Of a stretch of 50,174 nt of DNA, positions 1 to 50,174 are shown in pieces. Position numbers and translations under genes: made by a program. Origin of the DNA: Desulfobaccales bacterium (GTDB lineage Bacteria; Desulfobacterota; Desulfobaccia; Desulfobaccales; 0-14-0-80-60-11); assembly GCA_037481655.1 (NCBI GenBank), contig JBBFLF010000017.1, forward strand, positions 1 through 50,174, in the 5' to 3' direction. Numbering within the stretch: position 1 is the first letter of the stretch; each line of letters starts with the position of its first letter. Under the pieces are notes generated by a model. It did not search any database, was not told the origin of the DNA, and worked only from the letters and a program-made list of their open reading frames with translations.

Positions 1-41
1 GGGAGGGTGGGGGGGCCCCGCTCCCCCAGCCCTCCCCTCAA
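1..41. repeat. Dispersed GC-rich hairpin repeat, partial copy at window edge
   Basis: This stretch carries the right-hand arm of the dispersed repeat seen throughout the window. Its GGGAGGG...CCCCGCTCCCCC and AGCCCTCCCCTCA segments are almost the same as the end of the copy near 5940-5960. It lies just after the stop codon of the minus-strand panE gene, so it may act as a transcript end for it. The copy is cut by the window edge, so its full extent is unknown. Confidence 0.55.
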
Positions 42-62
42 AAATGAACTGTGGCCACAGTC

Positions 63-995
63 TCAATTTACCTGCTGCGGCCGGGCCAGGGTCAGGGCCT
101 GGACCAGACGGGTGAGGAGGCTATTCACCGGGGTGGGCACCCCCAAGCGCGCCCCGCGGGCCGCCACCTCGCCGTTTAAGGCCGCGATCTCCGTCTCCCG
201 TCCGGCCAGCACATCCTGAAGCATGGAGGAGAGATTGGCGGCGGTGGCGGCGCACACCTCCTTAAGCCGCACCTCAGGCTCCACGGTGAGCTCCAGGCCC
301 TGGGCGTGGGCCACCGCCTTGGCCTCCCGGGCCGCGGCCACCGCCACCTCCCAGGCCGGGGGGAGCTCCGGCAAGGCACCGTTTCGCACCCTGAGGAGCG
401 CCGTCAGGGGATTTACGGCCACATTCACCAGGAGCTTCTCCCAGAGCATCGCCTCAATATCATCCCGCACCTGGCAGGGGAGGCCCGCCTGCCGGAACTC
501 CTCCGCCACCGCCTCCAGCTCCTGAAGGCTCGCCCGGGAGCCCCGGGGCGCCCCGATGAAGGTGGGGCCAAGTCCGGCAAAGATGACCTCGCCCTCCCGG
601 GGCCGGGTGGCCCCGAGAAAGCTCACCCCGGCCAGCAGGCGTTCCCAGCCTGCCACCTGAGCCAGGCGCTCCAGGTTGCCCAGACCGTTCTGCAAGGTGA
701 GGACCAAGCCGTCCGGGGCCAAAAACAGGGGCAATAGGCGGGCTGCCGCGGCGGTGGCCGGGGCCTTCACCGTCACCACCACCAGGTCCGCCGGACCGGC
801 CTCGGAGGCCGGCCGCACCGGCACCCTGACCCGCCGGGCCTCCCCTGCCGGGGTGCGAAGGAGCAGGCCCTCCCGGGCCAGGCGGGCGGCCCTCTCGGGA
901 CGGTGATCCACCAGCACCACCTCCCGGCCGGCCTCATGGAGTTTGACGGCCACCAGGGACCCCAGGGCCCCGGGGCCGAGCACCGCAATTCTCAC
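63..995 (-). CDS. panE: 2-dehydropantoate 2-reductase (ketopantoate reductase)
   Basis: The 310-residue protein should reduce 2-dehydropantoate to pantoate with NADPH in the pantothenate/coenzyme A pathway, in the cytoplasm. It begins with the Rossmann dinucleotide motif MRIAVLGPGALGSLVA. The C-terminal half holds the ApbA_C helical domain, with LWEKLLVNVAVNP supplying the family's catalytic lysine and the following asparagines. Length and domain order are normal for PanE/ApbA. The ATG at 995 leaves no room for an N-terminal extension before the Rossmann fold. It is divergent from phoU across 284 bp and appears monocistronic. Other ApbA-fold reductases have similar sequences, so the substrate is inferred from the family. 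Confidence 0.9.
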   Translation of the reverse strand: MRIAVLGPGALGSLVAVKLHEAGREVVLVDHRPERAARLAREGLLLRTPAGEARRVRVPVRPASEAGPADLVVVTVKAPATAAAARLLPLFLAPDGLVLTLQNGLGNLERLAQVAGWERLLAGVSFLGATRPREGEVIFAGLGPTFIGAPRGSRASLQELEAVAEEFRQAGLPCQVRDDIEAMLWEKLLVNVAVNPLTALLRVRNGALPELPPAWEVAVAAAREAKAVAHAQGLELTVEPEVRLKEVCAATAANLSSMLQDVLAGRETEIAALNGEVAARGARLGVPTPVNSLLTRLVQALTLARPQQVN

Positions 996-1238
996 AGTAC
1001 CATCCTCAGCGAGCCTTAAGGGCGAACCGGGGAAAAAGTCAGGGGAGAAGAGTCAGGAGCATCGCCCTCTGCGCCTTTGCTTTCCCCGTGGCCGGAAGCT
1101 CCCGGGAAAGAGCGGCAATCCGCCTCCAGGGAGGGGCAACGGGGGAGAGAGGCAGTTTGTCGCCTCAGCTTCCGGCCGCCCAAAGAAACTTGAACCTCTT
1201 TTTCATCTTATCTGAATTTCCGTCAAGATTCTTTTCCG

Positions 1239-1268
1239 TTGTGACGAAAAGAGGGATACTGGTATAAT
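1239..1268 (+). promoter_or_regulatory. Sigma70-type promoter upstream of phoU
   Basis: A -35 box TTGTGA (1239-1244) and a perfect -10 box TATAAT (1263-1268) are separated by 18 bp. Transcription would start near 1275. That leaves only about five bases before the first ATG (1280) and about 17 before the in-frame ATG at 1292. Confidence 0.65.
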
Positions 1269-1279
1269 CAGGGTGCAGG

Positions 1280-1993
1280 ATGGTACAGAGTATGGCGACG
1301 CCGATGACGGTTTCCCGGCAATTGGATCAGGAGCTGGAGAGCCTCAAGCAGAAGCTCCTGGCGATGGCAGCCCTGGCGGAGAGCGCGGTGCAGAAGAGCG
1401 TCCTGTCCGTCTCCGAACGCAACTCTGATCTGGCCCGGGACGTCATCACCGAAGATATCACCATCAACCGCATGGAGCTGGACATCGAGGAGCATGCCTT
1501 CCGGTTGCTGGCCCTGCGTCAACCCCTGGCCACGGACCTGCGCCTCATTGTGGCGGCCATGCGCATTGCCACAGAGTTGGAGCGCATCGGCGATCAGGCG
1601 GTGAACATCGCCGAGCGCGCCTTGGAGCTCAACGCCCGGGAGCCCCTGGAGTTTCCCATCGACATCCGGCCCATGGCCGAGCTGGCCTTAAGCATGGTGC
1701 GCACCAGCATCGAGGCCTTTGTGCAGCAGGACCCCCGCTTGGCGGTGCAAGTCTGTCAGCGGGACGTGGAAGCGGACATCATGGACGACGAATACATCCA
1801 GAAGATTCTGGATGCCATGATCCAGGAGTCCCGCTGGGTGGTGCGCCTGCATCACTTCATGATCATCATCCGCAACCTGGAGCGCATCGCCGATCTGGCC
1901 ACCAACATCGCCGAGGACATCGTCTTCATCGTGGAGGGCAAGGTTATCAAGCATCGGTGCGAAGACTGGGCTCTCTTCGCCCCGCCATCCTGA
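1280..1993 (+). CDS. phoU: PhoU phosphate-signalling accessory protein
   Basis: PhoU links the PstSCAB phosphate transporter to the PhoR/PhoB two-component system and restrains phosphate uptake. The 237 residues form the typical tandem PhoU helical bundles, each with the metal-binding signature: ATELERIGDQAVNIAER in the first half and RNLERIADLATNIAED in the second. No pst or pho genes are next to it, so it is a detached copy. The ATG at 1292 may be the true start because the promoter would place the 5' end only a few bases before 1280. Its last 47 bases overlap the 3' end of the convergent dnaA gene, so the C-terminal residues after VIKHR may be poorly constrained. Confidence 0.9.
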   Translation: MVQSMATPMTVSRQLDQELESLKQKLLAMAALAESAVQKSVLSVSERNSDLARDVITEDITINRMELDIEEHAFRLLALRQPLATDLRLIVAAMRIATELERIGDQAVNIAERALELNAREPLEFPIDIRPMAELALSMVRTSIEAFVQQDPRLAVQVCQRDVEADIMDDEYIQKILDAMIQESRWVVRLHHFMIIIRNLERIADLATNIAEDIVFIVEGKVIKHRCEDWALFAPPS

Positions 1994-3323
1994 CCTGGGC
2001 CTGGGCCAGTTTCTCCTCCAAAAACTTCATCTCCTCCTCCAGCCGGGGCTGGATGCGCCGGTCCCGCTCCAGGGTCTGGAGCGCATGCACCACTGAGGAG
2101 TGGCTGCGATTGAAGAGGCGGCCCAACTCCGTCACCGTCTTGCCGGTATAGAGCTGGGCAAAATAGAGGGCCACCTGCCGGGCCCGGACCAGCTTTTTCT
2201 GCCGGGAACGCCCCAACAAATCCTTGACGCTCACCTGGAAGTAGTCCCCCACCAGCTTCTGGATCTGGGGGATGCTGAGGCGGCTTTCCACCGCCTTGAG
2301 GTCGTGGAGCACCTCCTGGGCCGCCCTCAAGGTCACCGGCTCTTGGAGCAGGGTGGCCCGGGCCGCCAGGCAGTCCAGGGCGCTCTCCAGGCGGCGCACA
2401 TCCTCGGTGAGGTGCTCCGCCAGATACTCCAGGACCGGCCGGGGGGCGGCCAGCGACCGTTCTTCAGCCTTGCGCATCAGGATCTGCACCCGGGTGGGAA
2501 AATCCGGCTGCCCGATGGGGGTGATCAGTCCCCCGGTGAGCCGGGAGCTCAGCTCCTTGGAGAGCTGGCCGATCTCCCCGGGCAGATAGCAGCTGGTGAA
2601 CACCAGGCGTTTCTGCCGGCTCATGAGGGCGTCCAGGGTGTAGCAGAGCTCCGCCTGGATCTTCTCCTTGCCGCTCAAGAACTGCACTTCCTCCAGGAGG
2701 AGGACGTCGCACTCCTGGCGGTATTTCTCCTTGAAGCGCCCCATCTGGCCGGCCTTGAGGGAGCGCACCATATCGTTGGCGAAGTCCTCGGCGGTGGCAT
2801 AGAGGATGCGGGTGCCCGGCTCGGTCTCCTTCAAGAAATTGCCCACCGCCTGGGAGAGGTGGCTTTTCCCCAGACCGGGCCCGGAGGTGAGGAAGAGGAT
2901 GCCGTTTAACAGGGTGTCATTGCGGGCCAGGGCCTGGGAGGCCTGATAGGCCAGGCGGTTGCAGGCCCCCACCACGAAGCGCTCGAAGGTGAAAGCCCGG
3001 TGCAGGGGGCGGCCGTTTTTGGGCGGCGCCAGCTCCGGCAAGGCGGGCTGCACCCCCGGGGGCTGGACCAGGGCCGGCCCCCGACCCCGGCAGGCGGCCA
3101 CCACCTCCACCGGCCCCTGGTAGCCCAGGGAAGCGAGAATCCGGGTAATGAGGGGCAGGTAATGGTTCTGCAGCCAGCGCTGGGCAAAGGGGTTGGGGCA
3201 CACCAGGCGCAAGCCCCCCCCGGGGGAGCCTTCCGCCTTCACCGGCTCCAGCCAGAGGGCAAATCCCGAGGGGGAGATCTGCTCCTTCAGATGCTTTCTG
3301 GCAGCTTCCCACAAGTCGTCCAT
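1947..3323 (-). CDS. dnaA: DnaA-type replication initiator, divergent
   Basis: The 458-aa protein has the full DnaA plan: N-terminal interaction domain (MDDLWEAARKHLKEQIS), linker, AAA+ core and C-terminal helix-turn-helix. Walker A is GPGLGKSH (about 148-155). The Walker B region reads LLLEEVQFLSGKE, with Glu-Glu where DnaA normally has Asp-Asp. The DNA-recognition signature reads FNRSHSSVVHA instead of the usual GGRDHTTV-type sequence, changing residues known in E. coli DnaA to contact the DnaA box. I chose the ATG at 3323 because it gives the canonical N-terminus; an in-frame start at 3407 would add 28 unlikely residues. dnaN is not adjacent. It could be the chromosomal initiator or a DnaA paralogue with altered DNA specificity. 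Confidence 0.85.
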   Translation of the reverse strand: MDDLWEAARKHLKEQISPSGFALWLEPVKAEGSPGGGLRLVCPNPFAQRWLQNHYLPLITRILASLGYQGPVEVVAACRGRGPALVQPPGVQPALPELAPPKNGRPLHRAFTFERFVVGACNRLAYQASQALARNDTLLNGILFLTSGPGLGKSHLSQAVGNFLKETEPGTRILYATAEDFANDMVRSLKAGQMGRFKEKYRQECDVLLLEEVQFLSGKEKIQAELCYTLDALMSRQKRLVFTSCYLPGEIGQLSKELSSRLTGGLITPIGQPDFPTRVQILMRKAEERSLAAPRPVLEYLAEHLTEDVRRLESALDCLAARATLLQEPVTLRAAQEVLHDLKAVESRLSIPQIQKLVGDYFQVSVKDLLGRSRQKKLVRARQVALYFAQLYTGKTVTELGRLFNRSHSSVVHALQTLERDRRIQPRLEEEMKFLEEKLAQAQVRMAGRREPSLRTDA

Positions 3324-3866
3324 GACATCCCCCACTGACAGGGGTATGGTAGCGTCTCCTCCCACCTGCGGCAATGCGGCTCCCCGGCAATGGCAGTTAG
3401 CTCCCACCAGACCGGGAAACCGGCCGGCGGGAAGGAAAGCCGTATGGCTGGCGGGGTTGCGGCCGGCATAATTTAAATAATTATTTCAATGAGTTATTCT
3501 TTTGGGGTCCAATGATGCCCTCTTTTTTGGGCTCCTCGCCGCGCCGCCGCCGGCCCCCCCAAACTTGACCATTCTCCTCTTTCCTCTTAATTTCATAGGG
3601 TGGCGGGGACCTCCCCCTGCAAAATTTCCTAACCTGCTCATTACAATCCAAGAACCTGGCGTAAATAAAATTTTTTTCGTAAATTTAGCATGTTAATAAT
3701 GTTTTGCGTTTTATCCTGATGGCTTTCCGGTGGATTTCCCATGGCTTTCTCAGGTTTCTCCCTATATCTTTTCAGGGTTTCACTGATCGGGTGGGGCCGC
3801 CTCTCCTCCTTGACAAATCCCCGGCAGGGGGTATGATGCCCTTAAGCCCCCCTCCAAGGCGGTCCC
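3324..3866. other. Divergent intergenic region between dnaA and GNAT gene; no gene, possible origin not demonstrated
   Basis: This 543-bp gap has unusually AT-rich islands for this genome, near 3468-3500 and 3650-3715 (for example AATTTAAATAATTATTTC and AAATAAAATTTTTTTCGTAAA without the last A). Those islands next to dnaA would suit an unwinding element. However, I found no TTATNCACA-type DnaA box on either strand. A promoter for the plus-strand neighbour lies at its right end. I therefore describe the gap without calling it oriC. Confidence 0.3.
3810..3837 (+). promoter_or_regulatory. Sigma70-type promoter for the GNAT gene
   Basis: A perfect TTGACA (3810-3815) is followed after 16 bp by TATGAT (3832-3837). 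This is about 30 bp upstream of the ATG at 3867 and in the same direction. Confidence 0.7.
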
Positions 3867-4436
3867 ATGATTAACTATGTGGCCTATCGCAAGTTCGTCA
3901 CCCTGAAAAACGGCAAGCGGGTGATGTTCCGGTTCCTGAACGATCAGGATCGGGACAACCTCATCCGCCTCTTCCAGGAGGCCCCGGAGGAGGACATCCG
4001 CTTCCTCAAGCAGGATGTCAAGGATGTGAAGCTCATCAATCACTGGGTGGACAATATCAACTACCGCAAGGTCCTCCCCCTGGTGGCGGTGGATCTGGAG
4101 GACAACCGGATAGTGGCCGACGCCACCCTGCACCGGGGCAAGCACTCCGCCAAGCACATCGGCGAGATCCGCATCTTCGTCTCCCGGCCTTTCCGCAATC
4201 TGGGGCTGGGGTCCCTCATGTTGGAGGAGCTCATCAACCTGGCCCGCAAAGAGGGCCTGCAGTGGCTCAAGGCGGAGATCATCGCCGACCACAAGAAGGT
4301 CATCAAGGCCTTCCGGGAGAAGGGCTTCGAGCACCGGGCCACCCTGGACGATTACTTCCTCCGCAAAGACGGCATGACCCACGACGTGGTGCTGATGATG
4401 CGGCCAGTGGTGAAACGGGAGGAAGGGGAGTTTTAG
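3867..4436 (+). CDS. GNAT-family N-acetyltransferase
   Basis: The 189-residue protein carries a single GNAT acetyltransferase domain. The acetyl-CoA pyrophosphate-binding motif is visible as RPFRNLGLGSLMLEELI, a version of the R/Q-x-x-G-x-G/A signature. The N-terminal part contains LKNGKRVMFRFLNDQD, the usual first strand and helix of such enzymes. The substrate cannot be told from sequence; protein lysines, amino acids or antibiotics are all possible. It has its own promoter and is followed by a dispersed repeat, so it is probably transcribed alone. GNAT proteins of this sort are common in Desulfobacterota, but I cannot assign a specific role. Confidence 0.85.
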   Translation: MINYVAYRKFVTLKNGKRVMFRFLNDQDRDNLIRLFQEAPEEDIRFLKQDVKDVKLINHWVDNINYRKVLPLVAVDLEDNRIVADATLHRGKHSAKHIGEIRIFVSRPFRNLGLGSLMLEELINLARKEGLQWLKAEIIADHKKVIKAFREKGFEHRATLDDYFLRKDGMTHDVVLMMRPVVKREEGEF

Positions 4437-4483
4437 CCTTCGGGGATGGATGGGGGCTGGCCTTCAGACGTCTGCCCCTGACG

Positions 4484-4607
4484 TGTGAGAGAGGGGGCCA
4501 GGGACCGTGAGCACCTCTCCCATCCCCTCTCCCCCACCCACTGAAGGGAATGAGACGGGCAGGCTGAGGGGAGGGCGGGGAAGCTGGATTCCCCCGGCCC
4601 TCCCTTA
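4484..4607. repeat. Dispersed GC-rich hairpin repeat (copy B)
   Basis: The left arm (GAGAGGGGGCCAGGG followed by CCCCTCTCCCCCACCC) and the right arm (GGGGAGGGCGGGG ... CCCCCGGCCCTCCC) flank an imperfect centre. The layout and core words match the copies at 5834, 27688 and 46287. It fills the gap between the GNAT gene and the NamZ-type gene. Confidence 0.6.
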
Positions 4608-4630
4608 AATTTTTTCTTCCGGGAGTCGCA

Positions 4631-5806
4631 ATGGCCGGTGTGGTCTCCGGATTGGAGGTCTTTCTCCGCCAGCCGCCGGCGTGGGTGACCGGCGCCCGGC
4701 TGGGGCTCCTCAGCCACCCCGCCAGCGTGGACCGGCACTACCGCCCCGCCCGGGAGCTGCTTGCCGCCCGCTTCCCCGGGCAGCTGGTGCGCCTCTTTTC
4801 CCCCCAGCACGGCCTGGGCGGGGAAAAGCAGGACAACATGGTGGCCTCCCCGGATTTCGTGGACCCATATCTCAAGATCCCGGGGGTGAGCCTGTACGGC
4901 CCCCGGCTGGCCCCGCCGCCGGAGACCCTGGCCGACCTGGACGCAGTGCTGGTGGACCTGCAGGATGTGGGCACCCGGGTCTACACCTACCAGGCCACCC
5001 TGGCCGCCCTGATGGCCGCGGCCGCCCAAACCGGGGTAAAGGTGGTGGTCCTGGACCGGCCCAACCCCATCGGCGGCCTGCAAGTGGAGGGCAACCTCCT
5101 CAAGCCGGCCTTCGCCTCCTTTGTGGGCCCCTATCCTCTCCCCATGCGCCACGGCCTCAGCCTGGGGGAGCTGGCCCGTTTTTATCAGGGGGAGTACGGC
5201 TTGGCCTGCGAGCTGGAGGTCATCCCCGCCCTTGGCTGGCGCCGCCCCATGTATTTCGATGCCACCGGCCTCCCCTGGGTGCTCCCCTCCCCCAATCTCC
5301 CCACCCTGGAGGGCGCCCTGGTCTATCCCGGGCAGGTGCTCCTCGAGGGCACCAATCTCTCGGAGGGCCGGGGCACCACCCGCCCCTTTGAGTTCTTTGG
5401 AGCGCCCTTTCTTAACCCCCGGCGCCTCCTGGCGGAGCTGGAGCCGCCCCCGGCGGGCGTCATCTTCCGGGAGGTGCTCTTTGAGCCCACCTTCCACAAG
5501 TGGCAGGGCCAGCCCTGCCGGGGCTTCCAGCTCCACGTCACCGACCGGGCCGCCTTCAGGCCCTACGCCACCACCCTGGCGGTCCTCCGGGCGATTTTAA
5601 GGCTCCATCCCGACTCCTTCGCCTGGCGGCCGCCGCCCTACGAATATGAGACGGAGCGCCTGCCCTTTGATTTGCTCACCGGGGACGCCGCCATCCGGGA
5701 GGCCCTGGAGCAGGGGGTCCCGGTGCCCGAGCTGGAGGCCGCCTGGCAAGGGGAGCTCACCGACTTCCTCGCCCGCCGCCGGCCCTATCTCCTCTACCCG
5801 GAGTGA
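4631..5806 (+). CDS. DUF1343 / NamZ-type exo-beta-N-acetylmuramidase
   Basis: The 391-aa protein belongs to the DUF1343 family, whose characterised member NamZ removes N-acetylmuramic acid from the non-reducing ends of peptidoglycan fragments. Family hallmarks are FSPQHGLGGEKQDN near residue 60, DLQDVGTRVYTYQATL near 115, VLDRPNPIGG near 145 and EGTNLSEGRGTTRPFE near 240. No signal peptide is evident (start MAGVVSGLEVFLRQPP), so export is not supported here. The likely role is cell-wall turnover or recycling. The ATG at 4631 is preceded by GGGAG at a suitable distance. Repeats flank it on both sides, so it appears to be a single-gene unit. Confidence 0.88.
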   Translation: MAGVVSGLEVFLRQPPAWVTGARLGLLSHPASVDRHYRPARELLAARFPGQLVRLFSPQHGLGGEKQDNMVASPDFVDPYLKIPGVSLYGPRLAPPPETLADLDAVLVDLQDVGTRVYTYQATLAALMAAAAQTGVKVVVLDRPNPIGGLQVEGNLLKPAFASFVGPYPLPMRHGLSLGELARFYQGEYGLACELEVIPALGWRRPMYFDATGLPWVLPSPNLPTLEGALVYPGQVLLEGTNLSEGRGTTRPFEFFGAPFLNPRRLLAELEPPPAGVIFREVLFEPTFHKWQGQPCRGFQLHVTDRAAFRPYATTLAVLRAILRLHPDSFAWRPPPYEYETERLPFDLLTGDAAIREALEQGVPVPELEAAWQGELTDFLARRRPYLLYPE

Positions 5807-5833
5807 GCCGCCGCCGGCAGTCAGCTTGGTTGT

Positions 5834-5960
5834 TGGGAGAGGGGGCCAGGGGTCATGGCCCCCTGCCCCCTCTCCCAAACCCTCACCCCCAACCCCTTGT
5901 AAGGGGGTCGGAATGCAAGGGGACGGCGGCGGAGCTTTGTTCCCCCAGCCCTCCCCTCAA
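5834..5960. repeat. Dispersed GC-rich hairpin repeat (copy C)
   Basis: The left arm (GGGAGAGGGGGCCAGGGG ... CCCCCTGCCCCCTCTCCC) is a long imperfect palindrome. It is followed by the linker CCTCACCCCCAACCCC, a small central palindrome CCCCTTGTAAGGGG (about 5893-5906), and a right arm ending CCCCCAGCCCTCCCCTCA. It lies between the convergent NamZ-type gene and mnmE and could end transcription from both sides. Confidence 0.65.
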
Positions 5961-5964
5961 CGAG

Positions 5965-7341
5965 CTACTTGCCGATGCAGAAGCGGGAGAAGATCTCCTC
6001 CAGGAGGTCGTCTGCCGCCGTCTCCCCGGTGAGGCGGCCCAACTCCTCCCGGGCGCTGCGCAGATCCTCGGCCACCAATTCCCAGGCCGGCGCCCCTTTG
6101 AGGTGCCCCAGGGCCGCCTCCAGGGATGCCACCGCCGCCTTGAGGTGCTCATGGTGCCGGGCCTGGGTGATGACCTCCCCGGTGGCGGGCACCCCCCCCT
6201 CCAAAACCGCGGCCACGATCCTGGCCTTGAGCTCCTCCACCCCCTGGCCGGTAAGGGCCGAGAGCCTGACCTGCGGAAAAGGGGAAATCTGCGCCAGTTC
6301 GTCCTCCTCCAGGCCCCGGGGCAGGTCTATCTTGTTCACCACCGTCAAGCCCTGCCGCCCGCTCAGCTCCGCCAGGCGCCGGCGGTCCTCGGCGCTTAAG
6401 GGCTGGCTGTGATCCACCAGATACAGGATGACGTCGGCGCTGGCCAGGCGCTCCTCGGTTCTGGCAATCCCCAGCTCCTCCACCCGGTCGCCCGCCTCCC
6501 GTAGCCCGGCGGTGTCCGTCAGCCGGACCAACACCCCCTGCCAGCTTACCGCTTCTTCAATGAGGTCCCGGGTGGTGCCGGGGATGTCGGTGACGATGGC
6601 CCGCTCCTCCTCCAGAAGGCGGTTGAGGAGGCTGGATTTGCCCACATTGGGCCGCCCGGCCAGCACCGCCCGCACCCCCTCCTTGAGGAGCCGCCCTTCC
6701 CGGTAGGTGGCCGTCAGGCGGGCGAGGTTCGCCGCCACCGGGGCCAGCTCGGCGGCCAACGCTTCGGGCGCCACTTCCTCCGCCTCCTCGGGGAAATCCA
6801 GGGCTGCCTCCACCCGGGCCAAAACGCGGAAGAGAACCTGCTGCGCCGCGGCCAGCCGCTGTCCCAGGCCGCCGGCCAGATGCTCCTGGGCCACTCGCAG
6901 GGCCGCCGTGCTCCGGGCCTCGATGACCTCCAGCACCGCCTCGGCCTGGGAGAGGCTCAGGCGCCCGGAGAGGAAGGCCCGCAGGGTGAATTCCCCCGGC
7001 CGGGCCAGGCGGGCGCCCTCCTGCAGGAGCCCGGCCAGGATCTCCTTGAGCACCTGGGGCCCGGAATGGCAGTGAATCTCCACCACGTCCTCCCGGGTGT
7101 AGGAGTGGGGGGCCCGCATGACGGTGAGGAGCACTTCGTCAATCACCCGGCCGTGGGCGTCCAAAAAATGACCCAGATAGAGACGGTGGGAAAGAAGGCG
7201 CGGCCGGGGCCGCCGGGGCCGGAAGCGGCGCCCGGCGATGGCCTCGGCCATGGGGCCGCTTAAGCGCACCACCCCGATGCCCCCCAGCCCCAGGGGGGTG
7301 GCGATGGCGGCGATGGTGTCGTTGAGGCCCTCAGGCGGCAG
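5965..7341 (-). CDS. mnmE: tRNA modification GTPase MnmE (non-canonical start)
   Basis: MnmE works with MnmG to place (carboxymethyl)aminomethyl groups on wobble uridine 34 of certain tRNAs. The G motifs are clear: GRPNVGKSSLLN, IPGTTRD, DTAGLRE and NKID. The protein ends in the family's invariant C-I-G-K. The conserved N-terminus (NDTIAAIATPLGLGGIGVVR) lies upstream of the first usable GTG (7272), and the frame has no ATG, GTG or TTG back to its stop near 7412. A near-cognate start is therefore inferred: CTG at 7341, or ATT at 7347 with AAGGAG 10 nt before it. From 7341 the length would be a normal 458 aa. The start overlaps the end of jag, suggesting coupling. Confidence 0.88.
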   Translation of the reverse strand: MPPEGLNDTIAAIATPLGLGGIGVVRLSGPMAEAIAGRRFRPRRPRPRLLSHRLYLGHFLDAHGRVIDEVLLTVMRAPHSYTREDVVEIHCHSGPQVLKEILAGLLQEGARLARPGEFTLRAFLSGRLSLSQAEAVLEVIEARSTAALRVAQEHLAGGLGQRLAAAQQVLFRVLARVEAALDFPEEAEEVAPEALAAELAPVAANLARLTATYREGRLLKEGVRAVLAGRPNVGKSSLLNRLLEEERAIVTDIPGTTRDLIEEAVSWQGVLVRLTDTAGLREAGDRVEELGIARTEERLASADVILYLVDHSQPLSAEDRRRLAELSGRQGLTVVNKIDLPRGLEEDELAQISPFPQVRLSALTGQGVEELKARIVAAVLEGGVPATGEVITQARHHEHLKAAVASLEAALGHLKGAPAWELVAEDLRSAREELGRLTGETAADDLLEEIFSRFCIGK

Positions 7342-8017
7342 GGGAATTGTCGGCGGGCTCCTTCTTTTTGGCCGGATAGACCACCACTTTTTTGTACAGG
7401 CCCTCGCCCCGGCTCATGGTCTTGAGCTCGCTGTCGCCTTGCAGGGCCAGGTGGATGATGCGGCGGTCGTGGGGGTTCATGGGAGTGAGGGTGACGGGCT
7501 TGCCGGTGCGCTTCACCTTGTCCCCGGATTTCAGGGCCAGCTGCACCAGGGCCTGCTCGTGCCGGGCCCGGTAGGATTCGATGTCAATCACCACCCTAAG
7601 CTTCTTTTTGCTCTGCTTGGCCAGGATTTTGGTGAGGAGATACTGCAGGGCCTCCAGGGTCTGGCCCTGTTTGCCGATGAGGAGGCCCGCATCGGCGGAG
7701 TCGATGGTCAGGGCCAGGCGGTCGCCTTCCAGGGTGGCCTGGACCTGGGCGCTCTCGCCCATCAGCGAAAGCAGGCGGGCCAGGGTGTCCCGGCCCCGGG
7801 TCACCACCTCCTCGTCGCTTTCGGCGGCCTCCGGCAGTTCGGGGCCGGGGCGGAGGGCCGCCCGGATGCGGGCCTTGCGGCTCCCCAGGCCGAAGATGCC
7901 GGGGGAGCCCACGGAGATGATCTCGATCTCCAGGTTGTCGGGGGGCTGCCGGAAATGCTCACAGGCGTGCTGAATGGCCTCCTCGGTGGTCTTGCCTTCA
8001 AATTCGAGGAATTCCAT
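7331..8017 (-). CDS. jag: KhpB/Jag RNA-binding protein
   Basis: The 228-residue protein has the three Jag/KhpB parts in order. A Jag_N domain holds GSPGIFGLGSRKARI, a KH domain has the G-x-x-G loop in LLIGKQGQTLEALQYLL, and a C-terminal R3H domain contains MNPHDRRIIHLALQG. The family binds RNA and, in Firmicutes, affects cell-wall synthesis and elongation with KhpA. It follows yidC by 17 bp in the conserved rpmH-rnpA-yidD-yidC-jag-mnmE order. The C-terminal tail (AKKKEPADNSPAA) overlaps the inferred start of mnmE. The ATG at 8017 fits the Jag_N N-terminus (MEFLEFEGKTTEEAI). Confidence 0.92.
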   Translation of the reverse strand: MEFLEFEGKTTEEAIQHACEHFRQPPDNLEIEIISVGSPGIFGLGSRKARIRAALRPGPELPEAAESDEEVVTRGRDTLARLLSLMGESAQVQATLEGDRLALTIDSADAGLLIGKQGQTLEALQYLLTKILAKQSKKKLRVVIDIESYRARHEQALVQLALKSGDKVKRTGKPVTLTPMNPHDRRIIHLALQGDSELKTMSRGEGLYKKVVVYPAKKKEPADNSPAA

Positions 8018-8034
8018 AGGGTGTCCCCACGAGG

Positions 8035-9714
8035 TCAGGCGAGGTACTTGTTGGTGAAGTGCTGCTGAATAATGGCCAGGATGTTGTTCACCAGCCAGTA
8101 GATCACCAGCCCGGCGGCGAAATTGAGAAAGAGAAAGGTGAAGATGATGGGCAGAAACATCATCATCTTGGCCTGGGTGGGATCGCCGGCGGTGGGGGTC
8201 ATCTTCTGCTGGATCACCATGGAGGCCCCCATGACGATGGGGGTGATGAGGAGCGGATCCTTGGCGGAGAGGTCCGCCAGCCAGACAATGTCCGTAAAGG
8301 GAAAGGTGGAGATAAAAGCCGCATGCCGGAGCTCAATGGCGTAGGTGAGGATGTTGTACAGGGCGATGAACACCGGCAGTTGCAGGAGCATGGGCAAACA
8401 CCCCCCCAGGGGGTTGACTTTGAAGGTGCGATACAGCGCCATGAGCTCCCGGTTCATGGCCTCCCGATCGTCCTTGTACTTTTCCCGGATCTGGGCCACC
8501 CGGGGCTGGAGCTTCTGCATCTCCTTCATGGACTTGAAGCTCTTGTGGTTGGGCCACAGGAAGACCAGCCGAATGATCAGGGTGAGGATGATGAGAGACC
8601 AGCCGTAGTTGTGGAAGGCCCGGTCGATGAACTTCAGTGAATACAAAAGCGGCTTGGCCAGGATATCGAACCAGCCGAAGTGCACCAGCCGCTCCAGCCC
8701 CAAACCGGCGGCCGCCAGGGCCTCCGTCTCCTTGGGGCCGGCATAGAAGGTGAAGGCGGCCTGGGTGGTCTGGCCGGGGCTCACGGTAAAGGGCAGGGTC
8801 ATCTGGCCGGAAAGCGCCGTGGGAGCCGGCTGGGTCAGGTTCACCGTGCCCTGGGGCTGGTTCGCCGGGGCCAACGCGAGAAGGAAATACCCTTCGTCCA
8901 GGACCGCCCAGTCCAGTTTGCCGGTGAAGGTCACCGGGGCCTTGAGGCCGGCATGGGTCTCCTCCAGGCGGCGGTTGATGAGGGTGTGGGCCATGAGGTA
9001 GCCTTTGCGGTCGGCGGCCTCGGTGGCGCTCAAGGTCAGCTCCAGTTGCCCTTCCACGGGCTGGGACACCCGGCCGGCGGCGCTTACCTCCATCTCCATG
9101 ACGTAATTGTGGGCATTGAAGCGGTAGGTGCGGGTGAGGGTGACGCCGTGGGGGGTGACGGCGGTGAAGCGCAGGGTGGCCGTCTGGTCGCCCGCCAGGC
9201 TCAGCTCGGCCCGGTCGGCTTCGTAGGGGAGGTCAGCGGGCACGGCGAGATTCTGGCCGCTGAGGCTGAGCCTAAGGGGAAGCTCCTGCCCCGGGGCCGG
9301 CCGCACCAGGTCTTTCAAAGGCGCGGAGGCCTTCTCCGGGTCCCGCCAGCGCTCCAGGTCCAGGCTGAAAAATCCCAGGGAGAGGCTGTAAAAGCGCTCA
9401 AAGGGCAGGCGGTCCCGGAACTTTTTCAGGCGAAAGCTTTTCAGGGCCGCGCCCTGCTCGGTGAAGACCGCCCGGTAGAGGGGGGTGTCCACCACGATGT
9501 CCCGGGCCGGGCGGGCAGGCGTGCTGACTGGGGGACTCGGAGCCGGCACCGGGGCCGGGGCGAGGGTGGCCGGCGGGGCCGGGGCCACCGGCTTGGCTTC
9601 CGGCACGGGCACCGGCGCCGGGGGCAGGGTCTTTTTGGTCTTCTCGCCCAGATACATGAAGACCATGAAGATGATAAAGCTGAGGGTCAGGGCAAGCAAA
9701 GCCCGTTTTTCCAT
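8035..9714 (-). CDS. yidC: Membrane protein insertase YidC
   Basis: YidC inserts and folds inner-membrane proteins, alone or with SecYEG. The 559-aa protein has an N-terminal transmembrane anchor (LLALTLSFIIFMVFMYLG) and a Pro/Ala-rich linker (about 30-68). A large periplasmic beta-sandwich domain follows, then the C-terminal 60KD_IMP domain with its membrane segments, including VNPLGGCLPMLLQLPVFIAL and VIYWLVNNILAIIQQ. Size and architecture match Gram-negative YidC, supporting a diderm cell envelope. It lies 10 bp after yidD and 17 bp before jag, clearly in the same operon. Confidence 0.95.
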   Translation of the reverse strand: MEKRALLALTLSFIIFMVFMYLGEKTKKTLPPAPVPVPEAKPVAPAPPATLAPAPVPAPSPPVSTPARPARDIVVDTPLYRAVFTEQGAALKSFRLKKFRDRLPFERFYSLSLGFFSLDLERWRDPEKASAPLKDLVRPAPGQELPLRLSLSGQNLAVPADLPYEADRAELSLAGDQTATLRFTAVTPHGVTLTRTYRFNAHNYVMEMEVSAAGRVSQPVEGQLELTLSATEAADRKGYLMAHTLINRRLEETHAGLKAPVTFTGKLDWAVLDEGYFLLALAPANQPQGTVNLTQPAPTALSGQMTLPFTVSPGQTTQAAFTFYAGPKETEALAAAGLGLERLVHFGWFDILAKPLLYSLKFIDRAFHNYGWSLIILTLIIRLVFLWPNHKSFKSMKEMQKLQPRVAQIREKYKDDREAMNRELMALYRTFKVNPLGGCLPMLLQLPVFIALYNILTYAIELRHAAFISTFPFTDIVWLADLSAKDPLLITPIVMGASMVIQQKMTPTAGDPTQAKMMMFLPIIFTFLFLNFAAGLVIYWLVNNILAIIQQHFTNKYLA

Positions 9715-9724
9715 ACCGAGCTCC

Positions 9725-9934
9725 TTAAGGGACGGGATCCCAGCCGCCGGCGGAGAAGGGGTGACAGCGGATGAGCCGCCTCAGGGCGAGGAGCAGGCCC
9801 CGCCCGGGGCCGTAGCGGGCCACCGCCTCGGCGGCATAATGGGAACAGGTGGGTCTGAACCGGCAGCAGGGCGGCAGCCAGGGCGAGAGCAGGATCTGGT
9901 AGGCCCGGATCAGGGCCAGGATGATGGCGGTCAT
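9725..9934 (-). CDS. yidD: Membrane protein insertion efficiency factor YidD
   Basis: This 69-aa protein has the YidD signature: an N-terminal amphipathic/hydrophobic segment ([19 protein letters not shown]), the cysteine motif [15 protein letters not shown], and a C-terminal [17 protein letters not shown]. YidD assists YidC in membrane protein insertion at the inner membrane. Its ATG overlaps the rnpA stop by 4 bp, and it precedes yidC by 10 bp, which is the standard gene order. Confidence 0.93.
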
Positions 9935-10356
9935 GCACCTTGGGTGCGGGGGCCAAGGAGAATCCGGGCCAACTCCCGCGTCACGTCAGCATAAGTCAGG
10001 GTCTCTGACCCCTTCTTGGCCAGGATGATGATATCCTGGGGGGGCAGCTCCTCCCGGTGGCGGCGGAAAAATTCCCTGAGCAGTCGTTTCACCCGATTGC
10101 GCCGCACCGCCTTCCCCAAACGCCGGGTCACTATCAGCCCCAGGCGGGGCCGGGGTTCTCCCCCCGGCGGCGCCAGGATGACGGTAAAGTGCGGCGCCGA
10201 TAGCCTCCGGCCGGTGCCTTGGGCGGCCAAATACTCCCGGCGCCGGCGGATGCGGTCCGCCTTGCGGAAGCGGGCCCGGCCCCGGGCGGAGTCCGCCCCC
10301 GGCGGGCCTGCCTCCCCACTGCCGGTCCCGGGAGCGGGAGCCGCCGGGGAATTCAG
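9931..10356 (-). CDS. rnpA: Ribonuclease P protein component (start uncertain)
   Basis: RnpA is the protein subunit of RNase P, which matures tRNA 5' ends. The core is recognisable: [11 protein letters not shown], then [29 protein letters not shown] with the basic RNR motif, then [18 protein letters not shown]. The frame has no ATG, GTG or TTG between rpmH and this core. The coordinates given use a CTG at 10356 that overlaps the rpmH stop as CTGA, giving 141 aa with a Pro/Gly/Ala-rich extension. The frame is also open upstream through the whole of rpmH to a GTG at 10524 and an ATG at 10542, a nested arrangement as known in Thermus. The ATG at 10542 lies upstream of the apparent -10 box, so it is a less likely start. 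Confidence 0.85.
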
Positions 10357-10487
10357 ACTGTCAGGCGTTTGCGGCCTTTGGCGCGGCGGCGTTTGAGGAC
10401 CTTTTGGCCGCCTTTGCTGCTCATGCGGGCCAGAAAGCCATGGGTGCGGGCCCGCCGGAGCCGGCTGGGCTGATACGTACGCTTCAT
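10353..10487 (-). CDS. rpmH: 50S ribosomal protein L34
   Basis: The 44-residue product begins [20 protein letters not shown] and ends [10 protein letters not shown], the canonical L34 sequence with its basic, Arg-rich composition. L34 is a component of the large ribosomal subunit. AGGA lies about nine bases upstream of the ATG. It is the first gene of the rnpA-yidD-yidC-jag-mnmE operon. It is entirely overlapped, in another frame, by the open reading frame of rnpA. Confidence 0.95.
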
Positions 10488-10530
10488 AAGTCAGATTCCT
10501 TATGTCCTGGCCGATTTGACTCACAAACTT

Positions 10531-10561
10531 TTTATAAATCATGTCGGCGGCCTTTTGTCAA
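10531..10561 (-). promoter_or_regulatory. Promoter of the rpmH-rnpA-yidD-yidC-jag-mnmE operon
   Basis: Read on the minus strand, a perfect TTGACA (10561-10556) is followed by an AT-rich -10 region. This is TTTATA with a 17-bp spacer, or TATAAA (10536-10531) with 19 bp. Transcription would begin near 10524, about 37 nt before the rpmH ATG. Confidence 0.65.
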
Positions 10562-10740
10562 GGCGCCGGAAACAGTGGCGGACCGGGAGCCGATGCCCTG
10601 CCGCGGCAGGAACAAGGTCCCTCCAGCCCGATCTGGAGAGCCTCCGGCCACCGGGCCGGCCTGTGCCTCCGGGGCGGGCGGCTCCCTAACCGCCCCTGGA
10701 ACCCCAGGCGGCCAAATTTCCCTTGTAATTTTAGGAAAAA

Positions 10741-10770
10741 TTGACAAAATGAGCCCGAGACCGCTGTTAC
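10741..10770 (+). promoter_or_regulatory. Probable promoter of the mreBCD-mrdA operon
   Basis: A perfect -35 box TTGACA (10741-10746) is followed after 18 bp by a weaker -10 candidate TGTTAC (10765-10770). It lies about 80 bp upstream of the mreB ATG and follows an AT-rich stretch that may act as an UP element. Confidence 0.5.
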
Positions 10771-10821
10771 TCTCACCTAAACGAGCGCGCGCCTGAGGGG
10801 GCCTTTCCCCCGCCGGTCTGA

Positions 10822-12725
<1,904 letters not shown>

Positions 12726-12728
12726 AAA

Positions 12729-13238
12729 ATGCTGGCACTTCTGGTTCTCCTGCTGCTTTTCGGATTGGGGCTGGTTTATTTCCAGAATCTGGTCCTGCAC
12801 CCCTACGTGCAGGTGCGGCTTTTGAGCCTCCTCACCTTGGTGGTGGCCCTGCGTCAGCCCCCGCCCGTGGCAGTGGGCGTGGCCGTGTTCGTGGGTCTTC
12901 TCCAGGACGCCTTTGCCCTGACACCCTTTGGCCTCCATCTGGCCGGGGCGGTCCTGTTGGTGACCGCGGCCCGGTTTCTCAGCCGGCGGCTGCTTCTGGC
13001 AGCCCCGGTGGCGCAGATTGCCCTGACGGCCCTGGCTCTCCTCCTGGAAGAGCTCTTTCTCCGCCTGATCCTAAGTTTTATGGGCCTGCCGCTCCTTCCC
13101 TGGCGGGAGCTCCTGCGCCCGCTGGCGGTGGAAATCCTGGCCACCGCGCTCCTGGCTCCCCTCATGTTCTCCGTGGTGGAGCGCTTAAACGCCTGTCTCT
13201 GGCGCCTGGGGTGGCGCCCCCAGCGGGAGTCGCGCTAA
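12729..13238 (+). CDS. mreD: Rod shape-determining protein MreD
   Basis: This 169-aa, strongly hydrophobic protein has about five transmembrane segments (for example LALLVLLLLFGLGLVYF and LARFLSRRLLLA-flanking helices) and sits in the standard MreD position. MreD is an inner-membrane elongasome component of the ECF-S-like fold. The family is weakly conserved in sequence, so the call relies on topology, size and position between mreC and mrdA. The ATG at 12729 is 3 bp after the mreC stop. Confidence 0.88.
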   Translation: MLALLVLLLLFGLGLVYFQNLVLHPYVQVRLLSLLTLVVALRQPPPVAVGVAVFVGLLQDAFALTPFGLHLAGAVLLVTAARFLSRRLLLAAPVAQIALTALALLLEELFLRLILSFMGLPLLPWRELLRPLAVEILATALLAPLMFSVVERLNACLWRLGWRPQRESR

Positions 13239-13260
13239 AATGAGGCTGCGGCAGATAGCT

Positions 13261-13320
13261 GGTGGGAGAGGGGCAGGAATCGCGGCCTTCTGCCTCTTGC
13301 CCTTCACTTACCCCCGCAGC
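13261..13320. repeat. Degraded dispersed hairpin repeat
   Basis: GGTGGGAGAGGGGCAGGAAT ... CTGCCTCTTGCCC preserves the left arm of the dispersed repeat in worn form, between mreD and mrdA. The pairing is weaker than in the intact copies. Confidence 0.4.
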
Positions 13321-13368
13321 AGGATGAAAAAGATCGACTAAGCCGGCTGAAGGAGAAACACCGGCCCG

Positions 13369-15243
13369 ATGATTTTACCTGACCCAGACCGGAGAACCGC
13401 GGATTACCTGGAACCGCCCCTGGTCAGGGCCATGCCCCCGGAGGAGCAGGAGCGGGCCCGCCGCACCCTGGCCGCCCTGTCCGCCGTCATCCTGGTGCTC
13501 TTCGGGGTCTTGCTCCTGCGGCTCTGGTCCCTGCAGTTGGTCCAAGGGGAGCAGCTGAAACTGCGCTCCGAGAGCAACCGGCTGCGCACCCAGGACCTGC
13601 CGCCGTGGCGGGGCATGATCCTGGACCGGCAGGGGGAGGTCCTGGTCTCCAACCGCCCCAGCTTCGATCTGGTGGTGATGCTGGAGGAGGTCCCCGACCC
13701 GGCCCCCCTGGCCAGGCGCTTGGCCGCCCTCTTCAAACTGGACGAGACCCAGACCCTGGAGCAGCTCCAAGGGGCCCGCCAGGCCAACCAGCATCAGGTG
13801 CGCATCAAGGGGGATCTCACCTGGGAGGAGTTGGCCCTGGTGGAGAGCCGCAAACCGGAACTGCCCGGCGCCACCATCGTCGTCCAGCCCAAGCGGGAGT
13901 ATCGCCACGGCTCCTTGGCCTGTCATGTGCTGGGGTATCTGGGGGAGATCACCGAGGCGCAACTGAAAAGCGGCCGCTTCCCCCACCACAAAATGGGGGA
14001 CTTCATCGGCCGCTGCGGCATCGAGGCCGCCTGGGAGGACTACCTCCGGGGGCAGCGGGGCTTTCGCCGCCTGGAGGTGGATGCCTACGGCCGGGAGCTG
14101 GGCCAGCTGGAGGTGCAGAATTCCCTGCCCGGCGCCAACGTCTTCCTCACCCTGGACACTAACCTGCAAAGGGAGGCGGAGGCCTGCCTGGCGGGGCAGC
14201 ACGGCGCCATCGTGGTGGTGGAGGCCAAAACCGGAAAGATCCGGGCCCTGGCCTCCTCCCCCACCTACTCCCCGGAGGCCTTCGAGCGGGGCCTAAGTGC
14301 CGCTGAGTGGCAGCGCTTGAGCAAGGACCCCAGCCACCCCTTGGAGAACCGGGCCCTCAAAGGCCAGTATCCCCCGGGCTCCACCTTCAAGATCGTCATG
14401 GCCCTGGCGGCCCTGGAGGAGAAGGTGGTGACGCCCGCCAGCGTCATCAGCTGCAGCGGCGCCATGCCCCTGGGCAACCATACCTTCCGCTGCTGGAAGA
14501 AGGGCGGCCACGGCGGCATGAATCTGCACTCCGCCCTGGTGCACTCCTGTGATGTCTATTTCTACCAGGTGGGGCGCCGGCTGGGGATTGAGCGCATCGC
14601 CAAGTGGAGCCGCCGCTTCGGGCTGGGCGCGCCCACGGGGCTCAAGCTGGACAAGGAGATGCCCGGCCTGGTGGCCTCCAGCCACTGGAAGCAGGCCCGC
14701 TTCGGCTTTCCCTGGCAGGAGGGGGACACGGTGAGCGTCTCCATCGGTCAGGGCTACAACCTGGCCACGCCCTTGCAGATGGCCCTGGTGGCCGCGGCCG
14801 CGGCCAACGGCGGGCTGGTCTTGGAGCCGCAATTGGTGGAAAAGGTGGAAAGCCCCGCCGGGGAGGTCCTTTATCAGGCGGCCCCGGTCGTCAGATCCCG
14901 CCTGGAGGCCAACCCCCGGCACCTGGCCCTGATCCAGAAGGCCTTGACCGACGTGGTGGCCCAAGGCACCGGCAAAGCGGCCCGCCTGCCGCACCTGGCA
15001 GTGGCCGGCAAGACCGGCACCTCCCAGGTGGTCTCTCTGGAAAAGGAGAAGCGGGCGGGCAAGGGGGCCAGAAAATACCAGAACCACGCCTGGTTTGTGG
15101 CCACCGCGCCGGCGGCCGACCCCCAACTGGCGGTGGCGGTGCTGGTGGAGCATGGCGGCGGCGGAGGTGCGGTGGCCGCGCCTTTGGCCAAGCGGGTGCT
15201 GGCCGCGGCCTTTCCGCCCCCGACGGTGGCCCAGGCCCGGTGA
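13369..15243 (+). CDS. mrdA: Penicillin-binding protein 2 (peptidoglycan transpeptidase)
   Basis: PBP2 is the class B transpeptidase of the elongasome, cross-linking lateral-wall peptidoglycan in the periplasm. The 624-aa protein has a short cytoplasmic tail, one transmembrane anchor (about 34-54, LSAVILVLFGVLLLRLWSL), the dimerisation domain and the transpeptidase domain. The active-site triad is visible: S-x-x-K in PPGSTFKIV, S-x-D in HSCDVYFYQ and K-T-G in AGKTGTSQ. It closes the mre cluster. The usual partner SEDS glycosyltransferase gene rodA is not next to it; the following gene, pcm, is convergent with a 15-bp gap. Confidence 0.95.
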   Translation: MILPDPDRRTADYLEPPLVRAMPPEEQERARRTLAALSAVILVLFGVLLLRLWSLQLVQGEQLKLRSESNRLRTQDLPPWRGMILDRQGEVLVSNRPSFDLVVMLEEVPDPAPLARRLAALFKLDETQTLEQLQGARQANQHQVRIKGDLTWEELALVESRKPELPGATIVVQPKREYRHGSLACHVLGYLGEITEAQLKSGRFPHHKMGDFIGRCGIEAAWEDYLRGQRGFRRLEVDAYGRELGQLEVQNSLPGANVFLTLDTNLQREAEACLAGQHGAIVVVEAKTGKIRALASSPTYSPEAFERGLSAAEWQRLSKDPSHPLENRALKGQYPPGSTFKIVMALAALEEKVVTPASVISCSGAMPLGNHTFRCWKKGGHGGMNLHSALVHSCDVYFYQVGRRLGIERIAKWSRRFGLGAPTGLKLDKEMPGLVASSHWKQARFGFPWQEGDTVSVSIGQGYNLATPLQMALVAAAAANGGLVLEPQLVEKVESPAGEVLYQAAPVVRSRLEANPRHLALIQKALTDVVAQGTGKAARLPHLAVAGKTGTSQVVSLEKEKRAGKGARKYQNHAWFVATAPAADPQLAVAVLVEHGGGGGAVAAPLAKRVLAAAFPPPTVAQAR

Positions 15244-15258
15244 GGGCAAAGCCGCCCG

Positions 15259-15933
15259 TCAGTCGTCTTCCCCCATCTGCCAGCCCTGGGCGCCGATGAG
15301 CTTGACAAAGCGGCAGCCGCCCAGGTACTCCGTCTTCAGCTCTCCCGTGGGCAGGCGGCGGATGCGGGTGAGGGTCTGGTTCCAGCGGTCGCCCACCGGG
15401 ATGACCAGGCGCCCCCCCAGGGCCAGTTGCTCCACCAGGGCCGGGGGCACCCGGGGGGCGCCGGCGGTGACGATGATGGCGTCGTAGGGCGCGGCCGGCG
15501 GCCAGCCCAGGGTGCCGTCGCCCACCAGGACGTGAACGTTTTTATACCCCAGGCGCTTAAGCAGCTCCTCCGCCGGGTAGGCCAGGGAGGCCAGGCGCTC
15601 GATGGTGTAGACCTCCTTGGCCAGCTCCGCCAGGATGGCGGCCTGGTAGCCGCTGCCGGTGCCCACCTCCAGCACTTTCTCGGTGCCGCTGAGCTCCAGG
15701 GCTTCGGTCATGACCGCCACCATGTAGGGCTGGGAGATGGTCTGGCCGTCGCCGATGGGGAGGGGGTAGTCGTTGTAGGCCTGGTCCCACAGGTGCCGGG
15801 GCACAAAGAGGTGGCGGGGGACGCGCTCCAGGGCCGCCAGCACCCGGGGGTCCCGGATGCCCCGGCGCCGGATCTGGCTCTCCACCATCAGGTGGCGTTG
15901 CTCCTGGCGCTCTTTTTCCTCGTGGTCGCTCAT
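15259..15933 (-). CDS. pcm: Protein-L-isoaspartate O-methyltransferase
   Basis: Pcm methylates L-isoaspartyl residues with S-adenosylmethionine as the first step of repair of spontaneously damaged proteins. The 224-aa sequence contains the SAM-binding motif EKVLEVGTGSGYQAAILAEL, the upstream PLPIGDGQTISQPYMVA segment typical of the family, and the post-motif YDAIIVTAGAPRVP. The length is normal for bacterial PCMT. It is convergent with mrdA. The ATG at 15933 gives a Lys/Glu-rich N-terminus (MSDHEEKERQEQ); a slightly later start cannot be excluded. Confidence 0.93.
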   Translation of the reverse strand: MSDHEEKERQEQRHLMVESQIRRRGIRDPRVLAALERVPRHLFVPRHLWDQAYNDYPLPIGDGQTISQPYMVAVMTEALELSGTEKVLEVGTGSGYQAAILAELAKEVYTIERLASLAYPAEELLKRLGYKNVHVLVGDGTLGWPPAAPYDAIIVTAGAPRVPPALVEQLALGGRLVIPVGDRWNQTLTRIRRLPTGELKTEYLGGCRFVKLIGAQGWQMGEDD

Positions 15934-15972
15934 GGCCGGCCTGCCTGGAACCGCGGCATCAAAGGGTCATGG

Positions 15973-16020
15973 TCGAGGGAGAAGGGCCAGGGAGCATGGC
16001 TCCTGACTCCACCCCCAGAG
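15973..16020. repeat. Degraded dispersed hairpin repeat
   Basis: CGAGGGAGAAGGGCCAGGGA followed by TCCTGACTCCACCCCCAG is a decayed left arm of the dispersed repeat, in the divergent gap upstream of pcm. Confidence 0.4.
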
Positions 16021-16069
16021 AGGCACTTTTGCCTGTTAATGTAATGCATCCGCACCGGGAGGGGAAGAG

Positions 16070-16273
16070 GTGAGGGGCTGTCGCTTTCATCCGGAACGGG
16101 AGGCGCCGTACCGCTGCGACAAGATGGAGTATGCCTACTGTGAGGAGTGCCTGAAGGAGTGCCGGGCCTGCACCTATCCCTGCAACTACTGCAAGAGCCG
16201 GCCGGCCTGCGTCATCTGGGCCCGCTGCGGCAAGGAGGCCAAAAAGCGCTGCCGGGAGAAGACCCTGCCCTGA
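16070..16273 (+). CDS. Small Cys-rich, B-box-like zinc-binding protein
   Basis: The 67-residue product (GTG start, preceded by GGAGGGGAAG) contains eleven cysteines and a histidine in pairs: CRFHPEREAPYRC, YCEECLKECRACTYPCNYC and RPACVIWARC. The C-x2-H-P spacing with following C-x2-C pairs resembles bacterial B-box-like or zinc-ribbon proteins, so zinc binding is likely. No enzyme motif is present and no function can be given. It reads away from pcm and stands alone. The high Cys density and good ribosome-binding site argue that it is real despite its size. Confidence 0.65.
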   Translation: MRGCRFHPEREAPYRCDKMEYAYCEECLKECRACTYPCNYCKSRPACVIWARCGKEAKKRCREKTLP

Positions 16274-16512
16274 GCTTCAGACCCCTGCCTTTTGTTTAGG
16301 TTTCTTGACCTTAGGTAAGAATTTTTAAACCGGAAAAATTTCATCTCCCCCCTAGCTCTTAAAAATTAACAAAAATATCAGGTGGTAAGATATTTCGTGG
16401 CCATCCTTCGGGGAGGCATGGCCATTGCACTCTTCCGGGGAAGTGGACCAGGGGGGAGACGTGTGCTATGCTCCCGGCAGTGGGAATGGGGCAAAAGAAA
16501 GAATCTTTGCAC

Positions 16513-16530
16513 GAGGGCTTCGGAGCCCTC
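16513..16530 (+). promoter_or_regulatory. Leader hairpin just before the ribosome-binding site of the PEP-CTERM gene
   Basis: GAGGGCT (16513-16519) pairs perfectly with AGCCCTC (16524-16530) around a TCGG loop. AAAGGAGG (16531-16538) starts immediately after the stem. The position suggests that it spaces or shields the ribosome-binding site. The 130 bp upstream contain further imperfect hairpins, but I recognise no known riboswitch. Confidence 0.45.
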
Positions 16531-16546
16531 AAAGGAGGAAAAACCC

Positions 16547-17161
16547 ATGTTTTCCAGAGTAAAGGTGTTTTTGCTGGCGCTGTTGGTGTTGGCCCTGGCC
16601 GGCACAGCCCGGGCCGCGACGATTTTCCCCTTGGGTACCTACACTTATGCGGCTTCCGCTGGTACTGACACCTGGCCCTCCACGATAACATTCACCAGCC
16701 CCTCGAGTATGGTGATGACTGATTGGGATTCTCAGTACCAGGGCACAATCGATGTGACCATAGAAATGACCGCAACTACTTTTAGTATGAATCAGGGTTA
16801 TGGCCTCCAGATATTTTTCCAGCCACTTGCTGTGGAGCAAACTTGGGACTTTATCGCCGATGATGGTTCTTCGGGAACCGCCACGGTTGTGAAAATCTGG
16901 GACTCGTTCACGGTGCAGGCTGGTACTTTTAACAATGTTTATGAGGTGGAGTATCAGTCAATAGGTACGGGAGGCATACATATGCAAGAGACCATGTACT
17001 GGAAGCCCGGGGTTGGTCTCCTGCAGGCCGACGACTATATGTATCCCCATCACCATCAGTTGGCCAGCTATGCCGCCCCGGTCCCCCTTCCCCCCGGCCT
17101 TTTGCTGTTCGGCACCGGCCTTGCGGGCTTAGCTGTATGGAGGAGGTTCAGGCAGGGATGA
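16547..17161 (+). CDS. PEP-CTERM-type sorted exported protein
   Basis: The 204-aa protein has a Sec signal peptide (MFSRVKVFLLALLVLALAGTARAA, cut after ARA). Its C-terminal sorting tail has the PEP-CTERM plan: a VPLPPG motif, a hydrophobic helix LLLFGTGLAGLAVW and basic RRFRQG. Such tails are recognised by exosortase (EpsH/XrtA), which links the protein to envelope or exopolysaccharide export. The 160-residue mature part is Thr/Ser-rich and beta-like with no recognised domain. The ATG at 16547 was chosen because AAAGGAGG lies 8 nt upstream and it begins the signal peptide exactly. A strong terminator follows. No exosortase gene is in the window. Its base composition is lower in GC than its neighbours, suggesting relaxed codon use or recent acquisition. 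Confidence 0.85.
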   Translation: MFSRVKVFLLALLVLALAGTARAATIFPLGTYTYAASAGTDTWPSTITFTSPSSMVMTDWDSQYQGTIDVTIEMTATTFSMNQGYGLQIFFQPLAVEQTWDFIADDGSSGTATVVKIWDSFTVQAGTFNNVYEVEYQSIGTGGIHMQETMYWKPGVGLLQADDYMYPHHHQLASYAAPVPLPPGLLLFGTGLAGLAVWRRFRQG

Positions 17162-17188
17162 GCAGGAAGAGGTTATCGGCCACAACGA

Positions 17189-17217
17189 GGCAGGGCCCCC
17201 GGGACCCTGCCTTTTTT
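17189..17217 (+). terminator. Rho-independent terminator after the PEP-CTERM gene
   Basis: GGCAGGG (17189-17195) pairs with CCCTGCC (17205-17211) around a 9-nt loop and is followed by six T residues (17212-17217). It lies 27 bp after the stop codon of the PEP-CTERM gene, in the same direction. Confidence 0.85.
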
Positions 17218-17358
17218 GTCGCCGGGCCTGAATCAGCCTGCCCACAAGACAGGCCGGCGGCATCTGGAATAACGTATTTCCAAGCCCTGGATAAGAGAAA
17301 TATCGCACCCCTGGCAAGCTGCCGGTAAGGGCAGAAGTTTCTGTTTCCGGGAAAACCA

Positions 17359-18648
17359 TCAAATTTTCTTCTCCCAGCGCAGCAGGTCCGTCACCTGGGC
17401 CAGGGTGCGGCCCTCCTTGATCTCCTCCCGGATGCGGTTCTCCTTTTCCAGCACGTCCATGGCCCGGTTGGCGTACTCCACCGCCAGGCGCTGGGGGAGC
17501 ACGGTGACGCCGTCATCGTCCCCCACGAGGTAATCCCCGGTCTCCACCCGGGTGGCGCCGATGCGGATGGGCACCCCGATCTCCCCGAAGCCCCGGGGCT
17601 CCCCGGCGTTGGGCATGACAAGGCGGGTAAAGACGGGAAACTGCAGGCGCATGATGTCCCCGGCGTCCCGAATGGCGCCGTCCACCACGATGCCGGCCAC
17701 GCCCTTTTGCAGGGCCGAGTGGGTGGCCAGCTCCCCCCAGATGGCGGGGCCCACGCCGCCGGCGTCGATGACCAGGACCTCCCCGGGCTGGGCGGCGTCA
17801 ATGGCCTCCACCGGCTTGGCCCAGTCCCCGGGATAGGTGCGCACCGTCAGCGCCCGGCCCACCAGGCGGATGCCGGGGAAGAGCGGCCGGATCCCCTCCA
17901 GCACCCCGGCCCGGTGCAGGGCGTCGGAGAGGTTGGCCGCCGACACCATGCTCAGGACCCGCAAAATCTCCGCCTCGCCGGCCCGCTTGAAGAGGTCGGT
18001 GGGGATCACCGCGCCTTCGTCCAGGGCCCGCCTCAGTTCCCGGGTGGCGGCTTCCGGGTCCTTGGCCTTGGTGATGGCCCCGCCCACGATGACATAAGCA
18101 GCGCCGTGGGCCACCGCCTGGGCGGCGGTCTCGGAGTTGATGCCGCCGGCCACCCCCACGGGCACCGACACTGCCTCGCTCACCGCCTTCAGGGTGGCGA
18201 AGGGGTCCTGGGCCCGCATCTGCTCGTCGATGGGCACGTGCACGGTGATGTAGTCCACCCCCAGGGCCTCCACCTGCCGGGCCCGGGCCACGGGGTCAGG
18301 GACGGCGATGAGGTCCACCACGATCTTGGCGCCGTAGTTCTTGCCCGCCTGGACGCACTCGAGGATGGTGGCGTCCGAGGCCGCGGCCAAAACGTCAATG
18401 AGATGGGCTCCGGCCTTGGCCGCGGCCTCCACCTCGATGCGGCCGGCGTCCATGACCTTCATGTCCGCCACGATGGTCTTGTCAGGGAAACGCCGCTTCA
18501 GCTCCCGAACCGCATCCAGGCCTTCGCTCTTGATGAGGGGCGTGCCCGCCTCCACCCAGTCCACGCCGGCGGGCACCGCCTTCTCCGCCACCAGCAGGGC
18601 CCGGTGCAGGTCCACAAAATCCAGGGCCAACTGCAACTTGATCGACAT
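17359..18648 (-). CDS. Bifunctional 3-hexulose-6-phosphate synthase / RraA-like fusion
   Basis: The 429-aa protein joins two enzymes. Residues 1-205 form a 3-hexulose-6-phosphate synthase barrel, with the OMPDC-superfamily motif VADMKVMDAGRIE and phosphate-binding VAGGINSETA / YVIVGGAIT. HPS interconverts formaldehyde plus ribulose 5-phosphate with hexulose 6-phosphate. Residues 225-429 are an RraA/HMG-aldolase-like domain, with GGVGPAIWGELATHSA and VVDGAIRDAGDI. The same fusion is known in archaea. The upstream gene encodes the partner isomerase PHI. In an organism without the oxidative pentose phosphate branch, the pair would run in reverse to make ribulose 5-phosphate and release formaldehyde. 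That direction is inferred. The role of the RraA part is unknown. Confidence 0.88.
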   Translation of the reverse strand: MSIKLQLALDFVDLHRALLVAEKAVPAGVDWVEAGTPLIKSEGLDAVRELKRRFPDKTIVADMKVMDAGRIEVEAAAKAGAHLIDVLAAASDATILECVQAGKNYGAKIVVDLIAVPDPVARARQVEALGVDYITVHVPIDEQMRAQDPFATLKAVSEAVSVPVGVAGGINSETAAQAVAHGAAYVIVGGAITKAKDPEAATRELRRALDEGAVIPTDLFKRAGEAEILRVLSMVSAANLSDALHRAGVLEGIRPLFPGIRLVGRALTVRTYPGDWAKPVEAIDAAQPGEVLVIDAGGVGPAIWGELATHSALQKGVAGIVVDGAIRDAGDIMRLQFPVFTRLVMPNAGEPRGFGEIGVPIRIGATRVETGDYLVGDDDGVTVLPQRLAVEYANRAMDVLEKENRIREEIKEGRTLAQVTDLLRWEKKI

Positions 18649-18672
18649 AGGGAAGTCCTTGGGGAAAGGTTC

Positions 18673-18718
18673 GGAGGGAAGGGGGCCAAGGGGTTATGGC
18701 CCCTGACCCCCTCCCAAG
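18673..18718. repeat. Dispersed hairpin repeat, single arm, inside the PHI/HPS operon
   Basis: GGAGGGAAGGGGGCCAAGGG and GGCCCCTGACCCCCTCCC form a palindromic single arm of the dispersed repeat between the PHI and HPS-RraA genes. In an otherwise compact pair it could act as an mRNA-processing or partial termination site. Confidence 0.55.
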
Positions 18719-18731
18719 ATCATCCGTGTCC

Positions 18732-19346
18732 TCACTCCACGTTCGCGTGCCGGGAGAGGACGGCCGAGGGGCTGAGCCCCAGGCGCTGCTGGTAGAGGAT
18801 AAAGATGACGCTTTCCAGAAAGAGGAACGCCGCCTGCTCAAAGAGGCTCCCCGGACATTGGGCGGAGGCCGGCTCCCCGGCCTGCGTGAGCTTGGTGGTG
18901 CCGGGGATGACCAGGGTCACCTGAGCCTCCCGGGCGATGGTGGAAGTGGGCGAGGCGGTGAGGGCCAGCGTGCGGGCCCCCGCGGCGTTGGCCCGGCGCA
19001 GCACCTCCCGGGGCTGGGGGGTCTCCCCGGAACCGGAGATGACCAGGAGCAAATCCCCCGGAGCCAGCCGGGGGGTGATGGTCTCCCCCACCACATACAC
19101 GGTGAGCCCCAGGTGCATGAGGCGCATGAGAAAGCCCTTCAGGATAAAGCCGGAGCGGCCGGTGGCGCAGCCAAAGATCCTAGGGGCGAGTTCCAGTTCG
19201 TGGATCAGGGTCTCGGCCAGATGCGGGGGCAGGCGCCGGAAGACTTCCTGCAGTTCCCTGAACATCTGGTCCAGGGCCCCGGTGAGGGTGGCGTTGTCGG
19301 GAGACTCCATAAAAAAAGCCTCCCGGGACGCAGTCGGAAGGCACAT
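18732..19346 (-). CDS. hxlB: 6-phospho-3-hexuloisomerase
   Basis: PHI interconverts 3-hexulose 6-phosphate and fructose 6-phosphate, the second step of the ribulose monophosphate pathway. The 204-aa protein is a single SIS domain with the sugar-phosphate motifs IFGCATGRSGFILKGFLMRL, GDLLLVISGSGETPQP and the family-typical C-terminal LFEQAAFLFLESVI. It lies directly upstream of the HPS-RraA fusion and should be co-transcribed. ATG 19346 has AAGGAGGG five to six bases upstream. An alternative ATG at 19310 also has GGAGG at 8 nt, so the first 12 residues are uncertain. Confidence 0.9.
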   Translation of the reverse strand: MCLPTASREAFFMESPDNATLTGALDQMFRELQEVFRRLPPHLAETLIHELELAPRIFGCATGRSGFILKGFLMRLMHLGLTVYVVGETITPRLAPGDLLLVISGSGETPQPREVLRRANAAGARTLALTASPTSTIAREAQVTLVIPGTTKLTQAGEPASAQCPGSLFEQAAFLFLESVIFILYQQRLGLSPSAVLSRHANVE

Positions 19347-19454
19347 GGCTCCCTCCTTCGGTCCCGGTCCGCACCGCCGCGGCGGATCCAGGCCATGTTG
19401 GGATGATCTAATTTTTTTTTAGCATAAATTAAGGCCCGGAGGAAATTATTTTTC

Positions 19455-19562
19455 GGGGCGGGAGAGGGGCGGCTTCCCCTCCAGCTTCCTTTCCTGCCTG
19501 TAGCTGGGCTGAGAGCAGGGCAAGGAGCCACACTCCCCGGCCTCCTCTCCCACCCACCTCGA
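19455..19562. repeat. Dispersed GC-rich hairpin repeat (copy G)
   Basis: GGGGCGGGAGAGGGGCGG on the left and CCCCGGCCTCCTCTCCCACC on the right preserve the arms of the dispersed repeat, in the divergent gap between hxlB and the BCAM0308-family gene. The centre is diverged. Confidence 0.45.
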
Positions 19563-19674
19563 CGGCGGCCGGAGGGGGGATGAAATTTTCTTGCCCCTGG
19601 GTGACAATATGGGTCAACTGTTTTTATCTTATGAGTGCATTCACCTGACGCTCACCAAAAGCGAGGAAGGCCGC

Positions 19675-20193
19675 ATGGGACGCTATCAGGAACGGAAATG
19701 GAGCGGCGAAAAAGGGAAGAAGTTCGGCCATGCCGGCCGCACCGAGGACCCCTACATGCCGGCGGAGGGCCAGGAGGCCTCCTTGTGCACCTCCTGCCGG
19801 GCCCTGTACCAGAACAAACGCTGGTTTTTCGATGAAAAGATGGCGGCCCGCCTGGCGGGCACCGACCAGGTGCGGGAGGTCATCTGCCCCACCTGCCGCA
19901 AGATCAAGGACCGTTACGCCGAGGGAGTGCTCACCCTGAGCGGCGAGTTCTTCAACGAGCGGCGGGAGGAGATCCTGGGCCTCGTCGAGAAGGAGGCCGC
20001 CAAGGTGGCCGCCCGCTCGGTGGACGACCGCATCATCCAGATCATCCCCGAGGGCGACAAGGTGGTGGTGGAGACCACCACCGAAAAGTTGGCCCAGCAC
20101 CTGGGGCGCACCCTTTACCGGGCCTACAAGGGGGACCTGGACTTCCGTTGGTCGGAGATGAACCGGTTTGTTAGGGTCTATTGGAAGCGGTAA
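19675..20193 (+). CDS. BCAM0308-family protein (function unknown)
   Basis: The 172-aa product matches the plan of the BCAM0308 family. Two CxxC pairs that look like a zinc ribbon occur in the N-terminal half (SLCTSCRALYQNKRWFFD and VICPTCRKIKDRYAEG). They are followed by LSGEFFNERREEILGLVEKE and a C-terminal alpha/beta part ending YKGDLDFRWSEMNRFVRVYW. The family is widespread in Proteobacteria but uncharacterised; an RNA or translation-related role has been guessed but is not shown here. ATG 19675 was preferred to the in-frame ATG at 19609 because GAGGAAGG lies just upstream and the family starts here. Confidence 0.75.
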   Translation: MGRYQERKWSGEKGKKFGHAGRTEDPYMPAEGQEASLCTSCRALYQNKRWFFDEKMAARLAGTDQVREVICPTCRKIKDRYAEGVLTLSGEFFNERREEILGLVEKEAAKVAARSVDDRIIQIIPEGDKVVVETTTEKLAQHLGRTLYRAYKGDLDFRWSEMNRFVRVYWKR

Positions 20194-20256
20194 AGTCCGA
20201 CCCCCCTGCCGCCGGCGATTTCCGGCACTTTTCCGAGGCGGGCGGCGGGAAAAAGA

Positions 20257-20284
20257 TTGACAGGGCGGGAAAATCCATTACAAT
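20257..20284 (+). promoter_or_regulatory. Sigma70-type promoter of the cold-shock gene leader
   Basis: TTGACA (20257-20262) is followed after 16 bp by TACAAT (20279-20284). It would start transcription near 20291, about 130 nt before the cold-shock ATG. Confidence 0.7.
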
Positions 20285-20290
20285 AAAGTT

Positions 20291-20367
20291 GTTTAGCATG
20301 TCAGACCGCAGGGCGGCATAGTCCTGGCTGTAATCGGAGGGGATGCTAAATTCCCTCCGATTTTTTG
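20291..20367 (+). ncRNA. Candidate leader RNA / small RNA upstream of the cold-shock gene
   Basis: A segment of about 77 nt is bounded by a strong promoter and a strong intrinsic terminator and contains no reading frame of note. Its 5' end TTTAGCAT (20292-20299) is perfectly complementary to ATGCTAAA (20343-20350), which lies in the loop of the terminator hairpin. The RNA could therefore form a pseudoknot, or a fold that competes with termination. It may be an attenuator controlling the cold-shock gene or a free small RNA. I do not recognise a known RNA family. Confidence 0.5.
20332..20366 (+). terminator. Intrinsic terminator/attenuator in the cold-shock leader
   Basis: AATCGGAGGG (20332-20341) pairs perfectly with CCCTCCGATT (20353-20362) around an 11-nt loop, and the T-run 20361-20366 follows. 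It stands between the promoter and the cold-shock gene, so transcription must read through it. Confidence 0.8.
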
Positions 20368-20422
20368 TTTGACTGCTGGCGCCCTGCTTTGAGCGGGAGA
20401 ATTTTCAGGAGGTCCTTTGTTC

Positions 20423-20626
20423 ATGAAGGAACGTGGTCGAGTGAAGTGGTTTAACGATTCCAAGGGGTTTGGGTTCATCTCCCGGGAAAATGGCCCCGAT
20501 GTCTTTGTGCATCACAGCGCTATTTTGGGCGAGGGTTTCAAGACCCTGGCGGAGAACCAGGAAGTGGAGTTTGAAGTGGTGCAGGGTCCCAAAGGGGCTC
20601 AGGCCCAGAACGTGGTGAAGCTGTAA
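20423..20626 (+). CDS. Cold-shock domain protein (CspA family)
   Basis: The 67-aa protein is a single cold-shock domain: [20 protein letters not shown] holds RNP1 (KGFGFI) and DVFVHHSAI holds RNP2. The family binds single-stranded RNA and DNA and prevents unwanted mRNA structure. ATG 20423 is placed 10 nt after AGGAGG; a TTG at 20417 would be too close to it. It sits downstream of a structured leader with an intrinsic terminator and upstream of a 48-aa basic protein and an RRM protein. The three look like one RNA-binding operon. Confidence 0.93.
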
Positions 20627-20692
20627 CCCCAACCCAACGGGTGGCCGGGGCAAAGACGACTGCCCCGACCGCCCTCAGGTCCGAGGTGGCCC

Positions 20693-20839
20693 GTGGCACG
20701 GAACCGCTATGGCTGGCAGAAACGGGCCAAAGAGCTGGCCCGGCGCCAGAAAAATGAGGAAAAGATGAAGCGCCGGCAGAACAAAAGCGCCAAGCCGGCC
20801 GCCCCGGAGGAGGAGACTCCGGACTCCCCCCGGGAATAA
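20693..20839 (+). CDS. Small basic conserved-type protein between csp and RRM genes
   Basis: A GTG-initiated frame encodes 48 residues beginning MARNRYGWQKRAKELARRQ. It is rich in Lys, Arg and Glu and predicted to be helical, with an acidic tail (EEETPDSPRE). It fits between the cold-shock gene and the RRM gene, 11 bp before the latter. Short Lys/Arg-rich proteins of this kind are commonly seen beside cold-shock or RRM genes in Deltaproteobacteria. An RNA- or ribosome-associated role is plausible but unproven. The start is uncertain because GTGGCCCG eight bases earlier is out of frame and no clear ribosome-binding site is seen. Confidence 0.6.
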   Translation: MARNRYGWQKRAKELARRQKNEEKMKRRQNKSAKPAAPEEETPDSPRE

Positions 20840-20850
20840 AAGGATAAATC

Positions 20851-21138
20851 ATGCCCATGAAATTGTATGTGGGGAACCTGCCCCACGAAATGACGGAGGA
20901 GCAGCTCCGCAGTCTCTTTTCTGAGGCCGGGCACGTGATGTCGGCCAAGATCGTCCTGGACCGCCAGACGGCCCAGCCCCGGGGCTTCGCCTTCGTGGAG
21001 ATGGAGAGTAAGGCCGAAGGCCAGCGGGCCATCAGCATGTTCAACAGCAAGATGGTGGAGGGCCGCACCCTGGCGGTGAATGAAGCCCGGCCCAAATCCA
21101 AGGGCTCCTTCGGGGGCCGCAGCCGGGGCTACCGGTAA
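20851..21138 (+). CDS. RRM-domain RNA-binding protein
   Basis: The 95-aa protein is one RNA-recognition motif with RNP2 (KLYVGNL) at residues 4-10 and RNP1 (RGFAFVEM) near 44-51. A short Gly/Arg/Ser-rich tail follows (GSFGGRSRGYR). Proteins of this type bind single-stranded RNA and are frequent in cyanobacteria and Deltaproteobacteria, often cold-induced. It follows the cold-shock gene and the 48-aa gene in the same direction. A perfect hairpin with T-runs lies downstream. Confidence 0.92.
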   Translation: MPMKLYVGNLPHEMTEEQLRSLFSEAGHVMSAKIVLDRQTAQPRGFAFVEMESKAEGQRAISMFNSKMVEGRTLAVNEARPKSKGSFGGRSRGYR

Positions 21139-21271
21139 GAAAAGAGACGGCCGGCATGGGCATCAAGGTTGGGGGAGATAAAACCTGACACTGGTGCAAA
21201 AGCGGAATCGCTGGGGCGATGGTTCTCCTGGTTCCCCGCCCATTACGGCTGACCCCTACGATATAAAAAAT

Positions 21272-21307
21272 AAAAAGAAATCGAGGCCTTGGCCTCGATT
21301 TCTTTTT
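21272..21307. terminator. Bidirectional hairpin terminator between RRM and cbpM genes
   Basis: AAAAAGAAATCGAGGCC (21272-21288) and GGCCTCGATTTCTTTTT (21291-21307) are perfect inverted repeats, giving A/T-flanked stems usable in both directions. It lies between the convergent RRM gene and cbpM. The core GAAATCGAGGC...GCCTCGATTTC recurs at 27771-27798. Confidence 0.75.
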
Positions 21308-21308
21308 G

Positions 21309-21396
21309 ATATACGGGGTGGGGGGAGAGGGTGTGGGAGAGGGGGCAGGGGGGCCACCGCTCCCTGGCCCCCTCTCCCAAAAATTTACCCTACCCC
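21309..21396. repeat. Dispersed GC-rich hairpin repeat (copy H)
   Basis: GATATACGGGGTGGGGGGAG leads into an arm in which GGGAGAGGGGGCAGGG pairs with CCCTGGCCCCCTCTCCC. It directly follows the GAAATCGAGGC hairpin, the same order as in the copy at 27688-27934. It ends just before the cbpM stop codon. Confidence 0.65.
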
Positions 21397-21771
21397 TCAG
21401 CGGCCCACCAGCAGCCGGCGGCGCAGGGCTTCAATCTCCTCAAGGAGCTCTCGCTCCCGCTCAGCAAACCTTCGTTCCATCTCCTCCAGCCGGGCCATCA
21501 GGTCTTCAATCTGCTCCCGCAGATGGAGCACCACCTCCACCGCCGCCAGGTCCAGGCCCAAAAGTTCATGGAGCCGCCGGATGCGGGCCAGGCGCTCGAT
21601 GTCCCGGGCGCTGTAGCCCGGCTCGCCCCCGGGGGTGGCCCGGGGAGTGAGAAGGGCCTCGGCCTCCACCAGCTCCAGGAACTCCAGGGGCACCCGGGCC
21701 ATCTGGGCCGCCATACTCCGGGAAAAGATCACCGCCCCGCCGGGGTTGTCATCCTCAGGCCGCCTCGGCAT
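21397..21771 (-). CDS. MerR-type regulator / CbpM-like chaperone modulator
   Basis: The 124-aa protein has an N-terminal MerR-like winged-helix part (VIFSRSMAAQMARVPLEFLELVEAE, then GYSARDIERLARIRRLHELLGLD) and a C-terminal coiled coil (REQIEDLMARLEEMERRFAE). It lies 17 bp after a CbpA-type J-domain gene, where CbpM, the inhibitor and modulator of CbpA, or an HspR-like repressor is expected. ATG 21771 has GGGAGGG close upstream; an earlier in-frame start at 21816 would overlap cbpA and add unlikely residues. Whether it binds DNA, CbpA or both is not shown. Confidence 0.8.
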   Translation of the reverse strand: MPRRPEDDNPGGAVIFSRSMAAQMARVPLEFLELVEAEALLTPRATPGGEPGYSARDIERLARIRRLHELLGLDLAAVEVVLHLREQIEDLMARLEEMERRFAERERELLEEIEALRRRLLVGR

Positions 21772-21788
21772 GTTTCCCTCCCACTTTC

Positions 21789-22739
21789 TCAGGCCGCGCC
21801 CCGCAGCCGGCGCCACTGATTGAGGAGCTCTTTTTCCTGCTCACTCAAGTGTTCCGGCAACACCGCCTCCACCTGCACATACAGGTCCCCCCGCTCCTCG
21901 GGCCGGTTCAACTTGGGCATGCCCAGCCCCTTGAGGCGGAAGACCCGGCCGTTTTTGGTGCCCGGGGGGATGTCCAGGCGCACGGTGCGGTCCAGGGCGG
22001 GGACGGTCACCTTGCCCCCCAAAAGCAAGGTGAAGAGGTCCACCGGCAGGGTGAGCCTGAGATCATCCCCCTCCCGCTGAAAACGCTCATGGGGCCGGAC
22101 CTCAATGACCAGCAGCAGATCCCCGGGCTCGCCGCCGGTGAGGCTGGGCTCGCCTTGGCCCTTCAGGCGCAGCTTGGAGCCGGTCTTCACCCCCGGGGGG
22201 ATCTTGGCCTCGATCTTGCGGCCGCCGGGAAGCTCCAGGAGGCGGCTGGTGCCCCGGAAGGCCTCCTCCAGGGTGACGCTCAGGGGGAATTCCACATCCC
22301 GGCCGGGCCGCGGCCGGGGCCGGAAGAACTCCGCCTCGGCAAAGCCCCTCCCCGGTCCCCCGAAGAGCGTCTCAAAGAAGCTGGAGAAATGGCCACCGCC
22401 GAAGAGTTCGGCAAACTCCTCGGGGCTTAAGGTGCGGAAGGTGTAGGTGGTGCCGGGCCCTGCCTGCCACCTGGCCCAGTCGAAGTCCTCGGGCCGGCCG
22501 CCCCGTTGGGTGAACTCCTGCCACTGGGAGCCGAACTCATCGTATTTCCGGCGTTTTTCCGGGTCGGAGAGGACCTCGTAGGCCTCGCTGATCTCCTTGA
22601 ACTTCTCCGCCGCCTCGGGCTTGCCCGGGTTGACGTCGGGGTGGTATTTTCGGGCCAGCCGGCGGAAGGCCTTCTTGATCTCCTCTTGGGAGGCGTTTTT
22701 GTCCACCCCCAGGATACGGTAGTAGTCTTTGTATTCCAT
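21789..22739 (-). CDS. cbpA: CbpA/DnaJ-type co-chaperone
   Basis: The 316-aa protein has an N-terminal J domain with the HPD motif ([11 protein letters not shown]) for stimulating DnaK. A Gly/Phe-rich linker follows ([18 protein letters not shown]), then the two C-terminal beta domains that bind client peptide. The Cys-rich zinc finger of DnaJ is absent, which marks it as a CbpA-type (class II) co-chaperone. It starts 3 bp after the rnr stop and is followed by the CbpM/MerR-like gene, so rnr-cbpA-cbpM is one operon. Confidence 0.93.
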
Positions 22740-22742
22740 GGC

Positions 22743-24950
22743 TCATTCCCGGGAAGCGGGCACCTCCTCGGCCGCGGGTACCTGCCGCCGGGACCGGCGA
22801 CGCCGGCCCCTGACCGGCGTCTCTGCCAGGGCGGCCTCCTCCTCCACCAGCACCAGGCTCACATGCCGCCGCTTCAGGTCCACTTGGGAGACCCGCACCA
22901 TCACCCGGTCCCCCAGCCGAAAGACCCGGCGGTGGCGCCTTCCCACCAGCATCTGCCGGGCTTCGTCAAACTTATAGTAGTCATCCGGCAGGTCCACCAG
23001 CCGCACCAGGCCGTCGGCGTAGATCTCCTCTAAGGAAACGAAAAAGCCGAAAGGCGTCACCCCGGTGATGCGGCCGTGGAAGACCTCCCCCAGCCGCTGG
23101 GCCAGGCAGCGCACCTGCATGCGGGCCAGCATCTCCCGCTCCGCCTCGATGGCCCGGCGCTCCCGCTGGGAGAGGTAGCGGGCCTCCTCGTCCAGGCTGT
23201 CGGGGTCCAAGGGCACCGGCGGCCGGCGGCCCTCCAGTTTGGCGGTGAGGAGGCGATGGATGAGGAGGTCGGGATAGCGCCGGATGGGAGAGGTGAAGTG
23301 GGTGTAGTAGTCCACTGCCAGCCCGTAGTGCCCCAGGTTGACCCCGGAGTAGCGGGCCTGCTTGAGGGAGCGCAGGAGCATGATCTGCACCATGTCGGCG
23401 TAAGGCGTCTCCTGAACCTGGGCCAGGAAATCCCGGAGCACCCGGGGGTCCCGGTTGGCCTCTTTGGGCAGGCTGAAACCCAGGTATTTGACAAAGGTGC
23501 GGAAAGCCTCCATCTTCATGGGGTCCGGGCGCTCATGCACCCGAAAGAGGGAGGGCTCCCCCAGAAAGTCGGCCACCGCCTCGTTGGCGGCCAGCATGAA
23601 TTCTTCGATGATCTGGTGGGCCAGGAGGTGGTCCACCCGGAGGATGTCCGTGGGCCAGCCCTTGTCGTCCAGGACCACCTCGGCCTCGGGGATGCTGAGA
23701 AGGAGGCTCCCCCGCTCCCAGCGGCGCTGGCGGAGCAGCCGGGTGAGCTCCGCCATCCAGGTGAACATCTTCACAAGCGGCCGGTAGCGGGCCCGGAGTT
23801 TGCGGTCCCCCTCCAGGAGGCTTTGCACCAGGCGGTAGGTGAGGCGGGCCTGGTTGTGCACCACCGCCCGGCTGAAGGCGGCCCGCCGCAAGTGCCCCCG
23901 CCGGTCATAGGTGAGGGTGGCCACCACCGCCAGGCTGTCCTCCCCGGGGGTGAGGCTGCAGATGCGGGTGGAGAGGGCCTCGGGGAGCATGTGCACCGCC
24001 CGGTGGGGGAAATACACGCTGGTGCCCCGGAAATGGGCCTCCCGGTCCAGGGCGGTACCCGGGGCCACATAATGGCTGACATCGGCGATGGCCACATGCA
24101 AGGTGTAGTAGCCGCCGGGTTTTTTCACCACGCACACCGCGTCGTCGAAGTCCCGGGCAGCCTCCGGGTCGATGGTGATGAAGGGGAGGTGCCTCAGGTC
24201 CTCACGCCGGGCCAGCTCGTCGGCGGGGAGGGCCTCGGGCACCCGGGCCGCTTCCGCCAGCACCTCAGGGGGAAACTCGTCCGGCAGGCCGTATTTGCCG
24301 ATGACGATGAGGGTCTGAACCTCGGCGTCCTCCACCCGGCCCAGCACCTGGAGGATCTCTCCCTGGGGGTTGAGGTGGGCGGTGGGGTAATGGGTGATGC
24401 GGGCCTTCACCACCTCCCCCACCGCCGCGCCGTTGAGCTTGGCCGGCGGGATCACCAGGTTGAAGAGGAGGTGCTCATCCTCCGGCTCCACATAGTAGGT
24501 CTCCTCCGCCTGGCAGAGCAGCCCCAGCACTTCCCGGAGGCGGCGCTCCAGGATGCGGATGACCTTGCCTTCCCGGCGCTTGCCCCGGCGGCCCTCCAGG
24601 CGGACCACCACCCGGTCGCCGTGCAGGGCCCCGGAGAGGTCGGCGGCGTTGATGAAGATGTCCTTGCCGCCGTCTTCCGGGGTGACAAAGCCGTAGCCGT
24701 CGGGGTGCACCGAGAGCTCCCCCACCACCAGGTTCATCTGGTCGGTGAGGCCGTAGCGGTTGCCCTTGATGAGCACCACCTCGCCCCGGGCCACCAGGCG
24801 CTGCAGGCCCTCCTCCACCCAGGCGGCCTGGTCCGGCGGGAGCTTCAGCCGGTCAATGAGTTCGGCCAGCGTCAGGGGCTTGCCGGCTTGGCGGAAGGCC
24901 GTCAGCAGCTTCTTCTCCCCGGGGGGGCGTTTCCGTTTTCTGGGGCTCAT
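22743..24950 (-). CDS. rnr: Ribonuclease R
   Basis: RNase R is a processive 3'-to-5' exoribonuclease that degrades structured RNA. The 735-aa protein has an N-terminal helix-turn-helix-like part, two cold-shock domains (for example HPDGYGFVTPEDGGKDIFIN), the RNB catalytic domain with the metal-binding TIDPEAARDFDDAVCVV, and a C-terminal S1 domain (FHGRITGVTPFGFFVSLEE). The Lys/Arg-rich tail is short. ATG 24950 follows AGGAGAG. It heads an operon with cbpA and cbpM, linking RNA decay and chaperone control. Confidence 0.95.
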   Translation of the reverse strand: MSPRKRKRPPGEKKLLTAFRQAGKPLTLAELIDRLKLPPDQAAWVEEGLQRLVARGEVVLIKGNRYGLTDQMNLVVGELSVHPDGYGFVTPEDGGKDIFINAADLSGALHGDRVVVRLEGRRGKRREGKVIRILERRLREVLGLLCQAEETYYVEPEDEHLLFNLVIPPAKLNGAAVGEVVKARITHYPTAHLNPQGEILQVLGRVEDAEVQTLIVIGKYGLPDEFPPEVLAEAARVPEALPADELARREDLRHLPFITIDPEAARDFDDAVCVVKKPGGYYTLHVAIADVSHYVAPGTALDREAHFRGTSVYFPHRAVHMLPEALSTRICSLTPGEDSLAVVATLTYDRRGHLRRAAFSRAVVHNQARLTYRLVQSLLEGDRKLRARYRPLVKMFTWMAELTRLLRQRRWERGSLLLSIPEAEVVLDDKGWPTDILRVDHLLAHQIIEEFMLAANEAVADFLGEPSLFRVHERPDPMKMEAFRTFVKYLGFSLPKEANRDPRVLRDFLAQVQETPYADMVQIMLLRSLKQARYSGVNLGHYGLAVDYYTHFTSPIRRYPDLLIHRLLTAKLEGRRPPVPLDPDSLDEEARYLSQRERRAIEAEREMLARMQVRCLAQRLGEVFHGRITGVTPFGFFVSLEEIYADGLVRLVDLPDDYYKFDEARQMLVGRRHRRVFRLGDRVMVRVSQVDLKRRHVSLVLVEEEAALAETPVRGRRRRSRRQVPAAEEVPASRE

Positions 24951-25083
24951 GCGCTCTCCTGGCGGGTGCGGGCACCGGCGGATCGGTCAGAGTCCCGCCC
25001 ACCCTGACATCAGGTGCCGCGGGAACGGAGCGTCACGACTCAATGCTGCAGGTGGCCTCTGGTGGCCCTCCGGCCGCATTTCT

Positions 25084-25111
25084 TTGCGTTTTCTGGAGCC
25101 TATTATATACA
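25084..25111 (+). promoter_or_regulatory. Possible promoter of hisD
   Basis: TTGCGT (25084-25089) and TATACA (25106-25111) are 16 bp apart in an AT-rich stretch (TATTATATACAATTAGCG) about 45 bp before the chosen hisD start. The -35 box is weak. Confidence 0.45.
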
Positions 25112-25154
25112 ATTAGCGAAACAGGGCAGACTTTTTCCCAGGGGAGGGCCGACA

Positions 25155-26462
25155 TTGGGCACCGTGGCGCTGAAGGTGGAGCATCTGGAGAGCTTGACCC
25201 CGGCCAGACGGGAGCAGCTGCTGCAGCGCTCCCATATGGAGGTGACCGACATCCTGGAGGAGGTGCGGGGGATTCTCACCGCCCTCAGGACCAAGGGGGA
25301 GGAAGAAACCCTGCGCTGGCACCGGCAGTATAAAGCCGACCTCACGGTGGCCGAGCTGGAGGTGACGGAGGCGGAGCTAGAGCGCGCCCTCTCCCAGGTG
25401 GACCCCCTGGTGCTGGAGGCCCTGAAGCGGGCCGCGGCGCAGATTGAGATCTTCCATGCCGCCCAGCGGGAGCGGGAAATCCAGGCCCTGGAGGTGGCTC
25501 CGGGCATTCTGGCCGGCCGTCTCATCCGACCCCTGGAGCGGGTGGGCTGCTATATCCCCGGCGGTCTGGCCAGCTATCCCTCCAGCGCCCTCATGACCAT
25601 CATCCCCGCCAAGGTGGCAGGAGTCCCGGAGATCATCGCCTGCACCCCGCCGGGCCCGGAGATGGCCGTCAATCCGGCCACCCTGGCGGCGGCGCACCTG
25701 GCCGGGGCGAGCCGCATCTTCAAGATCGGCGGCCCCTGGGCCATCGGTTCCATGGCCTACGGCACGGCCCTGGTCCCCAAGGTGGACAAGATCGTGGGGC
25801 CAGGAAACAAGTGGGTCACCGCCGCCAAACTCCTGGTCTTCGGCGAGGTGGATATCGATTCTCCCGCCGGCCCCAGTGAGGCCCTCATCCTGGCGGACGA
25901 CTCGGCGGAACCCCGCTACGTGGCGGCGGATTTCCTCTCCCAGATCGAGCACGACGCCGACGCCGCCGCAGTCCTGGTCACCACCCACGAGCCCCTGGCC
26001 CGCCGGGTGGTGGAGCTCATCGCCGCCGAGCTCCCCTCCCTGCCCCGCCGGGAGATTCTGGAGGCCGCCCTGGCCGGGGCCTCCGCCTTCCTGGTGGCCC
26101 GGGACCTGGAGGAGGCGGTGGAGTTCACCAACGCCTACGCCGCCGAACATTTGCAGATCCTCACCCGGGAGCCCTTTTCGCTTCTGCCCCGCATCCGCCA
26201 CGCCGGTTCCATTTTCTTGGGCCCTTATGCCCCGGTGCCGGTGGGGGATTATGCCAGCGGCACCAACCATGTGCTCCCCACGGGAGGGTGCGCCCGGCGC
26301 TTTTCCGGGCTTTCCGTGGATGATTTCGTCAAAAAACCCACCTTCCAGCACCTGACGAGGGAAGGGCTGGCGACATTGAAAGACACGGTGATTCTCCTGG
26401 CGGAGGCTGAGGGCCTGCCCCTGCACGCCCGGGCGGTGGCGGAGCGCTTCCGCTTTGCCTGA
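25155..26462 (+). CDS. hisD: Histidinol dehydrogenase
   Basis: HisD oxidises L-histidinol to L-histidine in two NAD-dependent steps, the end of histidine synthesis. The 435-aa protein shows the family motifs [33 protein letters not shown] and [16 protein letters not shown]. Zinc and base residues lie in [14 protein letters not shown] and AAEHLQI, and the C-terminal block is [19 protein letters not shown]. The TTG at 25155 is chosen because GGGGAGGG lies 6-7 nt upstream and it leaves a normal length; the frame is open further upstream to 25014 across the promoter. No other his gene is adjacent. Confidence 0.94.
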
Positions 26463-26512
26463 GGATTTTCGGGTGAGATTGCGGAGGCTCGCCTGGCCTC
26501 CCGGGGGGATGA

Positions 26513-26770
26513 TCTTCGCGGGGCCGGGAATCGGACCGGCCCTGTTTCCGACCCGCCAGCCAGCTGGTGATCAATTGGCGGGGGGAGGTGCTCCTCTGTT
26601 GCCATGACTTCTACGGCCGGTATAAAATGGGACAGGTGGGGGAACAGAGCCTGAAGGAGATCTGGCACAGCCCGGAGTTTCGCCGCTGCCGGGAGCTGCT
26701 ATCCAAGGGACAGCGCGCCCTTCTGCCCTTGTGCCGCCAGTGCGATGACAGCGGCGCGGTGGCTTTTTGA
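26513..26770 (+). pseudogene. Orphan SPASM-domain fragment (radical SAM remnant)
   Basis: From a stop codon at about 26509 the frame reads through CFRPASQLVINWRGEVLLCC, HDFYGRYKMGQVGEQSLKEI and PLCRQCDDSG. This is the auxiliary 4Fe-4S (SPASM) domain found at the C-terminus of radical SAM maturases. The CxxxCxxC radical SAM core is absent, as only 50 bp separate the piece from hisD. A GTG at 26567 could start a 67-aa product, but it would lose the first cysteine of the domain. It is best read as the remnant of a deleted gene. A small stand-alone Fe-S protein is the alternative. Confidence 0.6.
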
Positions 26771-26871
26771 AAGGAGCGGGAAAAGAGGTTCCAGACCTGG
26801 AAGCAGGGGCCCCTGGCCCGCCACTCCCACATAAATGTTTTACCGGGCGGTCCACAGACGGATATGACGCC

Positions 26872-27687
26872 ATGAGCACCCCCAAAAGCGCCACCTTGGA
26901 CGTCAGCGACATCGCCGACGTGCAGACCCAGCCCAGCCCCCACACCATCGACATCGACAAGGTGGGGGTGAAAAACATCTCCTACCCCATTGTGGTGCTG
27001 GACAAGTTCAACGGCACCCAGCACACCGTGGCCCGCATCAACATGTACGTCAATCTGCCCCACCGGCACAAAGGCACCCACATGAGCCGCTTCATCGAGA
27101 TACTCTCCGAGTGCCGGCGGGACATCAGCATCAAGAACATCGAATCCATCCTGGAGGAGACCCGGCGCCGCCTCAACGCCCAAAGCGCCCACATCGAGAT
27201 GACCTTCCCCTATTTCATCGACAAACCGGCGCCGGTCACCAAGGCCCGGGGCCTGATGGAATACATCTGCTCCTTCAAGGGCTCCCTGGACGAAAACGGC
27301 CGCATGGACCTGGTGGTGGGCATCACCGTGCCCATCACCACGCTCTGCCCCTGCTCCAAGGAGATCAGCAAGGCCGGAGCCCACAACCAGCGGGGCGAAG
27401 TGCGAGTCCAGGTGCGCTTCAAAAAATTCTTCTGGATCGAAGACCTGATCCGCCTGGTGGAGGAATCCGCCTCCTGCGAGGTCTACGCCCTCCTCAAACG
27501 CCAGGACGAAAAATACGTCACCGAACGGGCCTACGCCAACCCCATGTTCGTGGAGGATGTGGTCCGGGAAATCGCCCACAAACTGCAAAAAGACCCCAAC
27601 TTCACCTGGTACGCAGTGGAATCGGAAAATTTCGAATCCATCCACAACCACTCCGCCTACGCTTACATCGAGTCCAGATCGAAGTGA
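26872..27687 (+). CDS. folE2: GTP cyclohydrolase IB (FolE2)
   Basis: FolE2 converts GTP to 7,8-dihydroneopterin triphosphate, the first step of folate and queuosine-type biosynthesis, using a metal other than obligatory zinc. The 271-aa protein matches the COG1469 family, with VGVKNISYPIVVLDKF near the N-terminus, VGITVPITTLCPCSKEIS carrying the conserved metal-binding cysteine, and a C-terminal ESENFESIHNHSAYAYIE with the conserved Glu/His. ATG 26872 gives the family N-terminus (MSTPKSATLDVSDIADVQ); an in-frame start at 26767 would overlap the SPASM fragment. Confidence 0.93.
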   Translation: MSTPKSATLDVSDIADVQTQPSPHTIDIDKVGVKNISYPIVVLDKFNGTQHTVARINMYVNLPHRHKGTHMSRFIEILSECRRDISIKNIESILEETRRRLNAQSAHIEMTFPYFIDKPAPVTKARGLMEYICSFKGSLDENGRMDLVVGITVPITTLCPCSKEISKAGAHNQRGEVRVQVRFKKFFWIEDLIRLVEESASCEVYALLKRQDEKYVTERAYANPMFVEDVVREIAHKLQKDPNFTWYAVESENFESIHNHSAYAYIESRSK

Positions 27688-27934
27688 GGGTGGGAGAGGG
27701 GGCCAGGGAGCGCAGCCCCCTGCCCCCTCTCCCACACCCTCTCCCCCAACCCCTCGTGGTGAAAAAAAAAGGAAATCGAGGCCAGAGCCTCGATTTCCTC
27801 CTGATATACCGGGGGTGGGGAGGGGAGTGTGAGGGGAGGGCGGGGGAGCCACGGCTCCCCCGGCCCTCCCCTCACTCACACCTTACCCCCAGAGGGGGCA
27901 AGGGGCCACCGCCCCTTGGCCCCCTCCTCCCACC
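27688..27934. repeat. Dispersed GC-rich three-hairpin repeat (copy I, with extra arm)
   Basis: This is the most complete intergenic copy. The left arm (GGGAGAGGGGGCCAGGGA pairing with CCCCCTGCCCCCTCTCCC) is followed by the linker ACCCTCTCCCCCAACCCCT. A perfect 12-bp central hairpin GGAAATCGAGGC/GCCTCGATTTCC (27771-27798) comes next, then the inverted linker GGGGGTGGGGAGGGGAG, and a right arm in which GGGGAGGGCGGGGGAGCC pairs with GGCTCCCCCGGCCCTCCCC. A further arm (27893-27934) runs up to the stop of the Lon-like gene. It separates the convergent folE2 and Lon-like genes and can act as a terminator both ways. Confidence 0.75.
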
Positions 27935-27937
27935 GCT

Positions 27938-30379
27938 TCACTGGCCGCAGCTGCAAGGGGGCGCCGCAGGGCTGGCGCCTTTTTTCTCTTCCTCTTCCTT
28001 CATCAGTTCCCGGGCCGTCTCCATGAGGCGGCGCAGGGTCTGGTCCACCCGGTAGTTGATGGTGTCGGGTTCCCAGGTGCCGTCGGGCAGGCGTTTGCCG
28101 GCGGGGATGCCGGTGAAGAGCTCCACCGCCTCGTCGATGTGGCCCACCGCGTAGACATGGAACTTCCCCTGGCGCACCGCCTCCACCACCTCTTTGTCCA
28201 GCATCAGGTCCTTCAGGTTGGCCTTGGGGATGACCACGCCGTGGCTGCCGTCCAGACCTCGGGCCTTGCAGACCTTGTAGAAGCCTTCGATCTTCCAGTT
28301 GACCCCGCCGATGGGCTGGGCCTCGCCCCGCTGGGACACGGAGCCGGTGATGGCCAGGTTCTGCTTCAGGGGCACGTCGGCCAGCACGGAGAGCAGGGTG
28401 AGGAGCTCCGCCATGGAGGCGCTGTCGCCCTCCACCAGGCCGTAGCTCTGCTCGAAGGTGAGGGAGGCGGACAGGGTGAGGGGCTTGTCCTTTGCGAAGC
28501 GGCTTTTGAGGAAGCCCGCCAGGATGAGGACACCCTTGTTGTGGATGTTCCCTGCCATCTGGGCTTCCCGGTCGATGGCCACCACCCCTTCCTTGCCTAG
28601 CGAATAGGTGGCGGTAATGCGGCTGGGGCGCCCGAAGGTGTGGTCGCCTAAGGCATAGACGCTTAAACCGTTGATCTGGCCCACCACTGCTCCCGAGGTC
28701 TCGATGAAGAGCATGCCGTCTTCGATGAACTCCTGGAGCTTCTCCTCTGGCAGGTCGCAGCGATGGATCTTCTCCCGGATGGCCTTCTCCACGTCGGAGC
28801 CGAAGATGACCTCGTGGGCGTTGGTCTTGGCCCAAAAATGGGCCTCCTTCACCACATCCAGGACTTCCTTGAGCTGCAGGGTGAGCTTCTCCTGGCGGCC
28901 GGCCAGCTCCCGGGCATGCTCGATGAGGCGGGCCATGCCGGTCTTGTGCACCGGCATGAGCTTCTCCTCCTTGCAGTAGGAGGCCACCAGCCGACAGAAG
29001 GCGTCCAGATGCTCCGGGGTCTCCTTCATCACCGAATCCAGATGGGCCTTGACCTTGAAGAGCTTCTGGAAATCCTCGTCATAGATATAGAGGAGCTGGT
29101 AGATGTAGGGGTCGCCCAGCAAAATGACCTTGATCTTCAACGGGATGGGCTGGGGCTGGAGGGTGCGGGCGGCGATGAAGCCCAGCTGCTCCGCCAGGTC
29201 CTCGATCTTGATCACCTGCTCCTTGAGGCAGCGCTTCAGGGCCTCATAGGAGAAGAACCAGCGCAACAGGTCAATGACGTGAAGGATGAGGTAGCCGCCG
29301 TTGGCCCGGTGGATGGCGCCGGCCCGGATGAGGGTGAAGTCGGTGACCAGGGCGCCGAACTGGGCCCGACGTTCCACCCCGCCGAAGAGGTTGGAGTAGT
29401 TGGGGTTGTTTTCCAAAATGACGGGCGCGCCCCGGGTCTCGGAGTTGTCCACGAAGACGTTCACCTGGTACTGGGTGAAACTGGGCTCGGGCACCGGAAA
29501 GGGGAAGGGCCCGGGGCCGGGCCGCTTTTTGAAGTCATCGAGGTTTTTTAAAATTTCCGCCTCCACCTCCCGGAGATACTCGGTGACCTGGGGGTAATGG
29601 CGGTATTTGTCCACCAGCTCCTCGATGTAGTGGCCCACCGCGGCCAGGGCCATGTCCTGGTCCAGCTTTTTTTCCGCTTCGGCGAACTCCTTTTCCATCC
29701 GGCGGATCTTGCGGATGGCTTCGTTCATCTGCTCATGGAGGATGGCGGAGCGCTGGCGCAGGGCCTCCCGCTCTTCGTCGGTGAGGGCCTTGAGCTCCTC
29801 CTCGGTGAGGGGCTTGCCGTCCTTGCCGGGGAAGATCATCAGCCCGGTCTGGGAGATGTTGAGAATGAAGCCCTCTTCGGTGGCCTTGGCGTCCAGCTCC
29901 TGGAGGATGGCGTTGCGGGCCTGGGTGAACTGGCGCATGAGCGCTTCCCGGCGGTTGGCGTACTCCTCGCTTTCGAAGACCTCGGGGATGTGCTGGCGGA
30001 GGCTGCTGATCAGGTCCTCCATGTCCGCCTTGAGGCCACGGCCCATCCCGCTGGGGAGAGTGAGGGAACGGGGCTTTTCCGGCTCCTTGAAATTGTGGAC
30101 GTAGAGATAGTCGGGGGGCGAAGGCTCCTTGGCGGCCAGCTCCTGGACGTAGGCCTTGACCATCTCGGTCTTACGGGACAAAGGCGGCCCGGCCACAAAG
30201 ATGTTGTATTCCGGGTCCTTGATGCCCAGACCGAATTCCAGAGCGCGCCAGGCCCGCTCCTGGGCCACCACCTTGACCCCGTCGATGGGCAGATCCAGGG
30301 TGGTCTCAAACCCCAGGCGGTTGGGGTCGCATTCCGCCCGCAGACTCTCCGGTTTCAGTTCCCACGGCTGTGTGGTCAT
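27938..30379 (-). CDS. Lon-like AAA ATP-dependent protease (AAA_32/LonH type)
   Basis: The 813-aa protein belongs to the COG1067 Lon-related family: an N-terminal AAA_32 ATPase region split by a long coiled coil (about 100-260), then a C-terminal Lon serine protease domain. The catalytic serine lies in VEGDSASMAELLTLLSVLA and the lysine in HGVVIPKANLKDLML. The expected P-loop near residue 64 reads AGPPLSRKTEMV, keeping Lys-Thr but lacking the usual GxGK glycines, so nucleotide binding may be altered. ATG 30379 has AAGGAGG upstream. A short Cys tail (CSCGQ) closes the protein. It is flanked by unrelated genes and probably acts in cytoplasmic protein quality control. Confidence 0.9.
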   Translation of the reverse strand: MTTQPWELKPESLRAECDPNRLGFETTLDLPIDGVKVVAQERAWRALEFGLGIKDPEYNIFVAGPPLSRKTEMVKAYVQELAAKEPSPPDYLYVHNFKEPEKPRSLTLPSGMGRGLKADMEDLISSLRQHIPEVFESEEYANRREALMRQFTQARNAILQELDAKATEEGFILNISQTGLMIFPGKDGKPLTEEELKALTDEEREALRQRSAILHEQMNEAIRKIRRMEKEFAEAEKKLDQDMALAAVGHYIEELVDKYRHYPQVTEYLREVEAEILKNLDDFKKRPGPGPFPFPVPEPSFTQYQVNVFVDNSETRGAPVILENNPNYSNLFGGVERRAQFGALVTDFTLIRAGAIHRANGGYLILHVIDLLRWFFSYEALKRCLKEQVIKIEDLAEQLGFIAARTLQPQPIPLKIKVILLGDPYIYQLLYIYDEDFQKLFKVKAHLDSVMKETPEHLDAFCRLVASYCKEEKLMPVHKTGMARLIEHARELAGRQEKLTLQLKEVLDVVKEAHFWAKTNAHEVIFGSDVEKAIREKIHRCDLPEEKLQEFIEDGMLFIETSGAVVGQINGLSVYALGDHTFGRPSRITATYSLGKEGVVAIDREAQMAGNIHNKGVLILAGFLKSRFAKDKPLTLSASLTFEQSYGLVEGDSASMAELLTLLSVLADVPLKQNLAITGSVSQRGEAQPIGGVNWKIEGFYKVCKARGLDGSHGVVIPKANLKDLMLDKEVVEAVRQGKFHVYAVGHIDEAVELFTGIPAGKRLPDGTWEPDTINYRVDQTLRRLMETARELMKEEEEKKGASPAAPPCSCGQ

Positions 30380-30459
30380 GACGCCTCCTTAGGCGGCAGA
30401 TAACCGAGGTGCAAAAATTCCGGTGCCAGCATATCATCCGGGGGCGGGAAAGGCAACGG

Positions 30460-31398
30460 TCAGCGGCGGGCGGAGAGATGGTTGAGGGAGCAGATGCGGG
30501 GGTTGTGATAACCCGGGCCCTCCACCTGCAAGGTGGTGTGCTCCAGGCCGAAGCGCTCCCTCAGCACCTCCTCCAGCTCCCAGATGAGGCAGTCCCGGTC
30601 CTGGCGGTCGGTAACCACAACATGGGCGCTCAAGGCATAGAGCCCGCTGGCGATGGTCCAGATGTGCAGGTCATGGATGTCGGCCACCCCGGGGTGGGCA
30701 CGCAGGGCGGCTTCCACTTCCTCCAGTTCCAGGTGCCGGGGCGTGGCCTCCATGAGGATGTCCGCCGCCTCCAGGACCAGGCGGCCGCTCCCCACGACAA
30801 TCAGGACCGCCACCACCACCGCCGCCAGGGGGTCAAACCAATACCAGCCCCGCCAGAGGATGGCCAGGGCCGCAGCCATGGCGGCCACCGAGCCCAGGGA
30901 GTCGGCGGCCAGATGCAGGAAGGCGGAGCGCAGGTGCAGGCCTCGCTCCCGGGTGGGATAGAGCACCCAGGCTCCCAAAAGGTTGACCCCCAGGCCCAAA
31001 GTGGCGATGATGAGGAGGGGCAGGCTCTTCACTTCCGGGGGAGCGAAAAAGCGGGCGTGGGCCTCGAAGAGGATATAGCCTGCCATGGCCCACAGGGCCA
31101 GGCCGTTGATCAGAGCCGCCAGGATCTCCAGGCGATGGTAGCCGTAGGTCTTTTTGGCGGTGGGGGGGCGGCTGGCGAAGTGCAGGGCCAGAAGACTCAG
31201 GCCCAGGGCGGCCACGTCGCTGAACATGTGCCCGGCATCGGCCAGCAAGGCCAGACTGTTGGTGAGGTAGGCCCCCACCAGCTCGGCCACAAAAAAAGCG
31301 GCCTGGGTGAGGAAGGTAAAGAGCAGGCGCCGCCGGCTGCTAATGTAACGATGATCGTGGATGTGGGGATGACAGGGGGGTGGCAGGCCCTCGCTCAT
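30460..31398 (-). CDS. Cation diffusion facilitator (zinc/cobalt/cadmium efflux)
   Basis: The 312-aa protein is a CDF transporter of the ZitB/CzcD type, exporting divalent metal from the cytoplasm by proton antiport. It has a His-rich N-terminus (CHPHIHDHRY) and six membrane segments. The metal-site motifs are HMFSD in helix 2 (LLADAGHMFSDVAALG) and HLAAD in helix 5 (FLHLAADSLGSVAA). The C-terminal cytoplasmic domain contains DIHDLHIWTIASG. ATG 31398 overlaps the stop of the upstream GreA-like gene by 4 bp; in-frame sequence further upstream is only the shadow of that gene. Confidence 0.93.
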   Translation of the reverse strand: MSEGLPPPCHPHIHDHRYISSRRRLLFTFLTQAAFFVAELVGAYLTNSLALLADAGHMFSDVAALGLSLLALHFASRPPTAKKTYGYHRLEILAALINGLALWAMAGYILFEAHARFFAPPEVKSLPLLIIATLGLGVNLLGAWVLYPTRERGLHLRSAFLHLAADSLGSVAAMAAALAILWRGWYWFDPLAAVVVAVLIVVGSGRLVLEAADILMEATPRHLELEEVEAALRAHPGVADIHDLHIWTIASGLYALSAHVVVTDRQDRDCLIWELEEVLRERFGLEHTTLQVEGPGYHNPRICSLNHLSARR

Positions 31399-31886
31399 GC
31401 CAGGTCCATCTCGATGTCCACGATGAGATAGGCCCGGCGGCCCCCCGGGGTGTGGAGCTCCACCCGCTCGCCCCTCAGGCGCCCCATGAGCGCCTGCCCC
31501 AGAGGCGAGCCGATGGAGAGGCGGCCGTTTTGGGGGTCGGCCTCCACCGGCCCCACCAGGCGATAGCGCACCTCCTCGCCGTTGGCCAGGTTGCGGATGC
31601 TGACGGTGGAGTTGAAGCGCACCCGGTCCGGCGGCAGGTTGCTCCCCACCAGCACCTCGGCGTTGGCCAGGATGCGCTTGAGCTCCTGGATGCGGGCGTC
31701 CACCCACTGGCGCCGGGCCAGGGTGTGCTGCAGGTCCCAGCCGGGCTCGGCCAAGCCGTCCTGGGCGCCCTCCAGGATCTCCTGGAGCAGGCGGGGGCGT
31801 TCCACCCGGCTCAGGAGGTCCAGTTCGCGCACCAGCTTCTCATACCCGGTGCGGGTGAGGAGGATTTTTTCTTCCGGTGCCATCAT
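31395..31886 (-). CDS. GreA/GreB-like transcript cleavage factor
   Basis: The 163-aa protein has the GreA plan: an N-terminal coiled-coil hairpin (LTRTGYEKLVRELDLLSRVERP ... ELKRILANAEVLV, split here for length) and a C-terminal FKBP-like domain (ISIG-type segment SIGSPLGQALMGRLRGERVE). Gre factors enter the RNA polymerase secondary channel and trigger cleavage of backtracked RNA. The coiled-coil tip lacks an obvious D-x-x-E pair in the usual place, so it could be one of the Gre-like polymerase regulators instead. ATG 31886 was chosen as the start next to the family N-terminus; ribosome-binding sequence is poor. Its end overlaps the CDF gene (ATGA). Confidence 0.8.
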   Translation of the reverse strand: MMAPEEKILLTRTGYEKLVRELDLLSRVERPRLLQEILEGAQDGLAEPGWDLQHTLARRQWVDARIQELKRILANAEVLVGSNLPPDRVRFNSTVSIRNLANGEEVRYRLVGPVEADPQNGRLSIGSPLGQALMGRLRGERVELHTPGGRRAYLIVDIEMDLA

Positions 31887-31980
31887 ACCAGGGCTCACTG
31901 GCCCCGCTAAGGTATTTTTACCGGAAAAGGCCGGGCCGGTCAACGGCGTCGGCGGGGCGTCGGCCGGCCAGGGAGAGCGG

Positions 31981-32622
31981 ATGTTCCTGCGCCTGACCCC
32001 TCAGCTCTGCCTGCGCACCCGGCTTCGGCCCTATGTGGCCCGGCCGGGGGAGCTGGTCCTGGTGCTGGAGGCGGCCCGGGTCTTTCCCCCGGGGCACCCC
32101 ACCACCCGCATGTGCCTGGAGCTGCTGGCCGAGCTGGTGCCGGCCCTGCAGCCCCGGGCCTTTGTGGATGTGGGCACCGGCTCGGGGGTGCTCGCCCTGG
32201 CCGCCGCGGCTCTGGGGGCCAGGCGGGTCATCGGGGTGGACCCCTGCCCCCGGGCGGTGCGGCTCACCCGGGCCAACGCCCGGCGCAATAGCCTGGAGGA
32301 AGTGATCCAGGTCATCCGGGGAACGGCTTCCTGCTTGAGGGGCCCCTTTCCCTTGCTCGCCGCCAATCTGCCCTTTGCCGTGCTGGCCGCCGAAGCCGGG
32401 ACTCTCAGCCGCCTGGCCGCCCCGGAGGCGGTCCTTGTCCTGTCGGGCTTCCGGGACGTGCAGGAAGAGGAGCTTTGGGCCCGGTTCGGGCCCGGGGGCT
32501 GGCAGCTCGCGGTCCGGCGGGCAGTGGACGACTGGCCCTTGGTCCTGCCGCCGGAGGGCAGCTTCACCTGGGTGGCCTGGGTCCTCAGCCGGTCTGGAGG
32601 GCCGCCAGGGGACTCCCTCTGA
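31981..32622 (+). CDS. PrmA-like SAM-dependent methyltransferase
   Basis: The 213-aa protein has a class I methyltransferase core: AFVDVGTGSGVLALAAAALG is motif I, GARRVIGVDPCPRAV carries the acidic ribose-binding residue, and LLAANLPFAVLAAEAG replaces the N-P-P-F-type motif with N-L-P-F. It resembles the catalytic part of ribosomal protein L11 methyltransferase PrmA and of HemK-like enzymes but lacks PrmA's N-terminal substrate domain. The substrate is therefore unclear. ATG 31981 follows GGGAGAG; the frame is open upstream only as a shadow of the Gre-like gene. Confidence 0.8.
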   Translation: MFLRLTPQLCLRTRLRPYVARPGELVLVLEAARVFPPGHPTTRMCLELLAELVPALQPRAFVDVGTGSGVLALAAAALGARRVIGVDPCPRAVRLTRANARRNSLEEVIQVIRGTASCLRGPFPLLAANLPFAVLAAEAGTLSRLAAPEAVLVLSGFRDVQEEELWARFGPGGWQLAVRRAVDDWPLVLPPEGSFTWVAWVLSRSGGPPGDSL

Positions 32623-32753
32623 CAGCTCTTAAGAGGGGGCTGAGGTGACGGGTGCAGGGGCAGGGGTTCACAGACCGCTGCCCTTTGCCCAGGAGCCATT
32701 TAAAGCAGGTCCAATTCTCCCGCCAAAGCTGCCAATTCACTAAGGAGGACTCG

Positions 32754-33203
32754 ATGGAATACGCCCAAGGGACCCTGGGCCGCGTCTTTGTGGTGCGGCT
32801 TAACGACGGCGAGCGCTTGCCTGAGGCCCTGGAGACCTTCGCCCGGGAGCAGGAAATCCGGGAGGCCCTGGTAATCTTCATCGGCGGCGCCAAAAGCGGC
32901 AGCCGCCTGGTGGTGGGCCCGGATGCCCACCGCCCCGAGGCCATTGTGCCCCTCGTCCATACCCTGGCCGGCATCCAGGAAGTGGCGGGGGTGGGCACCC
33001 TCTTCCCCAACGAAGAGGGAGAGCCGGTGCTGCATCTCCATGCCGCCTGCGGCCGGGAGGGCGGCGCCACCGTGGGCTGCACCCGGGCGGGGGTGGAGGT
33101 CTGGCTGGTGGGGGAAGTGATCATCCTGGAGCTTCTGGGCACCGGCGGGGTCCGGCGTCCCGAGCCCCCCAGCGGCTTTCAGTTGCTGCGCCTGAAAACG
33201 TGA
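32754..33203 (+). CDS. PPC/DUF296-domain protein
   Basis: The 149-aa protein is a single PPC (plants and prokaryotes conserved, DUF296) domain. Recognisable are GRVFVVRLNDGERLPEALET, the IGGAKSGSRLVV segment and the metal-site-like HLHAACGREGGATVGC. Bacterial PPC proteins form trimers; some are described as DNA-binding because of homology to plant AHL proteins, but their job in bacteria is unclear. ATG 32754 follows AAGGAGGAC. It lies 142 bp upstream of the selenoprotein peroxiredoxin, which has its own promoter. Confidence 0.88.
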   Translation: MEYAQGTLGRVFVVRLNDGERLPEALETFAREQEIREALVIFIGGAKSGSRLVVGPDAHRPEAIVPLVHTLAGIQEVAGVGTLFPNEEGEPVLHLHAACGREGGATVGCTRAGVEVWLVGEVIILELLGTGGVRRPEPPSGFQLLRLKT

Positions 33204-33221
33204 GGCCAAGAGCCGCCGAGC

Positions 33222-33250
33222 TTGACGGCCTCCCGACACCGCCTTATGTT
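33222..33250 (+). promoter_or_regulatory. Sigma70-type promoter of the peroxiredoxin gene
   Basis: TTGACG (33222-33227) and TATGTT (33245-33250) are separated by 17 bp, about 95 bp upstream of the peroxiredoxin ATG. Confidence 0.65.
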
Positions 33251-33345
33251 TTGGGGGACCAGGGAGGCCAGGGCGGCCGCTTGGGAACTGCGCCGCGAGG
33301 CTCTCCCGTCAAGTAAGGTCCAGCTCAGCAGCAGGAGGAACTGAG

Positions 33346-33948
33346 ATGGCGGTGCGGGTAGGGAAACCGGCTCCGGATTTTGAGGCCCCGGCTTACATCA
33401 AAGGGGAGATTAAAAAGGTGAAGCTCTCCGATTACCGGGGCAAGTTCGTCTTGCTCTATTTTTATCCCGGCGATTTCACCTTTGTCTGACCCACGGAACT
33501 GACCGCGGTCGCGGTCAAATATAAGGAGCTGCAGGCCCTGAACTGCGAGGTCCTGGCCATCAGCGTGGACAGCCCTTACACCCACAAGGTCTGGCAGGAA
33601 ACCGAGCTCTCCAAGATGGTGGCGGGCGGTCTCCCCTATCCCATGCTCTCCGATCCCGGGGGCACCATCGGCCAGCTCTATGGCGTCTATGATGAGGACA
33701 TCGGGGTGGACATCCGGGGACGCTTTCTCATCGACCCCGATGGGAACCTGCAGGCCATGGAGGTGCTGGCCCCGGCCATCGGCCGCAATGTGGGGGAGAT
33801 GATCCGCCAGGTGAAGGCCTGCAAGCACGTGCTGGCCACCGGCGAGGCCACCCCCGCGGGCTGGGAGGAGGGGAAAAAGACTCTTAAGCCGGAGCCCGAG
33901 CTGGCCGGCCGGGTGTGTGAGATCTGGAGCCCGGAAATGGCCTTTTAA
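33346..33948 (+). CDS. Selenocysteine-containing peroxiredoxin (in-frame TGA recoded)
   Basis: The gene encodes 200 residues when the in-frame TGA at 33487 (codon 48) is read as selenocysteine. The surrounding sequence is [16 protein letters not shown], exactly the peroxidatic F-T-F-V-C-P-T-E motif of AhpC/Prx1-type peroxiredoxins with Cys replaced by Sec. Downstream homology continues without a break ([31 protein letters not shown]). The C-terminal resolving cysteine is C191 in [11 protein letters not shown] 7-bp hairpin with a GGTC loop begins 10 nt after the TGA. AGGAGG lies 7 nt before ATG 33346. The protein would reduce hydrogen peroxide or organic peroxides in the cytoplasm. Automatic callers will truncate it to a fragment starting near 33565. 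Confidence 0.88.
33500..33517 (+). promoter_or_regulatory. Bacterial SECIS-like hairpin
   Basis: TGACCGC (33500-33506) pairs perfectly with GCGGTCA (33511-33517) around a GGTC loop. The stem starts 10 nt and the loop 17 nt after the recoded TGA (33487-33489). Bacterial SECIS elements lie immediately 3' of the UGA in the coding region and use a loop G-U for SelB binding, which this arrangement provides. Confidence 0.75.
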
Positions 33949-34183
33949 AGGCCGGGGCGACGGGGCCTCTGGCCCGAGGAGCACCGGAAAAATACCGGTC
34001 TTTCCGCCCGGCCTGGAAAAGGAGGCACCGATTCCCGGTGGCTTTTGGGTCACAGATTCCGGGCTACCTGATAGCCATCTCCGGGACCCTTGGCGCCAAA
34101 GCAGGCGTCCCAGGTCATCAGCGGGTCACAGTGCAGGCCACCGAGGGCCTGTTACTCCTGGCTCACAGATCAACACCGGTAAA

Positions 34184-34753
34184 ATGATGAGGGCGGCTAG
34201 AAAAAGGATGGTTCGGCTCCCGGCCCTCTGGCTGGGTCTGGGAGTCATGCTGTTGATAATTGTCCCACTATGGGGAGGCCCAGCCATGGATCTGAACTGC
34301 CCTGCTTTTCCCGACGGCGGCAGAATCCCCCAAATCTACACCATGCCCGGGGCCGGCGGCCAGAACCGTTCCCTGCCCCTCATCTGGTCCAACGCTCCCA
34401 CCGGCACCCGGTCTTTCGCCCTGTCGATGGTGGACCCACACCCGGTGGCCCGCAACTGGGTCCATTGGCTGGTGATCAACCTGCCGCCGGAGATCACCGC
34501 CCTGCCGGAAGGGGCCTCCGGCCGGGCCATGCCTGCCGGGGCGGTGGAGCTTCACAATTCCTGGGGCAAGCCCGGCTACGGCGGCCCCCAGCCGCCTCCG
34601 GGCACCGGGGATCACCCCTACGTCATCACCCTGTATGCCTTGAGCGTGCCTTCCCTGAACCTGAAGCCGGCCACCACCCTGGCCGAATTTGAGCGGGCCT
34701 TGGCCGGCAAGGTCCTGGAGCAGGCCAGCATCACCGGCTACTATGGGCGCTAA
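34184..34753 (+). CDS. YbhB/YbcL-type PEBP-like protein, exported
   Basis: The 189-aa protein has a hydrophobic N-terminal segment (LPALWLGLGVMLLIIVPLW) that acts as a signal peptide or anchor. A phosphatidylethanolamine-binding (PEBP/RKIP) domain of the YbhB family follows. Typical sequences are LPLIWSNAPTGTRSFALSMVD, VARNWVHWLVINLPPE and the late H-P-Y-V-I-T-L-Y-A-L strand. The ligand is unknown; YbhB-type proteins are uncharacterised small periplasmic or cytoplasmic proteins. Two adjacent ATGs (34184 and 34187) and a third at 34208 are possible starts. The 235-bp gap after the peroxiredoxin gene holds no gene. Confidence 0.82.
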   Translation: MMRAARKRMVRLPALWLGLGVMLLIIVPLWGGPAMDLNCPAFPDGGRIPQIYTMPGAGGQNRSLPLIWSNAPTGTRSFALSMVDPHPVARNWVHWLVINLPPEITALPEGASGRAMPAGAVELHNSWGKPGYGGPQPPPGTGDHPYVITLYALSVPSLNLKPATTLAEFERALAGKVLEQASITGYYGR

Positions 34754-34902
34754 CAGGGATGGCCCCTGGCCGGCATGGGGCGAGGGGCGGGGTGAGCACG
34801 GGAAGAGGCCGGCGCCGGCCACCGGGGTTGGCGGCAAAATCGGCCGCCGGGGCGCCCTCCTGCTGCGGCAGGCCGGCCTGAAAACCCTCGCGGCAGAATC
34901 AC

Positions 34903-35343
34903 TTAGGAAAAAAAGCGGGACAATTCCTGCTTGAAACGGCGCACCTGGTCTTCCACCTGGAGGCGGTGGCGCTGCAGAATGGCCTCCCGGATCTTGCGCA
35001 CCATTTCGTCCAGACTCAAGGGCTTGACCACCACCTCGGTCTGCTCGAAGTAAGAGTAGGAGAAGGATTGCGCCCGGCGGTTCAGCATCAGGATGATGCG
35101 GACCCCGGGGAAGCGCTCCTTTATGCTCTCGATGAGTTTCTGCGCCTCGGGGTGGTTCAGATCCGTGATCACCAGATCGAACTTCTCCGTCTGGATGATC
35201 TCGGAGGCCTCGGGGATCGACGACGCCAGCCGGAATTCCTGAATTCCCAGAAGCTTGAAGACCTGGGCCAGAAAATCCCGGCACCAGTCGTCGGCATCCA
35301 CCACCAGAATCCGGCCCCGGATCTGCGGGTTCCTGCTGTCCAT
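34903..35343 (-). CDS. Stand-alone response regulator receiver domain protein
   Basis: The 146-aa protein is a CheY-like receiver domain followed by a short helical tail (KQELSRFFS at the end) and no output domain. The acidic pocket is in ILVVDADDW, the phosphorylated aspartate in DLVITDLNHP, and the conserved lysine in VVVKPLS. The residue that is usually Thr/Ser before the Ala reads N in IILMLNRRA, which may alter signalling. It is monocistronic, with no histidine kinase next to it. Such single-domain regulators act by protein-protein contact in a phosphorelay. Confidence 0.88.
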   Translation of the reverse strand: MDSRNPQIRGRILVVDADDWCRDFLAQVFKLLGIQEFRLASSIPEASEIIQTEKFDLVITDLNHPEAQKLIESIKERFPGVRIILMLNRRAQSFSYSYFEQTEVVVKPLSLDEMVRKIREAILQRHRLQVEDQVRRFKQELSRFFS

Positions 35344-36014
35344 CCGGCTGCCTCCTCATCAGGGTGGCGTCGGGGCAATGAAGGTGCGGAGGAAACCGTC
35401 AAAGGCCCAGTCTGGGGGCGCTGACCTGCCGGGCCTCCCACCTGGGTCTTTGGGCCTCCCCCCTGCCCCCATATTGTATTGTAAGCGGGGCCAGGGGGCA
35501 AGAGGAAGCCGGCGGGCCATGGCGCCCCTCTCCCGGCCCTTTCCGGCGCCGACCTTGCTCCTCGCGGGTCTCTCAGTTCCCCCCCTCCACGTGCTCCTCA
35601 GTCAGGTTCCGGGGTCGGACAAAGCGGTGCAGGTGGAGAGACCTGCAGGCCACAGGCTCAGGTCCGCTGGTCCTCCGGGCAAGGCGTCTGCTCAGAGTGA
35701 GCCCCAGCCAAATATAATGGCCGGGAGGGGGAGGCCCGGCCATGTGCGGAGAAAGGAGAAATTGGTATGGGATTTCGGGGGTAACCTTTGCATGATGTAG
35801 ATGCAGGAAAGATGCCAGAAGGTGGCCTCAGATTATCTTATTGAAATAAGCTGACTTTTTCTTCTCCCCTCCAGGGGCTGGTGCCCGAGTGGTTCAATTT
35901 TTTATACCAGCGTCCCCCCCACACCGGGAGTGCCGGCCTCCAGTTCCCTCCCCCCGTGGTTATCTGCCCGGTTCAAAAAACTTTCCGGTAACCCGGGAGG
36001 GCAAAAAATTTTTA
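35344..36014. other. 671-bp gap without a recognised gene
   Basis: The gap between the receiver-domain gene and the GT9 gene contains no gene I can support. It holds an isolated TATAAT (35713-35718) without a good -35 box, followed immediately by a perfect 7-bp hairpin GGCCGGG/CCCGGCC (35719-35741). Then comes AAAGGAG before a possible 12-codon TTG-initiated frame, and a short CTTATTGAAATAAG hairpin (35837-35850) followed by a T-rich stretch. A piece at about 35880 (GGTGCCCGAGTGGTTCAA) resembles the D-arm half of a tRNA-Ser but has no partner arms. Confidence 0.4.
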
Positions 36015-36956
36015 CTATGCCGCCAGCAACAGCCGGGCGGTCTGGAGCACCCTGGGAAGACTCAGCGTCTTCAGGTCGCCGGTGGGCGCCTGGAGCACCG
36101 TGACCGTCTGGTGGGGAGGAGCCCACACCCTTGGGTCGGTGGGGCCGAACAGGGCCAGCACCTGACTGGCTCCGGCCGCCGCCGCCAAATGCGTGAGGCC
36201 GCTGTCGTTGCCCAGATAGAGCCGGGCCCGGGCCAACACCCGGGCCACCTCCGGCAAAGGGCGCCCATGCAGCAGGTAATGGCCCTGGGCCTGGGCCAGC
36301 CCGGCCAGATACGGCTGCCAGGCCGCCTCCGCCGGCCCCGTCACCCAGACCACCGGGAAAGGGTATTCCCAGGAGAGGGCCCGCATGACCTCGTAGTAGT
36401 GGGCCAGGGGCCAGTTCTTGGCCGGGCTGCCGCTCCCCGGGGCCGCCACCAGAAACTCCCCCTCCCGGGGCAGCTCCGGCGGCCAGGGCCCGTCTTCCTG
36501 CCATGCAAGGTGAAAAGGCCGGGCACCGTCCTGAATTCCCAGGGCCGCCAGGTGTCGTAGCTGGCGGCGGCCCAGGGGCTCCCTTTCTTCCCCGGGGGCG
36601 CTGGGGACCCAGACCACCTGGGCCACCCCCGCTTCCCGGAGGCGCCGGGCCAGGGTGTCCGGTGGCCGGGGTCGGAAGACCACCGCCAGGTCCACATCCT
36701 CCAGACGTCGCCGCAGCCCCGAAGGTATGGGGCCGTCCTCTGCGTGCACCCAGGCCCACAGGGCCTCATGGCCGTCCCAGATCACCTCCAGGCCCAGGGT
36801 GGGGGCCAGGAGGCGCCAGCGTTCCGGATGCCCCACCGCCGCCAGCCGGGCGCTGGGGAAGCGCCGTCTCAGAGCCATCAGGGCCGGCCCGGCCAGGATG
36901 AGATCCCCCAATGCCCCCTGATGCCAGAACAGAACCTTTTCCGGAATTGCAGCCAT
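36015..36956 (-). CDS. Glycosyltransferase family 9 (ADP-heptose:LPS heptosyltransferase-like)
   Basis: The 313-aa protein is a GT-B fold family 9 glycosyltransferase, as used for adding heptose to the lipopolysaccharide core. Motifs include the N-terminal LFWHQGALGDLILAGPALMA (acceptor side), the donor-binding VAAPGSGSPAKNWPLAHYYE and the DSGLTHLAAAAGA block with LALFGPTDP. This supports an outer membrane with LPS. It is upstream of the DUF362 gene's 3' end on the same strand, with an 87-bp AT-rich gap. The sugar donor is inferred from family. Confidence 0.9.
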   Translation of the reverse strand: MAAIPEKVLFWHQGALGDLILAGPALMALRRRFPSARLAAVGHPERWRLLAPTLGLEVIWDGHEALWAWVHAEDGPIPSGLRRRLEDVDLAVVFRPRPPDTLARRLREAGVAQVVWVPSAPGEEREPLGRRQLRHLAALGIQDGARPFHLAWQEDGPWPPELPREGEFLVAAPGSGSPAKNWPLAHYYEVMRALSWEYPFPVVWVTGPAEAAWQPYLAGLAQAQGHYLLHGRPLPEVARVLARARLYLGNDSGLTHLAAAAGASQVLALFGPTDPRVWAPPHQTVTVLQAPTGDLKTLSLPRVLQTARLLLAA

Positions 36957-37044
36957 GAGCTGTGATTATTTTTTGGAAATGGAAGAGGTTGGGAGATTCC
37001 CCAAAAATCTTTTAATAAATTTCACCCTCGATATTTTAAATATG

Positions 37045-38061
37045 TCAGGACTTTTCCGTCCCAGGGCGGCGGAGTCTCAGCCCCCGGTGGGCGGGGATGG
37101 TATCCAGGAGGGCAAAGGGGGTGGCCACGGCGCTGATGGGCTCCCCCACCTGCAGGATGGCGGTCTCACTCACCGGCCCCAGGTAGCCGTCAGCCCGGGC
37201 CAGATAACTCACCCGCCAGGGATCGAGCCCCATCACCCGGGCACAGGTGGCGTCCACCGCCGGGAGATTGCGCCCCACCACCAGCACCCCCGCGGCCTTG
37301 GGGGGACCCATGATGGGGCCGTCCCCCTCCATGCCCACAATGCCGTCCACGATGGCGAAGTGCGGCCGCACCGTGGCGGTGACATCCAGGATGCACTGGG
37401 GGATGCCGGCCCAATGCAGGACATTTTTGGGCCAGCCATAGTAACTCCCGGGAAGCACCCCGAAGAGATTTTTCATGGACAGGGTCACCCCGGCCCAATG
37501 GTGGGTCTTGAGCTTGGCCACCGAGACAATGACGTCGGCTGCCAGCACACTCACCGGCAGGGTGAGATGCTTCAGCCGGGACCAGCCGCCGGCATTTTGC
37601 ACCGGCACCCCGTCTTCGTAGTTGAGGTCCATGAAGGCCAGCCGCTCGGTCCGCAGCATCTCGGCGTAGCCCGATTGCTCCAGGACGAGATGGGTATCTC
37701 GCAGATGTCCGGGGCCTTCGGCCACCACCACCTCCTGGGCCCCCAGGCGCCGGAAGGCCTCCGCCGCCGCCCGGATGACCGCCGGATGGGTGTTGATCTG
37801 GGGTTTGCCCACCGCCGTCTCCACCAGGTTCGGCTTGAGGAGCACCCGGCGGCCCTGCACCTCTTCGACCCGCAGCCCCACCTCCTTAAAGCCCGCCATC
37901 AAAAGCCCGGTGAGGTCCAGGTCATAGCCGGAAGCCCGGCCGATGAAGACCCGTTCCGTCCAGGCTTGTCGCCGCTGTCGTTGCCAGAGGGAGTATCCCG
38001 ACCACGCCAGGGCGGCGCCCCCCAGGGTGCCCAGAACAAAGGCGCGGCGGCTCAATGTCAT
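37045..38061 (-). CDS. DUF362-domain protein with Tat-like signal
   Basis: The 338-aa protein starts with a twin-arginine-type leader (MTLSRRAFVLGTLGGAALAW), suggesting export of a folded protein. The rest is a DUF362 domain, with VLLKPNLVETAVGKPQINTH, VIVSVAKLKTHHWAGVTLSMK and IVDGIVGMEGDGP as its hallmarks. DUF362 proteins are often found with iron-sulfur domains, but none is seen here; only one cysteine pair is present. Its ATG overlaps the stop of the upstream toroid-repeat gene by 4 bp, so the two are co-translated. Function unknown. Confidence 0.88.
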   Translation of the reverse strand: MTLSRRAFVLGTLGGAALAWSGYSLWQRQRRQAWTERVFIGRASGYDLDLTGLLMAGFKEVGLRVEEVQGRRVLLKPNLVETAVGKPQINTHPAVIRAAAEAFRRLGAQEVVVAEGPGHLRDTHLVLEQSGYAEMLRTERLAFMDLNYEDGVPVQNAGGWSRLKHLTLPVSVLAADVIVSVAKLKTHHWAGVTLSMKNLFGVLPGSYYGWPKNVLHWAGIPQCILDVTATVRPHFAIVDGIVGMEGDGPIMGPPKAAGVLVVGRNLPAVDATCARVMGLDPWRVSYLARADGYLGPVSETAILQVGEPISAVATPFALLDTIPAHRGLRLRRPGTEKS

Positions 38062-38951
38062 GATGGATCTCCTTCCCGCCGGGGGGCTGCGGCCCGAGGG
38101 GGCAACAGGCCCCCTTCAGGGCAGAAAGCCAGCGTCAGCACCGCCAGGGATTCCATATCAAAGGGCACCACCTCCTGGCGGCGCAGGCAGTCAGCCAGCC
38201 AGGGGAGGCTCTCCGGCGGCCTCTCCCCCCAGGCCGTCAGCCCCAGGAGGCTCCAGCCCAGGGACTTGGGCGTCCGGAGGGCGGAAACGTGTCGCTGCAG
38301 ATAGTCCAGGCTGGCGGCCACCTGGGCGCGGGGCACCAGCTGGGCCAGGGCGGTGAGGGCCACCCCGGTGCTGTCCGGCAGCGGCTGCAAAGTGACTCCA
38401 AAGACCCGGGTGTTGCCGTAATTCCAGCCGCCCCCGGGAAGCTGTCGGTCCAGGAGCAGTCGTTGGGCCTCCCGGGACCGGAAATGATCCCCGTGTCGGT
38501 GGATTCTCAAGGCCAAAAGGGCTAAGGCGGTGGGTTCCACCCAGGAGTGGGTGTCCGCGATCCAGGGCCACCCGGGAATGGCCGTGTCATGGTCGGCGGG
38601 ATCGTCGGACTTCTTGGGAAAGTGTTTGCCGGTGGTGGCCAGAAGAAACCCCACCGCCCGGCGGCTGGCGGCCTCAAAGTCCGGCAGGCCCTGCCAGGCC
38701 AGCACCGCCACCGGGGTGGGGAAGAAGGCCTCCGGATGCTGCGGGGTTACCGGGACACGGCCATCGGGGAGCTGGGCCGCCGCCAGCCGGGCTGCGCCGG
38801 CCTGCCAGAGCTCGGGCTCCACCCCGGCCTGGCGTAAAGCCAGAACCGCCCAAGCCGTGGCGTCGCCGCGACAGCCGCCCCGTACCCCGCTCCGGAAACC
38901 CCCTTCCGGGAGGGCCCGCTCCCGGATGGACCGCACCGCCTCGCCCAGCAT
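38058..38951 (-). CDS. Prenyltransferase/squalene-oxidase-like alpha-toroid repeat protein
   Basis: The 297-aa protein has repeated helical units with QL-type turns: RLAAAQLPDGRVPVTPQH, FLLATTGKHFPKK, LLLDRQLPGGGWNYGN and YLQRHVSALRT. This fits the alpha/alpha toroid of terpene cyclases and protein prenyltransferases. The D-x-D-D catalytic motif of squalene-hopene cyclase is not seen, so cyclase activity is not supported. ATG 38951 has GGAGGG 5 nt upstream and is preferred to the GTG at 38957. It is translationally coupled to the DUF362 gene. The function of the pair is unknown. Confidence 0.75.
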   Translation of the reverse strand: MLGEAVRSIRERALPEGGFRSGVRGGCRGDATAWAVLALRQAGVEPELWQAGAARLAAAQLPDGRVPVTPQHPEAFFPTPVAVLAWQGLPDFEAASRRAVGFLLATTGKHFPKKSDDPADHDTAIPGWPWIADTHSWVEPTALALLALRIHRHGDHFRSREAQRLLLDRQLPGGGWNYGNTRVFGVTLQPLPDSTGVALTALAQLVPRAQVAASLDYLQRHVSALRTPKSLGWSLLGLTAWGERPPESLPWLADCLRRQEVVPFDMESLAVLTLAFCPEGGLLPPRAAAPRREGDPS

Positions 38952-39130
38952 CAGCACCCTCCGCCGTTATTATGGCAGGGGAGCCTCTGACTGGCAAGGC
39001 GGAGCCGGGCCGGCTCCTGTCGGGGATGGACTGGGCAACCGACACCAAAGCCTTTTGGCGAGGCGAGGGATATGGGTTGGAGAGGCCGCCGCCCCTCGGT
39101 CTCCTTTAGGCTGTCTGCACCAGCCACCCT

Positions 39131-39745
39131 TTACCCCCGGGCAGTGGTGCTCCGGACGGCCAGTTTCTGCCCGGTGCGGGTGCTGAGGCGCTCCGGCGAC
39201 GCGCCGGCCAGGAGGGCCTGCACTTCGTCATACAGGCGGCGGTTGATCTCCTCCGGCGGCGTCTCGCCGGTGAGCACCGCCATGATCTGATGGGCGATCT
39301 CCGGCTCCGTGCCCAGCTCGGCCAGCAGCCCGGCCGCCTCTTCCCGGGGCACCTCCGCCAGCAGCACGGCGGCAAACACCACCTTGGGGTCCCCCCCTTC
39401 CGCTTTGAGGAGGTCGGTGGCCAGCGCCAGGGCCTGCTCCAGCCGGGGGGCGGCCTCCGGCCCCAGGCGGGCGCTCACCCGCTCTTTCAGGCGCTCCCGG
39501 AAGGTGGCCATGGCCCGGCGCTCCGCCATCAGCTCCGGCACACATTTGTCCGCATACTGGCAGTATTCGGCGCAGCCCAGCTCGATTTTGGGGTTATAGA
39601 AGAGATGCCCGCACCAGGCGCAACGCCGCCGGGTGTCATCCTTGAAAAACTCGATCTCGGCGCCGCACTTGGGGCATTCCACCGTAAAAATATCGTCCGC
39701 CTTCCAGAAGCGGGTGTCCTGGCCGGGACATTTCACCTGTTCCAT
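39131..39745 (-). CDS. Zinc-ribbon protein of unknown function
   Basis: The 204-aa protein begins with two metal-binding Cys clusters (VECPKCGAEIEFF and RRCAWCGHLFYNPKIE), then a further CAEYCQYADKCVPE segment. The rest is helical and Glu/Ala-rich (about 85-190), resembling a small HD-like or armadillo-like helical domain without clear catalytic residues. It follows the ferredoxin-like gene by 10 bp, with its AAGGAGGG site inside that gap, so they form an operon. A role in redox or Fe-S handling is suggested by the neighbour only. Confidence 0.8.
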   Translation of the reverse strand: MEQVKCPGQDTRFWKADDIFTVECPKCGAEIEFFKDDTRRRCAWCGHLFYNPKIELGCAEYCQYADKCVPELMAERRAMATFRERLKERVSARLGPEAAPRLEQALALATDLLKAEGGDPKVVFAAVLLAEVPREEAAGLLAELGTEPEIAHQIMAVLTGETPPEEINRRLYDEVQALLAGASPERLSTRTGQKLAVRSTTARG

Positions 39746-39755
39746 GCCGCCCTCC

Positions 39756-40475
39756 TTACGCCGCCTTGACCCGCTGCTGCTGCACCACCTGGCCGGTGGG
39801 GCTCAGGGTGCAGATGGTGACCGGCAGGCGCTTGCCCGATCCCTTCAGGGCCTCCCGCACCACCTGGATAAGCCCCTGGCAGCAGGGCACCTCCATATTG
39901 ACGATGGTGATGCCGGTGAGGTCATTTTGCTTTAAGATTTCCGTGAGTTTGGCGGCCTGCTCGCTTAGGTCCTCAAACTTGGGGCAACCGCAGACCACCG
40001 CCCGGCCGGCGAGATACCGGGCATGGAAATCCCCGGCGGCAAAGGCGCTGCAGTCCGCCGCCACCAGGAGCTCCGCCCCCTTGAGAAAGGGCGCCTGAGG
40101 GGAGACCAGCTTCAGCTTCACTGGCCAGTGGCTCAGAGCCGAAGCCCCGGCTCCCGGGGTTCCCTGGGGCACAAACTGCTGCATGCGGCTCCCCGGGCAG
40201 ACAAAGACCGGCTCCCCGGCCTCGGCCGGCTCCGGGTGGTGCCCCTCCGCCCCCGGGGCCGGGCCGACGAACTCCTCCGCCTCCCGTTCCTCGACGATGA
40301 GGGCGCCCTGGGGGCAGGCCCCCAGGCAGGCCCCCAACCCGTCGCAATATTTCTCCGCCACCAGCACGGCCTTGCCCTCGATGATCTGCAGGGCGCCCTC
40401 GGCACAGGAGGGCACGCAGAGGCCGCAGCCGTCGCATTTTTCCTGATCGATGCGAATGATCTGCCGTGTGGCCAT
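39756..40475 (-). CDS. 4Fe-4S ferredoxin-domain protein
   Basis: The 239-aa protein starts with two ferredoxin-type clusters: CDGCGLCVPSC and CDGLGACLGAC, each with its trailing Cys-Pro region. The C-terminal half has additional cysteines (VVCGCPKFEDLSEQAAKL, VPCCQGL) and resembles proteins found beside hybrid-cluster or nitrogen-oxide genes. It likely carries electrons in the cytoplasm. ATG 40475 follows AAGGAG and begins MATRQIIRIDQEKCDGC. It is the first gene of a pair with the zinc-ribbon gene. The redox partner is not identifiable here. Confidence 0.87.
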   Translation of the reverse strand: MATRQIIRIDQEKCDGCGLCVPSCAEGALQIIEGKAVLVAEKYCDGLGACLGACPQGALIVEEREAEEFVGPAPGAEGHHPEPAEAGEPVFVCPGSRMQQFVPQGTPGAGASALSHWPVKLKLVSPQAPFLKGAELLVAADCSAFAAGDFHARYLAGRAVVCGCPKFEDLSEQAAKLTEILKQNDLTGITIVNMEVPCCQGLIQVVREALKGSGKRLPVTICTLSPTGQVVQQQRVKAA

Positions 40476-40613
40476 GTCGTCTCCTTTTTGCCACCCGGGA
40501 GCGTTTCCTGACCCGCCCATGGGTCTCCAGGGCTCCGGGGGCGCGTCTCTTAATTTTCATGATAACCACAAATACGGCGGGCACCCTGACGTAAGTCAAG
40601 GAGAGGGAAATTA

Positions 40614-41342
40614 TTATCGGACCGGGGCGGATTTCAGGCGGAGGAGCACTTCGGCCAGGTGATGGAAGGTGAGGGGGAGATTTTCCCGGGCGGCCAGGGG
40701 CTGGAGGTGCAGGAAACAGCCCCAGTCCGGGGAGATGAGGCCGGTGGCGCCGGTGGCCAAGGCGGCCTCCAGATACGCCCGGCCGATCTCGGCGGCAAGC
40801 GCCGGGTGCTGGCGGTGAAAGACCCCCCCGAAGCCGCAGCAGGCATAAAAAGGGGACACCTCCATGACTGACAGATCCTGCACCTGGGAAAGCAGACGAC
40901 GGGCGTGGGAGAGCACCCCCAACTGCCTGGCCTTGCAGGAGCGGTGCAGGGCCAATGCGCCAGGGTATTGCGGCTTCCAGGGGAGGGGACCCATGCCTGC
41001 CAGAAACTCCCCCAGCTCCGAGGTGCGGGCCGCCAGGTCCCGGGCCAGCCGGGTTTCGGCCCGGGTCTCCGCCAGCCGGGGATAATGCCGCCGCACCATC
41101 AGGGTGCAGGAGGCGCTGGGGCAGATGATCACCTCCGCGCCGCCGAAGACCCGGAAAAAGTGACGCATCAGCCGCCGGGCGGCGGGGAGGTTGCCGGCGG
41201 TGAGGGCGAACTGGCCGCAGCAGGTCTGCTCCTCGGGGTAGTGCCAGGAGATTCCCAGGCCGTTCAGGAGCCGGGCCACCGCCAGGCCCACGTCCGGGGC
41301 CCATTGATCCACCACGCAGGGGAGAAAGAGTGCCAGGCGCAT
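40614..41342 (-). CDS. CCG-domain Fe-S oxidoreductase subunit (LutA/HdrB-like)
   Basis: The 242-aa protein contains two cysteine-rich CCG domains (family DUF224): QTCCGQFALTAGN with PSASCTLMVRRHY, and YACCGFGGVFHRQHP with PDWGCFLHLQPLA. Such domains bind an unusual 4Fe-4S cluster in heterodisulfide reductase subunit B. They also occur in the lactate-utilisation protein LutA, which this length and arrangement match best. No LutB or LutC gene is adjacent, so the partner is unknown. The gene is transcribed alone, divergent from the sigma54-activator gene. Confidence 0.87.
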   Translation of the reverse strand: MRLALFLPCVVDQWAPDVGLAVARLLNGLGISWHYPEEQTCCGQFALTAGNLPAARRLMRHFFRVFGGAEVIICPSASCTLMVRRHYPRLAETRAETRLARDLAARTSELGEFLAGMGPLPWKPQYPGALALHRSCKARQLGVLSHARRLLSQVQDLSVMEVSPFYACCGFGGVFHRQHPALAAEIGRAYLEAALATGATGLISPDWGCFLHLQPLAARENLPLTFHHLAEVLLRLKSAPVR

Positions 41343-41416
41343 AGCACGGGGGTGGGGTGGGTGAGGTGCCGGAAGCCCAGGCAGGGCTTAAAGAGCTTGG
41401 GGCCTGCCCACCCGCC

Positions 41417-41446
41417 TTGACATTATGCGGGGTCGTTTCCTAAAAT
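41417..41446 (+). promoter_or_regulatory. Sigma70-type promoter of the NtrC-type regulator gene
   Basis: TTGACA (41417-41422) and TAAAAT (41441-41446) are 18 bp apart. Transcription starting near 41453 would put the upstream GTG at 41456 practically at the 5' end, which favours ATG 41489 as the start of the protein. Confidence 0.7.
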
Positions 41447-41488
41447 GAAAGAAATTTGTGCTTCTTCAGGGAGTTGACCCTACGTCCC

Positions 41489-42850
41489 ATGCCCACTTCC
41501 CCCCCTGACTTCCCGGCCCAGATCCTGGTGGTGGACGATGACAAGGCCATGCGGGAGGCTTGCTGCCAGATCCTGGCCCGGCAGGGGTTCCAGGTGGAGG
41601 CCGCCGCCGACGCCCGCCAGGGTCTGGCCCTCCTGGAGGACCGCTCCTTTGACGTCATCCTCTTGGACCTGGTGATGCCGGATGTGGACGGCCTGGAGGC
41701 CTTAAAGCGCATCAAGGCCCTGGACAGCACCTGCGAAGTCATCATCATCAGCGGCTACGGCACCATCCCCTCGGCGGTGGAGGCCATCAAAACCGGGGCC
41801 TTCCATTTCCTCTCCAAGCCCTTCGCCCCTGATGATCTTCGCCACCTGGTGGCCCGGGCTCTGGAAAAACGCCGCCTCAACCTGGAAAACCTGGCCCTGC
41901 GCCAGGAATTGAAAAGCCATGAGGACCGGGGGGAGATCATCTATCAGAGCCCGGCCATGGCCCGGGTCATGGAGATGGTGGCCCGGGTGGCGGCCACCGA
42001 CAGCACCGTGCTCCTCACCGGGGAATCCGGCACCGGCAAGGGGCTGGTGGCCCACCAGATCCACCAGTTAAGCCGCCGGGCGAGACGGCCATTCATCACC
42101 GTGGACTGCGGCACCCTGGTGGAGACCCTCTTTGAAAGCGAGCTCTTCGGCCACGTCAAGGGCGCCTTCACCGGCGCCGACGCCAACAAGATCGGCAAAT
42201 TCGAGCTGGCCCAGCACGGCACCCTCTTTTTCGACGAGATCAGCAACATCAGCCTGGAGGTGCAGGCCAAGCTGCTCCGGGCGGTGGAGGAGCGCAAGGT
42301 CTGCAAGGTGGGCAGCCACCGGGTCATCACTGTGGATGTGCGCATCATCGCCGCCACCAACAAGGACCTGACCCAGGCCATCCAGGAGGGCACCTTCCGG
42401 GGGGACCTCTTCTACCGCCTCAATGTGGTGAACCTGCACCTGCCCCCCTTACGGGAGCGCAAAGAAGACATCCCCCTCTTGGCCCGGCACTTTCTCACCA
42501 AATACACTCAACGGCTGCGTAAACCCATTCGGGGCATCTCGCCGGAAGTCCTGGAAATCCTGGTGCAGCATGACTGGCCGGGGAACGTCCGGGAGCTGGA
42601 AAACACCATCGAGCGCCTGGTGGTGCTGAGCACCGGCCCGGAGCTGGAGCTGACGGACCTGTCCTTTGCCGGCTTCTTCCAGGTCCCCACTCCGGATCGC
42701 CCCCTTTTGGCCCTCAGGGACCTGGAGCGGGAGCACATCCGCCGCATCCTCCAGCGTTTTCCCCATAACAAGAGCGAAGTGGCCCGGGTGCTGGGCATCG
42801 ACCGCAAGACCCTGCGGGAAAAGCTCCGGCGCTATAACCTGGAATCCTGA
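41489..42850 (+). CDS. Sigma54-dependent NtrC-family response regulator
   Basis: The 453-aa protein has an N-terminal receiver domain (QILVVDDDKAMRE with the acidic pair, VILLDLVMPDVDG with the phosphorylated Asp, FLSKPFAPDD with the conserved Lys). The AAA+ sigma54 activation domain follows, with Walker A TGESGTGKGLVAHQIHQ, the GAFTGA loop in VKGAFTGADANK and Walker B TLFFDEISN. A Fis-type helix-turn-helix closes it (NKSEVARVLGIDRKTLREKL). It activates RpoN-dependent promoters when phosphorylated. No cognate histidine kinase is in the window. ATG 41489 is chosen from the promoter position; a GTG at 41456 is the alternative. Confidence 0.93.
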   Translation: MPTSPPDFPAQILVVDDDKAMREACCQILARQGFQVEAAADARQGLALLEDRSFDVILLDLVMPDVDGLEALKRIKALDSTCEVIIISGYGTIPSAVEAIKTGAFHFLSKPFAPDDLRHLVARALEKRRLNLENLALRQELKSHEDRGEIIYQSPAMARVMEMVARVAATDSTVLLTGESGTGKGLVAHQIHQLSRRARRPFITVDCGTLVETLFESELFGHVKGAFTGADANKIGKFELAQHGTLFFDEISNISLEVQAKLLRAVEERKVCKVGSHRVITVDVRIIAATNKDLTQAIQEGTFRGDLFYRLNVVNLHLPPLRERKEDIPLLARHFLTKYTQRLRKPIRGISPEVLEILVQHDWPGNVRELENTIERLVVLSTGPELELTDLSFAGFFQVPTPDRPLLALRDLEREHIRRILQRFPHNKSEVARVLGIDRKTLREKLRRYNLES

Positions 42851-42929
42851 GCCTGCCTCCCCCCTCATTCTGGCGGCACGCCCCCTCTTTGGGTGACCTT
42901 CCTCATTAACCCTACCCGGACAGCCCGCC

Positions 42930-42957
42930 TTGCATTGCCGCCAGATATGCTTATGTT
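42930..42957 (+). promoter_or_regulatory. Possible promoter of the 55-aa protein gene
   Basis: TTGCAT (42930-42935) and TATGTT (42952-42957) are 16 bp apart and lie 50 bp before the small gene's ATG. Confidence 0.45.
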
Positions 42958-43009
42958 CAAATCAGGTGGAAAACCTTTCCACTGCACTCCTTCCTGAAGG
43001 AGGCCCGCC

Positions 43010-43177
43010 ATGGCACTGGAATTGAACGACAAGGAAAAAGAGATTCTGAAACACGCCCTGGAAGTGTACTTGAGCGACCTGCGGGAGGAGATCGTCAAAA
43101 CCGAGGCCCATCAGTGGAAGCGGCCGCTCCATGAGGAGGAGGAGGTCATCAAGAAGATCATCGCCGCTCTGTCCTAA
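43010..43177 (+). CDS. Small conserved-type acidic helical protein (55 aa)
   Basis: The 55-residue protein starts MALELNDKEKEILKHALEVY and continues as one or two amphipathic helices rich in Glu and Lys (SDLREEIVKTEAHQWKRPLH, then EEEEVIKKIIAALS). A good ribosome-binding site (GAAGGAGGC) lies 7 nt before ATG 43010, and a candidate promoter stands upstream. Short proteins of this form are frequent in Desulfobacterota and uncharacterised. No function is assigned. A hairpin suited to termination follows. Confidence 0.75.
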   Translation: MALELNDKEKEILKHALEVYLSDLREEIVKTEAHQWKRPLHEEEEVIKKIIAALS

Positions 43178-43220
43178 GCTTCGCTCTATTTATCGGTTCT
43201 TCTCCTGAGGCTCTTTGCAC

Positions 43221-43240
43221 CAGGCCCTGAGAGGGGCCTG
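43221..43240 (+). terminator. Probable terminator after the 55-aa protein gene
   Basis: CAGGCCC (43221-43227) pairs with GGGCCTG (43234-43240) around a 6-nt loop. The following TTGCGTTTC is only moderately T-rich, so termination efficiency is uncertain. Confidence 0.45.
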
Positions 43241-43368
43241 TTGCGTTTCAGCCCCCGAGTCCTCCCAAGCGTCGGCCTCCCAGATCCGCCCCGACTTGAC
43301 CACGTTCCCTTGACTTCTTACCTTGGGAAGAAACCGGGACCGGCAGGGTCCCGATTCGGGAGGTTGCC

Positions 43369-43602
43369 ATGGCCGCACTGAAGGCCGTCAAGGCCTGGGC
43401 GGTGAGTCTGGACCCCTCCGGCCTCATCGAGATGTCCGAGGAATACGGCCCCGACGCCCTGGAGTTCTTAAACGAGAACCTGGCCAAGGGGGATTATCAG
43501 GTCCTCAGCCGGGACACCCAGGGCTATGAGGGGGACATGATCATCGACTTTCCGGTGAGCGGCGGGGAGTCCTACCGGGCCCTGGTTCTTGTGGCGAAAT
43601 GA
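43369..43602 (+). CDS. Small hypothetical protein (77 aa)
   Basis: The product begins MAALKAVKAWAVSLDPSGLI and has a mixed alpha/beta pattern ending FPVSGGESYRALVLVAK. It has no Cys motif, signal peptide or membrane segment. GGGAGG lies 9 nt before the ATG. The family is not recognised. Its last 62 bp overlap the 3' end of the convergent lipoprotein gene, so one of the two 3' ends may not be translated as drawn. It lies beside the 55-aa gene but is separated by a hairpin. Confidence 0.6.
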   Translation: MAALKAVKAWAVSLDPSGLIEMSEEYGPDALEFLNENLAKGDYQVLSRDTQGYEGDMIIDFPVSGGESYRALVLVAK

Positions 43603-44125
43603 GGTCCCGGCCGTAGAGGCGCCAGAGCTCCTGGCCCTCCTCCAGGCTGGTGTGGCCCTGGAAGTTGAAGGGCACCCGGACGAGGCCCGCCATCACCTGC
43701 CCCAGGCGGATGCCGCCGCTTAAGCGGTAGCTCACCCGCTGCCGCTGCAGCAGCCGGGGCGCCAGGCTCAGGGCGGCGGGGAGGTCCACCATGACCGGAA
43801 ACTCCACCGTGGCCTGCCCCAAGGCCGGCAGGTGCACCGGCCGGGAGCCGGCTCCCCGGGCCACGCTTCGCCCTTCCAGCCACAGGTCGTAATCATAGCC
43901 GTGCACGTCCAGGGGCACCCGGTTGGGGTTAGTGAGCCTGAGCACCGCAAAGACGGGCAGCCGGCCGCCCTGGGGAAGGCCCAGCATGACTCCTTCCACC
44001 TCCACCCGGGGGGCTTCGATCTCCCCCTTGGCCAACTGCTGCAACCCGCAGCCTGCCACGACCACCAGCAGCCAAAATCCGGCCCCCAAGGCGAGGCCGG
44101 CTGTGAGACGGTTCATACACCTCAT
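43541..44125 (-). CDS. LEA type-2-domain lipoprotein
   Basis: The 194-aa protein has a lipoprotein signal peptide (LALGAGFWLLVVVAGCGLQ with the lipobox V-A-G-C). A water-stress/LEA2 (WHy) domain follows, with FAVLRLTNPNRVPLDVHGYDYD as its core and ATVEFPVMVDLP as a later strand. Such proteins sit at the inner or outer membrane and are linked to envelope stress or desiccation tolerance, with no biochemical activity known. Both ATG 44125 and ATG 44116 are usable; 44125 has GGGGGGA 10 nt upstream. It is divergent from nrfH. Confidence 0.82.
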   Translation of the reverse strand: MRCMNRLTAGLALGAGFWLLVVVAGCGLQQLAKGEIEAPRVEVEGVMLGLPQGGRLPVFAVLRLTNPNRVPLDVHGYDYDLWLEGRSVARGAGSRPVHLPALGQATVEFPVMVDLPAALSLAPRLLQRQRVSYRLSGGIRLGQVMAGLVRVPFNFQGHTSLEEGQELWRLYGRDLISPQEPGPGRTPRRSPESR

Positions 44126-44187
44126 CCAGATTTTCCCCCCTGACCCCGGCAGCGGGGCCTCCCTTGTCTCTCTCAATAGATTTTGTC

Positions 44188-44216
44188 TTGACACGACCGT
44201 TAACCTCCCTTGTAAA
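44188..44216 (+). promoter_or_regulatory. Promoter of the nrfHA operon
   Basis: TTGACA (44188-44193) and TGTAAA (44211-44216) are 17 bp apart; TAAAAT two bases later gives a 19-bp alternative. It lies about 55 bp before the nrfH ATG. Confidence 0.7.
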
Positions 44217-44271
44217 ATAGACCATTCCTGAACGTCACAAGTTCCAGGCTACGCCCAGAGGAGGGGCCGGC

Positions 44272-44724
44272 ATGCGGACGGTGATCATCGCGGCAGTGGT
44301 CCTGGGTGTCATGGTATTGGCCGGTCTCTTTGCCGCCTTCGGTCCCCCCGGGCTCTATGCCAAATCCGAAACCCCGGAGTTCTGCGCCGGCTGCCACAAC
44401 ATGGCGCCGCAATACGAGGCCTGGTTCCACGTGGGGGCCCACCGGGGCATCAAATGTGTGGATTGCCACCTGCCCAATGAGAATTTCCCCCTCCATCTGA
44501 CCTGGAAGTCCATCACCGGGATGCGGGACCTGATGGAGTGGCACCTGGGGCTGGTCTCCGAGGACCCCAAGGCTTCGGAGCGCACCAAGACCTGGATCCA
44601 GGCCAACTGCCAGCGTTGCCACGGGGAGATCATGGCCCGGGTGAACGAAGACCGCTGGTGCTGGACCTGCCACCGACAATTTCAGCACAAAACCACCGGG
44701 GCCGTCGTGGCCCAGATTCCTTGA
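44272..44724 (+). CDS. nrfH: NrfH tetraheme quinol dehydrogenase subunit
   Basis: NrfH is the membrane-anchored tetraheme cytochrome that passes electrons from menaquinol to nitrite reductase NrfA. The 150-aa protein has an N-terminal transmembrane anchor (residues 4-22) and four CxxCH heme motifs: CAGCH (38), CVDCH (62), CQRCH (113) and CWTCH (130). The Met after the first motif (CHNM) is the known unusual axial ligand of NrfH. It is followed by nrfA with 23 bp between them, in the same direction. Confidence 0.95.
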   Translation: MRTVIIAAVVLGVMVLAGLFAAFGPPGLYAKSETPEFCAGCHNMAPQYEAWFHVGAHRGIKCVDCHLPNENFPLHLTWKSITGMRDLMEWHLGLVSEDPKASERTKTWIQANCQRCHGEIMARVNEDRWCWTCHRQFQHKTTGAVVAQIP

Positions 44725-44747
44725 CCAGGAGCGGGAGGGCGTCGCGC

Positions 44748-46277
44748 ATGAAACGGAAGATGGTGCTCAGTGTCTTGGTGCTGGCCTCATTTCTGGGGGC
44801 CTTGGTCTTCTCCCTCTCCTGTGCGCCCCCCAAACCGGAGCCGGTGAAGACCGGCACCATCCCCGACGGCGAGATCAACCCGGCGGTCTGGGGCCAGGTC
44901 TATCCCTTGGAATATGATCGCTGGAAGATGACCAAGGACCCCAAGCCCGCCGGCTTGAGCAAATACAAGCGGGGCTACGACACCGACAAGGTGGTTTACG
45001 ACAAACTGAGCCAGTTCCCTTACCTGGCCCTGCTCTACCACGGCTGGGGTTTCGGTATCGAATACAACGAGCCCCGGGGCCATTACTACATGGTCATCGA
45101 CCAGCTGGAGATCGACCCCTCCCGGCTGGGGGCCGGCGGGGTCTGCCTGAGCTGCAAGTCCCCCTACGCCAGGATTCTGGAGGAGAAGCTGGGGCCCGAG
45201 TACTTCAAGATGAAGTACATCGACGCCCACGCCATGATCCCCAAGGAATTCCAGGAGCTGGGGGTGGCCTGCATCGAGTGCCACGACAACAAGACCATGA
45301 ACCTGCGCCTCTACCACCCCGCGGCCCTGAAATCCTTCCCCTTCATCGGGCTGGACCCGGCCAAGCTCAGCCGCCAGGAGCTGCGTTCGGCAGTCTGCGG
45401 CCAGTGCCACGTCACCTACATCATCCCCCGGGACCAGGACATGAAATCCATGGACCTCTTCTTCCCCTGGCAGGGCAGCAAACCCGGGGACATCTCCATT
45501 GAGAACATCATCAAGGTGATCAAAAAGGAGCCCGGCTACTACCAGAGCGACTGGGGCACCGGGGAGTGGGTCCAGAAGGTGACGGGCTTCAAGGTGGCCT
45601 TTATCCGCCATCCGGAGTATGAATTTTACACCAAAAACAGCGTGCATTACCAGGCAGGGGTGGCCTGCGCCGACTGCCACATGCCCTATATCCGGGTGGG
45701 GGCCAACAAGATCTCCGATCACGACGTCACCAGCCCCTTGAAGACCAACATGCGGGCCTGCCAGCAGTGCCACACCGAATCGCCCCAGTGGCTCAAGGAC
45801 CGGGTCATCGCCCACCAGGACCGCACTGTGTCCCTGATGCTGCGCTCGGGCTACGCCACCGCGGTGGCGGCCAAGCTCTTTGAGAAGGTGCACGCCGCCC
45901 AGAAAGAAGGCAAGCAGATCGATCAGAAGCTCTACGACCAGGCCAAGGATCTCTATCTGGAGGCCTTATATCGGGTGATTTACCTCAACGCCGAAAACTC
46001 GGTGGGCTTCCACAACCCCAGCGAGGCCGGCCGCATCCTGGGTGACGCCCTGGCCTTTGCCGGCCGGAGCGAGGCCCTTTTGCGCCAGGCCCTGGCTCAG
46101 GCGGGGGTAACAGTGCCCCCGGTCGTCAACCTGGAGCTGGAAAAATACCTCAACAACCGGGGCAAAAAGCCCCTCAACTTCCAGCCGGCGCAACTCGTTC
46201 CGGATCCCTACGGGCTGCAGGAGAAGCTGACGCCCGCCGCCTCCCTGGGGATACCCGCCGGCCCGGCGCCGAAATAG
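44748..46277 (+). CDS. nrfA: Ammonia-forming cytochrome c nitrite reductase NrfA
   Basis: NrfA reduces nitrite to ammonia with six electrons in the periplasm, working with NrfH for respiratory ammonification. The 509-aa protein has the active-site heme motif CxxCK (CLSCK, 133-137) and four CxxCH motifs at 175 (CIECH), 217 (CGQCH), 307 (CADCH) and 338 (CQQCH). The N-terminus reads LVFSLSCAPPKP, a lipobox-like sequence with Cys25, suggesting that the protein could be lipid-anchored in addition to docking on NrfH. ATG 44748 begins the signal peptide (MKRKMVLSVLVLASFL). The order nrfH-nrfA is the one typical of Delta- and Epsilonproteobacteria. Confidence 0.96.
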   Translation: MKRKMVLSVLVLASFLGALVFSLSCAPPKPEPVKTGTIPDGEINPAVWGQVYPLEYDRWKMTKDPKPAGLSKYKRGYDTDKVVYDKLSQFPYLALLYHGWGFGIEYNEPRGHYYMVIDQLEIDPSRLGAGGVCLSCKSPYARILEEKLGPEYFKMKYIDAHAMIPKEFQELGVACIECHDNKTMNLRLYHPAALKSFPFIGLDPAKLSRQELRSAVCGQCHVTYIIPRDQDMKSMDLFFPWQGSKPGDISIENIIKVIKKEPGYYQSDWGTGEWVQKVTGFKVAFIRHPEYEFYTKNSVHYQAGVACADCHMPYIRVGANKISDHDVTSPLKTNMRACQQCHTESPQWLKDRVIAHQDRTVSLMLRSGYATAVAAKLFEKVHAAQKEGKQIDQKLYDQAKDLYLEALYRVIYLNAENSVGFHNPSEAGRILGDALAFAGRSEALLRQALAQAGVTVPPVVNLELEKYLNNRGKKPLNFQPAQLVPDPYGLQEKLTPAASLGIPAGPAPK

Positions 46278-46286
46278 TGATTCCAT

Positions 46287-46419
46287 GAGGGAAGTGCCGG
46301 GGGAGGAGTAGCTATCCTGCCCTCCCCTTGTAATCCCTTCCAACAGCCTTTAGGGGGTTGGGGGAGAGGGCGCGGGAGAAGGGGCAGGGGGGCCACGGCC
46401 CCTGACCCTCTCCCCCAAG
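46287..46419. repeat. Dispersed GC-rich hairpin repeat (copy K)
   Basis: The left part CCGGGGGAGGAG/CTGCCCTCCCC is followed by the linker AGGGGGTTGGGGGAGAGGG and a right arm in which GGGAGAAGGGGCAGGGGG pairs with CCCCTGACCCTCTCCCCC. It lies between nrfA and the cytochrome gene and probably terminates nrfHA transcription. Confidence 0.65.
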
Positions 46420-46542
46420 AAATCCGGCGCTTTCAGGGAGCTTCGGACCTCATGTCCGGGCTCCTTTTTCAGTTGACCGGGCCAAGGCCCCTGATTAAGC
46501 TGTTCCTATTCCGACCTGATTCCCATGCAAGAGAGGTGAACC

Positions 46543-46926
46543 ATGCCCCGCACCCTGTTGGCAGGCCTGCTGATCCTGGCCCTGGCCGCCGGCCTGGCCC
46601 TGGCGCAAAATCCCCCTGACTTGGCGGCCCAGGGCAAAAAGCTCTATGAGGACAACTGCGCCGACTGCCATCGCTCAAGCGGCGAGGGCCTGCCGGTGAA
46701 ATTCCCCGCCCTCAAAGGCAGTGCTTTTGTTCAGGGCGACCCCGAGCCGGTGATTGAGATTTTGCTCAACGGCCGCCGGGGAAAGCTGGGCCGCATGCCC
46801 GCCTGGCGGGAGCACTTTAACGACCAGGAAATCGCCGCAGTGGCCACCTATATCCGCAGCGCCTGGGGGAACAAGGCGCCGGCGGTCACCCCCGAGAGTG
46901 TGGCCGCGGCCCGGAAGAAAAAGTAA
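46543..46926 (+). CDS. Class I c-type cytochrome (monoheme)
   Basis: The 127-aa exported protein has a signal peptide (LLAGLLILALAAGLALAQ, cleaved after ALA) and one heme motif CADCH. The methionine ligand is in GRMPAWREHFND. It is a small periplasmic electron carrier of the cytochrome c6/c55x kind. It follows nrfHA across a dispersed repeat and has its own ribosome-binding site (GAGAGGTGAACC), so it may be separately transcribed. A link with nitrite reduction is plausible from position only. Confidence 0.9.
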   Translation: MPRTLLAGLLILALAAGLALAQNPPDLAAQGKKLYEDNCADCHRSSGEGLPVKFPALKGSAFVQGDPEPVIEILLNGRRGKLGRMPAWREHFNDQEIAAVATYIRSAWGNKAPAVTPESVAAARKKK

Positions 46927-47004
46927 ACCGCCAAGGAGGGTAAGGGGCGATTCCGCCCCCGCCAGAGGCCGGACGGCGTCGCTTTTTAGGCGGGATTTCC
47001 GGGA

Positions 47005-49446
47005 TCACCCCTCCCCCCAGAGCCGCAGTTGCCGGGGCGCCGCCTCCTGCCGCGGCGCCCTGTTCCCTTTCTCCCCGCCCGCCTCCACCCCGTATAACCC
47101 CTCCTCCACCTCCCGCACCGCCCGCTCCAGGAGCTCTAGGTAGAAGGCCGCGTCATAATCCTCCAGGCCCTCCAGGAAGGGCGCCGCCGCCACCCGCAGC
47201 TCCTTGGGGCCGCTTTTGGGTTCCCGATGCACATAGCGCACCTTTTCCCCCGGCGCCAGGGTGATGCCCGCCGCCTGCAGCTGCCGGGCCGCCAGGGCCA
47301 CCGCGGTCTCCACCTTGAAGTCCTCCGGCGCCTGGGAGAGCACCCGGGTGATGACCAGCTCCTGGGGCAAAAGCCCTCCCTCCTTCAGGCGCTGGCGAAA
47401 GCCCTCCGCCACCTCCCGCAGGCGCGGCCGCAACGCCGCCAGCTCCGCGGGAGTGCCGGCCCCAGCCGCCAGCGCCAGCAAAGCCTCCTGGGCCCGCCGG
47501 ATGATCGGGGGCGTATCCCGCCGGCGGCAATAAAGCCCCCGCACCTTGAGGCTGCCGTCTTCAAAGACCCCGAAATACCTCGTGGCCACCGGCCGCTGGG
47601 GCTCCTGCCGGGAAGGCAGAAACGCCAGCCAGCGATAGACCCCCTCCAGGGCCATGCTCACCCCGGTGGCCCGGCTGATCTCCCGACAGAGCCCCTCCAG
47701 CTCCGCCCGAGTCATCCCCGGCTTCGCAATCCACAGACAGTCCGTCAGCCCATGCAACACCCGGAAGCCCGCCGCCTCGACCATCTCCTTGGCGGTGAGC
47801 AGCTTGTCCCGGCCATGGGCCGTCACCGCCTCATGGGCCTCAATGCGCCCGAAACGGGCATTCTTGTAGCCCAGATAGCCAAAACAGGTGACCAGCATCC
47901 ACTTCAAGGCATTCTGCCGCTCCCGATACGACCCCGCCCACTCCGGCTCCACCTCCCGGGCCCGGACCTTCAACCGGGCCCGCAACTCCAACAACGGCCT
48001 CAGCGTCCGGGGCACCAACCCCTCCCGCCGCCCACACAACCGATAACCGGCCTCAGGGACGGAAGCGTGGGGGCAGGGGCCAGGGACCTGAGGTCCCTGC
48101 CCCTCCCCCCACACCCCCCTCCCCAACCCGCTGACGGGGTTGGCCGGAGTCGGTGCCGACGGCACCGGCTCCGGCCGAGCTCTGCCCCCCATACGGGATT
48201 GGGGGAGGGGGGGTGGGGGAGGGGGTAAGGGGCGGCGCCCCTTAGCCCCCTCCCCCACACAGCACCCACAATTCACCGTTTCGGGGGAGATGTTGTGGGT
48301 GGTCATGATGGTGGGGTACATGGAGGCGAAGTCCAGTTCCGCCACCTGCCAGTGGAGGCCGATGGGGGGCATGAAGGTGAGGCCGCCTTTGTCGGTGGTG
48401 AGGAGGTCGCCCGCGGTTTTGAAGTCTTCCGGGGTGCCTTTGCGCCAGGGGATGAGGATGTGGTCGGCCACGGCCCGGGCCAGTTGCATGGAGGTGATGA
48501 GGGTCCCGGGGCTGGCCCGGGCGGCGCTCTGTAAAGGCATCTGGCCCAGGCGGCTGATCTGCACCAGGCCGGCCAGGCCTGCCTCCCGCCAGAAGAAAGA
48601 GTTTTTCCGGTCCACGTGCCAGCGGCCGAAGAAGGGGCAGGAGGGGCCCTGATAGACGATGCGGCCGTAGGAGAAGTAGGTGCGGCCGCCCCGGATCCGG
48701 CGGGGGGGTGGGGCGGGTTCCCGGTCCCAGGGGAGGGGCCGGCGGCAGCGCCGGCTCAGGGAGAGGAGCGGCGGGATGATCTCTTCATCCCCCCAGTCGC
48801 TCACCACCAGGTCCGGGTCCACCTGGCGCAGGAGGCGGGCCAGCTCGCCCAGGGCCTGGGCCGGGCGGGCGCCTTCCAGCTCCAGGGTGCGGCCCTCCCA
48901 GGTGAGGGCCAGGTTGTTGCCCCGGGTGAGGGGGATGAGGGGGTCCCGGGTGAGAGTCAGGTGCAGGGTGACCAAGGGGGGCAGGGAGAGCTCCAGGGCG
49001 AATTGCTCCTCCAGAGGGGCCAGGTCCCGGAGGCGGCCGCCGGCCAGCTCCAGTTCATACCAGGCGCAGGGCCATATCCCTCGGGAATAGAGGTAGTAGG
49101 CGGCCACGTCCAGGTCGGCGTTGTAGATGCCGAGGTGGTCGCCCAGGCGCCCGAGCCAGGCCTGGAGGCGGGGGAGATGGGCGTAGGCCGCGAGCTCCAC
49201 CCCCACCACGGGCAGCTCCGCGCCGGACCACAGATCCAGGCCGGTGGCGGCAAAGACCCGCCTGACTCCGGCCCGGCCGGCCGCGGCCCGGGCCAGCCGC
49301 CGGCGCACCGGGTCGCTGCCCCCCAGATAGAGGCGGTAATGAAATTCGTCCTCCACCCGTAAACGCTCCCCGTCCGGGGTGATGAACCACAGGATGATGC
49401 GGTCCCCCAGGGGATAGAGGTCGAAGAGCCAGCCGCGGGTCATCAC
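47005..49446 (-). CDS. Family B DNA polymerase with an in-frame repeat insertion
   Basis: The 813-aa protein is a family B DNA polymerase. An N-terminal exonuclease-like region (including DPDLVVSDWGDEEIIPPLL) precedes the polymerase palm. Motif A is DFASMYPTIM (372-381), motif B lies in NALKWMLVTCFGYLGYKN (K515) and motif C is HGLTDCLW (565-572). The two metal-binding aspartates (D372, D569) are kept, but the first Asp of the usual D-T-D is Leu. Residues 397-460 are translated from a 192-bp dispersed repeat and are Pro/Gly/Arg-rich. The C-terminus ends in QLRLWGEG, a beta-clamp-binding-like motif. It is the last gene after a RecA-like ATPase and an 88-aa protein, overlapping the latter by 4 bp. 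A role in repair or lesion bypass is inferred. Confidence 0.9.
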   Translation of the reverse strand: MMTRGWLFDLYPLGDRIILWFITPDGERLRVEDEFHYRLYLGGSDPVRRRLARAAAGRAGVRRVFAATGLDLWSGAELPVVGVELAAYAHLPRLQAWLGRLGDHLGIYNADLDVAAYYLYSRGIWPCAWYELELAGGRLRDLAPLEEQFALELSLPPLVTLHLTLTRDPLIPLTRGNNLALTWEGRTLELEGARPAQALGELARLLRQVDPDLVVSDWGDEEIIPPLLSLSRRCRRPLPWDREPAPPPRRIRGGRTYFSYGRIVYQGPSCPFFGRWHVDRKNSFFWREAGLAGLVQISRLGQMPLQSAARASPGTLITSMQLARAVADHILIPWRKGTPEDFKTAGDLLTTDKGGLTFMPPIGLHWQVAELDFASMYPTIMTTHNISPETVNCGCCVGEGAKGRRPLPPPPPPLPQSRMGGRARPEPVPSAPTPANPVSGLGRGVWGEGQGPQVPGPCPHASVPEAGYRLCGRREGLVPRTLRPLLELRARLKVRAREVEPEWAGSYRERQNALKWMLVTCFGYLGYKNARFGRIEAHEAVTAHGRDKLLTAKEMVEAAGFRVLHGLTDCLWIAKPGMTRAELEGLCREISRATGVSMALEGVYRWLAFLPSRQEPQRPVATRYFGVFEDGSLKVRGLYCRRRDTPPIIRRAQEALLALAAGAGTPAELAALRPRLREVAEGFRQRLKEGGLLPQELVITRVLSQAPEDFKVETAVALAARQLQAAGITLAPGEKVRYVHREPKSGPKELRVAAAPFLEGLEDYDAAFYLELLERAVREVEEGLYGVEAGGEKGNRAPRQEAAPRQLRLWGEG
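48067..48258. mobile_element. 192-bp copy of the dispersed three-hairpin repeat inserted in the polymerase gene
   Basis: Ends are inverted (GTGGGGGCAGGGG at the left, CCCCCTCCCCCAC at the right). The left hairpin is 48067-48111. The central hairpin is GGCCGGAG..CGGTGCC / GGCACCG..CTCCGGCC (48142-48176). The right hairpin has GTGGGGGAGGGGG and GGGGC pairing with GCCCC and CCCCCTCCCCCAC (about 48213-48258). The inverted linkers CACCCCCCTCCCCAACCCG and CGGGATTGGGGGAGGG flank the centre. The length is exactly 64 codons and every stop codon in the translated frame is absent, so the host gene stays open. This layout matches the intergenic copies at 27688 and 5834. Confidence 0.8.
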
Positions 49447-49709
49447 GGGGTGGACTCACCCTCCTGCGCGGCCAGCCGCTCCTTCAGCTCCGCCAGGGCC
49501 TTTTCATGCTCCAGGAGCATGGCCAGGAGCATGGATTCCAGGGGCCAGGGGCTGGCGGCATACACCCCGGCCTGCAGATGGCGCCGGGCCGCCTCAAAGA
49601 GCCGGTCAAAATGCGCCTGGTCCTCTTTCCGCAATGCCCGGCGGAACTTGCGCCAGCGTTGGCGTTCCTCCTCCCACATATAGCTGTACGGCAGAACCGT
49701 CCGTCCCAT
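49443..49709 (-). CDS. Small helical protein between ATPase and polymerase (88 aa)
   Basis: The 88-residue product has an Arg/Lys/Glu-rich helical core (EEERQRWRKFRRALRKEDQA) and a hydrophobic middle (PLESMLLAMLLEHEKALAEL). It ends with a stop that overlaps the polymerase ATG (ATGA), so the two are translationally coupled. The family is not recognised with certainty; proteins like it accompany PolB genes in related bacteria as far as I recall. It may connect the ATPase with the polymerase, which is inference. Confidence 0.75.
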   Translation of the reverse strand: MGRTVLPYSYMWEEERQRWRKFRRALRKEDQAHFDRLFEAARRHLQAGVYAASPWPLESMLLAMLLEHEKALAELKERLAAQEGESTP

Positions 49710-49721
49710 GTTCGCCTCCAG

Positions 49722-49789
49722 GGTGAGGGAGGGGGCCAGGGATCGCAGACCCCTGCCACCTCCCTCACACTCCCTCCCCCAACCCCTTA
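49722..49789. repeat. Dispersed hairpin repeat (copy M) between ATPase and 88-aa gene
   Basis: GGTGAGGGAGGGGGCCAGGG pairs with CCCCTGCCACCTCCCTCAC, followed by the linker ACTCCCTCCCCCAACCCCTT. This is the left arm and linker of the family. It sits between two genes of what looks like one operon, so read-through is likely needed. Confidence 0.6.
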
Positions 49790-50174
49790 TCTACAATGAG
49801 CGACCACTTCCACCAGCTTCCACAGATGCCGGCCGAAATGGCAGTTGGCCGCGCCCCGCGGCCGCGGGGGCTGCAGAATCAGAAGGGGCGCCCGGGCCTT
49901 GGCCGCCGCCAGGGCCTGCAAGAGCTCCCCAAAAAGCCGCCGACGCTCCGTGAGCGGCACCTGATCGTCATAAAACAGACTCACCGGCCCCAGAAGCACC
50001 ACCAGCGTCCCAGGCCCCAACACCCTGGGCAGCCGCTCCTTCGCCAAACGGACAAGCTGATGGCAAGTGAAGGCCCGGGCCACCAGAACCCGCTGCAACA
50101 CTGCCTTCGCCCCCACCCCCCACAGCGCCGCCTGCCGCACCAGCCCATATGGATCAAAGGCCTGCACCCCATCC
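49787..50174 (-). CDS. RecA-like ATPase, C-terminal part (cut by window edge)
   Basis: The visible 128 residues read DGVQAFDPYGLVRQAALWG, ARAFTCHQLVRLAKERLP, GTLVVLLGPVSLFYDDQVPL and LGELLQALAAAKARAPLLIL-type segments. FDPY, RAFTCHQL and the following beta strand with FYDD suit the core of a RecA/Rad51-superfamily ATPase of the kind paired with specialised DNA polymerases. The Walker A region would lie beyond the right edge and is not seen. The gene runs in the same direction as the 88-aa and polymerase genes. The open frame reaches the window edge, so the 5' end is missing. Confidence 0.65.
   Translation of the reverse strand, partial: DGVQAFDPYGLVRQAALWGVGAKAVLQRVLVARAFTCHQLVRLAKERLPRVLGPGTLVVLLGPVSLFYDDQVPLTERRRLFGELLQALAAAKARAPLLILQPPRPRGAANCHFGRHLWKLVEVVAHCR

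Follow-up and report, generated by a model that had tools for sequence, protein, structure and literature searches.

We find that polB2, the gene of a bacterial family-B DNA polymerase, seems to take up repeats again and again, which then become part of the protein. The case from which the analysis starts lies in the window (the whole stretch of DNA analysed, 50,174 nucleotides of contig JBBFLF010000017.1 from a Desulfobaccales bacterium), in which a palindromic repeat is read in frame through a loop of the polymerase palm. Together with the comparison of relatives, most of which are MAGs, this makes it likely that selfish dispersed repeats are tolerated in frame in three PolB2 loops, where a first insert may open its loop to later ones. 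We did not find an earlier description of a polymerase in which unrelated repeat families fill the same three loops across families and phyla, and a literature search on such repeats, in bacterial PolB2 or Desulfobacca, yielded nothing relevant.

The gene, its operon and its three loops lie in the window as follows:

47005..49446, minus strand: polB2, an 813-aa ORF with no internal stop (Pfam DNA_pol_B, E=2e-23)
47695..47709, minus strand: site 3, residues 580-584 in the loop that follows motif C, unoccupied in the window and filled in G022, G024, G012 and Poribacteria
47941..47952, minus strand: site 2, the finger-tip loop (residues 499-502), empty in the window and holding other repeats in family f8 and Poribacteria
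48067..48258, minus strand: in-frame palindromic repeat at site 1, the palm loop (residues 397-460; 192 nt = 64 codons, stop-free)
48067..48112, minus strand: terminal hairpin B of the repeat
48113..48212, minus strand: central long stem and inner hairpin, 75 nt shorter in G001
48213..48258, minus strand: terminal hairpin A, 46 nt, perfect except for one bulge (RNA -45.8 kcal/mol, z=-6.4), also present in G005 (L038) and G001
49443..49709, minus strand: PPB2, 88 aa, the upstream partner in the PolB2 operon
49723..49790, minus strand: half-copy of the window's repeat family, between iRadA and PPB2
49791..50174, minus strand: 3' part of iRadA, cut by the contig end

The gene order iRadA-PPB2-PolB2 is found at 47005-50174, and the predicted structure of the polymerase has a family-B fold with palm and finger motifs that matches archaeal family-B polymerases (best match 5mdn, E=3e-40). 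Judged by gene order and sequence group, the protein is a bacterial PolB2, a member of an archaea-derived group whose archaeal representatives act in translesion synthesis (PMC11791011, PMC12926913). It shares with the published PolB2 translesion polymerase and iRadA-PPB2-PolB2 mutasome operon its gene order, the PPB2 and iRadA homologues, sequence group and fold, whereas searches of the two papers turned up no insertions or repeats in the polymerase loops (PMC11791011, PMC12926913). The PPB2 TGA stop and the polB2 ATG overlap as ATGA at 49443-49446, an arrangement that suggests translational coupling; the true start is probably this ATG at 49443, with the listed GTG at 49446 one codon too early. 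Within the genus, the flanking halves of polB2 have dN/dS values of 0.18-0.32, well below 1, and the gene is thus under purifying selection. As its frame is kept and the PolB2 active-site motifs are retained, it does not appear to be a pseudogene, an objection that the first-pass annotation had itself raised.

The full 192-bp copy that the same annotation had placed between motif A and the VPEAGY block is present at 48067-48258, with motif A (LDFASMYPTIM...ETVNCGCC) on one side and VPEAGYRLC on the other. Its count of 64 added codons without a stop also holds, since residues 397-460 are encoded exactly by 48258-48067 and the polymerase ORF is intact. Insert-free PolB2 homologues have about 4 residues at site 1, so that the net gain amounts to about 60-62 codons. 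The copy is G+C-rich and strongly palindromic, reading as hairpin, long stem and hairpin, and its DNA fold reaches -95.8 kcal/mol (z=-9.4, with 0 of 200 shuffles as stable). An Rfam search of the insert returned nothing at gathering score, and a terminator and promoter scan of the operon found nothing inside it. In the AlphaFold2 model of the window PolB2 (mean pLDDT 86), residues 399-458 of the insert are the sole internal stretch below 50. The insert is therefore probably a disordered surface loop, and the encoded peptide is predicted to be solvent-exposed, as judged from the model's loops with pLDDT<50. Predicted disorder and purifying selection on the host gene are both in line with the earlier suggestion that the repeat is tolerated as an extra loop.

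Across the 2.87-Mb genome, 88 matches to the window's repeat family occur; most are half copies of 70 nt and a few are near-full, at 177-191 nt. The best near-full-length relative of the polB2 copy in its own genome is 79% identical (E=1e-32). Intergenic members in the window, listed without strand, are:

5834..5959: intergenic copy, absent from the orthologous place in G001
21285..21384: intergenic copy, with none found at the orthologous place in G001/G002
27691..27933: intergenic copy or copies with a terminator-like centre; G002 has a half-copy in the corresponding position, 98% identical
46286..46423: intergenic copy, a repeat-family match

The middle of some of these palindromes (27691-27879, 21267-21364) is formed by a strong hairpin rich in A/T, AAATCGAGGCC..GGCCTCGATTT, which resembles an intrinsic terminator and is itself common to more than one copy.

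A 44-kb contig of the congener G001 (L349-L351, G001:C63) is syntenic with the window and carries a single copy, inside polB2; the same syntenic stretch of the window has about six intergenic copies beside the one in polB2. The second congener, G002, has its own set of intergenic copies, with one intergenic place in common with the window. Intergenic copies come and go, and the polB2 copy persists. We inspected 29 other copies with their flanks, scanning the spanning ORFs at ten loci and judging the remaining loci by ORF inspection alone, and one lies inside a Pfam-supported gene, that of hydantoinase B. This second in-frame full-length copy of the genome (L002, G000:C20:7151-7335) follows THLPDLTLVAAM and has the opposite orientation to the polB2 copy; the site is empty in most relatives, and two have short G+C-rich loops there, including an unrelated 28-aa loop in G001. 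Genome-wide dispersal, the turnover of intergenic copies between congeneric species and the separate copy in hydantoinase B all agree with the first-pass view that the repeat is or was mobile. Across six near-full copies, 12 of 36 frames are open; an open frame is thus unremarkable for this repeat, and what selection would require is that length be kept in step. Target-site duplications were found at none of six copies, the two ends of the repeat being inverted hairpins, and six near-full-length copies contain no GTAG/CTAC tag and only scattered CGTC.

We then searched relatives in the window's family (f1, Desulfobaccaceae-type by record titles) with the polymerase halves before and after the insert separately. 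Site 1 is filled in all ten members in which both halves lie on one contig, with gaps of 189, 177, 168, 165, 141, 114, 141, 276, 93 and 48 nt, compared with 9-15 nt in insert-free relatives, and five more members have contigs that break off within the insert. The window copy therefore marks an old, family-wide occupied site, and the clean 192-bp gain that the first-pass annotation had expected against relatives is not seen. Although the two halves were located separately, each of the 14 complete site-1 inserts has a length divisible by three (a chance of about 2e-7 for random lengths) and an open frame.

The content of the site differs across the family. Both species compared from the window's own genus (G001 and G002) hold recognisably the same element, and in G005 hairpin A is 96% identical to that of the window. 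Within the palindrome, the polB2 gene of G005 (L038, L086) also appears to be broken by a sequence whose inverted ends are IS-like (ATAAGCGCTAACTTAAG / CTTAAGTTAGCGCTTAT), and both contigs end there. Genus g7 holds a different repeat (GGGGAAAAGG...). In g7 genomes only its core (32-135) is dispersed, unlike the 31 nt before it and the 30 nt after it. At their 3' ends the g7 inserts are more similar to the window's repeat, at its own 3' end, than shuffled sequences are, whereas their 5' ends taken alone are not significant. Given a dispersed core between ends of this kind, a younger repeat is probably nested in the older one. Other family members carry repeats of the CAGTGGCC type, the GTAGGGGCGACCC type or further types, unrelated to each other and to the GGGGAAAAGG type. 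The first-pass annotation had named equally long, unrelated segments in orthologues as evidence against its reading, and such segments do occur in other genera (141-276 nt). They prove to be dispersed repeats of other kinds, and some of them sit within remains of the window's repeat.

An alignment of 69-75 PolB2 proteins, in which insertions of at least 10 residues were considered, places nearly all of them at three tip loops: site 1 in the palm, site 2 at the finger tip and site 3 after motif C. Without inserts the spacings are nearly constant, at 4-8, 37-41 and 27 residues respectively. Nearly every member of family f8 (Syntrophaceae-type records) has an occupied site 2, with content that differs genome by genome; the insert of one member, L076, is built of three repeats, all of them dispersed both in that genome and in sister genomes. 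The AlphaFold2 model of L076 places this insert (433-469), its sole internal stretch with pLDDT<50, at the tip of the two finger helices, and it is predicted to be a disordered surface loop. The most extreme case among the PolB2 proteins examined comes from Poribacteria (L096:3001-6048), where all three sites are filled. Dispersed repeats of several types make up most of the roughly 250 residues added there. More than 100 added residues lie in the finger-tip region, where site 2 holds several repeats that recur across its own genome. Site 1 is filled in two Bacteroidota PolB2 genes, and a site-3 insert lies in a single-contig 3.28-Mb genome (G024, L044). In the cases tested, the inserts are dispersed repeats within their own genomes. 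On a tree of the PolB2 core without inserts, occupancy changes at least five, three and three times at sites 1, 2 and 3 (at least 11 in total), and the changing content of filled loops implies more events than this. Sister lineages without any insert are G023, f10, f20 and most of f28. A supposed Acidobacteriota case (L090, JAIQGC010000137.1, labelled Terriglobia) was rejected, as its PolB2 falls inside f8 in the tree and the contig is therefore misbinned or transferred. We also rejected hairpin structure as a conserved feature: RNA folding is strong for several inserts (z -5 to -9), and two site-2 inserts, L073 and L091, are unstructured (z -0.4 and -1.1).

The control genes have no such inserts. 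RNase R and a Lon-type protease of the window, compared in the same families at about 58-80% protein identity (similar to PolB2), have no in-frame insertion of at least 12 residues, and the same holds for PolA and MutS in 23 genomes of f1, f2 and f8, N-terminal ORF extensions aside. Within the operon itself, PPB2 has no insert in about 85 orthologues, and iRadA has one long in-frame repeat insert (47 aa) plus a few short ones. The long one, in an f8 genome (L088:898-1602), lies between core strands, and the shorter ones are in L089 and L095. Since hydantoinase B and iRadA also carry in-frame repeats, PolB2 is an outlier rather than unique; moreover, PolB2 evolves faster than some of the controls, so weaker constraint may explain part of the contrast.

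The reading of the first-pass annotation, a single recent and clean insertion of a mobile repeat into an uninterrupted polymerase gene, draws on the fact that the polB2 copy is full length, strongly palindromic and so little decayed, and on hydantoinase B as an example, in the same genome, of a nearly clean in-frame gain. It is refuted by the shared occupancy of every readable family member, and the element is common to both congeners with a nearly identical hairpin in G005; we regard it as highly improbable. The recurrence of three positions might instead reflect site-specific targeting, in which elements recognise particular DNA at the loops in a homing- or attachment-like manner. This is very unlikely: the same sites are used by unrelated repeat families, the three sites are mutually dissimilar, f2 and f20 have similar site-1 DNA and yet are empty, and the six copies show no target duplication. 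The last of these points, together with the fact that no transposase was identified, counts against the preferred reading of tolerated selfish repeats as well. The inserts might also be selected, with mRNA hairpins throttling expression of a mutagenic polymerase or loops modulating the mutasome. Occupancy kept over a whole family, the strong RNA folds of several inserts and the retention in G001 of the polB2 copy as the only one in 44 kb would all fit such a role. However, sequence, length, site and hairpin character all vary freely, L073 and L091 have no structure, and the insert-free sister lineages do without; selection of this kind seems unlikely, and these points speak against loops with a regulatory or adaptive function. 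It is also rather doubtful, if conceivable, that polB2 attracts or preferentially keeps repeats, either by capture coupled to SOS-induced, template-switch-prone repair with PolB2 or through loops that tune the mutasome. If the latter variant were true, unrelated repeats would have been recruited repeatedly as raw material for the same functional finger-tip and palm loops.

Two further readings question whether the insert becomes protein in a working enzyme at all. Inteins are known from archaeal PolB genes, and the window insert likewise lies between polymerase motifs, which could point to an intron- or intein-like element that is removed. Yet it has only 64 codons, no Rfam match and neither a splicing domain nor an intron core; frame and stop-free reading are kept in all complete cases, and the inserts lie in variable loops outside the catalytic motifs with unrelated fillings, making removal the least probable of the readings considered. 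A pseudogene or an assembly artefact at repeats is scarcely credible either. Many contigs do end inside the insert, and the G005 gene is apparently interrupted by IS-like sequence, but contigs are continuous in at least 10 genomes, the site-3 insert of L044 lies in a single-contig genome, and the kept frame, low dN/dS and retained active-site motifs all argue against this reading.

Among known repeats, the closest precedent is that of the Rickettsia and Wolbachia palindromic elements (RPEs and WPEs), by likeness in behaviour and not by demonstrated membership. As in that kind, the window's repeat is a dispersed palindrome read in frame and stop-free within an intact host gene. RPEs are known from protein-coding genes (Ogata 2000/2002; review PMC10969869; PMC3767692) as dispersed palindromes of about 100-150 bp, inserted in frame without ORF loss in solvent-exposed regions, and the orthologues of some Rickettsia genes contain RPEs of different groups at nearly one position (PMC3767692). 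The present repeats differ in occurring in Desulfobacterota lineages and at least two other phyla, in that several unrelated families occupy a single polymerase at the same three loops, in being read in both orientations (the polB2 and hyuB copies) and in having no dedicated coding frame (12/36 open). By its very G+C-rich composition and its host, the window repeat is unlikely to be an RPE proper. WPEs sit in frame in, for example, addA, addB and priA; they too are palindromes at several, hard-to-align places in DNA-repair genes that they do not inactivate, but they belong to one endosymbiont genus, and we found no report of cross-phylum recurrence at homologous sites in that account (PMC4224334). 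With REP/BIME/REPIN elements (GTAG/CGTC-tagged; PMC3733652) the family shares palindromic units, single halves, inverted pairs with a variable centre, many copies and a mostly intergenic location, whereas the window repeat has about 190 nt, two 46-nt hairpins and no GTAG/CTAC in the copies examined. Short non-autonomous MITEs, such as Coxiella QMITE1 and the enterobacterial RU elements, can likewise fuse in frame with host ORFs (PMC10969869); the window repeat is similarly short and read in frame within a host ORF, but no target-site duplication was found at the six copies.

We therefore return to tolerated selfish repeats as the likely explanation. PolB2, a non-essential, translesion-type polymerase whose three tip loops tolerate added sequence, would have received a selfish, non-coding palindromic repeat in frame in one of its surface loops, where the repeat would be translated as a disordered loop. 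Repeat families active in each lineage would insert at many places, and within genes only in-frame, stop-free copies in tolerant loops would survive purifying selection. Once a founder insert had made a loop long and disordered, later repeats could settle inside it or take its place with little penalty, and each lineage would keep its own loop with changing content: site 1 in f1, site 2 in f8 and site 3 in genus g10. The transposition route and the neutrality of the inserts are, like this founder effect, conjectural steps, and the founder effect cannot be separated with present data from lineage-specific loop tolerance.

Dispersed palindromic repeats that become protein are now seen outside Rickettsiales. 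PolB2 provides a replicated natural experiment, with one enzyme, three loops, many unrelated fillings and empty sister lineages for comparison. It can be used to test directly if selfish DNA in coding loops is neutral, if one insertion makes a loop permissive for another and if repeats that are lost between genes can find a refuge inside them. The inserts also amount to a natural insertion map of a translesion polymerase. Finally, the presence of repeats in polB2 explains why assemblies of these genomes break inside this gene.
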